Assembly: GCA_036504815.1 (NCBI GenBank)
Contig: DASXUN010000012.1
Location: 310,001-374,000, forward strand
Length of the DNA stretch: 64,000 nt
Source of the DNA: Gemmatimonadaceae bacterium
Lineage (GTDB): Bacteria > Gemmatimonadota > Gemmatimonadetes > Gemmatimonadales > Gemmatimonadaceae
Reading direction: 5' to 3'
In this document: positions 1-64,000 of the stretch, piece by piece
Position numbering within the stretch: position 1 is the first letter of the stretch
Layout: each line of letters begins with the position of its first letter
The notes under the pieces: model-generated
What the model saw: the letters and a program-made list of their open reading frames with translations, nothing else
Database searches by the model: none
Told to the model about the DNA's origin: nothing
Made by a program: the position numbers and the translations under genes

Positions 1-1354
1 CGGCCTGCACCGCCGACTCGCCTTCCATCACCGCCATCCGGCCGGTCGGCCACGAGAAGATGAAATCGGGGTCGAATCCCTGTCCGGCCATCGCGTAGTA
101 GCCCGCGCCCGACGCGTGGTTGATCGTGAGCACGATCTTCGGCACCGACGTGGTGGCCATCGCCTCGACGAAATGCGCGCCGGCGCGGATGATCCCCGCG
201 TGCTCCGCGTCCTTGCCGACCATGAAGCCCGACACATCCTGCACGAAGAGCAGCGGGATGCCGTGGCGATCGCAGCGCTGGATGAAGTACGCGACCTTCT
301 CGGCGCTTTCCGTGTAGATGATGCCGCCGAAGCGCGCGCCCTCGCCGTGCGGCCCCTTCACGAGATGCCGCAGGTTGGCCACGACGCCCACCGGCGTTCC
401 CTCGATGCGCGCGTCGCCGCAGATCATCTCGCGGGCGATTTCGGGCTGGAACTCATCGAGCGCGCCGTCGTCGAGCAGGGTGCGCAGCACCGCGTGCATG
501 TCGTATTGCATGCGGTGGTCGTTTGGCAGCAGTTCGTAGAGCGCGGCGGGATCATCGCCGGGCGTCGCGTCGGGATCGTAGGGCGCCACGCGCTCGGGCG
601 GCGCCAGCCGTCCGACCAGATCGCGGATCTTCGCCAGGCACGCCTCGTCGTCGTCCACGGCATAGTGGGCAACGGCGGAGATCTGCGTATGGGTGCTCGC
701 GCCGCCGAGCGTCTCGGCGTCGATGACGGCTCCTGTTGCGCCCTTCACCAGGTTCGGGCCGCCCAGTCCCATGAACGACGTGCCCTTCACCATCAGGATC
801 TCGTCACTCAGCGCCGGCAGGTAGGCGCCGCCCGCAATGCACGGACCCATCACCGCGGCGATCTGCGGGATGTGGAGGAAGCGGCGCATGATGGAGTTGT
901 AATAGAAGATCCGCGCCGCGCCGTACTGCCCCGGAAAGACGCCACCCTGATACGGCAGGTTCACGCCGGCCGAGTCCACCAGGTAGATGATCGGCAGATG
1001 CGAGCGCATGGCGCATTCCTGCGCGCGCAGGATCTTGCCGATGGTCTCCGGCCACCACGATCCCGCCTTGACGGTGGCGTCGTTGGCCACCACCACGCAG
1101 GGGCGGCACCCGATGTGGATGATCCCGGTGACGACGCCCGCGGCGGGGGCCTCCCCACCGTACTGGTCATGCGCCACCAGCAGGCCGAACTCGACGAGGG
1201 GCGTGTCGGCGTCCTTCAGGCGCGCAATGCGCTCACGCGCCGTCAGCTTTCCCTGCCGGTGCTGCCGTTCAATCTTCTCGGGACCGCCGCCCAGCCGGAG
1301 CCGCTGCTCGAGCTCACGCGCCGCGGCGCTCGCGTCGGCCAGCCGCGTGTTCAC
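1..1354 (-). CDS. Acyl-CoA carboxylase carboxyltransferase (beta) subunit, 3' end beyond window
   Basis: Biotin-dependent carboxyltransferase of the propionyl/acetyl/methylcrotonyl-CoA carboxylase family, which moves CO2 from carboxybiotin to an acyl-CoA. About 451 N-terminal residues are present; family members run about 510-550, so the C-terminus lies past the left edge. The frame is open throughout. Visible family features are the N-terminal [20 protein letters not shown] block, a [14 protein letters not shown] segment, and [20 protein letters not shown] at the very edge, typical of the C-terminal crotonase-like half. The start is GTG at 1354, overlapping the TGA of the B12-binding subunit gene (GTGA), so the two are translationally coupled. 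The context suggests propionate or branched-chain acyl-CoA metabolism. The exact acyl substrate cannot be read from the sequence. Confidence 0.9.
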
Positions 1355-1764
1355 GCGTCCTGCGCCTGGCGCTCGGCGTACCAGTCGCGGATGTACGCGA
1401 TGAGGTCCGTGGTGGGCGTCCCCGGCCCGAAGAGACGGCCGACGCCCAGGGCCGCCAGCTTGTCCATGTCTTCCTTGGGGATGATGCCGCCGCCCGTGAT
1501 CAGGATGTCGTCCCGCCCCTGCTCCGACAGCAGCTCGCGGACACGGGGGAAGAGCGTCATATGGGCGCCGGAGAGGATGGAGAGTCCGACGACGTCCACG
1601 TCCTCCTGCACCGCCGCGCTCGCGATCATCTCGGGCGTCTGGTGCAGGCCGGTGTAGATGACTTCCATGCCCGCGTCGCGCAGGGCGGCCGCGACCACCT
1701 TCGCCCCTCGATCGTGACCGTCGAGTCCGGGCTTTGCAACGAGCACTCGGATGGGTCTGTCCAT
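1351..1764 (-). CDS. B12-binding (small) subunit of methylmalonyl-CoA-type mutase
   Basis: Stand-alone cobalamin-binding domain (137 aa) that pairs with a separately encoded mutase large subunit. It carries the B12 base-off motif DxHxxG as GLDGHDRG (His17 the lower cobalt ligand), then SILSGAH (62-68) and the GGG at 91-93. Its length equals one Rossmann-like B12 domain. ATG 1764 was chosen because the B12 fold begins at [12 protein letters not shown] and a promoter lies directly upstream. The only mutase large subunit in the window (8507-10198) lacks a B12 domain and is the likely partner, although it sits about 7 kb away in another operon. First gene of a pair with the carboxyltransferase. 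Confidence 0.92.
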
Positions 1765-1772
1765 AGCGGAGG

Positions 1773-1801
1773 AAATAAACCGCCGTGCCCCGATGCGGCA
1801 A
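1773..1801 (-). promoter_or_regulatory. Candidate promoter, leaderless-type, for the B12-binding subunit
   Basis: On the minus strand TTGCCG (-35, 1796-1801), a 17-bp spacer and TTATTT (-10, 1773-1778) are followed by only 8 bases before ATG 1764. Transcription would begin at or next to the start codon. The -10 is weak at its first two positions, so this is the least certain of the leaderless-type promoters. Confidence 0.45.
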
Positions 1802-1891
1802 TAGAAGGAGGTGGAATTCGGTTGCCACGCGGGTACCTTGTTGATGTCCTGCCGTGCACATCGTCCTTCCTTTGTCCCTCCACGCCCGACC

Positions 1892-2233
1892 ATGACTCCG
1901 CGCCGCCGCCGCTGGTTCCTCTCGATCTTCGCCGCGACCCTCACGGTCCTGGCCGCCTCCGGCTCTGCGGCTCAGACGCCCGACGGCAAGCTGGTCTTCG
2001 AGACCCATTGCCAGAAGTGCCACGGCCCAGCAGGTCGCCCGTCGGCCGGCATCAAGAAACTGCTGCCGGAGATTCCGCTCTGGGATGCCGCGTTCTTCGC
2101 TAAGCGCACCGAGGAGGACATCCTGAATGTCCTCCGGAACGGCAAGGGCAAGAACATGAAGCCGTTCAGTGACCGGCTGAAGCCCGAGGAGATGGTCGCC
2201 GTCGCCCGATACATCCGGACCCTGACACCGTAG
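1892..2233 (+). CDS. Exported monoheme cytochrome c (copy 1)
   Basis: Small class I c-type cytochrome of 113 aa. A signal peptide (MTPRRRRW followed by a hydrophobic stretch to ASGSAAQ, about residue 28) directs it to the periplasm. One haem motif CQKCH is at 40-44, and the Met of GKNMKPF is the probable sixth ligand. The C-terminal helix VARYIRTL is typical of the fold. ATG 1892 gives a complete signal peptide; the upstream in-frame starts do not. It is closely similar to the next gene, so the two are tandem paralogues. Its position ahead of the tetraheme/NrfD cluster suggests it shuttles electrons from that complex to a terminal oxidase (inference). Confidence 0.88.
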
Positions 2234-2380
2234 TCAGACGTTTCGCTCGTCGGGAGCGTTGAGGCGGCACTCGGCGGCTGGATCGCGACGCGGGGCGAGC
2301 GACCCTGCCAGAGCGCGTATCGGACAAATGCCGTGCCGCGTGTAGGGGATCTTACGATAGAAAGTCCAGAGATCACCTGA

Positions 2381-2408
2381 GTGTCAATTTCCGCCCCGCG
2401 GGTATAAT
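2381..2408 (+). promoter_or_regulatory. Promoter of cytochrome c copy 2 with consensus -10
   Basis: GTGTCA (2381-2386), a 16-bp spacer and a perfect TATAAT (2403-2408). The predicted start near 2415 leaves a leader of roughly 130 bases before ATG 2543. The rest of the 309-base gap (2234-2542) holds nothing else I recognise. The long leader could allow post-transcriptional control, but no riboswitch class is evident. Confidence 0.6.
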
Positions 2409-2542
2409 CCATCCACTCATCTCTCGTAGGGCAATCGCCGTCTTCCGGCCAGGCAGAGTGGGACGACCGGTACCGCGACGATGGTTCCGAAGACTGAATG
2501 ACGCTGTGCCGCTGGACTCTTCACTTCTACCGGAGTTGCGCG

Positions 2543-2857
2543 ATGCGTCCGTTCGTCCTGCTCGGTGCCTTGACTCTCGTCGTTTCCACTGCTGCCGCCC
2601 AGGGTGCTGACGGCAAGACAGTGTACGAAGCCAACTGCAAGAAGTGCCACGGTGTCACCGGCAAGCCGTCGGATGGCATCAAGAAGATGAATCCGAAGAT
2701 CGAGACGTTCGACGCCGCGTTCTTCGCGAAGCGCACGGATGCCGACCTTGCGAAGGGGATCAGCGAGGGCAAGGGCAAGATGAAGCCCTTCGGGGACAAG
2801 CTGAAGGCGGACGAGATCGCCGCCGTCGCCAAGTACATCCGCACCCTGAAGCCGTAA
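2543..2857 (+). CDS. Exported monoheme cytochrome c (copy 2)
   Basis: Class I cytochrome c of 104 aa with a signal peptide (MRPFVLLGALTLVVSTAAAQ), haem motif CKKCH at 32-36 and the likely axial Met in GKMKPFGDK. It aligns without large gaps to the preceding cytochrome, sharing DAAFFAKRT and the YIRTL C-terminus. ATG 2543 was preferred over the upstream ATG 2498 because it starts directly at the signal peptide. It has its own strong promoter, so it is probably expressed at a different level from copy 1. Expected role: periplasmic electron carrier for the adjacent quinol module. Confidence 0.88.
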   Translation: MRPFVLLGALTLVVSTAAAQGADGKTVYEANCKKCHGVTGKPSDGIKKMNPKIETFDAAFFAKRTDADLAKGISEGKGKMKPFGDKLKADEIAAVAKYIRTLKP

Positions 2858-2868
2858 GCCGCCGACCG

Positions 2869-2893
2869 GCGGCGCCGGCACCGCCGGCGCCGC
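2869..2893 (+). terminator. GC-only hairpin after cytochrome c copy 2
   Basis: Perfect 10-bp arms (2871-2880 and 2884-2893) with a 3-base loop lie 13 bases after the stop. There is no U-tract. It could be a weak terminator or an mRNA-stabilising hairpin that sets the monoheme cytochrome gene apart from the following oxidoreductase genes. Confidence 0.4.
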
Positions 2894-3028
2894 GCCCACA
2901 GCCATTGGTCAGGGCCGCACGCAGGCACCGCCGGTCCACCCGGCGACGCCGGGCAGCGTTGCGGGCTTGCTCCATCCCGACGGGGCGGCCACCCGCCCCA
3001 CGGCGCTTCCTTCTGACGGGGTCCGTTC

Positions 3029-3553
3029 ATGCGGCATGCAGGGCACTTCGTGCGGCTGCTCGCCCTTGTGGTCATCACGGTGGTCGGATTTCTGTACGTC
3101 CGATCGCTGGTGGTGCCCAAGGATTTTGGCGTCAAGGGCCATTTCCGCCTCTCCGCCATCGATGACGAGGGGAAGCGCGAGGCGCGGCACATTGGCAGCG
3201 ACGCCTGCGCCGAATGCCACGACGAGATCGGCGCGGCGTGGAAGGCCGGCAAGCACCACATCCCGCAGTGCGAGAACTGTCACGGCCCCGGCCTGCTGCA
3301 TACGAAGGTGGTGGCCGAGGACTCCACGGCCGGATACACCGACAAGATCCTGAAGCAGTTCCCGAAGGCGATCAATCCGGGCACGGGCATCACGGAATGC
3401 AAATGGTGCCACCTGAAGACGTTTGAGCGCCCGAGCTCCCTCAAGTACATCGTGAACGTCGAGAAGCACATCACCGAGCACCAGGGGACCTTCTCCCCCG
3501 CCTCGCGCTGCATCGACTGCCACAATCCGCACACGACGGTGGTCAAGCGATGA
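3029..3553 (+). CDS. Membrane-anchored tetraheme cytochrome c
   Basis: 174-residue multihaem cytochrome. An N-terminal membrane anchor (about residues 8-29) is followed by four CxxCH sites at 60-64 (CAECH), 81-85 (CENCH), 124-128 (CKWCH) and 161-165 (CIDCH). Several extra His residues (HH at 76-77, H91, H147, H151) could serve as distal ligands. It is the first gene of a block with the Fe-S and NrfD proteins and overlaps the next gene by ATGA. By analogy with NrfD-type respiratory complexes it should pass electrons between the complex and soluble cytochromes. The gene order recalls the Cbc4-type tetraheme/Fe-S/NrfD complexes of Geobacter; orthology is not established. Confidence 0.88.
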   Translation: MRHAGHFVRLLALVVITVVGFLYVRSLVVPKDFGVKGHFRLSAIDDEGKREARHIGSDACAECHDEIGAAWKAGKHHIPQCENCHGPGLLHTKVVAEDSTAGYTDKILKQFPKAINPGTGITECKWCHLKTFERPSSLKYIVNVEKHITEHQGTFSPASRCIDCHNPHTTVVKR

Positions 3554-4365
3554 GCCCCATCACCCCAGACGACGTCACGCGCCGGGAATTCCTGGAGACG
3601 GTCGCGAAGACGGGCGGCCAGAGTTTCCTCTTTGGCTCGCTGTTCGTGAACACCGCGCTCCTCCGCCTGCCGCAGGCGGGCGCCGATCCCAAGTCCCGCG
3701 CGGAAGCCGAGGTTGGCAAGGGGATCGTGTACGGCTTCGTGGTCGACACCACCAAGTGCATCGGCTGCGGTTCGTGCGTGCGGGCCTGCCGCGCCGAGAA
3801 TGGCGTGCCCGAGGGATACAACCGCACCTGGGTCGAGCAGTACACGTTCTATCCGGATGGCGAGGTCTTCGTGAACTCGCCCAATGGCGGCGAGAACGGC
3901 TTCGCCGATCCCGCCCCGACGCGCAACAAGCCCACCGGCCCGGAAGCGCCGATGCGCGGCTTCTTCGTGCCCAAGCTGTGCAACCACTGCATCGACACGC
4001 CCTGCATCCAGGTCTGCCCGGTGGGCGCGTCGTTCAAGACCGACGAGGGCGTGGTGCTGGTGGACCACGAACGGTGCGTGGGGTGCGGCTACTGCGTGCA
4101 GGCCTGCCCGTTCGGGTCGCGCTACCTCAACCCGGAAACGGGCACCGCCGACAAGTGCACGTGGTGCCATCACCGCGTGATCAAGGGGCTGCTCCCGGCC
4201 TGCGTGGTCTCCTGCCCCGCCGAGGCGCGCATCTTCGGCAACGTGAGCGACCCGGAAAGCACGATCAGCCGCATCCTGGCGACCAATCGCGTGCAGGTGC
4301 TGAAGTCCTTCCTTGGCACGCGGCCGCGCACCCGCTACATCGGGCTCGACTCAGAGGTGATCTAG
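3550..4365 (+). CDS. Four-cluster [4Fe-4S] ferredoxin subunit (NrfC/DmsB/HybA type) with Tat-like signal
   Basis: Electron-transfer subunit of 271 aa. The N-terminus has a twin-arginine motif (TRREFLE, 10-16) and a hydrophobic stretch, suggesting folded export. Four cysteine groups follow: CIGCGSCVRAC (from 70), CNHCIDTPCIQVCP, CVGCGYCVQACP and CTWCHHRVIKGLLPACVVSCP, the standard four-cluster pattern of this family. It overlaps the tetraheme gene (ATGA) and is directly followed by the NrfD gene. In known complexes this subunit sits between the quinol site of NrfD and a catalytic or cytochrome subunit. Here no molybdopterin subunit is encoded nearby, so the partner is probably the tetraheme cytochrome. 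Confidence 0.92.
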   Translation: MSPITPDDVTRREFLETVAKTGGQSFLFGSLFVNTALLRLPQAGADPKSRAEAEVGKGIVYGFVVDTTKCIGCGSCVRACRAENGVPEGYNRTWVEQYTFYPDGEVFVNSPNGGENGFADPAPTRNKPTGPEAPMRGFFVPKLCNHCIDTPCIQVCPVGASFKTDEGVVLVDHERCVGCGYCVQACPFGSRYLNPETGTADKCTWCHHRVIKGLLPACVVSCPAEARIFGNVSDPESTISRILATNRVQVLKSFLGTRPRTRYIGLDSEVI

Positions 4366-5607
4366 ATGCATCACTACATCACCGAGGGGTACGTCCTCCC
4401 CAACCAGGCGCACATCTACTGGACGACGATGATCGTGCTCTACCCGTACATCACGGGGATCGTCGCCGGCGCCTTCATCATCTCGTCGCTGCACCACGTC
4501 TTCGACAAGGACGAACTGAAGCCCGTGAGCCGGTTCGCCATGGTGATGGCGTTCGCGTTCGCGCTCTTCGCCACCCTGCCGCTGCTGAACCACCTCGGCC
4601 ATCCCGAACGGGCGTTGAACATCATGTTCACGCCCAACCTGACGTCGGCCATGGCCGGCTTCGGCTTCATCTACTCCACCTACCTGTTCATCCTGGCGGT
4701 GGAGATCTGGCTCGTCTACCGGACCGACATCGTCCACCTGTACCAGAACACCAGGTTCCCCGCGCTCAAGCCGGTCTACTGGCTGCTCGCGCTCGGCGTG
4801 CTCGACATCTCCAAGGAAGCCGAGGCGGTGGACCGCAAGGTGATGATCTTCCTTGCCTCGATCGGCATTCCGGCGGCGTGCGGCCTGCACGGCTACGTGG
4901 GCTTCATCTTCGGCGCGATCAAGGCGAATCCGTGGTGGGCCAGCCCGCTGATGCCGGTGATCTTCCTCCTCAGCGCGATCGTCTCGGGCGTCGCGATGGT
5001 GATGATCTGCTACATCCTCATCCACTGGGTGAAGGGCAAGGAGACCAGCTACGACTGCGTCCACGCGCTCATCGAGACGGCCTGGTATTTCCTCATCATC
5101 GACGTCGTGCTGGAACTGCTCGAGCTGGTCAACCATGCCTACATGGCCAACGAGGACTGGACGATCCTCAAGCAGCTGGTCACCGGCAAGCTGTTCGTGA
5201 GCATGTTCATCATCCAGATCCTGCTCGGCTCGGTGATTCCCTTCTTGGCAATGGGGGCCGTGGTCGTGTTCAAGGAGAAGGTGCCGGCGATGGCCCGCAA
5301 CGTGATCGGCGTCGTCTGCGGCCTGCTCCTGCTGGCGCAGGTGGGCGCGATGCGCTGGAACGTCGTGATGGGCGGCCAGATGTTCTCGAAGAGCCTGCGC
5401 GGCTTCCTGAACTTCGAAGTGGACCTCTACGGCCGTGAAGGGCTGTACGCGGGGATCGTCATCTTCGCGCTCCCCTTCGTGGTCATCTTCGTGTTCTCGC
5501 GGCTCCTGCCGCTGTGGGGCAATGTGGACACGTTCCCGAAGGAGTGGATGAAGGAGAAGCCGCCGGTGCGGCAGCCGTTGAAGGGCTGGTCGAAGTTCAC
5601 CTCGTAA
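4366..5607 (+). CDS. NrfD/PsrC-family quinol-interacting membrane subunit
   Basis: Polytopic membrane protein of 413 aa with about ten hydrophobic segments, beginning at the helix YWTTMIVLYPYITGIVAGAF. This is the NrfD family, which binds (mena)quinol and passes electrons to an Fe-S partner, sometimes with proton translocation. Its ATG immediately follows the TAG of the Fe-S gene. The length is that of the longer NrfD members. With the tetraheme and Fe-S proteins it would form a three-subunit quinol:cytochrome c oxidoreductase; the direction of electron flow is inferred, not visible. Confidence 0.92.
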   Translation: MHHYITEGYVLPNQAHIYWTTMIVLYPYITGIVAGAFIISSLHHVFDKDELKPVSRFAMVMAFAFALFATLPLLNHLGHPERALNIMFTPNLTSAMAGFGFIYSTYLFILAVEIWLVYRTDIVHLYQNTRFPALKPVYWLLALGVLDISKEAEAVDRKVMIFLASIGIPAACGLHGYVGFIFGAIKANPWWASPLMPVIFLLSAIVSGVAMVMICYILIHWVKGKETSYDCVHALIETAWYFLIIDVVLELLELVNHAYMANEDWTILKQLVTGKLFVSMFIIQILLGSVIPFLAMGAVVVFKEKVPAMARNVIGVVCGLLLLAQVGAMRWNVVMGGQMFSKSLRGFLNFEVDLYGREGLYAGIVIFALPFVVIFVFSRLLPLWGNVDTFPKEWMKEKPPVRQPLKGWSKFTS

Positions 5608-5642
5608 TCGCTGGTCGAGACTAACTCCCTGGAGACGCTGGC

Positions 5643-6407
5643 ATGAACGCCAACATAGTGAACTACCTCATCGCCGCCGCAGTCGCCGTCTTCCTCTTTC
5701 AGTACGGCGTGCGGATCGTGAAGCAATACGAGGGCGGCGTGGTGCTCCGCTTCGGCCGACTGATCGGGGTGCGCGCGCCGGGCCTGCGCTTCATCTTCCC
5801 GCTCATCGACCGGATGTTCAAGATCGACACCCGCGTGGTGACGCTGACGGTCGAACCGCAGGAGCTGATCACCCGCGACAACGTCACCATCAAGGTGGAC
5901 GCGGTGGTCTACTTCCAGGTGGTCGACTGCGCCAAGGCGCTCATCCAGGTCGAGCACTACGACCGGGCGACGTCGCAGATCGCGCTCACGACCCTCCGGA
6001 GCGTCCTCGGCCAGTCCGAACTCGACGAGCTGCTCGCGCAGCGCGACAAGATCAACCAGAAGCTCGCCACGATCATCGATCACCACACCGAGCCGTGGGG
6101 CGTGAAGGTCTCGGTGGTCGAGGTGAAGGATGTCCTGCTGCCCGAGACGATGCAGCGCTCGATGGCCGCGCAGGCCGAAGCCGAGCGTGAGAAGCGCGCC
6201 AAGATCATCCGCGCGGACGGCGAGTTCCTCGCGGCGGAGACGCTCGGCAAGGCGGCGGTCATCATCCGCGACAACCCGCCCGCCCTGCAGCTGCGCTACC
6301 TGCAGACGCTGACCGAGATGACGAGCAATGGCAACGGCACCATCGTGCCGGTGACGATGGACCTGCTGGGCGGCATCAAGTCGGCGTTCGGCGGCGAGTC
6401 GAAGTAG
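5643..6407 (+). CDS. SPFH/band 7 (slipin-type) membrane protein
   Basis: 254-residue prohibitin/stomatin-like protein. One N-terminal membrane segment (about 6-22) is followed by a band 7 domain (QYEGGVVLRFGRL to DVLLPETMQRSMAAQAEAEREKRAKII), the Ala/Glu-rich coiled-coil and the C-terminal LQTLTEM segment typical of slipins. It starts at ATG 5643 behind GGAGA. Such proteins oligomerise into rings or scaffolds that organise or protect membrane complexes. Placement 35 bases after nrfD suggests it supports the same respiratory complex (inference). A terminator follows it. Confidence 0.9.
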   Translation: MNANIVNYLIAAAVAVFLFQYGVRIVKQYEGGVVLRFGRLIGVRAPGLRFIFPLIDRMFKIDTRVVTLTVEPQELITRDNVTIKVDAVVYFQVVDCAKALIQVEHYDRATSQIALTTLRSVLGQSELDELLAQRDKINQKLATIIDHHTEPWGVKVSVVEVKDVLLPETMQRSMAAQAEAEREKRAKIIRADGEFLAAETLGKAAVIIRDNPPALQLRYLQTLTEMTSNGNGTIVPVTMDLLGGIKSAFGGESK

Positions 6408-6430
6408 CTTTCGGTCAGGCCGCACGCTTC

Positions 6431-6474
6431 AGGCCGGTGCGCACGCAACGTGGCGTGCGCCCGGCCTTGCGTTT
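6431..6474 (+). terminator. Rho-independent terminator after the slipin gene
   Basis: 14-bp stem with one bulge (AGGCCGG 431-437 with CCGGCCT 461-467; GCGCACG with CGTGCGC inside), followed by TGCGTTT. It closes the quinol-module transcription unit. The tail shares TTGCGTTTGAT with the lexA terminator near 28081. Confidence 0.7.
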
Positions 6475-6526
6475 GATCCCGCACCCGGGCGCGCGACGCG
6501 GCCGTCGCGTCCCCGAGGTTCCACCC

Positions 6527-6967
6527 GTGTTCCGCTTCCGCGCCCTCTTTGCGCTGATCGCCCTCGCCGTCGCCTGCGGCGGCCGCGACGCCCCCGCCCC
6601 CGCTGGCTCGCTCAGCGTGCACGACGCCTGGGCACGCGCCGCCGACTCCGGCATGGTGACGGCGGTGTACCTGTCGCTCGTGAATACCGAACGCGCCGCC
6701 GTCACGCTCACCGGCGCGGCCTCCCCGCTGGCCGACGCCGTGTCGCTGCACATGACGCACGAGATGGACGGCATGGTGCACATGATGCCGCTCGACTCGG
6801 CGCCGATCGCACCCGGCGACTCGCTCGTGCTCGCCGTGAACGCCAAGCACCTGATGGTGAACGGCCTGCGGCGCAAGCTCGCGGCGGGTGACTCGCTCCC
6901 AGTGACGCTGTCGTTCACTGGCGGCCGGACGCTCGAATTCCGGGCGCTGGTGCGCTCGCCGTACTGA
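6527..6967 (+). CDS. PCu(A)C-type periplasmic copper chaperone, probable lipoprotein
   Basis: About 146 aa from GTG 6527, with GAGG about ten bases upstream. The N-terminus is a lipoprotein signal ending in the lipobox LAVAC. The domain is DUF461/PCuAC: WARAADSGMVTAVYLSLVN, then the Met/His copper site (LHMTHEMDGMVHMMPL followed by KHLMVNGL). These chaperones deliver Cu(I) to the CuA or CuB site of cytochrome oxidases. The position next to the respiratory cluster fits maturation of a terminal oxidase encoded elsewhere. The in-frame upstream ATG 6437 lies within the terminator stem and was rejected. Confidence 0.88.
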   Translation: MFRFRALFALIALAVACGGRDAPAPAGSLSVHDAWARAADSGMVTAVYLSLVNTERAAVTLTGAASPLADAVSLHMTHEMDGMVHMMPLDSAPIAPGDSLVLAVNAKHLMVNGLRRKLAAGDSLPVTLSFTGGRTLEFRALVRSPY

Positions 6968-6991
6968 CGCGCCGCGAGGCAGCGTCGCGCG

Positions 6992-7615
6992 TCAGCGGCG
7001 CGGGACGCGCACCTTCGCCTCGTACCGCCAGTTCTGCGACTTGCCTTCGCGCACCTGCGCGACGGTCGTCGCGAGTCGCCGGTCGCGCGTCGAGTCCTGT
7101 TTCGCGCTGGAAATCCACTCCAGGTATTCACGCCGCTTGCCGGGCGTGAAGGCGTTCCACTGCGCGCGCAGCGTGGCGTCCGCGGCAAGGGCCTTGGCCA
7201 GCGCCGGCGGCACTCTGGGCATGGGCTTCGCCGCGCGCACGGGGGCCTTGCCGCTCGCGCGGGCCTGGCCGGCGAGGGCGACCGCCTTCTTCACGAAGCG
7301 AACGATGACGGCCTTGCCCGGAAGGTCGCGCACGCCGGTCAGGCGGCCGAAGCTCCCCATCGCGTCCTGCTTTTCGCGGCCCTCGCCCATCACGAGCTTT
7401 CCGCGGTAGAATCCGAAGCCGACGTGCGCCTTGAAGCCGGCCATGTACGCCAGCGGCTTGCCGCGGTACGTGAACCACGGGAAGCCCCACTTGATGTCCT
7501 CGTCGATGGCGGGCGACGCCGTGTGCACGACGGCTCGAATGTGCCGCAGGATTGGGCGCGCGAAGGACGCCTGCCTGGCGATGTACTCGTCGATGCGCTT
7601 GTCTCGGCTTCCCAT
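6992..7615 (-). CDS. DUF1801/YdeI-like domain protein
   Basis: 207-residue cytosolic protein. The N-terminal DUF1801 domain (YIARQASFARPILRHIRAVV to MGSFGRLTGV) has the typical IKWGFPWFTYRGKPLAYMAGFK core; the C-terminal OmpD-associated/YdeI part contains FTPGKRREYLEWISSAKQ. The family has no firmly assigned biochemical role (YdeI is linked to peptide resistance in Bacillus). ATG 7615 leaves a complete domain. It is convergent with the copper chaperone gene and stands alone, about 65 bases downstream of the methyltransferase stop. Confidence 0.8.
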   Translation of the reverse strand: MGSRDKRIDEYIARQASFARPILRHIRAVVHTASPAIDEDIKWGFPWFTYRGKPLAYMAGFKAHVGFGFYRGKLVMGEGREKQDAMGSFGRLTGVRDLPGKAVIVRFVKKAVALAGQARASGKAPVRAAKPMPRVPPALAKALAADATLRAQWNAFTPGKRREYLEWISSAKQDSTRDRRLATTVAQVREGKSQNWRYEAKVRVPRR

Positions 7616-7682
7616 CGTCGCTGGCTCCGGTAGGGTGGACGCGCCGCGCGTCGGCCGGGCGTGAGCGACGGCGCGGTATTCG

Positions 7683-8507
7683 CTACGGTTCCCGGCGCGC
7701 GAGCAGCAGCATCTCGCTCGAGCGGCGGCTGATGGCGCGATCGGTGAAACTGTCGAACGCCTGCTCGACGATCAACCCCGCCGCGCGCATCATCTCCGAC
7801 AACTGGGACGGCGTGTACAGCCGAATGCGATGCGTGCGATCCTCGTGGACCTGCGGTCCCCGCCAATTTGACTCGACGGTCAAGAACCCGGTCAGCGGGT
7901 CGAAGTGGCGCTCCTGCGCCACCAGCGTCCCGTCGGCCGTCGTCCACCAGTCGCGCGAGACGAACTTGGCCATCACCCCATCGCGATCGCCGCCGTGCCA
8001 GACCAGCACGCCACCGGGCTTGAGCACGCGCGCGAACTCCTGGAGCACGCGCGCATCGTCGGCGGCGTCGGCAAAGAACCCGAAGCTCGTGAAGAGATTG
8101 ACGACCGCATCGAATCGCCCCGTCCATCCGGCTGGCAGGCGCCGCATATCGGCGCGGCGATACCGCAGCGTGCGTCCCGTGCCCCGCTCGCGGGCCCTGG
8201 CGAGCAGCGGCGCCGAGTAGTCGACGCCATCGACGTCGAACCCGGCCTCCGCCAGCAGGTGCGCGTGCCGCCCCTGTCCGCACGGGCAGTCGAGCACGCG
8301 CGCCCCCGACGGGAGGCCCAGCAACTCCAGCAGCCGCGCCACCTGATGGCGGTCCTCCTCGAGGCTGAAGAGGGGTTCGTACTCCCGGAGGTACCCGGCA
8401 TCGAAATAGCGCTGCCACCAATCAGTGATGGCGGATGGCTGAGGGCGGATGGCAGACGGTTGGTCCGCCTTCTGCCCTCTGCCATCCGCCATCACTCGCT
8501 TCCGCAT
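7683..8507 (-). CDS. SAM-dependent methyltransferase (class I), N-terminus built from a palindromic element
   Basis: Class I methyltransferase with SAM motif I VLDCPCGQGRHAHLLAE, the acidic motif II VDGVDYSA, and VVNLFTSFGFF. The substrate is unknown. The fold starts around ITDWWQRYFDAGYL (residue about 27). The first 25-30 residues are encoded by a 73-bp inverted-repeat element (8424-8496) rich in Gly, Gln, Pro and Ala. The ATG at 8507 overlaps the TGA of the mutase gene (TGATG), giving coupled translation in frame. If the element is a later insertion, it supplied the present start region while the original start codon was lost. Confidence 0.82.
   Translation of the reverse strand: MRKRVMADGRGQKADQPSAIRPQPSAITDWWQRYFDAGYLREYEPLFSLEEDRHQVARLLELLGLPSGARVLDCPCGQGRHAHLLAEAGFDVDGVDYSAPLLARARERGTGRTLRYRRADMRRLPAGWTGRFDAVVNLFTSFGFFADAADDARVLQEFARVLKPGGVLVWHGGDRDGVMAKFVSRDWWTTADGTLVAQERHFDPLTGFLTVESNWRGPQVHEDRTHRIRLYTPSQLSEMMRAAGLIVEQAFDSFTDRAISRRSSEMLLLARREP
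8424..8496. repeat. Palindromic element inside the 5' end of the methyltransferase ORF
   Basis: Perfect 16-bp inverted arms (8424-8439 and 8481-8496; left arm AGTGATGGCGGATGGC) enclose further imperfectly matched copies of a GGCNGANG-type heptad (ggcggat, ggcagac, ctgccct). Total length is 73 bp. The base pattern (purine-rich heptads on one arm, pyrimidine-rich on the other) is unlike the codon-biased sequence around it and suggests a REP-like element. I noticed no second copy in the window. Confidence 0.7.
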
Positions 8508-10198
8508 CAGAAGAAAACCGGTTCCCGATACGCCCCGAACACGTCCTCGAGCGCGGCCCGAATCTCGTACAGCGTCGCATAGGCCCGCGCGCAGTCGAGG
8601 ATGTACGGCACGGTGTTCTCGCTGCCGCGCGCCGCCGTGCGGAGCGCGTCCAGCCGCTGCTGCACGAGCCCGTTGTCACGCGTCGTGCGCAGCGTGGCGA
8701 GCCGCGCGGCCTGTTCCTTCGCGGACGACTCGTCAATCTTGAGCAGCGGGATCGTGAGCGTCTCGTCGGTCGTGAATTCGTTGACGCCGACCACGAGCTT
8801 GCGGCGCTGCTCGATCTCCCACTGCTGCCGCGCCGCGCTCTCGGCGATGCGCTTCTGGAACCAGCCGTCCTCGAGCCCGCGCACCACGCCGCCCTGCTCG
8901 TGGATCTGCTCGAACAACTGCTCGGCCTCGCGTTCCATGTCGTCGGTGAGCTTCTCCACGTAGTACGAGCCGCCCAGCGGGTCGATGACCGAGGCGACGC
9001 CCGTCTCGTACGCCATCACCTGCTGCGTGCGCAGGGCCACCTCCACCGCGTGCTCGGTGGGCAGCGCCAGCGTCTCGTCCATGGAGTTCGTGTGCAGCGA
9101 CTGCGTGCCGCCCATCACCGCCGCCAGCGCCTGATAGGCGACGCGCACGACGTTGTTCATCGGCTGCTGCGCCGTGAGCGTCACGCCGGCCGTCTGCGAG
9201 TGGAAGCGCATCACCCAACTGCGCGGATTCCGGGCGCCGTACCGGTCGCGCATGTGCCGCGCCCAGATGCGGCGCGCCGCGCGCAGCTTGGCGATCTCCT
9301 CGAAGAAGTCGTTGTGGATGTCCCAGAAGAACGACAGCCGCGGCGCAAACTCGTCGACGTCGAGGCCGCGGGCGATGCCGCGTTCCACGTACGTGAAACC
9401 GTCGGCGAGGGTAAAGGCCAGCTCCTGCGCCGCGGTCGCCCCCGCCTCGCGGATGTGATAGCCGGAGATGGAGACCGTGTTCCACTGCGGCGCGTGGGTG
9501 GCGCCCCATTCGAAACAGTCCACGATCAGGCGCAGCGCGGGCTCAATGGGGAAGCACCACGCATGCTGCGCCATGTACTCCTTGAGGATGTCGTTCTGGA
9601 TCGTCCCGCGCAGCTTCTCGGACGAGACCCCCTGCTTTTCGGCGGCGGCGATGTAGAAGCACCACAGGATGATCGCCGGCCCGTTGATCGTCATCGACGT
9701 GGAGACCTGGTCGAGCGGAATGCCGTCGAACAGCGTCTCCATGTCGGCCAGCGAGCTGATGGCCACGCCGCACTTCCCCACCTCGCCCTCCGACCGCGGG
9801 TGATCGGAGTCGTAGCCCATCAGCGTCGGGAAGTCGAACGCGACCGAGAGGCCGGTCGTCCCGCGGCCGAGCAGGAACTTGTAGCGCTGGTTGGTCTCGA
9901 ACGCGGAGCCGAAGCCGGCGAACTGGCGCATCGTCCAGAGCTTGCCCCGGTAGCCCGTCGGGTGAATGCCGCGCGTGAAGGGAAACTCGCCCGGCACCTC
10001 GAACGCGGTGCCGCCGGACCCCTCGAGGTCGAGCGCCGTGTACAGCGGCGCCACCTCACGGGCGGAATTCGTCCAGGCGAGGTCGCGCTTGTCGCCCTTC
10101 GCGTAGCGGGCCTGCCAGCGGGCCACCTCGGCGCGCAGCCGCTCCAGCTCGGCACGCATGGCATCGAGCGAGGATTCGAGATCGGACGGCATGGTCAT
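8507..10198 (-). CDS. Acyl-CoA mutase large subunit (methylmalonyl/isobutyryl-CoA mutase family)
   Basis: 563-residue catalytic TIM barrel of the B12-dependent mutases, without a B12 domain. Clear family blocks are [22 protein letters not shown] (75-96), [19 protein letters not shown] and [19 protein letters not shown]. In methylmalonyl-CoA mutase an Arg (R207 in Propionibacterium) binds the substrate carboxylate; the aligned residue here is Gln211 ([12 protein letters not shown]), as in isobutyryl-CoA mutases. The Tyr89 position appears to be His79. The substrate is therefore probably not methylmalonyl-CoA. It overlaps meaB (ATGA) and the methyltransferase (TGATG). It needs the separate B12 subunit, for which 1351-1764 is the candidate. 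Confidence 0.9.
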
Positions 10199-11289
10199 GC
10201 GGTTTCTCCGGTCATCAGGGGGCCGCTCTGGCGCAGCAACTCGTCGGCCACGGCATAGGGCGTCGTGCGTCCCGTCGCGAGGTCGGCCACCTGCGCGTCG
10301 ATCCAGGCATTGGTCGCTGCATCGTTCCAGAGCCGCCGGGCAAGCCGCTGGAAGACGACGTCCTTCACGCGTTCCCGCAGGCGCGCCCGTCGGCGCACGT
10401 CAAGTTCTCCGCTCCGTTCAAGATAGGCGAAGTGCGCGTCCAGTGCGGCCAGCATCTCGGGGAGCCCCTCCCCCGTCGTGCCCACGGCGCGCAACACCGG
10501 CTGGCTCCACGTTTCGGCGTCGCCGGTCTCCACGACCGCCTCCGTCGCGGGCCGCCGGCCGAGCGAGCGCAGGTCGACGCCATGGCGCGCCGGGACGTTC
10601 TTCATCAGGTGCCCGCCGCGCAGGCCGAGCATCAGGTCGATGTCGTTGCGCAGGCGGTCCGCGCCCGGACGGTCGGCCTTGTTCACCACGAACACATCGG
10701 CAATTTCCATCAGGCCGGCCTTCAGGGTCTGGATCGAATCACCGGCCTCGGGAACCAGCACCAGCAGCGAGGTGTCGGCCGTGCGCGCGATGTCGAGCTC
10801 GCTCTGACCGACCCCCACCGTCTCGATGAGAATGCGATCGAGGCCAAAGGCGTCGAGCACGTCGCAGACTTCGCGCGTGGCGCCGGCGAGCCCGCCGAGC
10901 GAACCGCGCGTGGCCATCGATCTGATGAAGACGCCGGCATCGAGCGCCACCGACTCCATGCGCACCCGGTCGCCGAGCAGCGCGCCGCCCGAGAACGGTG
11001 ACGTCGGATCGACGGCAACGATGCCCACGGTGTGTCCCTGTTCCCGCCACGCGGCGGCAATCCGCGAGGTGAGCGTGCTCTTTCCCGCCCCTGGCGGGCC
11101 GGTGAGGCCGATGCGGCGCGCCCGTCCCACCCTCGAGTGCAGCGCGGCCAGCAGCAGATCGGCGCCGGCGCGGCGGTCCTCGACCATCGACACCGCGCGC
11201 GCGAGCGCGGCCTTGCGCCCCGCCGCAAAGTCGGCGAGCAGCGTATGCAGCGCGCGCGGCGCGGCGGCCGGCAGCTGCGGCTCGCTCAC
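10195..11289 (-). CDS. meaB: MeaB/ArgK-type G3E GTPase, mutase chaperone
   Basis: 364-residue P-loop GTPase that guards B12 loading and repair of acyl-CoA mutases. Walker A is [12 protein letters not shown], with [21 protein letters not shown], the ETVGVGQSE switch and the NKAD guanine-specificity motif. It is encoded directly upstream of the mutase with an ATGA overlap, the usual partnership. The start is GTG 11289, overlapping the TGA of the CorC-like gene (GTGA). Confidence 0.95.
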
Positions 11290-12245
11290 GCGCCCTCCGG
11301 GGCGGCGGTGTCGTCGTGCTCGTCGTGAATGTCGCCCACGAGTTCCTCCACGAGGTCCTCCAGCGTCGCCAGGCCCAGCGTCCGCCCTGACGCATCGCGC
11401 ACGATCGCCAGATGGCGCCGTTCGCGCAACATGATGCGCATCAGGTCGATGCAGGGAAGGTCCGGGGCCGCGAAGGTGACGCGCCGAATGCGCGCCACCG
11501 GATTGGCGGGACGCTCCAGCACGTCAAAGGAGTGCACCATGCCGAGCACCCGGTCGAGGTCGCCATCGATGACGGGAATGCGCGACAGCGCCGTGCGTGC
11601 CACCAGGCGCGCGATCTCGCCGGCGGGGGTCGACCGGTCCACCGCGACGATGCGCTCGCGCGGCGTCATCACGTCGCGCACGCGCTTGACCCCGAACTCG
11701 ACCACGCCGCTGATGATCGCGCTTTCGTCCGCCTCGCCAACGCCCTCGAGTTCCCCCTCCCGCAGCAGGTCCCCGAGCGCGTTGCGCGTCTCGTCGTCGG
11801 GCGCCGGGGCCGACGGCGCGAGCCGCCGCGCCACCCACTCCGCAAAGGCAAGCACCGGTGACACCAACAGACCGAGCGCGTGCAGGCCGGGGAGCAGGAT
11901 TGGAATCAGCGCCATCCCCCAGCGCCGCGCGATGGCGCGCGGCACGGACTGTCCCACCACGAGCAACAGCAGCGCCGAGAGGGCGAGCGTGCGGACGAGC
12001 GCCATCCCGGACGACGCGTTCGATGCCGCGACCACCCCGATGGCCATTGTCAGGGCCGCGATGCCGGTGCCGGCGACGAGCAGCAGCCGCGACGGACGGG
12101 TGACGAAGATGTCGCCGGCCGCCGTTCCGGCGAGCTTGTGCTCCACCCAGTGCCGCAGCCAGATGCGGCTCACGGTGCGCACCGCGGTGGCGGCCATCGT
12201 GAGCCAGGCGACGAGCAGGACGAGGAAGAGGATGACGCCGTTCAT
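11286..12245 (-). CDS. CorC/HlyC-type CBS-domain membrane protein (second of a pair)
   Basis: 319 aa. The N-terminal membrane region (DUF21-like, about four hydrophobic segments over residues 1-130) is followed by a CBS pair (from DVMTPRERIVAVDRSTPAGEIARLV to LGLATLEDLVEELVGDI). The C-terminal CorC_HlyC nucleotide-like domain of longer members is missing, as the protein ends right after CBS2. This family is linked to Mg2+/Co2+ efflux or CorA function. It overlaps its paralogue upstream (ATGA) and meaB downstream (GTGA). The pairing resembles a heteromeric transporter (inference). Confidence 0.85.
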   Translation of the reverse strand: MNGVILFLVLLVAWLTMAATAVRTVSRIWLRHWVEHKLAGTAAGDIFVTRPSRLLLVAGTGIAALTMAIGVVAASNASSGMALVRTLALSALLLLVVGQSVPRAIARRWGMALIPILLPGLHALGLLVSPVLAFAEWVARRLAPSAPAPDDETRNALGDLLREGELEGVGEADESAIISGVVEFGVKRVRDVMTPRERIVAVDRSTPAGEIARLVARTALSRIPVIDGDLDRVLGMVHSFDVLERPANPVARIRRVTFAAPDLPCIDLMRIMLRERRHLAIVRDASGRTLGLATLEDLVEELVGDIHDEHDDTAAPEGA

Positions 12246-13474
12246 TCCCCCGCCTCCGGCGGCGCGTCGGCGAGCCGTTCGAAGTAGACGCGCTCCACGC
12301 GGCGCCCGCGCATCCGCTCGACCACGACCCGGAAGCCGGCCACCTCGAGGTCCTCGCCGGGCTCCGGCACGCCGTCGAACAGCTCGTAGACGAGCCCGCC
12401 AACCGTCGTCACGTCCTCGCGACGAAAGTCGTGATCCGTGAGCGTCGACAATGCGTCGAGCGTCACGTGCGCCGACAGCCAGAACTTGTTCGCCCCTTCG
12501 CGAACGACCTCGTCCACTTCCTCCGCGTCATTCTCGTCGCGAATCTCGCCGACGATCACCTCCAGCACGTCCTCGAGGGTCACGAGGCCGGCGATGCCGC
12601 CGAACTCATCGACCACCAGCGCGATGTGCCGATGGTTCAGCCGGAAGTCGCGCAGCTGCGCGTCCACCGTGTTGGTGAGCGGAATGAACCAGGCGGGACG
12701 GACCAGCGACTGCCATCCGGCCGCCGGTTCCTCGTCGTCGAGCACCGCATCGAGCAGGTCCTTCGCGTACAGCACCCCCTCGACCTCATCCAGGTCCTCG
12801 CCGTACACGACGAGCCGCGAGTGCCGAGCGCTGCGCACCTTGGCCACCACGTCGGACCATCGCGCGGTGCGCTCGATGCCAATGATGTCCACGCGCGGCA
12901 CCATGATGTCTTTCACCGCGGTATCGCCGAGCGCGAAGACACCCGTCAGCAGGCGCTGTCCCGCGTCACCGGCGTCGGCATCGGCGACTTCCGCCGCCAC
13001 GACCTCGCGGAAACGCTCGACGTCCGCGTCCCGCGCCTCCTCCTCATTCCGCCGCGGCACGAACAGCGCGAGCACCCGGTCGCACCACGCGCCGAACGTG
13101 ACGGCCGGACTCAGCAAGGCGGAGGCGGTGCGGGCCACCGGGGCGAGCTGGTGCAGCGCTCGGAGGGCGAGCATGTCGCCGAAGGCCCGCGCCGCGCTTT
13201 CGGACACCGCCACCGTCAGCGCCGCGACGATGATGGCGATGACGACGCCCATCTCCGGCCCGACGGCCACGGCGATCGCCGCGCCCGCGCCCAGCTGCAT
13301 GAGGATGCGGCCGAATGCAAGCGCCCGGTGCACCGACTCGCGCTCGGCCAGCAGGCGCGTCACCGGATCGCCGGCGGGCACTTCGTCGCGATCGATGGTA
13401 AGCAGCGCCCCATCCGTCGCGGCGCACATCGCCGCGACCAGCACCAGCAGCCCGGCGAGCGCCGCGGCGATCAC
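12242..13474 (-). CDS. CorC/HlyC-type CBS-domain membrane protein (first of a pair)
   Basis: About 410 aa from GTG 13474. N-terminal membrane part (VIAAALAGLLVLVAAMCAATDGALL and later helices), CBS pair (DIMVPRVDIIGIERTARWSDVVAKV to GGIAGLVTLEDVLEVIVGEI) and the C-terminal CorC_HlyC domain (FWLSAHVTLDALSTL to VEVAGF-type ending). This full-length architecture is that of hemolysin-C/CorC-like proteins. The GTG overlaps the ybeY stop (GTGA); the upstream in-frame start at 13531 would overlap ybeY by 61 bases and is less likely. Probable role: divalent cation homeostasis. Confidence 0.87.
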   Translation of the reverse strand: MIAAALAGLLVLVAAMCAATDGALLTIDRDEVPAGDPVTRLLAERESVHRALAFGRILMQLGAGAAIAVAVGPEMGVVIAIIVAALTVAVSESAARAFGDMLALRALHQLAPVARTASALLSPAVTFGAWCDRVLALFVPRRNEEEARDADVERFREVVAAEVADADAGDAGQRLLTGVFALGDTAVKDIMVPRVDIIGIERTARWSDVVAKVRSARHSRLVVYGEDLDEVEGVLYAKDLLDAVLDDEEPAAGWQSLVRPAWFIPLTNTVDAQLRDFRLNHRHIALVVDEFGGIAGLVTLEDVLEVIVGEIRDENDAEEVDEVVREGANKFWLSAHVTLDALSTLTDHDFRREDVTTVGGLVYELFDGVPEPGEDLEVAGFRVVVERMRGRRVERVYFERLADAPPEAGE

Positions 13475-13950
13475 GCCGCGCGTGCCTGACGGCGGAGCAC
13501 GCTCGCGAGCAGGCGTTCCTGACGCCGCCACATCGGGGACGACTCGCGGTCACCCGTGTCCGGATGATCCCAACCCAGCACGTGCAGGGCGCCGTGCACG
13601 GCCAGCCGCAGCACTTCTTCACGCACGCCGCAGCCGGCGCGGGCCGCGTTGGCGCGGGCCACGGCTGGACAGATGTAGATATCACCGACCACGCCGGCGC
13701 CGGGCACGGGCGAGAACCCGAACGAAATGACATCCGTCGCCCCGGCGTGCCTTAGGTGCCGCTTGTTCAGCCGCGCCATCGCCGAAGGCGACAGGAGCGT
13801 CACCGCGATCAGGGCGTCGCGCACCCCCTCGGCGCGCAGCACCTCGCGCACCGCCGCGGCGATGCGCAGCCTCCCCACGGGCGCGCGCAGGCCTTCGCTC
13901 GTCACCCCGACGCGCAATGCGTCGCCGGCCGCCCGGCGCGTTCCGCTCAC
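13471..13950 (-). CDS. ybeY: Endoribonuclease YbeY (16S rRNA maturation)
   Basis: 159-residue UPF0054 metalloprotein involved in 16S rRNA 3'-end processing and ribosome quality control. The zinc-binding motif is HGALHVLGWDHP (H3xH5xH) near residue 120, preceded by the conserved TDVISFGF. The start is GTG 13950, overlapping the phoH stop (GTGA). The phoH-ybeY-CBS protein order is widely conserved in bacteria and supports all three assignments. Confidence 0.95.
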   Translation of the reverse strand: MSGTRRAAGDALRVGVTSEGLRAPVGRLRIAAAVREVLRAEGVRDALIAVTLLSPSAMARLNKRHLRHAGATDVISFGFSPVPGAGVVGDIYICPAVARANAARAGCGVREEVLRLAVHGALHVLGWDHPDTGDRESSPMWRRQERLLASVLRRQARAA

Positions 13951-14933
13951 GCGCCCTGCTCCGCGTCGGCCGCGTAGGCCTTGACGATCTCGCGCACGAG
14001 CCGGTGGCGGATCACATCGGCGTCGCTGAAGTAGTGGAACGCGATGCCGTCGATTCCCGGCAGGATGCGCTCCACCTGCGTGAGCCCACTGTCCGCCTTG
14101 TTCGGCAGGTCAACCTGCGTCTTGTCGCCGGTGATCACCGCGCGCGAATTCACGCCGAGCCGCGTCAGGAACATCTTCATCTGCAGGCTGGTGGCGTTCT
14201 GCGCCTCGTCGAGAATGACGAAGGCGTCGCCCAGCGTGCGGCCGCGCATGTACGCGAGCGGCGCGATCTCGATGATGCGTGTCTCCAGCGCGCGCTGCAT
14301 GCGCTCGGGCGGCATCATGTCCTCGAGGGCGTCGTACAGCGGCCGCAGGTACGGATCGACCTTGGCCTGCATGTCGCCCGGGAGGAAGCCCAGCGACTCA
14401 CCCGCCTCCACCGCCGGGCGCGCGAGCACAATGCGCCGCACGCGCTTGCGGGCGAGCATGTCGACCGCGGCGGCCACGGCCAGGTACGTCTTGCCCGTGC
14501 CGGCCGGGCCGATGCCGACCACGATGTCGCTCTCGAAGAGTGCGCGCAGGTACTGCGCCTGTCCCTGCGTCTTCGGCTGGATGATCTTCCGGACGCCCGG
14601 GAGCACGAGCCGCTCGGGCGCGCCTTCCCCGCTCCCCGGGCCTTCCATCGAGAACCGGAGGACGTCGTCGGCATCGAGGGCCATGCGTTGCCGGGCCGCG
14701 TCGAGCATGCGCTGCGCGACGCCAGCCGCCTTCTCCAGCGCCTCCGCCGGACCGGCGATCGTCATCGCATCGCCCCGCAGCGTCACGCGCACGGGATAGA
14801 TGCGCTGCAGCTCCGCCAGGTTCGCGTCACCGACGCCCGCCAGCAGCAGCAGGTCGGCCCCTTCGGTGGAAAGCTTCCGCACCTGGGCTTCGCCGGCATC
14901 CGGCGCGGTGCCGCGCGCCGTTGCGTCCGTCAC
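13947..14933 (-). CDS. PhoH-like P-loop ATPase
   Basis: 328 aa. An N-terminal region resembling the KH-like part of YbeZ is followed by the PhoH domain with Walker A GPAGTGKTYLA and Walker B FVILDEAQNAT. YbeZ-type PhoH proteins work with YbeY in RNA metabolism. The start is GTG 14933, overlapping the aspS stop (GTGA); upstream in-frame ATGs lie inside aspS. Confidence 0.93.
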   Translation of the reverse strand: MTDATARGTAPDAGEAQVRKLSTEGADLLLLAGVGDANLAELQRIYPVRVTLRGDAMTIAGPAEALEKAAGVAQRMLDAARQRMALDADDVLRFSMEGPGSGEGAPERLVLPGVRKIIQPKTQGQAQYLRALFESDIVVGIGPAGTGKTYLAVAAAVDMLARKRVRRIVLARPAVEAGESLGFLPGDMQAKVDPYLRPLYDALEDMMPPERMQRALETRIIEIAPLAYMRGRTLGDAFVILDEAQNATSLQMKMFLTRLGVNSRAVITGDKTQVDLPNKADSGLTQVERILPGIDGIAFHYFSDADVIRHRLVREIVKAYAADAEQGA

Positions 14934-16723
14934 TCTCCCTCCACGGTGGACCGCAGGTGCAGCTCGCGCAGGTCGTCCGACGGCACCGTGCTCGGCGCGT
15001 TCTCGAACAGCGCGCGCGCGGCCGTCGTCTTGGGGAAGGCAATGACATCGCGCAGCGAGCTGCCGTTCGAGAGCAGCATCGAGATGCGGTCGAAGCCGAA
15101 CGCGATGCCGCCGTGCGGCGGCGCGCCGGCGCGCAACCCTTCGAGCAGGAAGCCGAACCGGCGCTCCTGTTCCGCCTCGTCCCCAATGCCGAGGAGGGCG
15201 AACATCCGCGATTGCACGCGTGGATCCGAAGTGCGAATCGAGCCGCCGCCGAGTTCGAGCCCGTTGAGCACGCAGTCGTAGGCGAGGGCGCGCCACTTCT
15301 CCGGCGCGTCGGGATACGCCGCCATGTCGTCGGGATTGGCCGCCGTGAATGGGTGATGCACGGCGGAGAGGGCCCCGGTCGCCGGATCCTTGTCGAACAT
15401 CGGAAAATCGGTGACCCAGAGGAACCGGCGCGCCTGCTCATCCACGATGCCCAGCCGGCGCGCGCACTCCTGGCGCACGCGGTCCAGCGCCGGGCTGCCG
15501 ATGCGGTCACCCGCGGCCACGAGGAGCGCGAGGTCGCCGTCACCGAGCGCGAGCGCCGCCTCGGCGGCCGGCGTCAGGAACTTCGCCACCGGGCCTTCGA
15601 GCTTGCCGTCGGCCTTCTTGATGCGGAGCAGCCCGCCGGCGCCGGCCCCCTTGGCCACGGCTTCGAGTTCATCCACCTGCTTGCGACTCCAGGCCGCGCC
15701 GCCGGGCACCCGAATGCCACGCACCCGGCCGCCGTTCTCGATGGCCGTCCTGGTGACCACGAACTCCAGCGGCGCAAACGCCGCCGTGAAGTCGGTGACC
15801 TCGAGCCCGTACCGCAGGTCCGGGCGGTCGCAGCCGTAGCGCTCCATCGCATCGGCGTACGACATGCGCTCGAAGGGCGTGGGCACCTCGTGCCCCGCCG
15901 CGCGCCAGATGGCCGCGACCATCCCTTCCGACAGCGCGAAGATGTCCTCGCGACTGATGAAGGACGCCTCGATGTCGATCTGCGTGAACTCCGGCTGGCG
16001 ATCCTGCCGCAGGTCCTCGTCGCGGAAGCAGCGCGCGATCTGGAAGTAGCGATCGAATCCGCTGCACATGAACAGCTGCTTGTAGATCTGCGGCGACTGC
16101 GGGAGCGCGTAGAACTCGCCCGGATGCACGCGGCTCGGCACCAGGTAGTCGCGCGCGCCCTCCGGCGTCGGCTTGGTGAGGATCGGCGTCTCGAGTTCGA
16201 GGAAGCCGCGATCGCTCAGGTACTGCCGCGTCACCTGCAGCAGCCGGTGGCGCAGGATCAGGTTGGCCTGCAGCTCGGGACGGCGCAGGTCGAGATAGCG
16301 GTGGCGAAGCCGGAGGTCCTCCGCCGGCAGCTGATCGTTCTTGCCGCGGGCGACGGGAATGGCCGGGGTGACCGCGGGCCCCACGACGCGGATCGACGTG
16401 GCGCGCACTTCGATCTCCCCCGTCTCGAGATGCGGGTTGCGCATCTCCGCCGGTCGCGGCTCGACCACACCCTCCACCAGCACGACGGACTCCACACCCA
16501 CGGCTGCGGCATCGGCAATCGCCGCCGCGCTCGACCAGTCGGGGTTGAAGCTCACCTGCACGAGTCCCGCGCGGTCGCGCAGGTCAATGAAGACCAGGCC
16601 GCCGAGATTGCGTGAACGATGCACCCACCCGCCAAGCGTGACGGCGGTTCCGGCATGGGCGGCGCGCAGCGCCCCGCAATGATGCGTGCGCAGCGATGTG
16701 GCGAATACGTTCTCTTCGATCAA
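14930..16723 (-). CDS. aspS: Aspartyl-tRNA synthetase (bacterial type)
   Basis: 597-residue class II synthetase. OB-fold anticodon domain (GWVHRSRNLGGLVFIDLRDRAG), motif 2 (FRDEDLRQDRQPEFTQID) with the GAD insertion domain between motifs 2 and 3, and motif 3 (FGFDRISMLL) near the end. The start is TTG 16723, overlapping the VanZ-gene stop (TTGA). His35 in GWVHR aligns with His31 of Pseudomonas AspRS, a residue associated with non-discriminating (Asp/Asn) enzymes. If so, the cell would also need GatCAB to make Asn-tRNA; this point is tentative. Confidence 0.96.
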   Translation of the reverse strand: MIEENVFATSLRTHHCGALRAAHAGTAVTLGGWVHRSRNLGGLVFIDLRDRAGLVQVSFNPDWSSAAAIADAAAVGVESVVLVEGVVEPRPAEMRNPHLETGEIEVRATSIRVVGPAVTPAIPVARGKNDQLPAEDLRLRHRYLDLRRPELQANLILRHRLLQVTRQYLSDRGFLELETPILTKPTPEGARDYLVPSRVHPGEFYALPQSPQIYKQLFMCSGFDRYFQIARCFRDEDLRQDRQPEFTQIDIEASFISREDIFALSEGMVAAIWRAAGHEVPTPFERMSYADAMERYGCDRPDLRYGLEVTDFTAAFAPLEFVVTRTAIENGGRVRGIRVPGGAAWSRKQVDELEAVAKGAGAGGLLRIKKADGKLEGPVAKFLTPAAEAALALGDGDLALLVAAGDRIGSPALDRVRQECARRLGIVDEQARRFLWVTDFPMFDKDPATGALSAVHHPFTAANPDDMAAYPDAPEKWRALAYDCVLNGLELGGGSIRTSDPRVQSRMFALLGIGDEAEQERRFGFLLEGLRAGAPPHGGIAFGFDRISMLLSNGSSLRDVIAFPKTTAARALFENAPSTVPSDDLRELHLRSTVEGE

Positions 16724-17085
16724 CCCTGAAGCCCCCGGCGCCGCAGCGCCAACGCGGCGAACAGCGCGAGGCCAAGCATGGCCCCACCCGTGTCCGCCAA
16801 GAGATCCCCCAGTTCCATCGACCGGCTGGGGATGAAATGCTGCTGCCCCTCAGTGAACGCGCCAAAGAGCGCCGCGCCCACCGCCGCCGGCCACCGCACC
16901 CGGTGTTGCGCTGCCCGCGCCCACGCCGCCAGCGCGGCCAGCACCGCAAAGAGCGCCGCGTGCACGACCTTGTCGAACCCACCCCCCAGCCAACGCGGCG
17001 CGATGTCGGGTGGCGACGGCCAGAGCACGAGCACTTCGATGAGCACCGCCCACGCCACCACCCAACGCCATCGCCCGCGAATCAC
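16720..17085 (-). CDS. VanZ-family membrane protein
   Basis: 121-residue protein with about four hydrophobic segments and the family pattern DKVVHAALFAVLAAL followed by EGQQHFIPSRSMELGDLLADTGGAMLG. VanZ-like proteins are linked to teicoplanin resistance in enterococci, but most members have no known role. The start is GTG 17085 (GTGA overlap with the IIA gene); its stop overlaps the aspS TTG start. Confidence 0.85.
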   Translation of the reverse strand: MIRGRWRWVVAWAVLIEVLVLWPSPPDIAPRWLGGGFDKVVHAALFAVLAALAAWARAAQHRVRWPAAVGAALFGAFTEGQQHFIPSRSMELGDLLADTGGAMLGLALFAALALRRRGLQG

Positions 17086-17537
17086 GCCCCCTCCGCGCGC
17101 GCCAGCACCGCCGCAAAGGCGTCCGCATCTTCCGCCTTCATGAGCGCCTCGCGCAGGGCGTCATTCCGCATCAGTCGCGCCAAGCGCCCCAGCACCTTCA
17201 AATGGGTGCCGGCATCCGCCTCGGGCGTCACCACCAGGAAGCAGGCGCGCACCGGCACTCCATCGGGCGCGCGATAGTCTTCCATTCCCTCGACGATGCC
17301 GGCGGCCATGCAAATATGGTCCACCGCATTCGTACGCCCGTGCGGCACCGCGAGGCCATCGCCAATCGCGGTGCTCACCACGGCCTCGCGCGACAACACT
17401 CCCTGAAAGGCCGCGTCCAGCAGCGCTGGATCGGCATCGGGAAGCGCCAGTTCCAGCAGTTCGCGGAACAAGGCGTGTCGTGAATGGCTTCCCAACGGAA
17501 CGCGTATCCGTGCCGGGGGGAGCAGTGCGGTGAGCAA
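17082..17537 (-). CDS. PTS EIIA domain protein, PtsN/fructose type
   Basis: 151-residue stand-alone IIA domain with the phosphorylatable His66 in GLAVPHGRT and the typical EEALREAL-like C-terminus. No EIIB/EIIC permease genes lie in the window, so a regulatory (nitrogen-PTS-like) role is more likely than sugar uptake. The start codon is TTG 17537, preceded by GGAGAA about 5 bases upstream. It is the first gene of the aspS-phoH-ybeY-mutase run. A possible -10 (TATACC) lies about 15 bases upstream of the start, without a good -35. Confidence 0.87.
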   Translation of the reverse strand: MLTALLPPARIRVPLGSHSRHALFRELLELALPDADPALLDAAFQGVLSREAVVSTAIGDGLAVPHGRTNAVDHICMAAGIVEGMEDYRAPDGVPVRACFLVVTPEADAGTHLKVLGRLARLMRNDALREALMKAEDADAFAAVLARAEGA

Positions 17538-17608
17538 CCGGTTCTCCGCAGGGGTATAAGCAGTGTAAAACTAACGGAGAAAGCAACTTGGTGGTAGCAA
17601 CCCAACGC

Positions 17609-17637
17609 TTGACCGTGTCCGGCGGTCCGGGTATCCT
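17609..17637 (+). promoter_or_regulatory. Leaderless-type promoter of the outer-membrane-type protein gene
   Basis: TTGACC (17609-17614), an exact 17-bp spacer and TATCCT (17632-17637) are followed by only six bases (GCCCTA) before ATG 17644. Initiation would fall at or within a base or two of the start codon. There is no Shine-Dalgarno sequence and no room for one. Confidence 0.75.
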
Positions 17638-17643
17638 GCCCTA

Positions 17644-18540
17644 ATGCTCCGACGCGCCGTGCTGCCGCTCTTCCTCGTGCTCCTCCCGAGCACGCTTCCG
17701 GCGCAGTTGGTTCCGGGGCGCGATCTGCTCGCCTTTCCCATCGGCCTCACAGCCGAGGCGCCGGCCCTCGGCACCACCTCCGGCTTCGGACTGTGGAATC
17801 CCGCGAGCGTGGCGGTGCCGGCGGGCAGCCGCCTTCGCCTCGCCGTGGGCACGATGACGGCCCCGGTGGACGTCGCAGTCACGGCACAGGTCGCGACGGT
17901 CGCGGCTCGCTGGCGAGACGGCACCACCATCGCCGTCGGCATGGCGCACGCCGCCGTCGGCGACCTGCTGCGCACAGACTCCGATCCGCAGTCGATTGGC
18001 GACGAAATCCCGTACACCACCACGCTGCTCTCGCTCATCGCGGCACGCCCGGTCGGCCCGGTCACGCTGGGCACCGCCCTGCGCGTCCGCAGCGGCACAC
18101 TCGACAACATCGCCCGCCGCGCGGTCTCCGTGGACTTCGGCGTCATTTCCAAGGGCCTGGGGCCGCGCGATGTGCGGCTTGCCGCCTCCACCTTTCTCGC
18201 AAGCCCGTTCTCGCGCGAGCACGAACAGGCCGAGTTGCTCGTCGCCGCCGACGCGCGGTTGGTCGGCACGGACTCCCTGCACACCAGCCGCGCGGGGCTC
18301 AGCTACACCGCGGCCGATGGCATGCCCCGCGAAGCCTTTGGCTTCTTGGGCGCCCGCTGGCAGCGCCTCGAGGGGCGCATCGGCGCCGCGCGCACCGAGG
18401 CTTACGGCCGGACGAACTGGCGCGGCCGCTTGGGCATCGCCTTCCATCATCGCGGTTACGTGATTGGCGTGGCCCGCGAGGAGAGCGCCGGCAACCTGTC
18501 GGCGACCTACCAGTTCACGCTCAGTTCGGTGCTCAAGTGA
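17644..18540 (+). CDS. Exported protein, probable beta-rich outer-membrane protein of unknown function
   Basis: 298 aa with a signal peptide (LPLFLVLLPSTLPAQ, cleavage about residue 20). The mature part alternates short hydrophobic strands with turns (LRLAVGTMTAPVDVAVTAQVATVAARW; RVRSGTLDNIARRAVSVDFGV; LGARWQRLEGRIGAA; YVIGVAREES) and ends LSATYQFTLSSVLK, as expected for a PorV-like beta-barrel. I do not recognise a named family with certainty. It overlaps rlmN by GTGA and is driven by a leaderless-type promoter. Confidence 0.72.
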   Translation: MLRRAVLPLFLVLLPSTLPAQLVPGRDLLAFPIGLTAEAPALGTTSGFGLWNPASVAVPAGSRLRLAVGTMTAPVDVAVTAQVATVAARWRDGTTIAVGMAHAAVGDLLRTDSDPQSIGDEIPYTTTLLSLIAARPVGPVTLGTALRVRSGTLDNIARRAVSVDFGVISKGLGPRDVRLAASTFLASPFSREHEQAELLVAADARLVGTDSLHTSRAGLSYTAADGMPREAFGFLGARWQRLEGRIGAARTEAYGRTNWRGRLGIAFHHRGYVIGVAREESAGNLSATYQFTLSSVLK

Positions 18541-19628
18541 CCACGCGAGCCGCAGCGCTGAACCTGCTCGATCTCACGCCCGCCGAGGCCGAGCAGCGGT
18601 TGCGCGCATTCGCCGAGGAGCGCGGCGTTGGCGCCTACCGCGGCAGCCAGACCATGCGCCACCTCTGGGCCCGTCCGGCGCCGGCGTTTGACGCGATGAC
18701 GGACCTGCCGCTCGAGTTCCGGGCCGCGCTCAGCGAGGGGTTCGCGATCCCGCGCCTCGAACTCGCCGACGAGCAGCGTTCGACCGACGGCACGCGGAAG
18801 TTCCTCTTTCGCCTGCACGACGGGCAGACCATCGAGACCGTCGCCATTCCCGACGGCGATCGCGTCACGCTCTGCATCTCGTCGCAGGCCGGCTGCGCGC
18901 TGCAGTGCTCCTTCTGCGCCACTGGCCTGATGGGCTTCTACCGCAACCTGCTCCCTTCGGAAATCGCCGGGCAGGTGCGCGAGCTCGCGCTGCTTTCCGA
19001 GCCGATTCATCCGACGAACATCGTCTTCATGGGGATGGGCGAACCGCTGATGAACTGGAAGGCGGTGGGCATCGTGCTGTCGATCCTGAACGATCCCAAG
19101 GGATGCGGCATCGGCGCGCGGCACATCACCGTCTCGACGGTGGGCGTGCTGCCGGGCATCGAGGCGCTGGCCAAGCGCCCCGAGCAGTTCCGGCTCGCCA
19201 TCTCGGTGCACGCGCCGACCGATGAGCTGCGCCGCATGCTGATGCCGGTCAACATCAAGTTCCCGCTCGAGAAAGTCATCGACGCCGCCGCGGAATTCAG
19301 CCGACGCGTGACGTTCGAGTACGTGATGCTGGGCGGCGTGAATGACCAGCCGGCGCACGCCGCGGAACTCGCGCGCCTCGCCAAGCGGTGCGGCGCCTTC
19401 GTGAACCTGATTCCGCTGCACCCGGGCGGGGCCGGCTCGTACACGCCGACGTCGCCCGATGGGATCAAGCGATTCGCCGCGGCCATCGCCAAGCACGGCG
19501 TCGAGGTGGCGGTGCGCAAGAGCCGCGGCACCGACATCGCGGCCGCGTGCGGTCAGCTACGGGTAGAGCGTCTGCGGCGGCGCCCGCCACGAGCGCCCGA
19601 CGAGAATGGTGAGGTCGAGGTAGCGTAG
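18537..19628 (+). CDS. rlmN: Dual-specificity 23S rRNA/tRNA (adenine-C2) methyltransferase RlmN
   Basis: 363-residue radical-SAM methyltransferase that makes m2A in 23S rRNA and some tRNAs. The CxxxCxxC cluster motif is CALQCSFC, preceded by DRVTLCISSQAG; FMGMGEPLMNW and the C-terminal catalytic Cys in AACGQL are present. The start is GTG 18537 (GTGA with the previous gene). The usual end of the family is just after AACGQL. Here about 25 further Arg-rich residues continue, and these overlap the 3' end of the convergent LytR_C gene. Confidence 0.95.
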   Translation: MTTRAAALNLLDLTPAEAEQRLRAFAEERGVGAYRGSQTMRHLWARPAPAFDAMTDLPLEFRAALSEGFAIPRLELADEQRSTDGTRKFLFRLHDGQTIETVAIPDGDRVTLCISSQAGCALQCSFCATGLMGFYRNLLPSEIAGQVRELALLSEPIHPTNIVFMGMGEPLMNWKAVGIVLSILNDPKGCGIGARHITVSTVGVLPGIEALAKRPEQFRLAISVHAPTDELRRMLMPVNIKFPLEKVIDAAAEFSRRVTFEYVMLGGVNDQPAHAAELARLAKRCGAFVNLIPLHPGGAGSYTPTSPDGIKRFAAAIAKHGVEVAVRKSRGTDIAAACGQLRVERLRRRPPRAPDENGEVEVA

Positions 19629-20060
19629 CGAATCGGGGCGCGACTCGATGCGCGCGCCGCCGAGGGCGTCGGCCGCCATCCTGGCCCATTCCGGATGCCC
19701 GGACCGATCAAGTACCACCGAACTGTCGCGACGCTCCGCCTGCGGCGCCGTCCCCGTGCCCACGACGTCGAAGCCCTTGTCGCGCAGCCAGGCGGTGGCC
19801 AGCCGGCCAAGTCCGCGCGTGGCCGTCGCGTTGATGACTTCCACCTTGATGCGCAACGTATCAGGAACGACTCGCTTCGGGCGCGCCGCCGGCGTCCCGG
19901 AGATTTCGCCGCCTTCACTCGGCGCGCGACTGGACGGCGACCGAAAGACACCGCCGACGATCGCGGCGAGGATCACGAGCAGCGCGATGCGCCGGCGCCG
20001 GCGCCGGCGCCGGGCGGCGGACGCGTCCGACGCCGGCGACGCTATCGGACCGAGTTCCAC
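19557..20060 (-). CDS. LytR C-terminal-domain (LytR_C) membrane-anchored protein
   Basis: About 167 aa from GTG 20060. A run of Arg residues (81-nt region encoding RRRRRRRR) precedes one membrane helix (IALLVILAAIVGGVF), followed by a LytR_C domain (LRIKVEVINATATRGLGRLATAWLRDKGFDVVGTG to ILVGRS). That extracytoplasmic domain occurs in envelope proteins; its ligand is unknown. The GTG overlaps the yqeK 3' end by 19 bases; no better start exists. The 3' end overlaps rlmN convergently by 72 bases. Confidence 0.75.
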   Translation of the reverse strand: MELGPIASPASDASAARRRRRRRRIALLVILAAIVGGVFRSPSSRAPSEGGEISGTPAARPKRVVPDTLRIKVEVINATATRGLGRLATAWLRDKGFDVVGTGTAPQAERRDSSVVLDRSGHPEWARMAADALGGARIESRPDSLRYLDLTILVGRSWRAPPQTLYP

Positions 20061-20578
20061 AGCTTGACCGTTCCCTCGAAGATCCGATTGCCCTCGCGCA
20101 GGGTCCACTCGAGCCGCATGCGCACGGCCTGCCGGAAGACGCCGTCGAAGTTGTGCGGCAGCTGCGCCGCCAGGAACGCGCGGTCGGCATGCATGAAGTT
20201 TCGCCCGGGCTCGAGGAAGTCGGCCATGAAGAGCGCGCGACCCGTGCGGTCCCACTGCGGATGTCCCACCGTGTGCCAGCGCACCGCCTCGAGCACGCTC
20301 GCGCGTGCCTCCCCTTCCCGCTCGAGCATGGCTGCCGCGGCCGGCCCGTGCAGGATGCCGTCCGGCAGGTCGGGCGGGTCAAAGATCGCGCGCAGCGCGG
20401 GCGGCGTCGCGTCGCGCAACGCATCGTGCCAGCGCCCGGCATCGTGCCACGCCTGGGCCTCCGCCGCATCGAGGTGCATGCGTGCGGCCCAGTCGTCCAG
20501 CAGGGCGGTCACGCGCGCGATGTGCAGCCGGCGCTTGTCCGAGACGACCGCCCAGGCCGGAAGCTCCGGACCGCTCAT
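20042..20578 (-). CDS. YqeK-like HD-domain phosphohydrolase
   Basis: 178-residue HD-domain protein. Metal ligands are visible as RLHIARV, WHDAGRWHD, GILHGPAA and EAVRWHTVGHP, with FMADFLEPGRNF, the pattern of YqeK-type Ap4A hydrolases usually found beside rsfS/nadD. It sits between trpA (ATGA overlap) and the LytR_C gene. In many bacteria yqeK and LytR_C-domain genes accompany nadD/rsfS; those are not present here. Confidence 0.82.
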   Translation of the reverse strand: MSGPELPAWAVVSDKRRLHIARVTALLDDWAARMHLDAAEAQAWHDAGRWHDALRDATPPALRAIFDPPDLPDGILHGPAAAAMLEREGEARASVLEAVRWHTVGHPQWDRTGRALFMADFLEPGRNFMHADRAFLAAQLPHNFDGVFRQAVRMRLEWTLREGNRIFEGTVKLWNSVR

Positions 20579-21348
20579 GCCGTGCGCTCGTCCAGCGCGG
20601 CACGCAGCCCGGCGGCCAGCGCGACGGCGGCGTCCACCGATTCGTTGGCCGCCCGCACGATCGCACTTCCCACCACGATGCCGTCCGCGTGCTGGCCCAG
20701 CGAGCGGGCCTGTTCGGGACGGGCAATGCCGAACCCCACACAGATGGGCAGCGTGCAGACCGAGCGCAGGCGGTCGATCGTCTGCGGCAGGTCCGACGGC
20801 AGTAGTTCGCTCACACCCGTCACGCCGAGCCGCGAGATGAGGTAGACGAAGCCGCGGCCGTGGCGCGCGATCTCCGCCATCCGGGCGGCGGGCGTGGTGG
20901 GCGCGACCAGGCGCACAAAGTCGAGCGGCCCCTCACCCAGCCAGGCTTCGCGCGCGGTATCACTGCCCACTGGAAGGTCGGTGACGAGCACGCCGTGCAC
21001 GCCCGCCGCGGCCGCCCGCGTGAGCACGTCCGGTCCCGCCGCGATGAGCGGATTCAGGTAACTGAACAGCACGACCGGAATGTCGAGCTTCGCGCGCGAC
21101 ACCATCTCGAGCGCGCGATCGAGCGACACGCCGTGGGCGAGCGCCGCCTGCGAGCTGGCCTGGATGACCGGGCCGTCCGCCATCGGATCGGAGAACGGAA
21201 CGCCGACTTCGAGCACATCGGCGCCGGCCGACGCGAGCCCCTGCCAGAGCGCGATGCTGGCCTCGGGGTCGGGATGGCCGGCGGTGGCGTAGCAGACGAG
21301 GGCGCGGCGGCCCCGGGCGCGGAGCGCCTCAAAGCGAGCAGTAAGCAC
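20575..21348 (-). CDS. trpA: Tryptophan synthase alpha chain
   Basis: 257-residue TIM barrel that cleaves indole-3-glycerol phosphate to indole, which is channelled to TrpB. Catalytic Glu and Asp are in LEVGVPFSDPMADGP; the C-terminal phosphate-binding GFGI and GIVVGSAIV segments are clear. The start is GTG 21348, a few bases after the HD-GYP stop, and the stop overlaps yqeK. It is separated from trpB by two unrelated genes (HEAT and HD-GYP). Confidence 0.96.
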   Translation of the reverse strand: MLTARFEALRARGRRALVCYATAGHPDPEASIALWQGLASAGADVLEVGVPFSDPMADGPVIQASSQAALAHGVSLDRALEMVSRAKLDIPVVLFSYLNPLIAAGPDVLTRAAAAGVHGVLVTDLPVGSDTAREAWLGEGPLDFVRLVAPTTPAARMAEIARHGRGFVYLISRLGVTGVSELLPSDLPQTIDRLRSVCTLPICVGFGIARPEQARSLGQHADGIVVGSAIVRAANESVDAAVALAAGLRAALDERTA

Positions 21349-21354
21349 GGCGGT

Positions 21355-22854
21355 TTAGACGAAGTAGTCGCCGACGCGAATGCCGTAGCGGTCGGGGTCG
21401 GCGGTCTTGATGATCGTGCGGCGGTACTCGCCGTCCTCCGTGCGCTCGGCGAGGTTCACGACCGTCCCCGGATACTGCACGTTGCCCAGGTCGTCGCTGA
21501 CGATGCGCACGAGCGGACGGGAGAGCAGTTCGGGGTCGGGGTTCGCGCCGTGCACGATGGCGAGCTCGAAGGTGTCGAGCACCACGAAGGTGCCCACCGG
21601 GTAGATGCCCAGCAGGTTGATGAAGGCCTTGACGATGATCGGATCGACGCCGCGGCGCGGGTTGTCCCGCATCTCCTGCAGCACCGCCGACGGCGCCATC
21701 GGCGTCGTCTGGTACGACCGGCGCGACGTCGCCGCGTCGAAGCCGTCCGCGCAGGCCACGATCTTCGAGTAGAACATCATGTCCTTCGTGCGGAGGCTGC
21801 GCGGGTAGCCGGTGAGGTCGCGCTTCATGTGGTGCTGGAAGGCGACCAGCATCGAGCGATACGGGAACTCCTGCTGGTCCTTCACCGAGAAGAGCGCCAG
21901 CACGCCGAGCCACGGGTGCCCGGCGATGGCGCGCCACTCGTCGTCGGTGAGCACGTCGGCCTTGTTGATGATCTCCGCGGGAACGCGGGCCTTGCCGATG
22001 TCGTGGAACAGCGCGGCCATGCCGAGGTCGTAGAGCTGGAGGCGCGTGAGCGCGAGTCGCCGGCCGAGGGCGATGGAGAAGATGCAGACGTTCACCGAGT
22101 GCGTGAACGTGTAGTCGTCGTAGTCGCGGATCGTCGTCAGCCCGACGAGCGACGTCTCATCCGAGAGGATCTGGTCGACGATGCCCTGCACCACGCGCTT
22201 GATCTTCTTGATGTTCGCGCTCTGCCCCATGCGCACCGAGTTGATCACGTCCTTGGTGGCCGACACGGAGCGCGCGTAGGTGCGCTTGGCCTTCTCCTTC
22301 GACTCGAGGTGCTGTCCGCTCTGGTCCTCGTCCCCCTCCACCAGCGGCCCGAGCTCGAACGACGTGACACCGGTGTCGCCGAGGCGCCTGACCAGCCCCT
22401 CGAACCGGTCCACCGCGTCGCTCCCCTGCGGGTTCTGCAGGTACCCGAGCAGCACGGTCCAGTCACGGATGGCGGGGGCGCGCAACGCCTTGAGCTGGCC
22501 GATGCCATTCTGCCGGAACTGCGTGAGCAGCGCGCTGAAGCTCGAGTAGTTGTCGAGGTCCAGGCGCAGGCGCGTGCCGTTGACGAAGATGAACTCGCCC
22601 GCCACGCGGAACTCGCATTCCTTCTCGCGGGTGATGATCTCGTTGGTGATGAACGACAGTTCCTGCAGCGACTGCTGGACGACGGAGTTCTCGAACGGAT
22701 AGAGGCGGAGGTTCCGCATCGTCCCGTAGAACGCCAGGATGAACGACCGGCTGGCCACGCGCACGTACGCTTCGCCGGTCACGTCGGCGAGCGCCTGCAT
22801 GGCGACGGAGCCGCGCATGGCCACCGAGGGGCGCGACGACGAGGGCGTGGTCAC
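21355..22854 (-). CDS. HD-GYP domain protein with variant signature
   Basis: 499 aa. The N-terminal ~230 residues are unassigned. The HD-GYP core has THSVNVCIFSIALGRR (251-266), HDIGK at 284-288 and GYP at 349-351. HD-GYP proteins usually hydrolyse c-di-GMP. The signature here reads HHMKRDLTGYP rather than HHExxDGxGYP, with changes at the third and seventh positions, so activity is uncertain. It is followed by a ~120-residue C-terminal domain (GTVVNLAERTEDGEYRRTII). GTG 22854 overlaps the HEAT-protein stop (GTGA), so the pair is translationally coupled. Confidence 0.87.
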   Translation of the reverse strand: MTTPSSSRPSVAMRGSVAMQALADVTGEAYVRVASRSFILAFYGTMRNLRLYPFENSVVQQSLQELSFITNEIITREKECEFRVAGEFIFVNGTRLRLDLDNYSSFSALLTQFRQNGIGQLKALRAPAIRDWTVLLGYLQNPQGSDAVDRFEGLVRRLGDTGVTSFELGPLVEGDEDQSGQHLESKEKAKRTYARSVSATKDVINSVRMGQSANIKKIKRVVQGIVDQILSDETSLVGLTTIRDYDDYTFTHSVNVCIFSIALGRRLALTRLQLYDLGMAALFHDIGKARVPAEIINKADVLTDDEWRAIAGHPWLGVLALFSVKDQQEFPYRSMLVAFQHHMKRDLTGYPRSLRTKDMMFYSKIVACADGFDAATSRRSYQTTPMAPSAVLQEMRDNPRRGVDPIIVKAFINLLGIYPVGTFVVLDTFELAIVHGANPDPELLSRPLVRIVSDDLGNVQYPGTVVNLAERTEDGEYRRTIIKTADPDRYGIRVGDYFV

Positions 22855-24623
22855 TGGACGCCTCCCCCGCGCAGCGCGCGGCTCACCGCGTTGCGCACGA
22901 TGACGTCCTTGTCACCGTCGGCGCGCTGCAGCGATTCCTTCGCCGTCGCCGACCCGATGCGCCCGAGCGCCACGGCGGCGCAGGCGCGCAATTCCGGATC
23001 TTCCTTCCGCGCGAAGAGCCCGCCCTTGGCGTTGAGGATGCCGTCGAGAAAGGCGATGCCGCCGTCGCCGCAGAGCGACCCGTACAGTTCGAAGAACGCC
23101 AGGCGTTCCGTGCGATCGGCCTCGCGCAATTCCTTGCTCTTCACCGCCGCTTCGGCGCGCTGCAGCGCGGGCCGGTACTGGCGCGCCATGAGCGTGCGGG
23201 CCGCCTGGACGCGCAGGTCGCGGTCCGGATCGGCCAGCGCCTTCTCCATCGCCTGCATGGCGCCCGGCGACGCGATGTCACCCAGCGCCGACATGACGGC
23301 GAGCCGCATCTCGCGATCGCCGTATTCGAGCGCGCGCGCCATCGCGGGCACGCCCGCCGCCGTACGCATCGCCCCGCAGCGGCGAATCGCCTCGAGCGCG
23401 ACCTCGCGCGAGGGATCGGCGATGAGCTTCACCAGTTCCGCGGTGGCCGATTCCGCGATGCGCGTCGCCGCCCCCTCGAGGAGCGGGCGCAGCCCGACGT
23501 TCTGCGCGCGGGGGAGCCACGCGAAAATCGTGGACAGCGCCCCCGGCCGCAGCTGCCCGAAGAGCTCGTTGAGTTCCGCCGCCGAGGGCAGCACGGGCGA
23601 GGCATCCATCGCTTCGAGCAGCTGGCCGAGGGCCGCGGGCTCGCTCAGGCGCTCGGACAGCGACGCCAGCCGCGCCTTCGTCTCCGGCTGCACATCGCGC
23701 GCCCGGTCGAGCGTCAGCGACGCCTCGCGCAGGAGATACGCCACCGCCGCAAACTGCCCGGCGGACAGCAGGTGCAGCATGAGGGCTTCGATGTGCCCGA
23801 GCACCTCGGCGCGCACCAGCGGATCGACCTGGAATTCGAAGATGTCGAGGAGCGAGTCGAGGACGGCGCGCCGAAGGTCGGTCGAGTACTCGCGCAGCGT
23901 CTCCTGCCGCAGGTACTCCACTTCCTTCTCGTCGAGGAAGTAGAGCGTGGTGTCGAAGTCCTCCATCCGGACGATTCCGGATCGCCCCTGCTCCTCGGAG
24001 GTGCCGCCCGACGACCCGCCCGACTGCGCTTCCTGCTTGGCGTCCAGCACCGCCTCGCTGGGATCCTCCGCCTCACCACCGCTCGACTTCGGCCAGCGCC
24101 CCGGCTCGGGCGACGCCTCGAGCGGCGCCGATTCGTCGGAGACGTCCACGTAGCGATACGCCAGCGTCGTGAACTCCTGCTCCCACAGCAGCGTCAGCAG
24201 GTCGTCCTGGCTCGGCAGCGCGTGACGCACCTTGGGGATGATGTCGAGAAAGGCGCTGATCTCCTTCTCCTCGAACCCCCGCTGCAGCGTGAGTTCGCGC
24301 AGCCCGTCCTTGAACAATGTCCACGGCAGCGAGTCCGACGCCTTCGTCGGCTCCTCGAAAACCTTCTGTCCGTACCACTCGAGCGCCGTGTCGGTCACCG
24401 CCAGCCGGATGGCATCGGTCTCCGCCCACAACGGCGCGAACACGGCGCGCGCCAGCTCGAGCGAGCGGACGTAGCTCGGGTTGTTGTGGTTGTTCAGGTA
24501 GAGCAGGTGCGCACGAATGGTCTTGTCGAGCTGCCGCAGCATCTCCGAAACCAGCTGCGGAGAAAACGGCGGCTCGAGGTCGTCGGGCCCCTGCATCGGG
24601 ACGGCGGCCGTGGGAACGGTCAT
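22851..24623 (-). CDS. HEAT-repeat protein coupled to the HD-GYP gene
   Basis: 590 aa. An N-terminal ~230 residues without clear homology (LDKTIRAHLLYLNNHNNPSYVRSLE) and an acidic/Ser-rich linker are followed by helical repeats. From about residue 380 these are HEAT/PBS-lyase-like: VALEAIRRCGAMRTAAGVPAM, DREMRLAVMSALGDIASPGAM and DRDLRVQAARTLMARQYRPAL. Such repeats act as protein-binding scaffolds. The GTGA overlap with the HD-GYP gene suggests the products work together. ATG 24623 is chosen because a leaderless-type promoter sits directly upstream. Confidence 0.8.
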   Translation of the reverse strand: MTVPTAAVPMQGPDDLEPPFSPQLVSEMLRQLDKTIRAHLLYLNNHNNPSYVRSLELARAVFAPLWAETDAIRLAVTDTALEWYGQKVFEEPTKASDSLPWTLFKDGLRELTLQRGFEEKEISAFLDIIPKVRHALPSQDDLLTLLWEQEFTTLAYRYVDVSDESAPLEASPEPGRWPKSSGGEAEDPSEAVLDAKQEAQSGGSSGGTSEEQGRSGIVRMEDFDTTLYFLDEKEVEYLRQETLREYSTDLRRAVLDSLLDIFEFQVDPLVRAEVLGHIEALMLHLLSAGQFAAVAYLLREASLTLDRARDVQPETKARLASLSERLSEPAALGQLLEAMDASPVLPSAAELNELFGQLRPGALSTIFAWLPRAQNVGLRPLLEGAATRIAESATAELVKLIADPSREVALEAIRRCGAMRTAAGVPAMARALEYGDREMRLAVMSALGDIASPGAMQAMEKALADPDRDLRVQAARTLMARQYRPALQRAEAAVKSKELREADRTERLAFFELYGSLCGDGGIAFLDGILNAKGGLFARKEDPELRACAAVALGRIGSATAKESLQRADGDKDVIVRNAVSRALRGGGVQ

Positions 24624-24629
24624 CTATAG

Positions 24630-24658
24630 AACATACGGCGTTTGCGCGCGCTCGTCAC
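24630..24658 (-). promoter_or_regulatory. Leaderless-type promoter of the HEAT-repeat gene
   Basis: Minus strand: GTGACG (24653-24658), a 17-bp spacer and TATGTT (24630-24635), then six bases (CTATAG) and ATG 24623. It lies in the 37-base gap after trpB, so the HEAT/HD-GYP pair can be expressed independently of the trp genes. Confidence 0.65.
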
Positions 24659-24660
24659 GG

Positions 24661-25851
24661 TCAGGCCGGGGGCGTGGCGAGTTCGCTCACCTGGGCGACG
24701 TCCTTGTCACCCCGGCCGCTGACGCACAGGAGCACCGGTTCATCGCGGCGCCAACGGCCCCGCTGCGACGCAATCCACGAGACGGCGTGCGCCGTCTCGA
24801 GCGCCGGGATGATCCCTTCCAGCCGCCCGAGCAGCGCGAAACCCTCGAGCGCCTCGTCGTCGGTCACCGACACGTACGTCGCCCGGCCGGAGTCCTTGAG
24901 GTAGGAGTGTTCGGGGCCGACGCCCGGATAGTCGAGTCCCGCCGAAATCGAGTGCGCCGGATGCACCTGCCCGTGCTCGTCCTGCAGCAGGTAGCTCAGC
25001 GCGCCATGCAGCACGCCGGGCGTGCCGCTGGTCAGGCTCGCCGAGTGCGCCCCGCTGGCGAGGCCGTGCCCCGCCGCCTCGACGCCGACGAGCTCAACCG
25101 ACGAGTCCTCCACGAAGGCGTGGAAGATGCCCATGGCATTGGAGCCGCCGCCCACGCACGCCACCACGCTGCGCGGCAGGCGTCCCGCGCGCTCGAGCAT
25201 CTGCGCGCGCGCTTCACGCCCGATGATCGCCTGGAAGTTGCGCACCATCCGCGGATACGGCGCCGGCCCGACCACCGACCCGATGATGTAGTGACTCGTC
25301 GGGCAGGTGGTGACCCAGTCGCGAATCGCCTCCGTGGTCGCGTCCTTGAGCGTCCGCGTGCCGGCAGTGACCGGCACGACGGTCGCTCCCATCAGTTGCA
25401 TGCGATAGACGTTGAGCCGCTGCCGTCGCATGTCCTCTTCGCCCATGTAGACGACGCACTCCAGCCCGAGACGTGCACAGACCGTGGCCGTGGCAACGCC
25501 GTGCTGTCCCGCGCCGGTCTCCGCAATGATGCGCCGCTTGCCCATGCGCCGCGCCAGCAGCGCCTGCGCGAGCGCGTTGTTGATCTTGTGCGCGCCGGTA
25601 TGATTGAGGTCCTCGCGCTTGAGCCAGACGGGCGCACCGACCAGTTCGGAGAAACGCGGCGCGTCGCAGAGCGCAGAGGGGCGCCCCACGTAGTGCTGCA
25701 GCATCCCGTCCAGTTCGGCGTGAAACGCCGGGTCGGCCAGCGCCGTCTCGAGCGCCTGCTCGAGCTCATCGAGCGCCGGCACGAGTGTCTCGGGCACGTA
25801 CCGTCCGCCGAACACCCCGAAGCGTCCGTCCACCACGTCCTGCGTCCCCAT
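24661..25851 (-). CDS. trpB: Tryptophan synthase beta chain
   Basis: 396-residue PLP enzyme that joins indole and serine. The N-terminus [13 protein letters not shown] is canonical; the PLP lysine is in [12 protein letters not shown], with ETGAGQHG and the phosphate-binding GGGSNAMG also present. ATG 25851 lies one base after the trpF TGA and gives the usual MGTQ-type N-terminus; the longer in-frame start at 25884 would extend into trpF. Confidence 0.97.
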
Positions 25852-25852
25852 C

Positions 25853-26509
25853 TCACCGACCTCCGCGCGCCGCCGCGTGGGCAAAGGCGCGCATCTTCAC
25901 ATGATCCTTGATTCCCGGCGCCGTCTCGACGCCTGAGGATACATCCACGACATCCGGCCCGACCAGCCCGATCGCCTCTTCCACGTTGCCGGGATGCAGT
26001 CCGCCGGCCAGCACGAGGCGCGCCGGCCGTCCCCCCAGTTCAATCTCCCGACGGAGCCGCGCCCAGTCGACGGCCGTCCCGGATCCGCCGAGCACCCCCG
26101 GCACGAGCGCGTCGACGAGTACGGCGTCGACGCCTGCCGCCGCATCCCGCAAGGCACCATCGGCGATCAGATCGCCCACGCGCAGCACGCGCCAGATCTC
26201 CCCCCCAAAGCGTGCCCGCAGGGCGGCGACCAGCGTGGCATGGGAGGCGCCGTGCAACTGCGCCACGTCGAGCGACGCCTCCGCGGCCAGCGCCGCGATC
26301 TCGTCGGCCGACTGCGCACCGAATACTCCAACGCGCCGCGGCGCCGATCCGTTCGCCACCCGGGCGCCATCGAGCACGGCCCGTGCCGCGGAGGCGTCGA
26401 GCCGCCGCGGCCCTCCCGCGAAGATCACGCCGACGTATGCCGCGCCAAGCGTCGCCGCAAGTTCGGCGTCGCCCGCGCGCATCAGCCCGCAGAACTTGAC
26501 CTCAGCCAC
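25853..26509 (-). CDS. trpF: Phosphoribosylanthranilate isomerase
   Basis: 218-residue TIM barrel. The catalytic Cys is in VKFCGLM near the N-terminus and the general-acid Asp is in [11 protein letters not shown]; the [12 protein letters not shown] and [15 protein letters not shown] phosphate-binding segments follow. The start is GTG 26509 (8-base overlap with trpC). Confidence 0.95.
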
Positions 26510-27326
26510 GCGCGCTCCGCGGAATCCCCGTCAACCGCCGCACGGCGTCGGCGGGCGAGGCGGAAAGACTCAGCGCCGATCCAACGAGCACCGCGTCCGC
26601 GCCGAGTGACGCCGCGCGGTGCACGCCCGCCGCATCCTGCACGCCACTCTCGTAGACCGCGAGGCGATCCGGAGGCACGAGCCGCAGCAGGCGTTCCGAG
26701 ACCGCGTCATCGATGCGCAGCGTCTCGAGATTGCGGTTGTTCACGCCGATGACCCCGTGCGGGACGCCCAGCGCGCGCTCGAGCTCCTCCGCGTTGCGAA
26801 CCTCGAGCAGGACGTCGAGGTCCAGCGACTTCGCCGCCGCGGCCAGCGCGTAGAATCGGGCGACCGGCAGCGCCCGGGCAATCAGCAGGACGGCGCTGGC
26901 GCCGGCCAGCCGCGCCTCGAGCAGCTGCACTTCGTCAACGAGGAAGTCCTTGCGAAGGAGCGGAAGCGCGACGGCGCGATGCGCCCGCTCCACATCCTCC
27001 AGCGACCCGCCGAACTCCGACGGTTCCGTGAGGATCGAGAGCGCCGAGGCGCCACCGTCCGCGTACTGCGCCGCGCGCACGGCGGCGTCCAGCGAACCGT
27101 CGAGTTCGCCTTTGCTGGGCGACCGCCGCTTGATCTCGGCGATCACGGCCACATCAGTCCCGTCCAGCGCCGAGCGCAGGGACGCCGGCGGCGCCAGCGT
27201 GGCGACCAGCCGCTCCAACTCGCGCTGTCGCGGGCGCACCGCGGCGGCCCGTTCGGCCGAACGGGTCGTGAGGCGCCCGAGGGGGCCTTCAGGAAGATGC
27301 CACGGTGCCTGTTGCGCTTCGGTCAA
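26502..27326 (-). CDS. trpC: Indole-3-glycerol phosphate synthase
   Basis: About 274 aa. Catalytic residues are visible in VAIAEIKRRSPSKGEL-type block (VAVIAEIKRRSPSKG), LRKDFLVDEVQL, EVRNAEELERAL, GVNNRNLETL and YESGVQ. The start is uncertain. TTG 27326 (LTEAQQAPWHLPEGPLG) is the best fit, because an open frame continues upstream into the lexA promoter region without a better start. It is transcribed divergently from lexA, whose promoter overlaps this 5' end. Confidence 0.9.
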   Translation of the reverse strand: MTEAQQAPWHLPEGPLGRLTTRSAERAAAVRPRQRELERLVATLAPPASLRSALDGTDVAVIAEIKRRSPSKGELDGSLDAAVRAAQYADGGASALSILTEPSEFGGSLEDVERAHRAVALPLLRKDFLVDEVQLLEARLAGASAVLLIARALPVARFYALAAAAKSLDLDVLLEVRNAEELERALGVPHGVIGVNNRNLETLRIDDAVSERLLRLVPPDRLAVYESGVQDAAGVHRAASLGADAVLVGSALSLSASPADAVRRLTGIPRSARG

Positions 27327-27340
27327 TCTTCGGATACCGT
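27312..27340 (+). promoter_or_regulatory. Candidate lexA promoter
   Basis: TTGCGC (27312-27317), a 17-bp spacer and TACCGT (27335-27340). It would start transcription near 27347, leaving a 70-base leader, and it overlaps the 5' end of the divergent trpC. The -10 is poor, so confidence is low. Confidence 0.35.
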
Positions 27341-27360
27341 TACTTCGGGGTTTGTTCGCT

Positions 27361-27378
27361 CGTCTTCGGGCGAAGAAC
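27361..27378 (+). promoter_or_regulatory. Candidate LexA operator (inverted repeat) upstream of lexA
   Basis: CTTCGGGCGAAG (27364-27375) is a perfect 5-bp inverted repeat with a 2-bp centre; it extends imperfectly to CGTCTTCG / CGAAGAAC. It lies 42 bases before the lexA start and a few bases downstream of the candidate promoter, where an autorepressor would bind. It does not match the Bacillus, E. coli or alphaproteobacterial SOS-box consensus, so the assignment rests on position and symmetry only. Confidence 0.35.
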
Positions 27379-27416
27379 TGGTGGACCACATCCTTACCCA
27401 TTCAGGAACCGTCGCC

Positions 27417-28028
27417 ATGCCGCTCACCAAGCGCCAGCGCCAGATACTCGACTACCTCCAGGGGTACCAGGGCGAGCACGGGTACGCCCCCAGTTTCGAG
27501 GAAATCGCCGCGCACTTCAACTATAACTCGCTGGCGACGGTGCACGAACACCTCACGAATCTCGAGCGGAAGGGCTACATCAAGCGCAGCTACAACGAGA
27601 GCCGCGCGATCGAGATCCTCCCCTCCGAGGCGTTCCCGCAGTCCATCGAACTCCCCCTGCTGGGCGCCGTGGCCGCCGGCATGGCCATCGAGCACTCGAC
27701 GACGGGAGAGACGGTCGCCGTTCCCGATGACTTCGTCCGCCGCGGCGGCGCGCACTATGTGCTGCGGGTGCGCGGCAACTCGATGATCGACGATCACATC
27801 GCCGACGGCGACCTGGTGGTGGTGAACCAGCGACAGACGGCGGACAACGGCGAGATGGTCATCGCGATGTTGAACGGCTCGGCCGCCACCGTCAAGCGCT
27901 ACTATCGAGAGCGCGACGGACGCGTGCGGCTGCAGCCGGCCAACGAGGCGCTCGCGCCGATGTACTTCGACCGAACCGACGACATCCGCATCGAGGGCGT
28001 GGTCGTGGGCGTGATGCGAAGGTTCTAG
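27417..28028 (+). CDS. lexA: LexA SOS repressor / S24 autopeptidase
   Basis: 203 aa. The N-terminal winged helix (KRQRQILDYLQGYQGEHGYAPSF, then EEIAAHFNYNSLATVHEHLTNLERKGYIKR) is followed by the S24 domain. The self-cleavage site is the Ala-Gly of VAAGMAIE; the nucleophile Ser is in VRGNSMIDDHI, and the general-base Lys is in AATVKRYYRE. It represses DNA-damage genes until RecA-stimulated self-cleavage. ATG 27417 starts exactly at MPLTKRQ; the much longer open frame upstream is antisense to trpC. It stands alone on the plus strand between trpC and trpD. Confidence 0.96.
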   Translation: MPLTKRQRQILDYLQGYQGEHGYAPSFEEIAAHFNYNSLATVHEHLTNLERKGYIKRSYNESRAIEILPSEAFPQSIELPLLGAVAAGMAIEHSTTGETVAVPDDFVRRGGAHYVLRVRGNSMIDDHIADGDLVVVNQRQTADNGEMVIAMLNGSAATVKRYYRERDGRVRLQPANEALAPMYFDRTDDIRIEGVVVGVMRRF

Positions 28029-28050
28029 GCGCGGTGCGATGGTTCCCGCG

Positions 28051-28090
28051 AAGAGGCCGGCGTCCCGTGGATGCCGGCCTCTTGCGTTTG
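28051..28090 (+). terminator. Rho-independent terminator of lexA
   Basis: Perfect 11-bp stem (AAGAGGCCGGC 28051-28061 with GCCGGCCTCTT 28073-28083), an 11-base loop, then GCGTTTG. It lies between the convergent lexA and trpD stops and can serve both strands. Confidence 0.8.
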
Positions 28091-28091
28091 A

Positions 28092-29129
28092 TTACCTCGC
28101 GGCGCGCGCGGTGGCCGCCCGCAGCTTCTCGAGGGCAGAGCGCCCCGCCCCGTCGCGCAGTGCGGCGCGCGCCAGTTCCAGTGCCGACGGGTAGTCCCTG
28201 GCGAGGCCGGCCACGTAGATCGCCGCGGCGGCGTTCATCGTGACGGCGGCCACGGCCCCCGGCCGGCCGCGTCCGCCCAGCACCTCCTCCACGACGCGCG
28301 CATTCTCCGCCGGCTCGGCGCCGGCAAGATCGAGCGCGCTGGCCGGAGACACGCCAACGCGCTCGGGTTCGACCGTCCACGACCGCGCCTCGCCGTCCAC
28401 GAGTTCCAGCACCATCGTGGATCCCAGCGGGGAAATCTCATCGAGCCCGGGCGCACCGTGCACCACGAGGCTGTGCGTCGTACCCAGCGCCTGCAGCGCG
28501 CCGCCAATCAGCCCCAGCCGGCGCGGATCCGCGACGCCGATGACCTGCCGTCCGGCGCGCGCCGGATTCGCGAGCGGGCCGACGAGGTTCATCACGGTCT
28601 GGATGGCCAGTTCACGTCGCACCGGGCCGACGTGCCGCATTGCCGGATGCATGGTCGGGGCGAACATGAAGACGATGCCGGCCTGCTCCAGCACGTCCCG
28701 CATGCGCTCCACCGACAGGTCGATGCGCACGCCGAGCGCCTCGAGCACGTCGGCGCTCCCGGACTTGGAGGTGAACGAGCGATTGCCGTGCTTCGCGACG
28801 CGCACCCCCGCGCCGGCCGCCAGCAGCGCCGCCGCCGTCGAGATGTTGAACGTGGTGAGACTGCCGCCGCCCGTGCCGCAGGTGTCCACGAGAAGCTCTG
28901 GCGCCGCATCGGGGAGGACCAGCATCTGGTCGCGCAACGCGCTGGCCACCCCCGCCAGCTCGTCCGGCGTCTCGCCCTTCACGCGCAGCCCCATCAGCAG
29001 GGCCGCGACATGGACGTCGGATCCCTCCCCGCGCATCACCGCCGCGAACGCCTGAGCCGCTTCCGTGCGGGTGAGCGACTCGCCCGCGCCGAGCCGGCGG
29101 AGGGCGTGCGGAAGCGCCGTGTCAGTCAT
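28092..29129 (-). CDS. trpD: Anthranilate phosphoribosyltransferase
   Basis: 345 aa. PRPP-binding glycine-rich motif DTCGTGGGSLTTFNIST, KHGNRSFTSKSGSADVLEALG, and RREL with NLVGPLANPA for anthranilate and Mg-PRPP contacts. ATG 29129 overlaps the stop of the GAF-protein gene. No trpE or trpG is present in the window. The convergent lexA gene splits it from trpC. Confidence 0.96.
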   Translation of the reverse strand: MTDTALPHALRRLGAGESLTRTEAAQAFAAVMRGEGSDVHVAALLMGLRVKGETPDELAGVASALRDQMLVLPDAAPELLVDTCGTGGGSLTTFNISTAAALLAAGAGVRVAKHGNRSFTSKSGSADVLEALGVRIDLSVERMRDVLEQAGIVFMFAPTMHPAMRHVGPVRRELAIQTVMNLVGPLANPARAGRQVIGVADPRRLGLIGGALQALGTTHSLVVHGAPGLDEISPLGSTMVLELVDGEARSWTVEPERVGVSPASALDLAGAEPAENARVVEEVLGGRGRPGAVAAVTMNAAAAIYVAGLARDYPSALELARAALRDGAGRSALEKLRAATARAAR

Positions 29130-30489
29130 GCATGCGGTCCATCAGGCGCTCCGGGAGGCGCGCCTCGAGGGCGATGAGCGAAATCACCAGCCCCAGCAGC
29201 CGCACGCGCTCGACGTCCTCTTCCACGAACAGGCCGCGCTGCACGCGGTTGGTCAGGTTGACGACGCCGATCAGTTCGTCGCGGATGACCAGCGGGAAGG
29301 AGATGAAGGATCCCGTGGTCAGGTACTCGTCGCGCAGCAACGGCTGTGCCTGTGCGTCGGAGGCGTCCACCACGAGCAGCGGCTGGCGGCTGGCGGCAAC
29401 GCGTCCCGCGACACCCTGCCCCACGGTGATGCGCGAGCCCTCCCGCACGTGCGGAGCGAGCCCGCGCGAGGCGGCGAGGTACAGGGTCTCCGGTTCCGGG
29501 GCGCGCAGGAAGAGCGAGCAGCGCATCGCCTGCATGTCGTCGCCGACGAGCGCGAGCAGTCCCTCCGCGAGGCGGCGCGGATCGACGTGGTGTGCCGCCT
29601 GCTCGAGCACCCGGTCGAGCAGGTAGATGGTGCGGGTGCGCTGCCGCAGCGCTTCGCTCCGGCGATGCAATTCGATGTGCGCCTGCTCCAGCTGCCCCAC
29701 CGCCGCCGTCACCTGCTGCTCGAGCGCGCGCAGCCGCGCCGCGTTGCGCCGCTGCTCCTCGGCGACGCGCGCCGATTCGCGCTCCTTCTGGACCAGCTGG
29801 CCGGCCTTGGCCGCCTCGGCCGCGCCGCGCGCGAGATGCAGCTGCTGCTGCATCTCGGCGAGTCGGGCGACGTATTCCCCGTGCACGCGCTGGGTGACGT
29901 CCTCGAGGGTGCGGGCGGCCTCGGCGCGCGCCTCGCTCTCGGCAAAGCGGCTGTGCGCCAGTTCGAAAAGCGCCGCCAGCGCATCGGCGCCGACCATGGC
30001 CCGCGCGCCGAAGACGCGCCGCGGCTCGAGCAGCGCGAGCACGGCCGCCAGTTCGCCGTCGAAACGCACACCGCGCAGGGCAAGGTCGACCGGCTCGGAC
30101 AGCACGGGCAGCTGCAGCATGCGGCCGAAGGTCTCCGCTTCGTCGCCGACGTCCGCGAAGGCACCGCCGGCCTGCACACGCTGCACCACGTGTTCCGGGA
30201 ACTGCTTCAGCGAGATGTCCAGCGACGTCCGATGCGTCTTGCCGCCCTCGCAGCCCACACAGGCCACGATCTGCGACGCCCGCGCGTCCACCGGCAGGAG
30301 CGCGATGACGGCCGCGCGGTCGAGTTCCGCGACCCCTTCCACCAACGCGACGAATGCCGCGTCCAGACCAGGGGCGGCAGCGAGAGCGTGGGCGAGCGAA
30401 ACGAGGGTGGATTCTTGCATGCGGCGGCGGGGCGTGATGAACCGGTGGAACGCGGCGTCGAGGCCCGGAAAGGCCGGCGCGGCCGCCAT
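29122..30489 (-). CDS. GAF-domain protein with long coiled coil
   Basis: About 455 aa from ATG 30489. An N-terminal ~160-residue sensory-like region (FVALVEGVAELDRAAVIALLP) is followed by a long coiled coil (residues ~175-290, Glu/Ala/Arg/Gln-rich, EMQQQLHLARGAAEAAKAGQ) and a C-terminal GAF domain (RRLAEGLLALVGDDMQAMRCSLFL to VGQGVAGRVAASRQPLLV and RDELIGVVNLTNR). There is no output domain, so signalling would be through interaction. ATG 30420 is an alternative start; 30489 was preferred because a consensus -35 with a 17-bp spacer precedes it. It overlaps trpD by 8 bases. Confidence 0.8.
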   Translation of the reverse strand: MAAAPAFPGLDAAFHRFITPRRRMQESTLVSLAHALAAAPGLDAAFVALVEGVAELDRAAVIALLPVDARASQIVACVGCEGGKTHRTSLDISLKQFPEHVVQRVQAGGAFADVGDEAETFGRMLQLPVLSEPVDLALRGVRFDGELAAVLALLEPRRVFGARAMVGADALAALFELAHSRFAESEARAEAARTLEDVTQRVHGEYVARLAEMQQQLHLARGAAEAAKAGQLVQKERESARVAEEQRRNAARLRALEQQVTAAVGQLEQAHIELHRRSEALRQRTRTIYLLDRVLEQAAHHVDPRRLAEGLLALVGDDMQAMRCSLFLRAPEPETLYLAASRGLAPHVREGSRITVGQGVAGRVAASRQPLLVVDASDAQAQPLLRDEYLTTGSFISFPLVIRDELIGVVNLTNRVQRGLFVEEDVERVRLLGLVISLIALEARLPERLMDRMHD

Positions 30490-30493
30490 CGGG

Positions 30494-30522
30494 AACGTGA
30501 GCGCTACGTCGAGCGCTGTCAA
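30494..30522 (-). promoter_or_regulatory. Candidate leaderless-type promoter of the GAF protein
   Basis: Minus strand: perfect TTGACA (30517-30522), 17-bp spacer, CACGTT (30494-30499) as a weak -10 that keeps only the A2 and T6 positions, then four bases and ATG 30489. It supports the longer start of the GAF protein. Confidence 0.4.
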
Positions 30523-30546
30523 TCGGTTGGGCCGTACCTCTTTTCC

Positions 30547-30575
30547 TTGATCGAGCCTGTGTCGCGGAGTATCTT
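30547..30575 (+). promoter_or_regulatory. Leaderless-type promoter of truA
   Basis: TTGATC (30547-30552), an exact 17-bp spacer and TATCTT (30570-30575), then seven bases (TTTCGCA) and ATG 30583. No Shine-Dalgarno sequence is possible. This promoter heads the truA-to-ppdK run of plus-strand genes. Confidence 0.72.
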
Positions 30576-30582
30576 TTTCGCA

Positions 30583-31356
30583 ATGGCGGGACGCGTGCTC
30601 CAGCTCGTGTTGCACTATGACGGCACCGACTTTTCCGGGTGGCAGGTGCAGCCGGAGACGCGAACCGTGCAGGGAACCCTCGAGTCCGTTCTGGTCCGCC
30701 TCTGCGGCGGCGCGGTGCGGGTGACGGGCGCAGGCCGGACGGACGCGGGCGTGCATGCCCGCGGCCAGGCGGCGGCAGTGGAAGTACCGGCGCACTGGAC
30801 GCCCGATCGCCTGAGGCATGTGCTCAATGCGCAGCTTCCCGACGACGTCTTTGTAGCGGCGGTGCACGAGATGCAGCCGGAGTTCCACGCGCGGTACAGC
30901 GCGACCAGTCGGCGGTATAGCTATTCAGTGGGGCTCGACGAGGCAGCCCAATCGCCCTTTCGGCGGCGATGGGAGTGGCCCGTGGCGAAGCCCCTCGATG
31001 GCGACGCGCTGGCGTGGTGCGCGGCCGCGCTGCTCGGGGAGCATCGGTTCTTCGGGTTCGCGGTTCGTGGCACGGCGCCGGACGATGACGACCATCGCTG
31101 CGAAGTTCGCTTCGCGCGCTGGCGCGTGGTGCCGGGCGGCATGGTCTTCGACGTCGAGGCCAATCGTTTCCTGCACCACATGGTGCGCTTCCTCGTCGGC
31201 ACGATGGTCGAGGTCGCCACGCACCAGCGCCCGCGCGACGACTTCATCGCGCTGCTCGCCGCCGCTGCCAACGATGAGGTTTCACCGCCGGCGCCTGCCT
31301 GCGGACTGTGCCTCGAGCAGGTCACCTATCCCGCCGCCCTGTACCTCACCGCCTGA
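30583..31356 (+). CDS. truA: tRNA pseudouridine(38-40) synthase
   Basis: 257 aa. N-terminal LVLHYDGTDFSGWQVQP and the catalytic Asp in GAGRTDAGVHARGQ are diagnostic; FLHHMVRFLVGTMVEVATHQ lies near the C-terminus. TruA modifies U38-U40 in the anticodon arm of many tRNAs. ATG 30583 was chosen because it begins the domain and directly follows a promoter; the longer open frame upstream is antisense to the GAF gene. Its stop overlaps the next start (TGATG). Confidence 0.96.
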   Translation: MAGRVLQLVLHYDGTDFSGWQVQPETRTVQGTLESVLVRLCGGAVRVTGAGRTDAGVHARGQAAAVEVPAHWTPDRLRHVLNAQLPDDVFVAAVHEMQPEFHARYSATSRRYSYSVGLDEAAQSPFRRRWEWPVAKPLDGDALAWCAAALLGEHRFFGFAVRGTAPDDDDHRCEVRFARWRVVPGGMVFDVEANRFLHHMVRFLVGTMVEVATHQRPRDDFIALLAAAANDEVSPPAPACGLCLEQVTYPAALYLTA

Positions 31357-32021
31357 TGCGCATCTTCCACGCTTCCGTCGCCCTCGATGAAGTTCGCTGG
31401 GCGTTCGCCGCCGGCTTGATCGATGGCATCGTCGCGACGCCGGCCGTCATCGCCTCGCAGCTCCCCAACGCCGACCCGCGCGAACTCGTCCAGGAGCTCT
31501 CGTCCGCGGTCCCGCTCCCCGTCATCGCCTCCGCCCGCGCCGTCAACCGCGACGACCTCTACAAGGGCGCCCGTGAGCTCACGCGGCTCGCCGAGCAGGT
31601 GATCGTCGCCATCCCGCTGGTGGAGGACGCCCTCCCCGCCATCAAGCGGCTGAGCGCCGAGGGAGTGCGCGTCGCGGCAACCCTGGTGCACAACGCCGCG
31701 CAGGCCACGCTGGCCGCCAAGGCCGGCGCCTCGCTCGTGACCATCGCGGTGGACGCGGCGGCGCACGTGGGTGACGACCCGACGCTCGCCATTTCCGAGT
31801 CGCGGGTCATCTTCGACCGCTTCGGCTTCGAGTGTGACATCATTGCCGCCGGCCCGGCGAGCGCCCGCGCGTTCACCGATGCGCTGACGGCTGGCGCCGA
31901 CGGCGCCGTGGTCGCCACCGACGTGCTCAAGGCGCTGTTGCAGCACCCCCTCACGGACCGCGGCTTCGACCGGTTCCTCGGCGAGATCAGCCGCCGTCCC
32001 AAGCCCCGCCGCCCCCGATGA
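31356..32021 (+). CDS. Transaldolase-fold (FSA/TalC-like) protein lacking the catalytic residues
   Basis: 221-residue TIM barrel alignable end to end with small transaldolases and fructose-6-phosphate aldolase (FSA), including EQVIVAIPLVEDALPAIKRL and TLVHNAAQATLAAKAGA. The three catalytic residues of E. coli FSA are all changed at the same residue numbers: Asp6 is Ala6, Asn28 is Thr28 (VATPA for TTNPS), and the Schiff-base Lys85 is Ala85 (VAIP for VKIP). Aldolase or transaldolase chemistry by the known mechanism is therefore unlikely. The reading frame is intact and tightly coupled to truA (TGATG) and htrA (ATGA), arguing for a maintained, probably non-enzymatic or altered function. Confidence 0.85.
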   Translation: MRIFHASVALDEVRWAFAAGLIDGIVATPAVIASQLPNADPRELVQELSSAVPLPVIASARAVNRDDLYKGARELTRLAEQVIVAIPLVEDALPAIKRLSAEGVRVAATLVHNAAQATLAAKAGASLVTIAVDAAAHVGDDPTLAISESRVIFDRFGFECDIIAAGPASARAFTDALTAGADGAVVATDVLKALLQHPLTDRGFDRFLGEISRRPKPRRPR

Positions 32022-33418
32022 GCATGCGCCGCCTCACTCCGTTCTGTTTCGCCCTCCTGCTGGCCTGCGAGGGCGCCGCGCCCTCGCATTCGGCGGCGCA
32101 GGGCGTCACCGCGCGCCGCGACGCCAACGTGCAGATCGCGCAGTCGCGCCGCTCCGCCATCACCGAAGCCGTGGCGCGCGTCGCCCCGGCGGTGGTCACC
32201 GTGCAGACGGAAACGGTCTTCCGCTCCCCGGTCGACCCGTTCGCCTTCTTCTTCGGCAACAACCAGGGCGGAACGCAGACGCGATCGGGCATCGGCTCTG
32301 GCTTCATCACCGAGCCGAACGGGGTGATCGTCACCAATGCCCACGTCGTCTCGGGCGCGTCGAACGTGAGCGTGGCGCTGCGCGACGGAACCACCTATCC
32401 CGCCAAAGTCGTCGGCATTGACGAGATGAACGACCTGGCGGTGCTCAAGATCGAGGCGAAGAACCTCCCGACGGCGCCGCTCGGTGGATCACGCGACCTC
32501 CTGATCGGCGAGTGGGTGGTGGCCATCGGCAATCCCTACGGCTTCCTGCTCGGCAACTCCGAACCCTCGGTCACCGCCGGCGTCATCAGCGCCACCGGCC
32601 GCAACCTCGTGGGTCAGAGCGAGGGCCAGGGCGTCTACGTGGACATGATCCAGACGGACGCGTCCATCAACCCCGGCAACTCCGGCGGACCGCTCATCAA
32701 TGCCGCGGGCGAGGTGATTGGCGTCAACAGTTCCATCTACACGCCCACCGGCGGTTCGGTGGGACTTGGCTTTGCCATTCCCATCGACCGCGCCAAGCGC
32801 GTCACCGAGGACCTGCTGGCGCACGGCACGGTGCGCCGTCCGTGGATCGGCGTGAAGATCGAGCTGCCGCAGCAGAACAACCGCGACGCGCTGCGCGGCG
32901 GCGCGATCATCCGCACCGTCACGCCGGGCTCGCCGGCCGCATCGGCCGGCTTGCAGGCGGGCGACATCATCGTGCAGTCGCGCGACCGCGTCGTGCGCAA
33001 CGCGTACGACTGGGAAGCCGAACTCCTCGAGATGCGGGTGGGCGAGCAGGCCGACGTGCGCATCCGGCGCGCGGGGCGCGAACGCGCGGTCACCGTCCGC
33101 ATCGCCGACCTGCCGGAAGTGGCCGCACAGAAGGTCTCCGTGCTCAAGGAGATCGAGCTGGTGTCCCTCACGCCGGCCATTCGCAGCGAACGGGGCATTC
33201 GCAGCGGCGCGGGGGCCGTGGTCTATCGCATTTCGACCCGCGTCACCGAGGAGCTGGGCCTGCAAGCGGGCGACGTGATTGTGCAGGTCAACCGCTCGCC
33301 GGTCACCGATGCGCAGCAGGCCGGGCGCCTGCTCGAGTCGATGACGGGACGTGGCCCCATCCGGATGATCATCGAACGCGGCGGTTTCCTGTATCCCATC
33401 GACTTCCAGATCCGATGA
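32018..33418 (+). CDS. HtrA/DegP-type periplasmic serine protease with two PDZ domains
   Basis: 466 aa. The signal sequence ends in LLLAC (Cys17), so a lipoprotein is possible. Trypsin-like domain with catalytic His109 (TNAHVVS), Asp139 (NDLAVL) and Ser222 (NPGNSGGPL), then PDZ1 (about 275-365) and PDZ2 (about 375-466). A typical DegP/DegQ quality-control protease of the envelope. The start ATG overlaps the upstream TGA and its stop overlaps purB. Confidence 0.95.
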   Translation: MSMRRLTPFCFALLLACEGAAPSHSAAQGVTARRDANVQIAQSRRSAITEAVARVAPAVVTVQTETVFRSPVDPFAFFFGNNQGGTQTRSGIGSGFITEPNGVIVTNAHVVSGASNVSVALRDGTTYPAKVVGIDEMNDLAVLKIEAKNLPTAPLGGSRDLLIGEWVVAIGNPYGFLLGNSEPSVTAGVISATGRNLVGQSEGQGVYVDMIQTDASINPGNSGGPLINAAGEVIGVNSSIYTPTGGSVGLGFAIPIDRAKRVTEDLLAHGTVRRPWIGVKIELPQQNNRDALRGGAIIRTVTPGSPAASAGLQAGDIIVQSRDRVVRNAYDWEAELLEMRVGEQADVRIRRAGRERAVTVRIADLPEVAAQKVSVLKEIELVSLTPAIRSERGIRSGAGAVVYRISTRVTEELGLQAGDVIVQVNRSPVTDAQQAGRLLESMTGRGPIRMIIERGGFLYPIDFQIR

Positions 33419-34851
33419 CCGATTCCGCGACGTGGAGTTCTCCGCTGGCCGAGCGCTACGCCTCGGCGGCCATGCTGCAGCTCTGGTCGCCGTCGTCGCG
33501 CTACGGCCTGTGGCGCCGGCTCTGGCTGGCACTGGCTGAGTCGGAGCGCGCGCTGGGCGCGGACATTCCCGAGGCCGCGCTGGCCGACATGCGCGCGCAC
33601 CTGGACGACATCGACTTCGCCGCGGTGGCGGCAAACGAGAAGCGCTTCCGGCACGACGTGATGGCGCACGTGCACGCGTTTGGCGATGCGGCGCCCGCGG
33701 CGCGCGGCGTCATCCACCTCGGCGCCACGTCGGCCTTCGTCACGGACAATGCCGACCTCATCCTGATGCGTCGTGGACTCGAGTTGCTGCGCGCGCGGGT
33801 CATCGCGATCCTGCGGGAAATGGCGGCGTTCGCCGAGCGGTGGAAGGACGAGCCGGCCCTCGGATACACGCATCTCCAGCCCGCCCAGCCCACGACGGTG
33901 GGCAAGCGCGCGACGCTGTGGATGCAGGATCTCGTGCTCGACCTTGCCGACCTCGACCATCGCGTGGCGACGCTGCCGCTGCGCGGCGTGAAGGGCACCA
34001 CCGGCACGCAGGCGAGTTTCCTGTCGATCTTCGGCGGCGATCACCAGAAGGTGCGCGAACTGGACCAGCGCGTCACGCGCGCGATGGGCTTCGCGCACTC
34101 GCTGCCGGTGACCGGCCAGACGTACACGCGCAAGCTCGACGCGCAGGTGCTCGACGCGCTGGCCGGGGTGGCGGCGAGCGCGGCGAAGTTCGCGTCCGAC
34201 ATGCGGCTGCTGCAGGCCTTCGGCGAGATCGAGGAACCGTTCGAGAAGGAGCAGATCGGATCGTCGGCCATGGCGTACAAGCGCAACCCGATGCGGAGCG
34301 AGCGCATCAACTCGCTCAGCCGCTTCGTGCTGTCGCTCGCGCCCAACGCCAACCAGACGCACAGCGTGCAGTACTTCGAGCGCACGCTCGACGACTCGGC
34401 CAATCGCCGGCTCGCGGTGCCCGAGGCGTTCCTGGCCACGGATGCGCTGCTGATCCTGATGGAGAACGTGGTGCGCGGCCTCGAGGTGCACCCGGCGCGC
34501 ATCCGCCGCCGGCTGGCCGATGAACTCCCGTTCATGGCAACGGAAGAGCTGATCGTGCGGGCCGTCCGGGCGGGGGCCGACCGGCAGGCGGTGCACGAAG
34601 TGATTCGCGGGCACAGCATCGCCGCCGCGCGCGCCATGAAGGACGACGGCGTGCCCAACGACATGCTCGACCGGCTCGCGGCGGATCCGGCGTATCCGGT
34701 GGCCATCGCCGACCTGCGTGACGCGCTCGATCCCGCCCGCTTCACGGGGCGCTCGGCGCAGCAGGTGACGGAGTTCCTGGCCGAAGTGGTGCAGCCGCGG
34801 CTGGCCGCCGCCGGCACCGTCGAGGCCGGACGCGAGGAGGTGCGCGTATGA
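33415..34851 (+). CDS. purB: Adenylosuccinate lyase
   Basis: 478-residue fumarase/aspartase-superfamily enzyme catalysing two steps of purine synthesis. The signature [15 protein letters not shown] is intact, with [11 protein letters not shown] and the catalytic-His segment [12 protein letters not shown]. The sequence is of the eukaryote-like longer PurB type. It starts at ATG 33415 (ATGA overlap with htrA); longer open frame upstream is out of the gene. Confidence 0.96.
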
Positions 34852-35780
34852 CCCCGACGCTGGTGGGCACCACCGACCTGCCGCTCCCGCTCGTGCGCCG
34901 CGGCAAGGTGCGCGACGTCTACGCGGTGGGCGACGACCGGCTGCTGCTGGTCGCGAGCGACCGGGTGAGCGCCTTCGACGTCGTGATGCACGAACTCGTG
35001 CCGTTCAAGGGCGCCGTGCTGACCCAGATCACCGCGTGGTGGCTGCGCCAGTTCGAGGACGAAGTGGCGCATCACATGCTGAGCGTGGACGCCGCCGAGA
35101 TCGTGCGGCAGGTGCCCGTGCTGGCCCCGCATGCGCGGGAACTGCGCGGGCGCGCGATGCTCGGCCGTCGCACCGACGTCTTCCCCATCGAGTGCGTCGT
35201 GCGAGGGTTCATCAGCGGCTCGGCCTGGAAGGAGTACCAGGCGTCCGGCACGCTCGCCGGCGAAGCACTCCCGACGGGCCTTCAGGAAAGCTCGCCGTTT
35301 CCCCGCCCCGTCTTCTCGCCGGCGACCAAGGCGGAATCGGGACATGACGAGAACATCACGGTCGACCGGATGCGGGGCACCGTCGGCGACGACGTGGCCG
35401 GCACGCTGGAGCGGTTGGCGCGCCGCATCTACGAGCGCGGCCGCGACCTCGCGGCCACCCGAGGCATCATCATCGCCGACACGAAGTTCGAGTTCGGGCG
35501 CGCGCCGGATGGACGCATCCTCCTGATCGACGAGGTCATGACGCCCGACAGCTCCCGGTTCTGGCCCGCCGATCAGTATGCCCCGGGCCGCTCGCAGCCC
35601 AGCTTCGACAAGCAGCCGCTGCGCGACTGGCTGGACGGCGAGCGACGCGCCGGACGCTGGGACGGCAATGCGCCGCCCCCGACCCTTCCGAGCGCAGTGG
35701 TCGCCGCGACGAGCGAACGCTATCTCGACGCCTTCCGCCGGATCACCGGATCTCCCCTGGACACGAGCGCGCTGCAATGA
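34848..35780 (+). CDS. purC: SAICAR synthetase
   Basis: 310 aa, the longer PurC form. N-terminal [28 protein letters not shown] binds [21 protein letters not shown] and [19 protein letters not shown] are signatures. It converts CAIR plus Asp to SAICAR. ATGA overlaps at both ends couple it with purB and psd. Confidence 0.97.
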
Positions 35781-36424
35781 GATTTGCCCGCGAAGGGCTG
35801 CCGTTCATGTGGGCCGCCGCCGTCCTCGCCCTGGCGGTGGTCGCCGCCGCGTTCCGCTGGCCGCGGCCGCTGCTGACGTCCGGCGCGGTGGTCTTCGTCC
35901 TGATCGCGCTCTGGGTCGCCTACTTCTTCCGCGATCCGGAGCGCACCGGTGAGCGCGGTCCGCGCCTCGTCATCGCGCCGGCGGACGGCAAGGTCGTGCA
36001 AGTCATGGAGGTGGATGAACCCGCCTTCATGCACGGCCGCGCCATCCGGATTGCCATCTTCATGAACGTCTTCAGTGTGCACGTGAACCGCTATCCGGTG
36101 AGCGGACGCGTCGCGTACACGCATTACAATCCCGGCAAGTTCCTCAACGCCGCGGTGGACAAGGCGTCGCTCGAGAACGAGCAGTCCTCGGTGGGCCTAG
36201 AGAGCGGCGCCCACCGCGTGCTCGTGCGCCAGATTGCCGGGCTGATCGCCCGCCGCATCGTCACGTACAGCCGGCCCGGCGACCAGGCGGACCAGGGCGA
36301 GCGCTTCGGCCTGATTCGCTTCGGCTCGCGCGTCGACGTCTATGTGCCCGTCGGCAGCACGCCGCGCGTGAAGCTCGGCGACCATACCTCGGCCGGGACC
36401 ACCATCATCGCGGAGCTGCCCTGA
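35777..36424 (+). CDS. psd: Phosphatidylserine decarboxylase, short (type II-like) form
   Basis: 215 aa with two N-terminal membrane segments ([34 protein letters not shown]). The pyruvoyl-forming self-cleavage site is the Gly-Ser of VPVGSTP near the C-terminus; [12 protein letters not shown] and [16 protein letters not shown] are conserved. It makes phosphatidylethanolamine from the PssA product encoded next. Coupled to purC (ATGA) and pssA (TGATG). Confidence 0.93.
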
Positions 36425-37335
36425 TGCGCCGCCCCAGCATCCCACGCCCGTCGCTCGTGATGCTCCCCAACGGCTTCACGCTGGGCAGCCTGTTCTTCGG
36501 CATCTTTGCCATCGTGGCGGCGGCGCGCGGCGAGCACGTGCGCGCCGGCTGGTACATCATCATCGCCGCGTTCGCCGACATGTTCGACGGTCGCATTGCG
36601 CGCGCCACGAACACCGGCAGCCGTTTTGGCGAGGAGCTCGACTCGCTGGTGGACGCGATCTCGTTTGGCGTGGCGCCGGCGCTGATGATGTACTTTGCCG
36701 AGCTGAACCACACCGGGTGGGACTGGATTTTCGTCTGGCTGTACGTGGCGTGCGCCGTCATGCGCCTCGCGCGCTTCAACATCGAGCAGGCGGGCAGGTC
36801 CAAGACGTTCTTCCAGGGCCTGCCCAGCCCGGCCGCGGGCGGCACGCTCGCCACGTACTACTGGTTCTCGCAAACGACGCTGTATCAGGAAACCATGATC
36901 GGCGACCTGCCGTGGCAGTCCATTTTGCGCTTCCTGATGGTGACGCTGGCGTTCCTGATGATCAGCAACGTGCCCTACCCGGCCTGGCCGCGCTTTTCCC
37001 TGCGCAACTGGTACGGCGCGTTCGGCGTGGTCGTGTTCCTCGCCGTCATCGCCGGCATGTTCTTCCTGCCGAAGCAGTTCTTCTTCCCGCTCGGCGTCGC
37101 GTACGTGGCGTCGGGCATCGTCATTGCCATCGTGCGGGGCCTCTTCGACATGAACTCGCCCTTCGACGTCAAGGACGACGACGACGAGTGCGATGACTCG
37201 ACGGATGCCGAGCTGGCTCCCGCCGCCGCGGGGCATCGCCGTCCCGACGACTACCAACGCCGCCGGCGCCGCCACCGCAATCGTGGCGAGCGCGGCGGCC
37301 CCGACCAGGGCGCGCCCGAGGGCCCCACGCCGTGA
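36424..37335 (+). CDS. pssA: CDP-diacylglycerol--serine O-phosphatidyltransferase
   Basis: 303 aa. CDP-alcohol phosphotransferase motif DMFDGRIARATNTGSRFGEELDSLVD (DxxDGxxAR...GxxxDxxxD) near residue 56, and six to eight membrane helices. The last ~60 residues are soluble and low-complexity (acidic DDDDECDD, then Arg-rich RRRRRHRNRGERGG), unlike most PssA proteins. It forms a phosphatidylethanolamine pathway with psd inside the purine operon. Confidence 0.94.
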   Translation: MRRPSIPRPSLVMLPNGFTLGSLFFGIFAIVAAARGEHVRAGWYIIIAAFADMFDGRIARATNTGSRFGEELDSLVDAISFGVAPALMMYFAELNHTGWDWIFVWLYVACAVMRLARFNIEQAGRSKTFFQGLPSPAAGGTLATYYWFSQTTLYQETMIGDLPWQSILRFLMVTLAFLMISNVPYPAWPRFSLRNWYGAFGVVVFLAVIAGMFFLPKQFFFPLGVAYVASGIVIAIVRGLFDMNSPFDVKDDDDECDDSTDAELAPAAAGHRRPDDYQRRRRRHRNRGERGGPDQGAPEGPTP

Positions 37336-37585
37336 AGTCATTCCGCGTCAGCGTTCACATCGTCCCGCGCAAGGGACTCCTCGACCCACAGGGCAAGGCC
37401 GTCGCCGACGCCCTGCACACGCTCGGCTTCCATTCCGTCACGGACGTGCACGTCGGCCGGCACCTCGTCATCGAGGCGACGGCGGCCGATGCCGCCGCCG
37501 CGGAGAAGGCGGTGCGCGAGATGTGCGCCCGCCTGCTGGCCAACCCGGTGACCGAGGACTTCGACATCGCCGGAGTGGCGGCCAC

Positions 37586-37589
<4 letters not shown>
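37332..37589 (+). CDS. purS: FGAM synthase subunit PurS
   Basis: 85-residue small subunit that bridges PurL and PurQ in the three-part FGAM synthetase. VSVHIVPRKGLLDPQGKAVADAL is the family signature. The GTG start overlaps the pssA stop (GTGA) and the stop overlaps purQ (ATGA). Confidence 0.95.
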
Positions 37590-38278
<689 letters not shown>

Positions 38279-38289
38279 ACGGAGCGACC

Positions 38290-38679
38290 ATGCGACGCGC
38301 CTTCCTACTTCTTTTTCTCTCCGCCACTCCGCTCGCCGCCCAGGCGGTCATCGACCCGGGCATGGCGAAGGCCGTGGTCGTCCAGCGCCTCGGCGCGCCT
38401 GCCATCGAGCGCAGCAGCGGCGACGCGAGCTACCTGTTCTACAAGAACGGTTGCGAGCGCACGTGCGGCATGAATGACGTCGTCGTGCTCGAGAAGGGCG
38501 CGGTGGTTGACGCGGTCTTTCGTTCGGCGAAACGCCGCTACAGCGGCACGAGTTCCTCGCCGCGCATGATTCCGGCCGCCGAGGCGATCAAGGCCAAGCC
38601 GACCGCACCGCCGGCGGCCCCCGACGCACCGATCACCATCCAGTTGAAGGGACGCAAGCCCTCGCCGGCTGGCGCCTGA
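38290..38679 (+). CDS. Small exported protein with BamE/SmpA-like motif
   Basis: 129 aa with a signal peptide ([19 protein letters not shown]). The mature N-terminal part, [31 protein letters not shown], resembles the start of the SmpA/OmlA (BamE) fold, where a Gly-Met turn precedes a helix and an LGxP motif. Two Cys (CERTC) may form a disulfide. The C-terminus is a Pro/Ala-rich tail. GGAG lies 8 bases before ATG. Its presence inside the pur operon may be incidental; function unknown. Confidence 0.7.
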
Positions 38680-38739
38680 TCCGCATCCCCCTGGCGGCTC
38701 CCCGCCCCGCCCGATTCACCTCTCCACTTCCGTGCAGCC

Positions 38740-39102
38740 ATGCCTGACCATCACAAGACACATCATCCGGACGACTTCCAGCCGCCACGTCCGGCCGACT
38801 TCCGGAAGCCCCGCACCGAGGACGAGTACTTCCTCAAGCTCGACGCCGAGCTGATCAAGGCACACCGCGCCCGCCTCGACGCCGAGCGCAAGCACGCGGA
38901 GCGCCACGCGTCGCACAATAAGTGCCCCAAGTGCGGCGCCGACCTGCAGCCGACGAAGCACGGCCACATCATGATCGACGTCTGTCCGAGCTGCAAAGGC
39001 GTGTGGCTCGATGCCGGCGAGCTCGAGATGATCGAGCACGTGCAGGAATCCAAGGTCGGCACCTTCCTTTCGGACCTCCTGAAGGGCCTCAGCCAAAAGT
39101 GA
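38740..39102 (+). CDS. Small zinc-ribbon (zf-TFIIB type) protein
   Basis: 120 aa. One zinc ribbon, [30 protein letters not shown], with the [10 protein letters not shown] extension characteristic of the zf-TFIIB family. The basic/His-rich N-terminus ([13 protein letters not shown]) may also bind metal. Nucleic-acid or protein binding is likely, but no role is established. Its stop overlaps purL (GTGA). Confidence 0.82.
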
Positions 39103-41408
39103 CCGCGACTCCACGCCCCGGCGATCCCGTCATCACCCCCGCGCTCGTCGCCGAGCACGGGCTCACCGCCGACGAGTTTGAGCGCCTGCGCGCCATGCTT
39201 GGCCGCGAACCCACGTTCACCGAACTTGGCATCATCTCGGCGCTGTGGAGCGAGCACTGCTCGTACAAGCACTCGCGCCCGGTGCTCAAGACGCTGCCCA
39301 CCACGGCCCCGTACGTGCTGCAGGGGCCCGGCGAGAACGCCGGCGTCATCAGCATCGGCGACGGGCTGGCCGTCGCGTTCAAGATCGAGTCGCACAACCA
39401 TCCCTCGGCGGTCGAACCGTATCAGGGCGCGGCCACCGGCGTGGGCGGCATCCTGCGCGACGTGTTCACGATGGGCGCGCGCCCGATTGCCATGCTCAAC
39501 TCGCTCCGTTTCGGGTCGCTCGACACGCCGCGGGTCCGCTACCTGGTGGGCGGCGTCGTCAAGGGCATCGGCGATTACGGCAACTGCGTCGGCATTCCCA
39601 CGGTCGCCGGCGATGTGATGTTCGACGCGGCGTACGAGGGAAATCCCCTCGTCAACGCCATGTGCGTCGGCATCCTCCGCGAGGAGGACCTGATCCGCGC
39701 CAAGGCCGAGGGCGTGGGCAATCCCATCATTGCGGTGGGCGCCCGTACCGGGCGCGACGGCATCCACGGCGCGTCCTTCGCGTCCGAGGACCTGAGCGAC
39801 TCCAACGACGCCAAGCGCCCGCGCGTGCAGGTGGGCGATCCCTTCACGGAGAAGCTGCTGCTCGAGGCGTCGCTCGAGCTGATCACCAGCGGCCACATCG
39901 TGGCCATTCAGGACATGGGAGCCGCCGGCCTCACGTCGTCGTCGGCCGAGATGGCCGAGCGCGGCGAGGTGGGCGTCACCATCGACACGCGCAAGGTGCC
40001 GCAACGCGAACCGGGCATGACGCCGTACGAGATCCTGCTCAGCGAGTCGCAGGAGCGCATGCTCGTCGTCGCCAAGCAAGGGCACGAAGACGGCGTGAAG
40101 CAGATCCTGACCAAGTGGGACCTGACGGCTGAGGTGATTGGCGAGGTCATCGCCGAGCCGGTCTATCGCGTGACTGAGGGCGACCACATCGTCGCCGAGT
40201 TCCCCGGCACGCGCCTCGTCACCGACTGCCCGCAGTACCATCCGGAAGCGCGCGAGGCCGACGAGGCCGTGGCGCGCCGCACGCGCGACGTGCACGCGAT
40301 TGCGGAGCGCCCCGAGGAAGCCGATCCGGCATGGACCCTCGAGCGCCTGCTCGAGTCGCCCACGATCGCGAGCAAGCGCTGGATCACCACGCAGTACGAC
40401 TCGACGGTGCGCACGAACACGGTGATGGGCCCGGGCGAAGGTGACGCGGCCGTTATTCGTATTCGAGGCACGCGCAAGGCGATTGCCCTCAAGACCGACT
40501 GCAACGGCCGCTACGTCTATCTCGACCCGCGCGTCGGCGGCCGCATTGCGGTTGCCGAGGCCGCGCGCAACGTGGCCTGCACCGGCGCGCGTCCGATGGC
40601 CATCACGAACTGCCTCAACTTCGGCAATCCCAAGAAGCCCGACGTCTTTTTCCAGTTCCGCGAGGCCGTCTTTGGCATGGGCGATGCCTGCCGCGCGCTG
40701 GGAACGCCCGTGACGGGCGGAAACGTCTCGCTGTACAACGAGAATCCGCAGGGCGCGGTCTACCCCACGCCGGTCATCGGCATGGTGGGACTGATTGACG
40801 ACGTGAAGCATGTCACCCGCGCCCCGTTCAGCGCCGAGGGACACAGCATCGTGCTGCTCGGCGACAACACCGCCGAACTCGGCGGCAGTGAATACCTCGC
40901 GTGGGTGCACGGCGTGGTGGCCGGCGCCCCGCCGGCCTGCAACCTCGAGGCGGAGAAGCGGCTCGTCGACGCGCTCCTCGCCGCCATCGGCGCCGGGCAG
41001 GTGGCGTCGGCGCACGACTGCTCCGAGGGCGGCCTGGCCGTGGCGCTCGCTGAGTGCTGCATCTCGAGGGAGGCGCGTCCGCTTGGCGCCCAGGTGGACC
41101 TGTCGGCCTGGTCGTCGCTCCCGCTCCGCGCCCTGCTCTTCGGCGAGGCACAGGGTCGTGTGGTCGTCTCCACCACCGACCCGTCCGCGGTGGTCGCCAT
41201 GGCGAAGGCGCACGGCGTGCCAGCCGCCGTCATTGGGACGGTTCGCAGTGCCGGCGCCGGCCTCGTCATCACGGTGGGCGACCGGGGCATCCGCGCCTCG
41301 ACGGCCCGACTGTCGCAGGCATTTCATGGCGCGCTCCCTCGTGCGATGCAGCGCGCCGCCGCCGAGGTCGTCACCGAAGACCCGGCGCTGGTCGGAGGGA
41401 CTCGCTGA
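39099..41408 (+). CDS. purL: FGAM synthase large subunit PurL (small type)
   Basis: 769-residue ATP-dependent ligase of the PurLQS type. [14 protein letters not shown] near residue 50, [25 protein letters not shown], and the repeated AIRS-like halves ([42 protein letters not shown]) are clear. The start is GTG 39099 (GTGA with the zinc-ribbon gene). Long antisense frames across it are shadows. Confidence 0.97.
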
Positions 41409-42784
41409 TGTGCGGCATCTTTGGCATCAAGGGCAGCCCTGACGCGGCGCGCATCACGCACCTCGGCCTCTACTCGCTGCAGCATCGTGGGCAGGAGTCG
41501 GCCGGCATCGTCTCCGTATCGGAAGACGGCACGGCGCAGACCGTGCGCAAGATGGGACTCGTATCCGACGGCTTCGAGGAAGAACGGATCGCCCTGCTCG
41601 ACGGCCCGACCGCCATCGGGCACACCCGCTACTCGACCGCCGGCACGAGCACGATCGACAATGCCCAGCCGGTCTTCGTGCGCTTCCGCGGCGGACACAT
41701 TGCGCTGGCGCACAACGGCAACCTCACCAACGCCGTGCAGCTGCGCGAGGCGCTCGAGGCGGAGGGCTCGATCTTCGCGTCCAGCATGGACAGCGAAGTG
41801 ATCGTGCACCGCATCGCGAAATCGCGCGCCGCCAAGCCGGAGGAGCAATTGGCGGATGCGCTCACGGGCGTGGAAGGCGCGTTCTCGCTGGTGGTCGTCA
41901 TTGGCACGACGCTGCTCGCCGCGCGGGATCCGCACGGTTGGCGTCCGCTGGTCATTGGCCGGCTCGGCGATGCGTGGGTCTTTGCGTCCGAAACGTGCGC
42001 CCTCGACATCGTGGGAGCCAGCATCGTGCGCGATGTGAGCGCCGGCGAAATCGTCGCGGTGGACGCCGACGGCCTGCGGTCGCTGACCTTCGCCGCGCCG
42101 GGTCCGCTGCACCGGTGCGTCTTCGAGTACATCTACTTCGCGCGCCCCGACAGCCAGGTCTTCGGCGGGTCGGTGGACCGGGCGCGTCGCGCGCTCGGCC
42201 GGCAACTGGCCAAGGAACAGCCCGCGCCCGGCGCCGACATCGTCTTTGCGGTGCCGGACTCGTCAAACGCGGCGGCGCTCGGCTACGCCGAGGCATCGGG
42301 GCTGCGCCTCGAGCACGCGCTCATTCGCAACCACTACGTCGGGCGGACCTTCATTCAGCCGACGCAGGCCGGGCGCGACGCGAAGGTGAAGGTGAAGTAC
42401 AACGCCGTGCGCGAAGTGCTCGATGGCAAGAGCGTCGTGATGGTGGACGATTCCATCGTGCGCGGCACGACGACGCGCGGCCTCGTGGCGCTGCTGCGCG
42501 GCGCCGGCGCCCGCGAGGTGCACATGCGGGTGTCGTCGCCGCCAATCACCGGTCCATGCTACTACGGCATCGACACGCCGGAGCGCGAGCAGCTGATCGC
42601 CGCCAACATGTCGGTGGCCGAGATCGCCCGTGCCATCGGCGTTGACTCCCTCGGGTATCTCTCGCTGGATGGCATGCTCGGCGCCGTCCCCGACGGACCG
42701 GATGGCTTCTGCCACGCCTGTTTCTCCGGCCAGTATCCCACGCAGCCCCCCTTGGACATCAAGCGCTACCGGTCCGGCATCTGA
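41408..42784 (+). CDS. purF: Amidophosphoribosyltransferase, Fe-S (B. subtilis) type
   Basis: 458-residue enzyme for the first committed step of purine synthesis. The nucleophile is Cys2 (MCGIFGIKG), exposed by Met removal, with no propeptide. PRPP loop is VVMVDDSIVRGTTTRG. Four Cys match the [4Fe-4S] ligands of Bacillus PurF: HRCVFEYIYFARPDS, GPCYYGID and CHACFSG. An oxygen-sensitive stability cluster is therefore likely. TGATG overlap with purL. Confidence 0.96.
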   Translation: MCGIFGIKGSPDAARITHLGLYSLQHRGQESAGIVSVSEDGTAQTVRKMGLVSDGFEEERIALLDGPTAIGHTRYSTAGTSTIDNAQPVFVRFRGGHIALAHNGNLTNAVQLREALEAEGSIFASSMDSEVIVHRIAKSRAAKPEEQLADALTGVEGAFSLVVVIGTTLLAARDPHGWRPLVIGRLGDAWVFASETCALDIVGASIVRDVSAGEIVAVDADGLRSLTFAAPGPLHRCVFEYIYFARPDSQVFGGSVDRARRALGRQLAKEQPAPGADIVFAVPDSSNAAALGYAEASGLRLEHALIRNHYVGRTFIQPTQAGRDAKVKVKYNAVREVLDGKSVVMVDDSIVRGTTTRGLVALLRGAGAREVHMRVSSPPITGPCYYGIDTPEREQLIAANMSVAEIARAIGVDSLGYLSLDGMLGAVPDGPDGFCHACFSGQYPTQPPLDIKRYRSGI

Positions 42785-42818
42785 CGCCTGATCGCCATCC
42801 CCTTGGAGGGGCTGCCCC

Positions 42819-45485
42819 GTGACGCAAAAGGTCTTTTTCTTTGGCGATGGCCGCGCGGAAGGGACGCGCGAATGGAAGGATCTTCTCGGCGGGAAAGGGG
42901 CAAACCTCGCGGAGATGACGAACATTGGCATCCCGGTGCCTCCGGGGTTCACGATTTCGTGCCCGATGTGCGACGCCTATCTGGCCGACGGCAAGATACC
43001 GGATGGCCTGCAGGAGGAAGTCGAAGCCGCGATCAGCCGCCTCGAAGCGTCGATCGGCCGCCAGTTCGGCAGCGTCGAACACCCGCTGCTCGTCTCGGTG
43101 CGCAGCGGCGCGCGCGTCTCGATGCCTGGGATGATGGAGACGATCCTCAACCTCGGCCTCAACGACCAGACGGTCGAGGGGCTCGCCAGGGAGAGCGGCA
43201 ACCCGCGCTTCGCCTGGGATTCCTACCGCCGCTTCCTGCAGATGTACGGCGAAGTCGTGCTCGGCGCGTCGGCGCACCTGTTTGAATCGCTGCTCGCCGC
43301 CAAGCGCATGGTGTCTGACGTCAAGAACGACTCCGACGTCCCGGTCGAACTGCTGCAGGCGCTCGTCGTCGAGTACAAGGCGCTCATTCGGTCGCACACG
43401 GGGCGTCCCTTCCCGATGGAGCCGCGCGAGCAGCTGTGGGGTGCCATCCAGGCGGTCTGGCGCTCGTGGATGATCCGGCGGGCCGTGGACTACCGGCGCC
43501 AGTACAACATCGCCGAGGCGCCGGGAACGGCGGTCAACATCTGCTCGATGGTCTTTGGCAACCTCGGCACCGACTCCGGCACCGGCGTTGCCTTCACGCG
43601 CGACCCCTCCACGGGCGAGAAGCGGTTCTACGGCGAATTCCTCGTGGACGCGCAGGGCGAGGACGTCGTGGCCGGCATTCGCACCCCGCTCGCCATTTCC
43701 GAGATGGCGCGGCTCTGGCCGGGTCCGTACCAGCAACTGATGGAAGTGCAGGAGAAGCTCGAGCGCCACTTCCGTGACATGCAGGACCTCGAGTTCACGG
43801 TGGAGCGCGGCAAGCTCTTCCTGCTGCAGACACGCAACGGCAAGCGCACCGTGGGCGCCGCGGTCCGCATCGCGCGCGACATGGTGGGCGAGGGGCTCAT
43901 CACGCAGGGCGAAGCGGTGCGCCGCGTGCAGCCCAACCAACTCGACCAGTTGCTGCACCCCGTCATCGACACCGGGCGCGGTCACACGCCCATCGCTACC
44001 GGCCTGCCGGCGAGCCCTGGCGCCGCGAGTGGCGTCGCGGTGTTCGACGCCGACGTCGCCGAGATGCACGCGAAGAAGGGCGACAAGGTCATCCTGATCC
44101 GGGACGAGACCACGCCCGATGACTTCCACGGGATCGTGGCGGCCCGCGCCGTGCTCACCGCCCGCGGCGGCATGACCAGCCACGCGGCCGTGGTCGCGCG
44201 CGGGATGGGCAAGTGCGCCGTCGTCGGCTGCGGCGCCCTCAAGGTGGACGCCGTGCATCGGCAGTTCAGTGTCGGCGACACGATCGTGCGCGAGGGCGAG
44301 TGGCTCACGGTGGACGGCGCCTCCGGCCACGTCTACGTGGGCGACCTGCCGACGCAGCCAAGCGAAGTGATGCGCGTGATGCTCGGCGAACTGCCGCCGG
44401 ACAGCGCGCCCGTCTACCAGGCGTACAGCGACATCCTCGGCTGGGCCGACGGCGTGCGGCGACTGAAGGTGCGCACCAACGCCGATACCCCGCATGACGC
44501 GCGTCAGGCGCGCCAGTTCGGCGCTGAGGGGATCGGGCTCTGCCGCACGGAGCACATGTTCTTCGAAGGCGATCGCATCACGTCCATGCGTGAGATGATC
44601 TGTGCGCACGACGAAGCGGGCCGGCGGCGGGCGCTGGCCAAGCTGCTGCCGATGCAGCGGGCCGACTTCGAGGGGATTTTCGAGGCGATGGACGGTCTCC
44701 CCGTCACCATCCGCCTCCTCGATCCGCCGCTGCACGAGTTCCTTCCCCATGGCGGCGGCGAAGAGGCCAAGCTGCTGGCGCGCACGCTCGGCGTCACCCG
44801 GCAGGAACTGACGCACGTCATCGAGTCGCTGCGCGAGACAAATCCGATGCTCGGGCATCGGGGCTGTCGCCTGGGCATCACGTATCCCGAGATCACGGAG
44901 ATGCAGGCCCGTGCGATCTTCGAGGCCGCCGCGCACGTCACCGCGCGGGGCGTGAAGGTGCTCCCCGAAGTGATGGTGCCGCTCGTGGGGTCGTTCCGCG
45001 AGTTCGAGAACCAGCGCGCCATCATCGACCGCATCGCCGCCACCGTGGCCAAGGAGACCGGCGTCGAGGTGCCCTTCCTCACCGGCACGATGATCGAGCT
45101 TCCGCGCGCCGCGCTCACCGCCGACGAGATCGCCGGTGCCGGCGCGCAGTTCTTCTCCTTCGGCACCAACGACCTGACGCAGACGACGCTCGGGCTCAGC
45201 CGCGACGACGCCGGTCGATTTGTGCCGTTCTACGTGGAGCGCGGGGTCTTCCCCAACGACCCGTTCCAGGTCCTCGACGTGGACGGTGTGGGCAAGCTGA
45301 TCACCTATGCCGTGCGCGAGGGGCGCAAGGTGCAGGCGAAACTCAAGGTGGGCATCTGCGGCGAGCACGGCGGGGAGCCGCGCTCCATCGCCTTCTGCCA
45401 CGAGCAGGGGCTTGATTACGTGAGCTGTTCGCCGTTCCGCGTGCCGATTGCCCGGCTCGCGGCGGCGCACGCCGCGCTCGAATAG
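42819..45485 (+). CDS. ppdK: Pyruvate, phosphate dikinase
   Basis: 888-residue enzyme interconverting pyruvate/ATP/Pi and PEP/AMP/PPi. N-terminal ATP-grasp domain (FFGDGRAEG, LLGGKGANLAEMT), swivelling domain with phospho-His in GGMTSHAAVVARGMGK, and a C-terminal PEP/pyruvate barrel (LGHRGCRLGITYPEI; FFSFGTNDLTQTTLG; catalytic Cys in GICGEHGGEP). GTG start behind a clear TTGGAGG. Likely gluconeogenic or PPi-glycolytic. It may be cotranscribed with purF (34-base gap) and ends in a strong terminator. Confidence 0.97.
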   Translation: MTQKVFFFGDGRAEGTREWKDLLGGKGANLAEMTNIGIPVPPGFTISCPMCDAYLADGKIPDGLQEEVEAAISRLEASIGRQFGSVEHPLLVSVRSGARVSMPGMMETILNLGLNDQTVEGLARESGNPRFAWDSYRRFLQMYGEVVLGASAHLFESLLAAKRMVSDVKNDSDVPVELLQALVVEYKALIRSHTGRPFPMEPREQLWGAIQAVWRSWMIRRAVDYRRQYNIAEAPGTAVNICSMVFGNLGTDSGTGVAFTRDPSTGEKRFYGEFLVDAQGEDVVAGIRTPLAISEMARLWPGPYQQLMEVQEKLERHFRDMQDLEFTVERGKLFLLQTRNGKRTVGAAVRIARDMVGEGLITQGEAVRRVQPNQLDQLLHPVIDTGRGHTPIATGLPASPGAASGVAVFDADVAEMHAKKGDKVILIRDETTPDDFHGIVAARAVLTARGGMTSHAAVVARGMGKCAVVGCGALKVDAVHRQFSVGDTIVREGEWLTVDGASGHVYVGDLPTQPSEVMRVMLGELPPDSAPVYQAYSDILGWADGVRRLKVRTNADTPHDARQARQFGAEGIGLCRTEHMFFEGDRITSMREMICAHDEAGRRRALAKLLPMQRADFEGIFEAMDGLPVTIRLLDPPLHEFLPHGGGEEAKLLARTLGVTRQELTHVIESLRETNPMLGHRGCRLGITYPEITEMQARAIFEAAAHVTARGVKVLPEVMVPLVGSFREFENQRAIIDRIAATVAKETGVEVPFLTGTMIELPRAALTADEIAGAGAQFFSFGTNDLTQTTLGLSRDDAGRFVPFYVERGVFPNDPFQVLDVDGVGKLITYAVREGRKVQAKLKVGICGEHGGEPRSIAFCHEQGLDYVSCSPFRVPIARLAAAHAALE

Positions 45486-45501
45486 GCAACCTGGAGCGTC
45501 G

Positions 45502-45547
45502 CTCGGCCGGGCCCCGCGCATTCCGCGCGGCCCGGCCGAGTGCTTTT
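45502..45547 (+). terminator. Strong terminator after ppdK
   Basis: 12-bp outer stem (CTCGGCCGGGCC 45502-45513 with its complement 45529-45540) plus an inner GCGC/GCGC stem, then TGCTTTT. It lies just upstream of the convergent GNAT-aminotransferase stop. Confidence 0.88.
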
Positions 45548-45560
45548 GCGACGCGGCGGA

Positions 45561-47171
45561 CTACGAAGAGAGCGATCGGCTCAGGACGCGCGCCAAGTTG
45601 TCGGCCATCGGCGCCACCGCGGCGGTGTCGAAGTCGCCCATGAACGACGTCTGCAGCCACTGTCGCGCGCGCAGGTAGCCGCTCTCCCAGCTGATCGCGA
45701 AGCCGGCGTTGTGCATGCGCGCGGCGAGTTCCGACGTGTCGCGCGCCGAGCCCGCCTGCCACGTCGCCACCGAGGGCGATGCATCGGCACCGGACACGAG
45801 CGGCTCGTGCCCGCTCGCCGCCATCCGCGCCCGCAGCACGCCATCGGCCGCGACGATCGCGGCGTACCGGGCGGTCCAGTCGGTCGTCGCGAGCGCCGTG
45901 GCCAACGCGCCCACGAGCATCGATGACTGCGTGTACGGCACGCCATCACCGTCGAGGTAACGCGCCAGGTCGAGATAGCGCGGCATGGACTCCTCGCCCG
46001 ACTGCGGCAGCTCGTCGCAGCAGACGACGGACAGCCCGGCCACCGCGCCCAGCGCCTTGCCGCTCACGGCTGCGGCGAACGACACCCCGTCCAGCGTGAG
46101 GGGCACCGAGCCCACGCTCGAAGCCACGTCGAGCGCGAGCCTAGCCCCCACCACGCCACCGGCCTCGCGGAGCGCGTCGAGGTCGTTGAGCATGCCCGTG
46201 CTCGTCTCGTGGTGGACCATCCAGATCCATCCGGCGCCAATGCGTCGCGCGGCCTTGATTACGCGGTCCATCGGCAGCGGCGATCCCCACGGCACGCGCA
46301 CCGCCTCGTGCTCGATGCGGTGCCGCCGCGCGTGATCGACCAGTCGCTCGCCAAACTCGCCGTTCGAGCAGACCACGGCGGGCGCACCGTCGCGCGCCAG
46401 CTGCGCCGCCACCGCGTCGTTGGCCAGCGTGCCCGATCCGGAGAAGACCGCCACGTGCCGTGCGCCGATCAGCGAGAAGAGCGAGCGCCGGATCTGGGCC
46501 AGGTCTTCGGCGAACTCCGGCGAGCGATGCGAGCGCAACGGCCCCTCGACACGCCGGCGCACCTCCGGCGACAACGTCACCGGTCCCGTAAGGAACATCG
46601 CGGGCTCGGCGCTGCGGTCGGAGGTGAGCCCGAGGAAAGAACCGGCATGCGCCACCGCCGCCTCGCGCGTGACGTACATCGGCTGAAAGGCGGCCTCTTC
46701 GGTGCCGACCAGCGGCCCGAACGGGACGAAGCCCATATGGGTGTACAGTTTCAGCTGCCGCGTCGTCGCCGAGATGACCGCCATGTCGAGCCCGCGCACC
46801 TCGCACTCCTCGACGAGGCGCATCAGAAGGGCGCGCAGCACCACGCCGTGGCGGTAGCCGGGCTCCACCGCGAGCAGGCGGATTTCGCATGGCTTCCATC
46901 CGGCCGGCAGGTAACGGTCCAGATCCGGCAGCTTGGCGTCGAGCGAGAACGGGCGCTCGTCGCGCAGGGCCAGCATTCCCGCCAGCTTGTCGCCATCGCG
47001 GACCACGAAGAAAGTCGAGACCCCCTCAAAACGGTCGACGAGGCGGCCGTCCTGACGGGGGGCATGTTGGGGAATCTCGGTTACGAACGTCTGGTGATTC
47101 AGCCGGCGGATGTCGTCGAGATCCGCGTCGGTAGCGATGCGGACCGTCAGGGCGGCACTTGCCTCTCGCAT
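45561..47171 (-). CDS. Fusion: GNAT acetyltransferase domain + class V PLP aminotransferase
   Basis: 536 aa with two domains. Residues about 8-170 are GNAT-like (VRIATDADLDDIRRLNHQTF; acetyl-CoA loop region RLLAVEPGYRHGVVLRALLMRLVEE). Residues about 190-536 are a fold-type I class V aminotransferase (alanine-glyoxylate/serine-glyoxylate type) with VFSGSGTLAND, the PLP Asp348 in LALDVASSVGS and the Schiff-base Lys372 in SGKALGAVAGLS. ATG 47171 follows a perfect GGAGGAG at 5-base spacing. An amino acid might be made by one domain and acetylated by the other, but the substrate is unknown. No close operon partner. Confidence 0.85.
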   Translation of the reverse strand: MREASAALTVRIATDADLDDIRRLNHQTFVTEIPQHAPRQDGRLVDRFEGVSTFFVVRDGDKLAGMLALRDERPFSLDAKLPDLDRYLPAGWKPCEIRLLAVEPGYRHGVVLRALLMRLVEECEVRGLDMAVISATTRQLKLYTHMGFVPFGPLVGTEEAAFQPMYVTREAAVAHAGSFLGLTSDRSAEPAMFLTGPVTLSPEVRRRVEGPLRSHRSPEFAEDLAQIRRSLFSLIGARHVAVFSGSGTLANDAVAAQLARDGAPAVVCSNGEFGERLVDHARRHRIEHEAVRVPWGSPLPMDRVIKAARRIGAGWIWMVHHETSTGMLNDLDALREAGGVVGARLALDVASSVGSVPLTLDGVSFAAAVSGKALGAVAGLSVVCCDELPQSGEESMPRYLDLARYLDGDGVPYTQSSMLVGALATALATTDWTARYAAIVAADGVLRARMAASGHEPLVSGADASPSVATWQAGSARDTSELAARMHNAGFAISWESGYLRARQWLQTSFMGDFDTAAVAPMADNLARVLSRSLSS

Positions 47172-47349
47172 GTCTCCTCCGGGTGGCGAGGGTCGGAGGC
47201 CCTGTACGGCACGGCCCCCCCGGAACACGCCAGATAACGTAGCACGCCGCGCCCGAAGCGATAGGATGCCGGACGGGCACGCACGCCGCGACTGAAGCGT
47301 TAGTTTTGTAGGCACCGGCACTCACATCACGATCAGGAGATCTCTTCAT

Positions 47350-47775
47350 ATGGATCGCAAGGCAGAAGCGCAGTGGTTCGGCGACCTCAAGTCCGGCAAG
47401 GGGACGATGGCGGTCGGAAGCGGCGCATTCAGCGGGCCCTACTCGTTCATCAGCCGTTTTGAAGGGAGCAAGGACACGAACCCCGAGGAACTGCTCGGCG
47501 CCGCGCACGCGGCCTGCTTCTCGATGGCGCTCTCCAACACGCTCGCGCAGCGCGGCAAGCCCGTCACGAACGTCACGACGACCGCCGTCGTGACCGCCGA
47601 CAAGACGGAGGCCGGCTTCGCCATCACGAAGATTGCGCTCACCACGCGCGGCATCGTCCCCGGCCTCTCGGCCGAGGAGTTCAAGAAGGTGGCGGAAGAG
47701 ACGAAGACGGGCTGCATTGTGTCGCGCGCGCTCGCGGCGGTGCCGATGACGCTGGACGCCGATCTCGTCGGCTGA
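47350..47775 (+). CDS. OsmC/Ohr-family peroxide reductase
   Basis: 141 aa, OsmC subfamily. The two redox Cys lie in AAHAACFSMALS and ETKTGCIVSRAL, as expected for organic-hydroperoxide reductases, and GTMAVGSGAFSGPYSF is typical of the OsmC N-terminus. AGGAG is 8-10 bases before ATG. Single-gene unit ending in a strong terminator. Confidence 0.93.
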   Translation: MDRKAEAQWFGDLKSGKGTMAVGSGAFSGPYSFISRFEGSKDTNPEELLGAAHAACFSMALSNTLAQRGKPVTNVTTTAVVTADKTEAGFAITKIALTTRGIVPGLSAEEFKKVAEETKTGCIVSRALAAVPMTLDADLVG

Positions 47776-47802
47776 GCCTCGGCATCGTTCAACGCAGCAT
47801 TG

Positions 47803-47844
47803 CACGACGGGCTCCCGGCGCGATGCCGGGAGCCCGTCGTGTTT
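47803..47844 (+). terminator. Strong terminator of the OsmC gene
   Basis: 17-bp perfect stem (47803-47819 and 47825-47841) with a 5-base loop (GCGAT) followed by TTT. It sits between the convergent OsmC and BNR-protein stops and works in both directions. Confidence 0.92.
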
Positions 47845-47859
47845 CGCCGTGGCCACGCG

Positions 47860-50800
47860 TTAGGGCTGCACCGCGCACCCCGCCGCCTTCGCGCACTTCG
47901 GATCCACGGGCGGCAGCTTGAGACGCGCCGCCTCCTTGTTGAACGCCACAAGGTCCGTCTTCCACACCTGCGCCAGCCGGTCGGTCTGCACCTTCAGCTG
48001 ACCCGACTGGATGTTAAGGATCTCCGGAATGTTCGACGTGGGTCGCCCGTCACCCGTGCTGACCGCCCGCAGCAGCGAGGCCAGCCGGTTGTTGATCTTG
48101 ATCGGGAAGTTCAGGGGATCCTGGCCGCTCTGGTTCTGCACCTGATAGATGTCGTCCTCGACGTCGGCCGCGTTCGACGTGAGCCGACTGCCGGCTCCCT
48201 GCAACGCGTCATCGCTCGCGCGCGTCAGCCGGTCGGCCACCTGCGCCCTCACGTTGCGAATATCGATGACGGCCTGGTTCGCCTCGCTCACCTTGTCGCG
48301 GATGCGGATCGCAAGGTCGAACTGCGCCTGCAGGTCCGCATCCGTCGCCTCGTTGTTCCACGGATTGCGCTTCACCGTGAGCGGCTGGTTCTGCGTGTGG
48401 CCGTCCACGTTGAGCCGCACGGTGTATGTCGCCGGCGGCGCCGCCGGTCCGGCGGTGGTCGCGCCCCACAGGATCATCCCCGGGAAGGTCGTGGCCCCTG
48501 CAGAGTTCAGGTCCCACGTGAACCGGTGCAGCCCGGCAGTCTTCGGCGGCGGCGCGCTGACGGCGAAGCGGCGTCCACCCCCCGCCGCCGGCGCGACCGC
48601 CGCCGTGTCGGGGGTGAAACTGCGGATGACGTTCCCTTTCGCGTCCAGCACATCGATGACCACCGACTTCGCCGGCGTCTTGAGCCAGTAGTTGATGACC
48701 GCGCCGGTCGCCGACCGGTACGCCACCGCCGGCGCGAACAGATACGGCTCCGCCGCCGCCGCAATCGCCGGCGTCACCTGCCGCAGCGCCGACGCGTTGT
48801 CGAGCACCCAGAAGCCGCGGCCGTGCGTGGCGACCACCAGCTCGTTCTCCTTGACGAGCAGGTCGGAGACCGGCGCGTCGGGCATGTTGAGCCGCAGGGA
48901 GCTCCAGTGCGCGCCCTCGTCATGGGACACGTACACCCCGTGCTGCGCCGCGGCATAGAGCAGCCCGCGACGCCTCGGATCCTCGCGCACCGTGTGCACA
49001 TAGTCATCGGCCCGAATGCCGGCGACGATCTTCGTCCACGTCTTGCCGTAGTCCGCCGTGCGGAAGATGTACGGCGCCTTGTCGTCCATCAGCGGCCGCC
49101 GCACCGAGACATACGCGGCCCCGTCGTTGAACGCCGACGCGTCGATCATGCTCACGCGCCCGAACGCCGGCATCTCCCGGGGCGTCACGTTCGTCCATGT
49201 CACGCCGCCGTCGCGCGTCACGTGCACCAACCCGTCGTCCGAACCGGCCCAGAGCACGTTCGTGTTCTTCTTGCCCGGGCCGAGCGCGAAGATCACCGCG
49301 TAGACCTCCGGGCCGTTCATGTCGCCCGTGATCGGACCGCCGGACGGCCCCATCGTCTTCGGATCGTGGCGCGTCAGGTCACCGCTGATCGCCTTCCACG
49401 TCTTGCCGCCATCCGGCGTCATCCAGACGCGCTGCGACGAGACGTACAGCAGGTTCGGATTGGCCGGCGAGAAGATCACCGGGTACGTCCACTGCCAGCG
49501 CTCGCGGATCTCGCGCGACGGTTCGCCGGAGTACATCCACGGATACGGATTGACCTCTCGCCCCTGCCCCAGGCGCCGGTCGTACTTGTCGAGGAATCCG
49601 CCGTTGTTGGTGCCGGCAAAGTAGATGTCCGGATTCTTCGGGTCGGGCGCCATGTAGCCGGGCTCACCGCCGCCCGCCGTGTACCAGAGCTGCGGCGCGC
49701 GTCCCTCCGGCAGCCCCTCGATCTGCCGGCCGCGCGCTGGGCCGAGGTTCCAGTTGAACGGAATGCACAACGTCGTGTTGTCCTGTTGCGAGCCGCACAG
49801 GTGATACGGGATGTGCGCCGTCGTGGCGATGCGATAGAACTGCTCGGTCGGGTAGTCCTCCTCGCTCCACCGCTGGCCGCCGTTCATCGACACCGCACCG
49901 CCACCGTCGTTGCCAATCACGAGGTGCTGCGGATCATCGGGATCGACCCACAGGTCATGGAAGTCGCCGTGCGTCCCGCTGCCCACCGACGTCATCGTCT
50001 TGCCCTGATCCGTCGACCGGAACGCGCTCGTGTTCAGCATGTACACGGCGTCCGCATTCTTCGGGTCGGCCGTCACATGCGTGTAATAGAACGCGCGCTG
50101 GCGCACATTGCGGTTGTCGGTCGTGAGGGACCACGTCGCCCCCGCGTCATCCGACTTGAACAATCCGCCCTTCGCATTCTCCACCAGCGCGTACACCCGG
50201 TTCGGGTTCGCCGGCGACACCGCCACGCCACTGCGGCCAATCAGCCCCGCCGGCAGGCCAGGATTGCGCGTGATCTCCGTCCACGTCTCGCCGCCATCGG
50301 TGCTCTTGAACAGTCCGCTCCCCGTGCCGCCCGACGACATCGTGTATTCCTTGCGGTACGCCTCCCACAGCGCCGCGTACAGCACGTTGGGGTTCGTGCG
50401 GTCGACGGTCAGGTCGATCGCGGCGGTGGAGTCATTGCGGAAGAGCACCCGGCGCCACGTCCGACCGCCATCGGTGCTCTTGAACACCCCGCGTTCCGCG
50501 TTCGGCGCCGAGTGCTTGCCGAAGGCGGCCACCCAGATGATGTCCGGGTTGGTGGGATGGATGCGAATCTTGGCGATGTTCTCCGAGCGCTCGAACCCCA
50601 CGTGCGTCCACGTCTTCCCCGCATCGGTGGACTTGTAGACGCCGTCGCCGGCCATGATGTTGCCGCGAATGCAGGTCTCGCCCATCCCGATGAACACCAG
50701 GTCGGGGTTCGACTCCGAGACGGCCACGGCGCCCACCGACGCCGAACGGACCTGTCCGTCCGTCACCGGCGCCCACGTGTCGCCGCCGTCGGAGGTCTTC

Positions 50801-51066
50801 CACAGTCCGCCGCCGACCGCGCCGAAGTAGGCCTCCTTGGGACGCCCCTTCACGCCGCTCACCGCGATCGACCGGCCGCCGCGATCGGGCCCGACGTTGC
50901 GCCACTTGAGCGCCGCGAGCAGCGACGAATCGGGGAGTCCGTCAACGGCGCTGGCAGACGCGCCACTTGGGCGAGCCTCGAGCGGGCGTTGGCCGACGCC
51001 GCCGGTCAGGAACACGGCGCTGGTCAGCGCCAGGACCAGGGGCAACGATCGGGGGATTCGCGGCAT
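47860..51066 (-). CDS. Secreted BNR/VPS10-like beta-propeller protein
   Basis: 1068 aa with a signal peptide (SLPLVLALTSAVFLTG). At least eight BNR/Asp-box repeats (SxDxGxTW) are visible: KTSDGGDTW, KSTDAGKTW, KSTDGGRTW, KSTDGGETW, KSDDAGATW, MTPDGGKTW, VTRDGGVTW and RTADYGKTW, a multi-bladed sortilin/VPS10-type propeller. The last ~300 residues are a different, Ala-rich/helical domain (DIRNVRAQVADRLTRASDDALQG). Proteins of this build occur in soil bacteria as glycosidase-like or surface-binding proteins; the ligand is unknown. ATG 51066 follows GAGGTG. Divergent from the DUF1080 gene. Confidence 0.88.
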   Translation of the reverse strand: MPRIPRSLPLVLALTSAVFLTGGVGQRPLEARPSGASASAVDGLPDSSLLAALKWRNVGPDRGGRSIAVSGVKGRPKEAYFGAVGGGLWKTSDGGDTWAPVTDGQVRSASVGAVAVSESNPDLVFIGMGETCIRGNIMAGDGVYKSTDAGKTWTHVGFERSENIAKIRIHPTNPDIIWVAAFGKHSAPNAERGVFKSTDGGRTWRRVLFRNDSTAAIDLTVDRTNPNVLYAALWEAYRKEYTMSSGGTGSGLFKSTDGGETWTEITRNPGLPAGLIGRSGVAVSPANPNRVYALVENAKGGLFKSDDAGATWSLTTDNRNVRQRAFYYTHVTADPKNADAVYMLNTSAFRSTDQGKTMTSVGSGTHGDFHDLWVDPDDPQHLVIGNDGGGAVSMNGGQRWSEEDYPTEQFYRIATTAHIPYHLCGSQQDNTTLCIPFNWNLGPARGRQIEGLPEGRAPQLWYTAGGGEPGYMAPDPKNPDIYFAGTNNGGFLDKYDRRLGQGREVNPYPWMYSGEPSREIRERWQWTYPVIFSPANPNLLYVSSQRVWMTPDGGKTWKAISGDLTRHDPKTMGPSGGPITGDMNGPEVYAVIFALGPGKKNTNVLWAGSDDGLVHVTRDGGVTWTNVTPREMPAFGRVSMIDASAFNDGAAYVSVRRPLMDDKAPYIFRTADYGKTWTKIVAGIRADDYVHTVREDPRRRGLLYAAAQHGVYVSHDEGAHWSSLRLNMPDAPVSDLLVKENELVVATHGRGFWVLDNASALRQVTPAIAAAAEPYLFAPAVAYRSATGAVINYWLKTPAKSVVIDVLDAKGNVIRSFTPDTAAVAPAAGGGRRFAVSAPPPKTAGLHRFTWDLNSAGATTFPGMILWGATTAGPAAPPATYTVRLNVDGHTQNQPLTVKRNPWNNEATDADLQAQFDLAIRIRDKVSEANQAVIDIRNVRAQVADRLTRASDDALQGAGSRLTSNAADVEDDIYQVQNQSGQDPLNFPIKINNRLASLLRAVSTGDGRPTSNIPEILNIQSGQLKVQTDRLAQVWKTDLVAFNKEAARLKLPPVDPKCAKAAGCAVQP

Positions 51067-51193
51067 GCAGGCACCTCGGTATGGAGACTCTGACGGCGGG
51101 TGACCAAACAGAACGAAGCAACGCCCGAGAACGTTGCGGTGCCGCCGCCGTCCTTGCAACGGCATAGATTCTGTCATCCTCATCCGATCCGGT

Positions 51194-52255
51194 ATGCGTC
51201 CCACACTGATTGTCTCGCTCGCGGCGCTGCTCGCCGTCCCCGCGCTGGCCGCCGCCCAGGACACACCCTGGCGTCAGCATGACCTGAGCCGTCCGCGCCC
51301 GCCCGTGGTGTCGTCGGCGGCCGAACCCGGCGCGCCGCCCAGCGATGCCGTGGTGCTCTTCGACGGCACCTCGCTCGCCGCATGGCGCGGCAACAAGGGC
51401 GCAGAGGCGGCGCGCTGGGTGGTGCGCGACGGCTACATGGAAGCGGCGCCGGGGACCGGCGCCATCCAGACCGCGGCACCGCTCGGCGACATGCAACTGC
51501 ACGTCGAATGGGCCGCGCCCACCCCGGTGAAGGGACGCGGTCAGGGCCGCGGCAACAGCGGCGTGATCATCATGGGGCTGTACGAGGTGCAGATCCTCGA
51601 CTCGTACGAGAACACGACCTATGCCGATGGGCAGGCCGCCGCCGTGTATGGCCAGTATCCCCCGCTCGTGAACGCCTCCCGGCCGCCGGGCGCGTGGCAG
51701 TCTTATGACATCGTCTTTCGCGGGCCGCGGTGGAATGCCGCGGGCGCACTGACGCGACGGGCGCGCCTGACCGTCTTCCACAATGGCGTGCTCGTGCAGG
51801 ACAATGTGCAACTGTGGGGCGGCACGGCCTGGCTGCGCCATGCGCGCTATGCGCCGCACCCCGACAAGCTCCCGCTCGTGCTGCAGGACCACAGCAACCC
51901 GGTCCGTTTCCGCAACATCTGGATGCGCGCGCTCCCCGACGAGCCAGCGACGCCGCCGCGCGCCGGCATCGCGAGCGATCTCCGCCGGGTGCCGCCCGCA
52001 CGGTTGCGCGCCTATGCCGGCACCTATCGCACGGCCGACGGCGAAAGCTGTCGCGTGATCTTCGTCAACGGCCGGCTCGGCCTGAGCATTTTCGACCGGC
52101 CCGACACGATGCCGCTCGTGACGGCGGCCAATGGCGAGTTCACCTTCCAGGAAACCGCCGGTCGGGTGCGGTTCACGCCCGCCTCCGGATCGTCGCCGAT
52201 CCAGCTCGACGTCTCGGTGGCCGAGGTCGAACGGCACTTTGTGCGTGTGCCATAG
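51194..52255 (+). CDS. Exported DUF1080 (3-keto-glycoside hydrolase-like) protein
   Basis: 353 aa with a signal peptide (LIVSLAALLAVPALAAAQ). DUF1080 concanavalin-like domain: VLFDGTSLAAWRG, WVVRDGYMEAAPGTGAI, NSGVIIMGLYEVQILDSY, WQSYDIVFRGPRW and LVLQDHSNPVRFRNIWMR. These often act on glycosides or 3-keto-sugars. A ~100-residue C-terminal module (YAGTYRTADGESCRVIFVNGRLGLSI) resembles the DUF3471 tail of serine-hydrolase-type proteins. ATG 51194 starts the signal peptide. No clear Shine-Dalgarno sequence is present. Confidence 0.85.
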   Translation: MRPTLIVSLAALLAVPALAAAQDTPWRQHDLSRPRPPVVSSAAEPGAPPSDAVVLFDGTSLAAWRGNKGAEAARWVVRDGYMEAAPGTGAIQTAAPLGDMQLHVEWAAPTPVKGRGQGRGNSGVIIMGLYEVQILDSYENTTYADGQAAAVYGQYPPLVNASRPPGAWQSYDIVFRGPRWNAAGALTRRARLTVFHNGVLVQDNVQLWGGTAWLRHARYAPHPDKLPLVLQDHSNPVRFRNIWMRALPDEPATPPRAGIASDLRRVPPARLRAYAGTYRTADGESCRVIFVNGRLGLSIFDRPDTMPLVTAANGEFTFQETAGRVRFTPASGSSPIQLDVSVAEVERHFVRVP

Positions 52256-52321
52256 CGCACACTTCCGCGCCGGGCCGGTGACCGTAGCTTCTCCGTAGCA
52301 CCTCACCCGAGGGAACATCGC

Positions 52322-52525
52322 GTGCAACTCGACATCATCGCGCTCAACCTGCTGTATGCCGTCGCCGGCGTCGTGCTCATGTTCGTGAGCTACCGCGTCA
52401 TTGATCGCCTGACGCCCGAAGTCAACTTTCCCGCCGAGTTGAGCAAGGGAAACGTCGCGGTGGCCATCGTTGTCGCCTCGATCTTCATGTCCATCGCGTT
52501 GATCATCGGCAACGCGCTGAACTAG
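52322..52525 (+). CDS. DUF350-type small membrane protein
   Basis: 67 aa with two membrane helices (LNLLYAVAGVVLMFVSYRVID and VAVAIVVASIFMSIALIIGNAL), one DUF350 unit (the family usually carries two to four helices). GTG 52322 behind GAGGGAAC. Its function is not known; DUF350 proteins occur with stress and membrane-remodelling genes. Confidence 0.78.
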   Translation: MQLDIIALNLLYAVAGVVLMFVSYRVIDRLTPEVNFPAELSKGNVAVAIVVASIFMSIALIIGNALN

Positions 52526-52532
52526 CGCCGCC

Positions 52533-53243
52533 ATGCCCGCCCCGATCGGCCGCGCTCGGATGGCGTGGCGACATGCGCGCACCGAGGCACGTCGCTTCGT
52601 TCGCGTGATGCTCCCCGGCATGGCCCTTGCGCTGGCGTTCCCCCGCTCCGCGCCCACGCAGGACCCGCCGCCGAACGGCGTGCCCGCGCCGGACCCGCCG
52701 CGGAACAGCGCGGCCGCGCGGCGCCTGGCCGACCGGAACGCGAGCCGCTTCGACGACACGTTTCGCCGCTACAGCAAGCGCTTCTTCGGCCCCGGGTTTG
52801 ACTGGCGCCTCTTCAAGGCGCAGGGAATGGCCGAGAGCGGACTCGACCCGAATGCCACGAGCTTCGTCGGCGCGCGCGGGATCATGCAGCTGATGCCCTC
52901 GACGTACGCGGGCATCGCCTCGCGGCGCGCCGAGTTTGGGGCGATCAATGACCCCGAGTGGAACATCGCGGCCGGCATCATGCACGATCGCTACCTCTGG
53001 AAGCTCTGGAGCCGCACCATCAGCGAGCCGGAGCGGCCGGCCTTCATGTTCGGCAGCTATAACGCCGGCGAGGGAACCATCAAGCGCGCCCAGAGCCGCG
53101 CGCTGACCGAGGTCGGCAGCGCCGAGCAGTGGACGCACATCGAACAGGTCGCGCCCAAGGTGCCGCGCTGGCGGTATCGCGAGACGCTCGACTACGTGCG
53201 GAAGATCGAGCGATATCACTCGGGGTTCGGCAACCGTCGCTGA
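52533..53243 (+). CDS. Lytic transglycosylase (SLT/GH23)
   Basis: 236 aa. N-terminal signal anchor (residues ~22-40), Pro-rich spacer (TQDPPPNGVPAPDPPRNS), then the SLT domain: catalytic Glu in AQGMAESGLDPNATS, GARGIMQLMPSTY, NIAAGIMHDRYLWKLW and FGSYNAGEGTIKRAQ. It cleaves peptidoglycan to 1,6-anhydro-muropeptides. It starts 7 bases after the DUF350 stop, so the two are probably cotranscribed. Confidence 0.9.
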   Translation: MPAPIGRARMAWRHARTEARRFVRVMLPGMALALAFPRSAPTQDPPPNGVPAPDPPRNSAAARRLADRNASRFDDTFRRYSKRFFGPGFDWRLFKAQGMAESGLDPNATSFVGARGIMQLMPSTYAGIASRRAEFGAINDPEWNIAAGIMHDRYLWKLWSRTISEPERPAFMFGSYNAGEGTIKRAQSRALTEVGSAEQWTHIEQVAPKVPRWRYRETLDYVRKIERYHSGFGNRR

Positions 53244-53262
53244 ACGGCGGTCGGCGCGCCAC

Positions 53263-53694
53263 TCACGCCAGGTTCAATTGCTCCCACTGCACGCTGTAGT
53301 GGGTGAGGATGGAGGCGCGTTCTTCGGCTTCCTGCGGCGCGATGCTCACGTACGGGTGCTGGAACACCACCCGGCGCACGCCGCGCCGCACGAGGGCGCG
53401 CGTGCAGGCCAGGCAGGGCTCGTGCGTGACGTACGCCACGGCCACGTGACCGTCGCAGAAGCCGAGCGCATTTTCCTCGGCGTGGCTGGTGTGGAGGCAT
53501 CGCTGGCCCGGCCGGCAGTTGTCCGGCGTGCAGTGTGGCATGCCCGGCAGCGCGCCGTTGAATCCGGCCGAGGCCACGCCACCGTCCGGGCGCAGCAGCA
53601 CCGCGCCCACCTGCAGGCGGCAACAAGTGCCAAGTCGGCTCAGCTCACACGCCATGCGAAGGAAGACCTGGTCCTTGAGTGCTTGTCGGGTCAT
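53263..53694 (-). CDS. dCMP deaminase-like zinc enzyme (ComEB type)
   Basis: 143 aa. Zinc/catalytic motif SHAEENAL and the PCLACTRAL second half of the cytidine/deoxycytidylate deaminase signature. An additional Cys/His set (CCRLQVG; HCTPDNCRPGQRCLH) resembles the extra zinc site of ComEB/dCMP deaminases. ATG 53694 starts at MTRQALKDQVFL; the longer frame upstream is low-complexity. Likely converts dCMP to dUMP for thymidylate synthesis. Confidence 0.88.
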   Translation of the reverse strand: MTRQALKDQVFLRMACELSRLGTCCRLQVGAVLLRPDGGVASAGFNGALPGMPHCTPDNCRPGQRCLHTSHAEENALGFCDGHVAVAYVTHEPCLACTRALVRRGVRRVVFQHPYVSIAPQEAEERASILTHYSVQWEQLNLA

Positions 53695-53852
53695 TGCCGC
53701 AGTCCCTGGGTGGTCGCCGCTTCGCCACCGCGCGGTTCGTCGCGGTGCGGCCGCATTTCGGTTGGACGGATGAGAGTCATCGCAGGCATCGAGAGCTCGC
53801 TCGACATCGAATGCGACGGCGCAAAAAATGCGACGGGGCCCCGCACGAGGCA

Positions 53853-53969
53853 ATGATGCTCATCGTCTGGATGTACGTCCGCTCTGCCATCGAGGTCATC
53901 GTCGAGGATCGCGCCGCACAGACCGTTGTGATTGCGAGGCAGGGTATGGATTTCATCGTGGCCGAATAG
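53853..53969 (+). CDS. Possible 38-residue protein (unconfirmed)
   Basis: Short ORF encoding MMLIVWMYVRSAIEVIVEDR and 18 further residues, starting at one of two tandem ATGs behind GAGG. The N-terminal half is hydrophobic, the rest hydrophilic. It lies in the 158-base space between the deaminase and the ssrA terminator, where the only other signal is the hairpin at 53997-54032. Codon usage and spacing are plausible, but with such length the call is tentative. Confidence 0.3.
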   Translation: MMLIVWMYVRSAIEVIVEDRAAQTVVIARQGMDFIVAE

Positions 53970-53996
53970 GCCAGGCATCGGCGCCGCCACACGAAA

Positions 53997-54032
53997 CCGC
54001 GAGAGGGCGCCCGGTTGGGCGCCCTCTCGCGG
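53997..54032 (-). terminator. Terminator of ssrA
   Basis: 16-bp perfect stem (CCGCGAGAGGGCGCCC and its complement) with a 4-base loop. Read on the minus strand it lies 20 bases past the tmRNA 3' end and is followed by TTTCG, so it most likely ends ssrA transcription; it could also stop transcripts from the plus strand. Confidence 0.82.
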
Positions 54033-54052
54033 TCTGTTCCCCGGTACCACAG

Positions 54053-54412
54053 TGGAGGCGGAGGGAGTCGAACCCTCGTCTTGCACAGGATCATCCACAG
54101 CGTCTACGTGCGTAGCTCACCGATTGATGTTTCCGGCGGCTGGGTGGTGAGCGCCCGACCGACGGATGAGCCCTCTAGAGTTTCGCGATGCCGTCGAGGA
54201 CGTACGGCCGCGCTATCCCGGATTTGCGATACCTGACGAGCCGCCCCGGGAGGGCTTCCCACCAGGCACTGCTGGGGTAAAGCCTAAGCTTTACGCAGCA
54301 AGAGCGAAGTTGTTGTTCGCAGTTAACGTTTCCCAGGCGGTTTTACGAGGAACCCGAGGACCTCGGCACGCAGCCACAGAGCCACCTACACAATCGAAAC
54401 CAGGTCGCCCCC
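54053..54412 (-). ncRNA. ssrA: tmRNA (ssrA)
   Basis: About 360 nt. The 5' end GGGGGCGACCTGGTTTCGA (5' at 54412) pairs through GGGGGCG with CGCCTCC at the 3' end, which also has the T-arm GGGTTCGACTCCC. The tag reading frame is at 54291-54320 and encodes ANNNFALAA followed by TAA. The acceptor end is followed by A then CTG, so the terminal CCA is not encoded and must be added. The tmRNA tags proteins on stalled ribosomes for proteolysis. Boundaries are from pairing and should be good to a base or two. Confidence 0.95.
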
Positions 54413-54425
54413 GACTAACCTTGGT

Positions 54426-54431
54426 AATATA
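54426..54431 (-). promoter_or_regulatory. Candidate -10 box of ssrA
   Basis: Minus-strand TATATT lies 13 bases upstream of the mature tmRNA 5' end, leaving a short precursor leader for RNase P. I could not find a matching -35 at 16-18 bases. Confidence 0.5.
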
Positions 54432-54571
54432 GCGGCATTCCCAACGGTTGAGGATTGGGAATCCGGATTCGGATGCAGGATAACGACTTAGGATCACGAC
54501 TGGCGACTTGACGTTCATCGCGGGTCATGGTCCGTAATCGTGGTCCACGATCCCGCTCCGAGTTCCATGTC

Positions 54572-56179
54572 CTAAGTCAGTCCCGCGACGACCTGGTTCC
54601 GGCCGCGATGCTTCGCCGTGTACAGCCGCTGATCCGCGGTCTTGAAGATCGTCGCTCGCCCCTCGCCGCCGGCACGGTAGACGGCGACGCCCATGCTCAG
54701 CGTCACGCGAATGGTGACCCCGCCCTGCTCCACGGCCATCGCCTCGATGCGTTGCCGCAGGCGTTCGGCCAGCTCCGCCGCGCCTTCCGCCGACGTCTGC
54801 GGCAGGATCAGGGCGAGTTCCTCGCCGCCAATGCGGGCGCAGACGTCGACCGTTCGCACCCCGTCGTGCATCACCTTGGACACCGCGCGCAGCACCGCAT
54901 CGCCGGCCTCATGCCCGTAGGTGTCGTTGACCTGCTTGAAGAAATCGATGTCACCGATCACCAGCGCGCACGACCCGCCGAAACGGTCGGTTTCCGCCAG
55001 CACGCGCTCGAGCTGCTCGTCGAAGTGCCTCCGGTTCCACAACCCCGTGAGCGCATCGGTGCGCGACCGCCGGCTGGCATCGGCCAGTTCCCACGATGCC
55101 TCCAGCGCATTCACGGCCAGCGCCGACAGCACGCTCCCGTTGCGAATCTCGAGCGCGCGCAGCACGCCGGGGCGCGATGCGCCGACCAGCAGCGCCCCGA
55201 TCGTGTGCGACCCGCGCAGCATCGGCAGCACGGCCATGGACCCCGCCACGATGCCGCCGTCATCATCGCGCAACAGCCCGCCGCGCTCGGCGAGAAAGCG
55301 GGCATCTTCCCAGAAAGCCGCGGTCCCTTCGATGCAGGCCGCGCCGGCCATCGACCCCGCCGTCACCGCCGAGTCGCGCATCGTCGCCGGCGCGCGGTCG
55401 CTCGACGCCGCCACGCGGCCGCTTCGCGCCTCCGCGTCCCAGCGCAGCAATACGGCGAACTCGCCCCCGGTGACCTCCACCGCGTAGTCGCAGAGCGATC
55501 GTTCCAGCATCTCCGGTTCGTGCGTGCGCTGCAGGTCGCGCGCAATGCGCAGCAGCGCCCGCGTGAAGCGGCTCTGCCGTGCCACCTCGTTGCGCGTCGA
55601 GAAGAGGCTCGCGAGGCGCCCCACCTGCGCCGCGTGCCGCGGCAGCCAGTCGCGCAGCGTGTCGCGGGCCGTCGTTAACCGCTCGGCGGTGGACAGCACG
55701 ATGGCCCCCATCGGCTCGCCCGAGGCGTAGCGCACCGGACAGATGGCAATGCGCGGCTCGCCGTCGCGCCGCTCGAAGCCCACCATTTGCTCCGCGGCCG
55801 ACCAGGCGACGAGCGCCCGCTCGGGCGCCGTGCCCCACGTGGCGCCCGGCGGCGGATCGCCAGCGCCCGTCCACGCCACGATGTCGAGCGCCGAAGACTC
55901 CAGGCCGAACTGCCGCCAAAGGGAAACTTCCGATGCCCCGTGCTGGCGGGCCACATCCTCGAGATACGGGCGCAACTCGGCCGCCAGTTCGCGGGCGTCG
56001 CGCTCCGCCAGCGCCGCCAGGTCCTCACCGCGCAGCACTTGCATGGGGTTGAGCGTCGGACGCACCGGTCCCGACACGCGCGGCGGGGGGCTGCTCACCT
56101 CGCGCCGCGATCCCCACCAGCGGCCGGCGACGGCACCGATCGCCAGGCCGATGACCAGGAGCGCGAACGCGGCGCCCAC
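54572..56179 (-). CDS. Diguanylate cyclase (GAF-like + GGDEF) with intact inhibitory site
   Basis: 535 aa. One N-terminal membrane segment (AAFALLVIGLAIGAVAGRWW), about 200 residues of GAF-like sensing domains, then the GGDEF domain. The active site is GGEEL at 451-455 and the allosteric RxxD I-site is RTVD five residues upstream, both intact. It should make c-di-GMP with product inhibition. It starts 3 bases after the larB stop on the same strand, so larB-GGDEF may be cotranscribed. Confidence 0.9.
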   Translation of the reverse strand: MGAAFALLVIGLAIGAVAGRWWGSRREVSSPPPRVSGPVRPTLNPMQVLRGEDLAALAERDARELAAELRPYLEDVARQHGASEVSLWRQFGLESSALDIVAWTGAGDPPPGATWGTAPERALVAWSAAEQMVGFERRDGEPRIAICPVRYASGEPMGAIVLSTAERLTTARDTLRDWLPRHAAQVGRLASLFSTRNEVARQSRFTRALLRIARDLQRTHEPEMLERSLCDYAVEVTGGEFAVLLRWDAEARSGRVAASSDRAPATMRDSAVTAGSMAGAACIEGTAAFWEDARFLAERGGLLRDDDGGIVAGSMAVLPMLRGSHTIGALLVGASRPGVLRALEIRNGSVLSALAVNALEASWELADASRRSRTDALTGLWNRRHFDEQLERVLAETDRFGGSCALVIGDIDFFKQVNDTYGHEAGDAVLRAVSKVMHDGVRTVDVCARIGGEELALILPQTSAEGAAELAERLRQRIEAMAVEQGGVTIRVTLSMGVAVYRAGGEGRATIFKTADQRLYTAKHRGRNQVVAGLT

Positions 56180-56182
56180 CGC

Positions 56183-56938
56183 TCAGCTCCCCAGCTCGAG
56201 AATGCGCGCGGCGGCCACGGCGGCGCCAAAGCCGTTGTCGATGTTGCACACGACGACGCCCGCCGCGCACGAGTTGAGCATCGTCAGCAGGGCCGCGAGC
56301 CCACCGAAGCTGGCGCCGTACCCGACGCTCGTCGGCACGGCGATCACCGGCACGCGCACCATGCCGCCGACCACCGACGGCAGCGCGCCATCCATGCCAG
56401 CGACCACGACGATCACGCGGGCCGCGCGCAGGTTCTCCTGCTGCGCGAGCACGCGATGGATCCCCGCCACCCCCACGTCCGCCACCCGCCGTGCGGCATG
56501 TCCGAAGGCGCGGAGCGCGACAATGCACTCCTGCGCCACGGGGAGATCGCCCGTCCCGGCCGTCACGACCAGCGCCCCCCGCTCGACGGGCGCCGGCGCT
56601 CCCTCGCGCCGCAGCAGCACGGTGCGGGCGAGCGCGTCGATTTCGGCGAGCGGGTATGCCTGCGACAGCGCGGCGCGCATGGCCGCATCAGCGCGCGTCA
56701 CCAGAAATCCGTCCCCCTGCGCCGCGAGCCGCGCACAGACCTGCAGCGCCTGCTCCCCCGACTTCCCCTCGCCGAAGACCACTTCGGGGTAGCCCTGGCG
56801 CAGCGCGCGATGATGGTCAATCTGCGCGAACGACAAGTCTTCGATTGGCGCCGCGTCCAGCTGCGCGAGTGCATCCTCCACCGTGCGCCGACCGGCGGCC
56901 ACGTCTGCCAGCAGGGAGCGCACGCGATCGCGCATCAT
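56183..56938 (-). CDS. larB: LarB: pyridinium-3,5-biscarboxylate mononucleotide synthase
   Basis: 251 aa. The C-terminal half is PurE-like (LVVTAGTGDLPVAQECIVALRAFGHAARRVADVGVAGIHRVLAQQ; VVAGMDGALPSVVGGMV; PTSVGYGASFGG), with a LarB-specific N-terminal extension. LarB begins synthesis of the nickel-pincer cofactor of lactate racemase from NaAD. larC, larE and larA are not in the window. ATGA overlap with dusB upstream. Confidence 0.93.
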   Translation of the reverse strand: MMRDRVRSLLADVAAGRRTVEDALAQLDAAPIEDLSFAQIDHHRALRQGYPEVVFGEGKSGEQALQVCARLAAQGDGFLVTRADAAMRAALSQAYPLAEIDALARTVLLRREGAPAPVERGALVVTAGTGDLPVAQECIVALRAFGHAARRVADVGVAGIHRVLAQQENLRAARVIVVVAGMDGALPSVVGGMVRVPVIAVPTSVGYGASFGGLAALLTMLNSCAAGVVVCNIDNGFGAAVAAARILELGS

Positions 56939-57981
56939 GCGGCCGGCTCCACAATCGAGTCGGGGTCCGGCACGATGCTCCCACCGCCCCGGTCGTCGCG
57001 ATGCGCCCAGTCGTTCTCGAGATAGTCGCGGAAGATCCCCTCGACTTCGTCGAACGACTCCACCGCATGCAGCTGCTTCCGCAGCGCCGCCGAATTGTGC
57101 AGCCCGCGTACATACCAGCCCAGGTGCTTGCGAAACTCGATCGCCGCCCCGACCGGATCGTGCTCATACTCCTGCACCATTCGCGCGTGCTCCAGCGCCG
57201 CCTCGAACCGGCCCGGCACATCCGGCGCCGCCGGCACCGGCGTGCCGTCGATGAGCGCGCGCGCCTCACGGAAGATCCACGGCTGGCCGAAGGCGCCGCG
57301 GCCGATCATCACGCCCGCGCATCCGGTGTGCTGCCACATGCGCAGCGCGTCCGCCGACGTCTTGATGTCACCGTTGCCGAGCACCGGGATGTCGAGCGCC
57401 TCCACGACCCGCGCAATCTCGTCCCAGTTGGCGGCGCCGGAATACATCTGGGTGCGAGTCCGCGCGTGCAGCGCCAACATGCGCGCCCCGGCATCCTGGC
57501 ACCGCAGCGCGATGCCCACGGGATCGCGCATGTCCTCGTTCCAGCCGCTGCGGATCTTCACCGTCACCGGCAGATGGGTGCTCGCCGCGACGGCCCGGAT
57601 GACCGCCTGCACCAGGTCGAGATCGCGCAGGCAACCCGAACCGCCGTTGCGGCGCACGACCTTCTTCACCGGGCAGCCGAAGTTGATGTCGATGTAGTCC
57701 GGGTCGAACAGTTCGGTCACCACCCGGGCCGCTGCACCCATCGCGTCCGGCTCCGCCCCGAAGATCTGCACCCCGATCGGCCGCTCGTCCGCCCCGAACT
57801 TCAGCTTGCCAAGGGTCGCCTCGTTCTCCCGGCGGATTCCCTCCGCCGACAGGAACTCCGTAACGACCACATCTGCGCCAAAGCGGCGGCAAAGGCGTCG
57901 GAATGGCGATTCCGACACCCCCGCCATCGGCGCCAGGAAGACAGGGACGTCCGAAGAAACCTGAAAGGGAAAATGGGGCAT
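56935..57981 (-). CDS. dusB: tRNA-dihydrouridine synthase (DusB-type)
   Basis: 348 aa. Flavin-binding TIM barrel with PVFLAPMAGVSESPFRRLCRRFGAD, DINFGCPVKKVVRRNGGS (catalytic Cys), KIRSGWNEDM, LALHARTRTQMYSG and GNGDIKTSADALRM, and a C-terminal tRNA-binding helical domain. ATG 57981 is used because the conserved N-terminus begins there and a leaderless-type promoter lies directly upstream. Confidence 0.95.
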   Translation of the reverse strand: MPHFPFQVSSDVPVFLAPMAGVSESPFRRLCRRFGADVVVTEFLSAEGIRRENEATLGKLKFGADERPIGVQIFGAEPDAMGAAARVVTELFDPDYIDINFGCPVKKVVRRNGGSGCLRDLDLVQAVIRAVAASTHLPVTVKIRSGWNEDMRDPVGIALRCQDAGARMLALHARTRTQMYSGAANWDEIARVVEALDIPVLGNGDIKTSADALRMWQHTGCAGVMIGRGAFGQPWIFREARALIDGTPVPAAPDVPGRFEAALEHARMVQEYEHDPVGAAIEFRKHLGWYVRGLHNSAALRKQLHAVESFDEVEGIFRDYLENDWAHRDDRGGGSIVPDPDSIVEPAA

Positions 57982-57988
57982 CCAGATC

Positions 57989-58017
57989 AACCTAATTGGA
58001 AGGCCAAGTCCGTGCAA
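57989..58017 (-). promoter_or_regulatory. Leaderless-type promoter of dusB
   Basis: Minus strand: TTGCAC (58012-58017), 17-bp spacer, TAGGTT (57989-57994), then seven bases and ATG 57981. Its -35 lies only 9 bases from the -35 of the divergent ptsN promoter. Confidence 0.68.
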
Positions 58018-58023
58018 CAACTT

Positions 58024-58074
58024 GATTTGACTTCACTTGGCCCCGGCGCTAACTTCGGCTCAACAAGTCAAATC
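58024..58074. promoter_or_regulatory. Paired operator-like inverted repeat at the ptsN promoter
   Basis: Two perfect 10-bp arms, GATTTGACTT (58024-58033) and AAGTCAAATC (58065-58074), are separated by 31 bp (41 bp centre to centre, about four helical turns). The left arm contains the ptsN -35; the right arm lies just after the predicted start site. Because the left arm is not transcribed into the ptsN mRNA, a DNA-level regulator is more likely than an RNA hairpin. Confidence 0.55.
58027..58055 (+). promoter_or_regulatory. Promoter of the ptsN-like gene
   Basis: TTGACT (58027-58032), an exact 17-bp spacer and TAACTT (58050-58055). The predicted start at about 58062 leaves a 30-base leader with GCGGGGAA as ribosome-binding site before ATG 58094. 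Confidence 0.75.
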
Positions 58075-58093
58075 CTGTGTTGCGGGGAACTGC

Positions 58094-58546
58094 ATGGAAC
58101 TGCGTGAATTCTTTTCCGAAGATGCCGTCCAACTGAACCTGGCCGGCTCTACCAAGGACGACGTCTTGAAGGAGCTCATTGGCCTGCTCGGGCTCGATGA
58201 AAAGAACGAGCAGATGCTCTTCAAGATGCTCAAGCGCCGGGAGAACCTCGGCTCCACCGGCATAGGCCGCGGCATCGCCATTCCCCACTGCCGTTCGCTC
58301 GTGGTCAGCAAGCTCCGCGTCGCCTTTGGCCGCAAGAAGGAAGGCATCGACTTCAAGGCGATGGATGGCCAGCCGGTCCACTTCTTCTTCCTGATCGTGG
58401 CGCCGCCGCTGGAAGTCTCCAATCAGTATCTGCCCGTGCTCGGGAAGATCGCGCAGTTCTCGAAGGAGCCCGATCTGCCGGATCGCCTCCTCGCGCTCTC
58501 GCAGCCGTCGGAGTTCATGAAGCTCCTCGACGAAAAGGGCATCTAG
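58094..58546 (+). CDS. PTS EIIA domain protein (PtsN/fructose type), second copy
   Basis: 150 aa. Phosphorylatable His65 in GIAIPHCRS, with DDVLKELIGLLG and FFFLIVAPPLEVSNQYLPVL. Like the protein at 17082 it is a free IIA domain without transport partners in the window, so a regulatory role is likely. ATG 58094 was chosen; an in-frame TTG at 58037 lies within the promoter. The promoter region carries a paired inverted repeat. Confidence 0.88.
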   Translation: MELREFFSEDAVQLNLAGSTKDDVLKELIGLLGLDEKNEQMLFKMLKRRENLGSTGIGRGIAIPHCRSLVVSKLRVAFGRKKEGIDFKAMDGQPVHFFFLIVAPPLEVSNQYLPVLGKIAQFSKEPDLPDRLLALSQPSEFMKLLDEKGI

Positions 58547-58555
58547 CCCACACCG

Positions 58556-58578
58556 GCGGCGCGCTCCAGGCGCGCCGC
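58556..58578. terminator. Hairpin between ptsN and the MATE gene
   Basis: 9-bp stem (GCGGCGCGC 58556-58564 with GCGCGCCGC 58570-58578) and a 5-base loop, between convergent genes. The following AGCTGTTCTGG has few T residues, so termination may be weak. Confidence 0.5.
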
Positions 58579-58591
58579 AGCTGTTCTGGTG

Positions 58592-59971
58592 TCAGGAATT
58601 CGCGTGTGAATGCTCCACGACGACGCGCGAGATGTCGCTCCGCAGGCGACGCTGGACGCGCCACGCTTGCAGGAGCGACGCCACGATGAGTCCGGACGTC
58701 AGCCCCCACCAGATGCCGGCCCCGCCAAGCCGCGTGCGGAATCCCAGCACCGCCGCCAGCGGCACGCCGATCCCCCAGAAGCCGAACAGATGGAGGACCA
58801 TCGGCACCTTGGTGTCGCCGGTGCCGCGCGCGAGGCCGCTGGCCACGGCCTGCGTGCCGTCGAAGACCTGAAAGACGCCGGCAATGGCGATCAGTCCGGC
58901 TGCCACGCCGATCACCGCGGTATCGCTGGTGAACCACCCGGCGATCGGCTGCGGGAAGAGGAGCATCGCCAGCCCGCTGCAGGCCATGAACCCGACGCCG
59001 AGCACCCAGGCGCCCGCGGCATGCCGTCGCGCCGAGGGCATGTCGCCCCGCCCCACCGCCTGCCCCACGAGCGCCGCCGCCGCCGTCGAGAATCCGACAG
59101 GGACCATGAAGGTGAGCGAGGCGAGGCTCAACGCCACCTCGTGTCCGGCCAGTGGAATCGTCCCCAGCCAGCCGAACATCAGCGTCGCCATCGCGAAGGC
59201 CCCCGCCTCGAAGAACCACTGGAAACCGATGGGCGCCCCCAGCCGCACGGTGTTCCAGAGCGGGGTGAACTGCAGGCTGGCCCGCCACGAGCCGGTGAGA
59301 TGCGCGTGCAGGTCGCGCCATCCGGCCCCGAGCAGCACGGCCAACATGACCCAGCGGGCGAAGACCGTGGACCACGCCGAGCCGGCGATCCCCATCGCCG
59401 GCGCGCCTAGGTTCCCGAAGATCAGCACCCAGTTGGCGGCGACGTTCACCACATTCGCCACCACGACGGCGATCAGCACCGGACGCACGCGGAGCATCGC
59501 CTGCAACGACTGTCGCAGCACGATGAAGGCGAAGAATGGCGGGAGCCCCGCCGCGCTGATTGCCACGTAGGCGGTGGCGAGCGGCACCACCTCCGCCGGC
59601 TGGCGGAGGAGACGAAAGGCCGATCCGCTCGCCAGGAAGCCGGCGCCCACGGCGACGCTTACTAGCAGGGCGAGCAGCACGCCGCGCTGGATCCCCCGCC
59701 GCGCGCCGCCCATATCGCCAGCGCCAATGGCCTGCGACACCACCGGATCGAGCGCCATCAGGGTCCCCATCCCGAAGATGGCGATGTTGTAGAAGTAGAA
59801 GTTTCCCAGGGCGACGCCGCCGAGCGCGTCGGCCGAGATCCGGCCGACCATCAGGGTGTCGACGACCCCCATCAACTGGAGGCCCACCTGCACGACGACC
59901 ACCGGCGCGGCGATGCCAAGCATCTCGCGCAGTTCCGAACGGGTGGGCCAGCTCAGGGAATGGGTGGACAT
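58592..59971 (-). CDS. MATE-family (NorM-type) efflux transporter
   Basis: 459 aa with twelve hydrophobic segments and the two-lobe MATE arrangement: LGIAAPVVVVQVGLQLMGVVDTLMVGRI and, in the second half, LGAPIGFQWFFEAGAFAMATL, with DGTQAVASGLARGTGDTKVP. It exports drugs or metabolites in exchange for H+ or Na+. ATG 59971 starts the first lobe; the much longer open frame upstream is antisense to the REC-EAL gene. Confidence 0.92.
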   Translation of the reverse strand: MSTHSLSWPTRSELREMLGIAAPVVVVQVGLQLMGVVDTLMVGRISADALGGVALGNFYFYNIAIFGMGTLMALDPVVSQAIGAGDMGGARRGIQRGVLLALLVSVAVGAGFLASGSAFRLLRQPAEVVPLATAYVAISAAGLPPFFAFIVLRQSLQAMLRVRPVLIAVVVANVVNVAANWVLIFGNLGAPAMGIAGSAWSTVFARWVMLAVLLGAGWRDLHAHLTGSWRASLQFTPLWNTVRLGAPIGFQWFFEAGAFAMATLMFGWLGTIPLAGHEVALSLASLTFMVPVGFSTAAAALVGQAVGRGDMPSARRHAAGAWVLGVGFMACSGLAMLLFPQPIAGWFTSDTAVIGVAAGLIAIAGVFQVFDGTQAVASGLARGTGDTKVPMVLHLFGFWGIGVPLAAVLGFRTRLGGAGIWWGLTSGLIVASLLQAWRVQRRLRSDISRVVVEHSHANS

Positions 59972-60131
59972 GGGCGTCACAGAATAACACCGCGCGCGCG
60001 GTAGATGCGAAAGGAACGGCGGGGCGCTATGCTTACGGTCGAGCGGTCCCGGAGACTGCGCCGCGAGGCGCCCCAGAACTCGTCCGTACCGCCGCGAGCG
60101 CCCCGTTTCGTGAACCTCGCCGACTGATCCC

Positions 60132-61325
60132 GTGACCGAAATCCTGCTCCTCGACGACGATCCACTGCAACTCAAGCTGCTGGCCCGCACGCTCAACGGC
60201 CTCGGGTACAAGCAATTGCTGGGGTGCAGTTCCGCCGCGGCGGCGCTGACCGCGCTCAATTCACCGACGCGCAACATCGGGCTCATCCTGCTGGACCTCA
60301 ACATGCCCGGCGTTGACGGCATCGCGTTTCTCCGGCTGCTGGGCGAGCGACGCGCCGAGATCCCCGTGGTGCTGGTGAGCGGTGAGGATGAGCGACTGAT
60401 CGAGACGGCGGCGCGCTTCGGCGCCTCGCAGAACATCAAGATCCTCGGCTCGGTCCCGAAGCCGGTCTGGCCCGCTGAACTGCGCTCCGTGCTCGAGCGC
60501 TGGGAGACGCCCGCGCCGCCACCGCCGCGGCCGAAGCAGTATCCCGCCGAGGAAGTGGCTCGCGCCATCCTGCATGGCGAACTCGTGCCCCATTATCAGC
60601 CCATCGTCGAGCTGGCCACGGGTGCGCTGGTTGGCGTCGAAGCGCTGGTGCGCTGGCAGCACCCGCAGGATGGCATTGTCATGCCGGGCCAGTTCATCGC
60701 CGTCGCCGAGGAGCGCGGGCTGATCCGGGACCTCACGCGCATCATGATCCGGGCCGGCATGATGCAGCGCCAGCAGTGGCGCGACCAGGGACTCGAGATC
60801 TCGGTCGCCGTCAACGTGTCGATGGACGACCTCGGGCGCGCCGATTTCGCCGACTACGTGTTCAGCGAACTCGATCGCACCGGCCTGCCGGCCAAGGACC
60901 TCGTCCTCGAGGTCAGCGAGCAGCGCTTCGCCCAGAACCCCGACGCCGCCCTCGCGACGGTCAGCCGGCTCCGCCTGCGCCGCATCACGATGTCCATCGA
61001 CGATTTCGGCACGGGCACCTCGTCGCTGGCGCAGCTGCGCGACCTCCCCTTCAACGAGGTCAAGGTCGACGGGTCGTTCGTCCACGGCGCGGGGAGCAAC
61101 GCGATTCTCGGCGCCATCGTCAACTCGAGTCTCGATCTCGCCCAGCGCATCGGCATGCGCACCCTCGCCGAGGGCGTGGAGGACAGCGCCGACTGGGTCT
61201 TCCTGCGCGCCAACAAGTGCGACCACGCGCAGGGGTACTTCATTGGCACCCCGATGCCCGCCTCGGAACTCACGACGTGGCTCCCGTCGTGGGAGAAGCG
61301 GCGCCGGAAGCTCTTCGAGACCTGA
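60132..61325 (+). CDS. Response regulator with c-di-GMP phosphodiesterase (REC-EAL)
   Basis: 397 aa. REC domain (residues 1-122) with acidic cluster DDD (8-10) and phospho-acceptor Asp55, then an EAL domain: EAL at 170-172 (VEALVRW), NVS, EVSEQRF, DDFGTGTSS, EVKVDGSF and EGVED, so the catalytic residues look complete. It should degrade c-di-GMP on phosphorylation. GTG 60132 begins the REC domain. Divergent from the MATE gene; the 160-base gap shows no promoter that I trust. Confidence 0.92.
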   Translation: MTEILLLDDDPLQLKLLARTLNGLGYKQLLGCSSAAAALTALNSPTRNIGLILLDLNMPGVDGIAFLRLLGERRAEIPVVLVSGEDERLIETAARFGASQNIKILGSVPKPVWPAELRSVLERWETPAPPPPRPKQYPAEEVARAILHGELVPHYQPIVELATGALVGVEALVRWQHPQDGIVMPGQFIAVAEERGLIRDLTRIMIRAGMMQRQQWRDQGLEISVAVNVSMDDLGRADFADYVFSELDRTGLPAKDLVLEVSEQRFAQNPDAALATVSRLRLRRITMSIDDFGTGTSSLAQLRDLPFNEVKVDGSFVHGAGSNAILGAIVNSSLDLAQRIGMRTLAEGVEDSADWVFLRANKCDHAQGYFIGTPMPASELTTWLPSWEKRRRKLFET

Positions 61326-61337
61326 GGGCCCGCCGCG

Positions 61338-61408
61338 CCGGGCGCGGCCGGATGAGAAGCAACGGGCGCCTTGCCGGGCGCGGTCGCATGAAGACCAACG
61401 GGCGCCTC
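61338..61408. repeat. Two-copy tandem duplication carrying the terminator arm
   Basis: Two imperfect copies of about 35 bases (61338-61372 and 61373-61408), each with GCCGGGCGCGG, then GATGAGAAG or CATGAAGAC, then CAACGGGCGCC. Both contain the 5' arm of the following terminator, so either could pair with the single 3' arm. Confidence 0.6.
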
Positions 61409-61426
61409 GCGGCGCCCGTTGCTATT
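61396..61426. terminator. Bidirectional terminator between REC-EAL and guaA
   Basis: Perfect 11-bp stem (CAACGGGCGCC 61396-61406 with GGCGCCCGTTG 61411-61421), loop TCGC, then CTATT on the plus strand. It lies 70 bases after the REC-EAL stop and immediately after the guaA stop on the other strand. Confidence 0.75.
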
Positions 61427-62960
61427 CCCACTCGATGGTCGCGGGTGGCTTGGAGCTGATGTCGTAGACGACGCGGTTCACGCCCCGCACCTCATTGATG
61501 ATGCGGCTCGAGATCCGGCCCAGCACCTCGTGCGGGAAGGCGAACCAGTCGGCCGTCATGCCGTCGGTGCTGGTCACCGCGCGCAGCGCCACCACGTTCT
61601 CGTACGTGCGTCCGTCGCCCATCACGCCCACCGAACGCACCGGGAGGAACACGGCGAACGCCTGCCAGATCTTGTCGTACAGGCTGGCCGCGCGAATCTC
61701 CTCGAGGTAGATGGCATCGGCCTGGCGCAGGGTGTCGACGCTCTCCTGATCCACCGCGCCGAGCACGCGGATGGCGAGGCCCGGCCCGGGGAACGGGTGC
61801 CGTCCGACCATCTCCTCGGGCAAGCCGAGTTCGCGCCCCACGTTGCGCACTTCGTCCTTGAACAGTTCGCGCAGCGGCTCGATGAGCGTGAAGACCATGT
61901 CGGGCTTGAGCCCGCCAACGTTGTGGTGCGTCTTGATGGTCGCGCTGGGGCCGCCCTTGGCGCTCACCGACTCGATGACGTCGGGATAGAGCGTCCCCTG
62001 TACGAGAAACGCCGCCCCCTGTCCCGCCTCGGCCGCGGCCTCCTCGAAGACATCGATGAAGGTGTGCCCGATGATCCGGCGCTTCTGCTCCGGCTCGCCG
62101 ACGCCCGCCAGCGCCGACAGGAACCGTTCCTCCGCGCGCACGGTGACCAGCTTGATCCCCAGGTGCCGCCCCATCGTGCGTTCCACCTGCTCGCGCTCGT
62201 GCAGCCGCAGGAGCCCCGTGTCGACGAAGATGCAGGTGAGCTGGTCGCCGATGGCCTTGTGCACCAGCGCCGCGGCCACCGACGAATCCACGCCGCCGGA
62301 GAGGCCGCAGATCACGTGCTGGCTGCCGACGAGGGCGCGGATCTTGGCGACTTCGATATCGATGAAATGCCCGGGCGTCCAGTCGGGGGTGCAGCCGCAG
62401 ACGCCGAAGAGGAAGTTCTGGATGATCTCGGCGCCGCGCACCGTGTGCGCCACCTCCGAGTGAAACTGCACCGCGTGGACGGGCTTGGTCTCATGGCGAA
62501 AGCCCGCGATCACCCGGTCGCTACGCGCCGTCACCACGTATCCCGGCGGCGGAACTTCCACGTGGTCGCCGTGGCTCATCCAGACCGTGGACCGTTCACC
62601 CGCCGCGAAGCCCGCGAACAGCCCGGCCGGCTCGACGACCTGCACCTCGGCGCGTCCGTACTCCCGGCCGCCGCCCCCCACCACCGCGCCGCCTTCGGTG
62701 TGCGCGATCCACTGCATGCCGTAGCAGACGCCCAGCAGCGGGGCCGCATCGAGGATGCGCGCGTCGAACGTCGGCGCGCCCTCGTCGGTCACCGAACTCG
62801 GCCCGCCCGACAGGATGATGCCGGCCGGCTTCCACTCGCGGATCCACTCGAGCGAGCGCGTGGGCGGATGGATCTCGCAGTAGACGTGCGCCTCGCGCAC
62901 GCGCCGCGCGATGAGCTGCGTGAACTGCGAGCCGCAATCGAGGATCAGGATGCGCTTCAC
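61422..62960 (-). CDS. guaA: GMP synthase (glutamine-hydrolysing)
   Basis: 512 aa. N-terminal glutaminase ([18 protein letters not shown], nucleophile Cys in GVCYGMQW, His/Glu in AVQFHSEV), ATP-pyrophosphatase P-loop ([20 protein letters not shown]) and the dimerisation domain ([13 protein letters not shown], ending PPATIEWE). It converts XMP to GMP. The GTG start overlaps the stop of the phosphodiesterase gene (TAGTG). Confidence 0.97.
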
Positions 62961-63469
62961 TAGAGCTTCCACTCCGGTCCGTCGAGCTTCACGAATTCGA
63001 CGTGCTTCGAGTCGAGGTCGATGATCGCCGCGCAGGGCGCGCCGTACACCCAGCCGCACGCCTCACCGGGATTCACGATCAGCGTGTCCCCGCGCGACTT
63101 CATCTCCTGCTTGTGCTCGTGACCGTGCACGACCAGGGCGTGCGACATCATGGACCGTTCGCTCACGTCGGCCAGGTCGTGCACCAGCAGGATCTTGTGG
63201 TCGCTGATCTGCGTCGAGTGCGGCGCTTCGAACAGTTCGCAGGCCAGGCACTGCGCCGCCGTCGCCCGCAGCCCCTCGCGATCGCCGTCGTTGCGTCCGA
63301 AGACGCCGACCAACGGCGAGGAGTTGTCGAGGAACGGCTGCAGCGAAAACGGCGAGCAGAAATCGCCGGCGTGCAGCACCATCTCCACCCCGCGCGCCTG
63401 GAACTCCTGCAGCAGGGCCGAGACGGCTGGCACGCGATCATGGGTGTCGCTGATGAGACCGATGCGCAT
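62960..63469 (-). CDS. YfcE/MJ0936-type metallophosphoesterase
   Basis: 169 aa. Calcineurin-like fold with DTHD (near residue 9), HAGDF, GRNDGD, HD and GHEHKQE, the metal-binding set of YfcE-type phosphodiesterases. The physiological substrate is not known. ATG 63469 overlaps the lysA stop (TGATG) and starts exactly at [11 protein letters not shown]. Confidence 0.88.
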
Positions 63470-64000
63470 CACCCCTCCGTCCATTCGAGGGTCTCGGCTT
63501 CGAGCCGGACCAGGTCATCCAGCGTCTCGCGGCGGGTGATGACCGCCCACCGCGTTCCGTCCACCAGCACCTCCGGGCCCCGCGGACGCGTGTTGTACGT
63601 CAGCGCCATCACGTAACCGTACGCCCCGACCGTATGGACCGCCAGCAAATCGCCGGGCGCCGGGTCGTCCATCAACCGGTCGCGCGCGATGAAATCGCCC
63701 GTCTCGCAAATGGGGCCGACCACGTCCACCGTGGCCGTGCCCTCGCGCGGCCGCACCGCCTCGATGGCGTGATACGCATCGTAGTGCGACGGCCGCAGCA
63801 GGTCCGACATCCCGGCGTCGCAGATCACGAAATCCGTGCCGCCGCTCGGTTTGCGGTAGAGCACCCGCGTGAGCAGCACCGCCGACTCGCCGACGACGAA
63901 CCGGCCAGGCTCGACAATCAGCTCGAGCCCGAGCGATTGCACCGCCGGCACGATGATCTCGGCGAAGCGCGCCAGGTCCGGCGCCTCCTCCGCATCGTAG
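63469..64000 (-). CDS. lysA: Diaminopimelate decarboxylase, C-terminal part (5' end beyond window)
   Basis: About 177 C-terminal residues of a PLP-dependent DAP decarboxylase: LIVEPGRFVVGESAVLLTRVLYRK, DAGMSDLLRPSHYDAYHAIEAV, the substrate-binding Cys and Glu in GPICETGDF, and GAYGYVMALTYNTRPRGPEVLVDG near the end. It makes lysine from meso-diaminopimelate. The start lies past the right edge. First of the lysA-phosphodiesterase-guaA run. Confidence 0.93.
   Translation of the reverse strand, partial: YDAEEAPDLARFAEIIVPAVQSLGLELIVEPGRFVVGESAVLLTRVLYRKPSGGTDFVICDAGMSDLLRPSHYDAYHAIEAVRPREGTATVDVVGPICETGDFIARDRLMDDPAPGDLLAVHTVGAYGYVMALTYNTRPRGPEVLVDGTRWAVITRRETLDDLVRLEAETLEWTEG

Follow-up and report, generated by a model that had tools for sequence, protein, structure and literature searches.

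The window, i.e. the whole stretch of 64,000 nucleotides analyzed here, comes from a Gemmatimonadaceae genome of 3.5 Mb that is 99.4% complete. Between positions 2543 and 5607, it carries on the forward strand the genes of a monohaem cytochrome c, a tetrahaem cytochrome, an Fe-S protein, and an NrfD-family protein. We assigned the gene families with Pfam and NCBIfam, and both agree with the block described in the first-pass annotation, as they do with the slipin and the copper chaperone placed behind it. Together with a further cytochrome upstream, the locus comprises the following genes:

1892..2233, + strand: monohaem cytochrome c, paralogue of the next gene (Pfam Cytochrome_CBB3/Cytochrom_C)
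2543..2857, + strand: monohaem cytochrome c (Pfam)
3029..3553, + strand: tetrahaem cytochrome c with an N-terminal membrane anchor, CbcS-like (four CXXCH motifs; helix 3-28 in the AF2 model)
3550..4365, + strand: Fe-S protein with four predicted clusters and predicted Tat export, CbcT-like (16 Cys falling into four groups; Fer4_11 and related domains)
4366..5607, + strand: NrfD-family membrane protein, predicted to bind quinol, CbcU-like (Pfam NrfD, 135 bits; clade; AF2 model)
5643..6407, + strand: slipin of the SPFH/Band 7 family (Pfam Band_7)
6437..6967, + strand: PCu(A)C copper chaperone (Pfam PCuAC)

The last 4 bases of the tetrahaem gene are shared with the Fe-S gene, and the NrfD gene begins at the very next base after the Fe-S gene, so that the three are tightly coupled. 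The block is flanked by methylmalonyl-CoA genes. The slipin adjoins the module across the window's genus and in one g3 genome, and is absent from g9, while the PCuAC chaperone is kept across the window's genus. The publicly named relatives are metagenome-assembled genomes of Gemmatimonadetes, several of them groundwater-derived, judging by isolate names. There is no molybdenum, NrfA, or HAO-like gene within the block, in line with the earlier statement that it encodes neither a molybdopterin nor a multihaem reductase.

The AF2 model of the NrfD-family protein (pLDDT 88, pTM 0.89) has its nearest solved folds in the ActC subunits of alternative complex III (Z 32-34). This placement came from the fold search alone, since sequence comparisons with PDB chains, including a profile search, gave no match. 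Two residues, H76 and S94, never vary among 52 relatives and align with H74 and S92 of Escherichia coli NrfD and with H137 and S162 of the ActC encoded in the same genome, positions that were proposed to bind quinones in NrfD-like subunits (PMC8076601). The protein thus appears to keep the His and Ser of the predicted quinone site. The quinone itself is likely to be menaquinone, as judged from two MqnA/MqnD-family genes of the futalosine pathway; these genes would explain menaquinone in a genome where menB had no match above the cut-off.

The two partners of this protein have the features expected of electron carriers. The tetrahaem cytochrome has the haem motifs CAECH60, CENCH81, CKWCH124, and CIDCH161, and four His outside of them (H76, H91, H147, and H168) are invariant in 35 relatives, which fits bis-His ligation of all four haems. 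Such ligation, with no sign of an open haem, would make this a protein of electron transfer and not of catalysis. A Foldseek search with its model returned no match at E <= 0.001, and the weak top rows were NrfH. The Fe-S protein is, by its RR motif ('TRREFLE') and the spacing of its 16 Cys in four groups, a Tat-type protein with four predicted clusters, and its closest PDB chain is PsrB (2vpw_B). The sequence 'CTWCH' in this protein is best read as a cluster ligand and not as a fifth haem site, because homologues in sister genera lack the motif.

In the NrfD phylogeny, the window protein groups with all its homologues and with the Geobacter-type proteins in a single clade (SH-aLRT 100, stem 1.79), which leaves out the ActC, ActF, DsrP-like, PsrC-like, and HybB/HmcC-like proteins of the same genome as well as E. 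coli NrfD. The tree was built quickly and its outgroup branches are long, and within the clade the branching order is only partly settled. We identified Geobacter-type genomes by their PpcA-like cytochrome genes, on which the label rests. Four of the five genomes with such cytochromes have a tetrahaem - Fe-S - NrfD operon, and the tetrahaem proteins encoded upstream of Fe-S and NrfD in these genomes share a 'VP.DFG' segment after the N-terminal anchor. The Cbc4 complex of Geobacter (CbcSTU) consists of a four-haem cytochrome, a 4Fe-4S protein, and a membrane protein, is annotated as a menaquinol oxidoreductase, and has an operon conserved in Geobacteraceae (PMC10989804, PMC7894505, PMC11434368). 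Like the locus of the window, its operon has the order tetrahaem - Fe-S - NrfD and encodes no catalytic subunit. The NrfD proteins of the two are in one clade, but a long branch lies between them, and the context differs: the neighbouring bc, MtrAB, monohaem cytochrome c, slipin, and PCuAC genes are a feature of Gemmatimonadota. With Cbc4 as the nearest family, and given the additional invariant His of the cytochrome and the putative quinone-site residues, the minimal menaquinol:cytochrome c module proposed in the first-pass annotation seems well founded.

The module is patchily distributed in Gemmatimonadota and common beyond them. High-scoring relatives of the NrfD protein were found in 26 of the 298 sampled Gemmatimonadota genomes, including 7 of the 8 in the window's genus, and the order multihaem - Fe-S - NrfD holds in all 25 loci of the phylum for which the flank was available. 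About 70 more loci outside the phylum have the same three genes, mostly with a tetrahaem cytochrome, in Desulfobacterota, Myxococcota, Planctomycetota, Acidobacteriota, Spirochaetota, Ignavibacteriota, Chloroflexota, Methanoperedens, and others. Recurring in about 95 loci in total, this gene order is far beyond chance. The tetrahaem form occurs in three genera of the window's family, and the other Gemmatimonadota found have an octahaem form whose first half resembles the tetrahaem protein. The lack of a catalytic subunit had originally been regarded as unusual. This does not hold, since Cbc4 is of the same kind and modules without such a subunit are widespread; an NrfD block without a molybdenum subunit is no anomaly. 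Nor is the kind of module new, because Nrf-family quinol dehydrogenases that serve MtrCAB conduits are known, namely NetBCD of Aeromonas hydrophila (PMC8805035, PMC9012536). The likeness to NetBCD, drawn from its description, is that of an Nrf-family inner-membrane quinol dehydrogenase tied to an MtrAB-type conduit; the difference is that the window locus has no conduit genes.

Other families were considered and rejected. Alternative complex III has the nearest fold (ActC) and the same quinol:cytochrome c chemistry, but the window locus lacks the pentahaem ActA and ActB, and both the position of ActC outside the clade and the separate, full complex on contig C18 exclude a fragment of it. A DsrMKJOP (DsrJOP) type is excluded by the tree, by a tetrahaem protein in place of the trihaem DsrJ, and by a score of 52 bits against a cut-off of 350 for the DsrP model, which a protein encoded on contig C3 of the same genome passes (402 bits). 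A PsrABC/TtrABC type is excluded by the tree and by the lack of a molybdopterin catalytic subunit in the block. The NrfBCD genes of E. coli share the multihaem - Fe-S - NrfD order, and their products are likewise predicted to act as a quinol dehydrogenase, but NrfB is pentahaem and preceded by NrfA, and E. coli NrfD is outside the clade. Membership in NrfABCD was rejected on the tree, the lack of NrfA in the block, and the score with the NrfD model for nitrite reductase (66 bits, cut-off 347.6).

The same low score makes it very improbable that the module belongs to a reductase whose catalytic subunit is encoded elsewhere, as an NrfBCD-like partner of NrfA, of a molybdenum enzyme, or of an octahaem reductase. 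The gene order shared with E. coli NrfBCD could suggest such an arrangement, as could the HAO-like octahaem cytochrome that follows the module in Desulfobulbaceae-type homologues (21 loci); however, an HAO-like gene adjoins the module in none of the Gemmatimonadota loci examined. The four stronger molybdopterin matches in the genome also offer no obvious candidate: they are a PhsA-like protein that has B and C subunits of its own, ActB, a stand-alone protein without a Tat motif at the start of its ORF, and a NuoG-like protein (assigned from the start of its sequence). A weak fifth match scores 33 bits.

Close relatives of the window place the module in a series of operons at one genomic address, between the mmdA/mcm-B12 genes and the methylmalonyl-CoA mutase/ArgK genes. 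At this address, genome G057 (locus L216) has Rieske - cytochrome b - cytochrome c - MtrA - MtrB; G114 (L062) has cytochrome c - cytochrome c - MtrA - MtrB - module - slipin - PCuAC; G201 (L063) has the same with a single cytochrome c; and the window, together with L059, L060, L061, and L088, has one or two cytochromes c - module - slipin - PCuAC. Near the mmdA genes, G082 (L066) has Rieske - cytochrome b - cytochrome c - MtrA - MtrB - tetrahaem - Fe-S - NrfD, and G063 (L083) has a near-identical cluster that is broken across the ends of two contigs; the second of these (L084) also carries the mutase and ArgK genes. Finally, G091 (L067) has Rieske - cytochrome b - cytochrome c - module without MtrAB, and the shared flanks are absent from the stretch read. 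The Pfam matches in these operons are to Rieske, the N- and C-terminal domains of cytochrome b, MtrB_PioB, and multihaem proteins. We found no description of this operon series in the open-licence papers searched, and the earlier note missed the tie to an MtrAB outer-membrane conduit.

The monohaem cytochromes of the window, 56% identical to each other, are homologues of the cytochromes c in the bc(-MtrAB) operons of sister genera: compared with the bc-adjacent cytochromes of L065-L067, identity is 38-45% for the upstream paralogue (1892-2233) and 48-49% for the one at 2543-2857. In the NrfD tree, the MtrAB-bearing members of the genus branch off outside the group to which the window belongs (support 91), so that loss of MtrAB in this group is the simplest reading, with transfer possible. 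No remnant of MtrB was found in the window, and weak MtrA matches land on the tetrahaem gene itself. The genome has three other MtrAB pairs, on contigs C18, C21, and C6. The pair on C18 is not a relocated copy of that of the operon, its MtrB being only about 22-25% identical. The locus of the window may hence be a reduced form of a larger operon, which in relatives includes MtrAB and/or Rieske and cytochrome b as well.

The association with bc genes extends beyond this address. Of 105 loci, 19 (17 once two duplicate records are discounted) encode a Rieske protein and a cytochrome b no more than about 9 kb away from the module; they come from Gemmatimonadota or bear the titles Deltaproteobacteria, Dehalococcoidia, and Phycisphaerae. 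Given a density of 22 bc-type cytochrome b matches of at least 134 bits in about 99 Mb (28 genomes), the 434 kb of Gemmatimonadota loci are expected to hold about 0.1 and have 12, by rough arithmetic in which the related genomes are not independent.

The first-pass annotation had also suggested that the module replaces or bypasses a bc1 complex, and the gene content of the genome supports only a part of this. The only PF00033 match is an ExtP-like cytochrome b/Fe-S/FlpD hybrid, so the genome has no bc1-type cytochrome b, and a bc-type cytochrome b was absent from all 7 other members of the genus tested. However, the genes ActA to ActF are found together on contig C18, beside cytochrome c maturation genes, and make up a complete alternative complex III; the genome further encodes aa3 and cbb3 oxidases. 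It is therefore equipped for the main menaquinol:cytochrome c reaction even without the module. Further modules of the genome are a DsrP-type one with a tetrahaem cytochrome (C3) and one of the HmcC/HybB type with a 13-haem cytochrome (C20), and there is a PhsA/PsrABC-type enzyme on C8. We thus consider it improbable that in the window's genus the module took the place of the bc complex and reduces monohaem cytochrome c for the oxidases. The genus lacks bc genes, yet homologues of the bc-type cytochromes c remain beside the module, as such a substitution would have it; against it are the complete alternative complex III and the bc genes found side by side with the module in sister genera and in loci of other phyla.

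Since relatives cluster the module with an outer-membrane conduit and a bc complex, transfer between menaquinone and periplasmic cytochromes is the most likely function, and not that of a reductase that lacks its molybdenum subunit. We regard the locus as probably encoding a Cbc4-type (CbcSTU-like) menaquinol:multihaem-cytochrome c oxidoreductase that feeds periplasmic carriers and, through them, MtrAB conduits and/or c-type oxidases. Most likely, it serves an extracellular or periplasmic electron branch and is not the sole substitute for bc1 in the genome. From the conserved residues and the fold, NrfD would bind menaquinol on the periplasmic face of the inner membrane. The anatomy of its partners suggests that the Tat-exported Fe-S protein would accept the electrons, which its four [4Fe-4S] clusters would relay to the tetrahaem cytochrome anchored in the membrane. 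This cytochrome would then reduce periplasmic carriers, most simply the two adjoining monohaem cytochromes c, and the carriers may deliver to the outer-membrane porin-cytochrome (MtrAB) conduits and/or to c-type oxidases. Against this reading, the MtrAB that belongs to the operon is missing here, and the module and alternative complex III would be two coexisting routes to cytochrome c.

In its favour, MtrB and the module occur together more often than chance would have it, both by genome (12 of 26 with the module and 13 of 272 without it) and by genus (5 of 16 and 6 of 103, Fisher p = 0.007). The bc genes adjoining MtrAB in relatives would also fit electron uptake. Accordingly, the module might run in reverse, with electrons from outside, such as those of ferrous iron, reaching menaquinone through MtrAB-type conduits and periplasmic cytochromes and the oxidases taking the rest. 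The aa3 and cbb3 oxidases of the genome, and the operons of relatives that join MtrAB with Rieske/cytochrome b and a monohaem cytochrome c, could suit such uptake. We nevertheless find it unlikely, if slightly less so than a replacement of the bc complex: Cbc4 and NetBCD are described as quinol-oxidising, and MtrB is missing from more than half of the module-bearing genomes. Moreover, the potential of menaquinone is low, and electron entry into it would cost energy.

A menaquinol-oxidising Cbc4-type module remains our preferred reading, and the operon series allows a more tentative one to be added. One operon site in Gemmatimonadaceae could swap Rieske/cytochrome b, MtrAB, and Cbc4-type cassettes around a shared monohaem cytochrome c, so that a bc complex or an NrfD module would be the interchangeable quinone end of an outer-membrane conduit. 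The module would have displaced bc in the window's genus, and the dedicated MtrAB would later have been lost in the window's subgroup. This is possible, although we hold it with less confidence than the function of the module itself.

In the papers considered here (PMC10989804, PMC7894505, PMC11434368), the function of Cbc4 is known mainly from annotation and expression data. The present analysis places a quinol module of this type in Gemmatimonadota, where gene order in close relatives shows its working neighbours, and where natural pairs of genomes with and without bc genes and MtrAB are available for testing what Cbc4 does.

Beyond the locus of the module, the Cbc4-type set of tetrahaem cytochrome, Fe-S protein and NrfD, the genome of the window (G000) encodes three MtrA(decahaem)-MtrB pairs, two further NrfD-like modules and a cytochrome b hybrid:

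C18, 32.6-36.0 kb (L197:8648-12016): MtrA(decahaem)-MtrB pair
C21, 167-170.5 kb (L198:9296-12533): MtrA(decahaem)-MtrB pair
C6, 1-2.1 kb (L199:2-2070): MtrA(decahaem)-MtrB pair
C3, 45.5-48.3 kb (L049:7525-10287): second module, with tetrahaem lipoprotein-like cytochrome, Fe-S protein and DsrP-type NrfD
C20, 28.4-31.7 kb (L051:7439-10723): third module, with 13-haem cytochrome, Fe-S protein and HmcC/HybB-like membrane protein
C4, 45.9-47.4 kb (L054:10858-12429): cytochrome b-ferredoxin-FlpD hybrid

The MtrB proteins of these pairs share only ~22-25% identity with the MtrB found in one operon with the module in relatives, and the C18 pair lies ~9 kb from the genes for alternative complex III. 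The DsrP-type NrfD of C3 scores above the NCBIfam DsrP cut-off. The C4 hybrid, whose closest match is ExtP, adjoins a divergent COX1/COX2 pair.

In a sister genus, two multihaem cytochromes (13 and 19 CXXCH) with a fused b561-type membrane domain adjoin a Rieske/cytochrome b pair (L065:574-5532).

One occurrence of the module lies in a groundwater deltaproteobacterial MAG:

L093:4268-6783: module

Its NrfD (64% identity) is placed within the Gemmatimonadota tetrahaem clade, and transfer or a binning error are both possible explanations.

In Desulfobulbaceae and relatives, an HAO-like octahaem cytochrome gene (PF13447) follows the module at ~+1.3 kb (21 loci, including L104, L105, L114, L119, L122 and L134). 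In a Dehalococcoidia MAG (L141), slipin, octahaem cytochrome, Fe-S protein, NrfD, Rieske and cytochrome b genes stand in series, so that the link between slipin and module is seen again in a second phylum.
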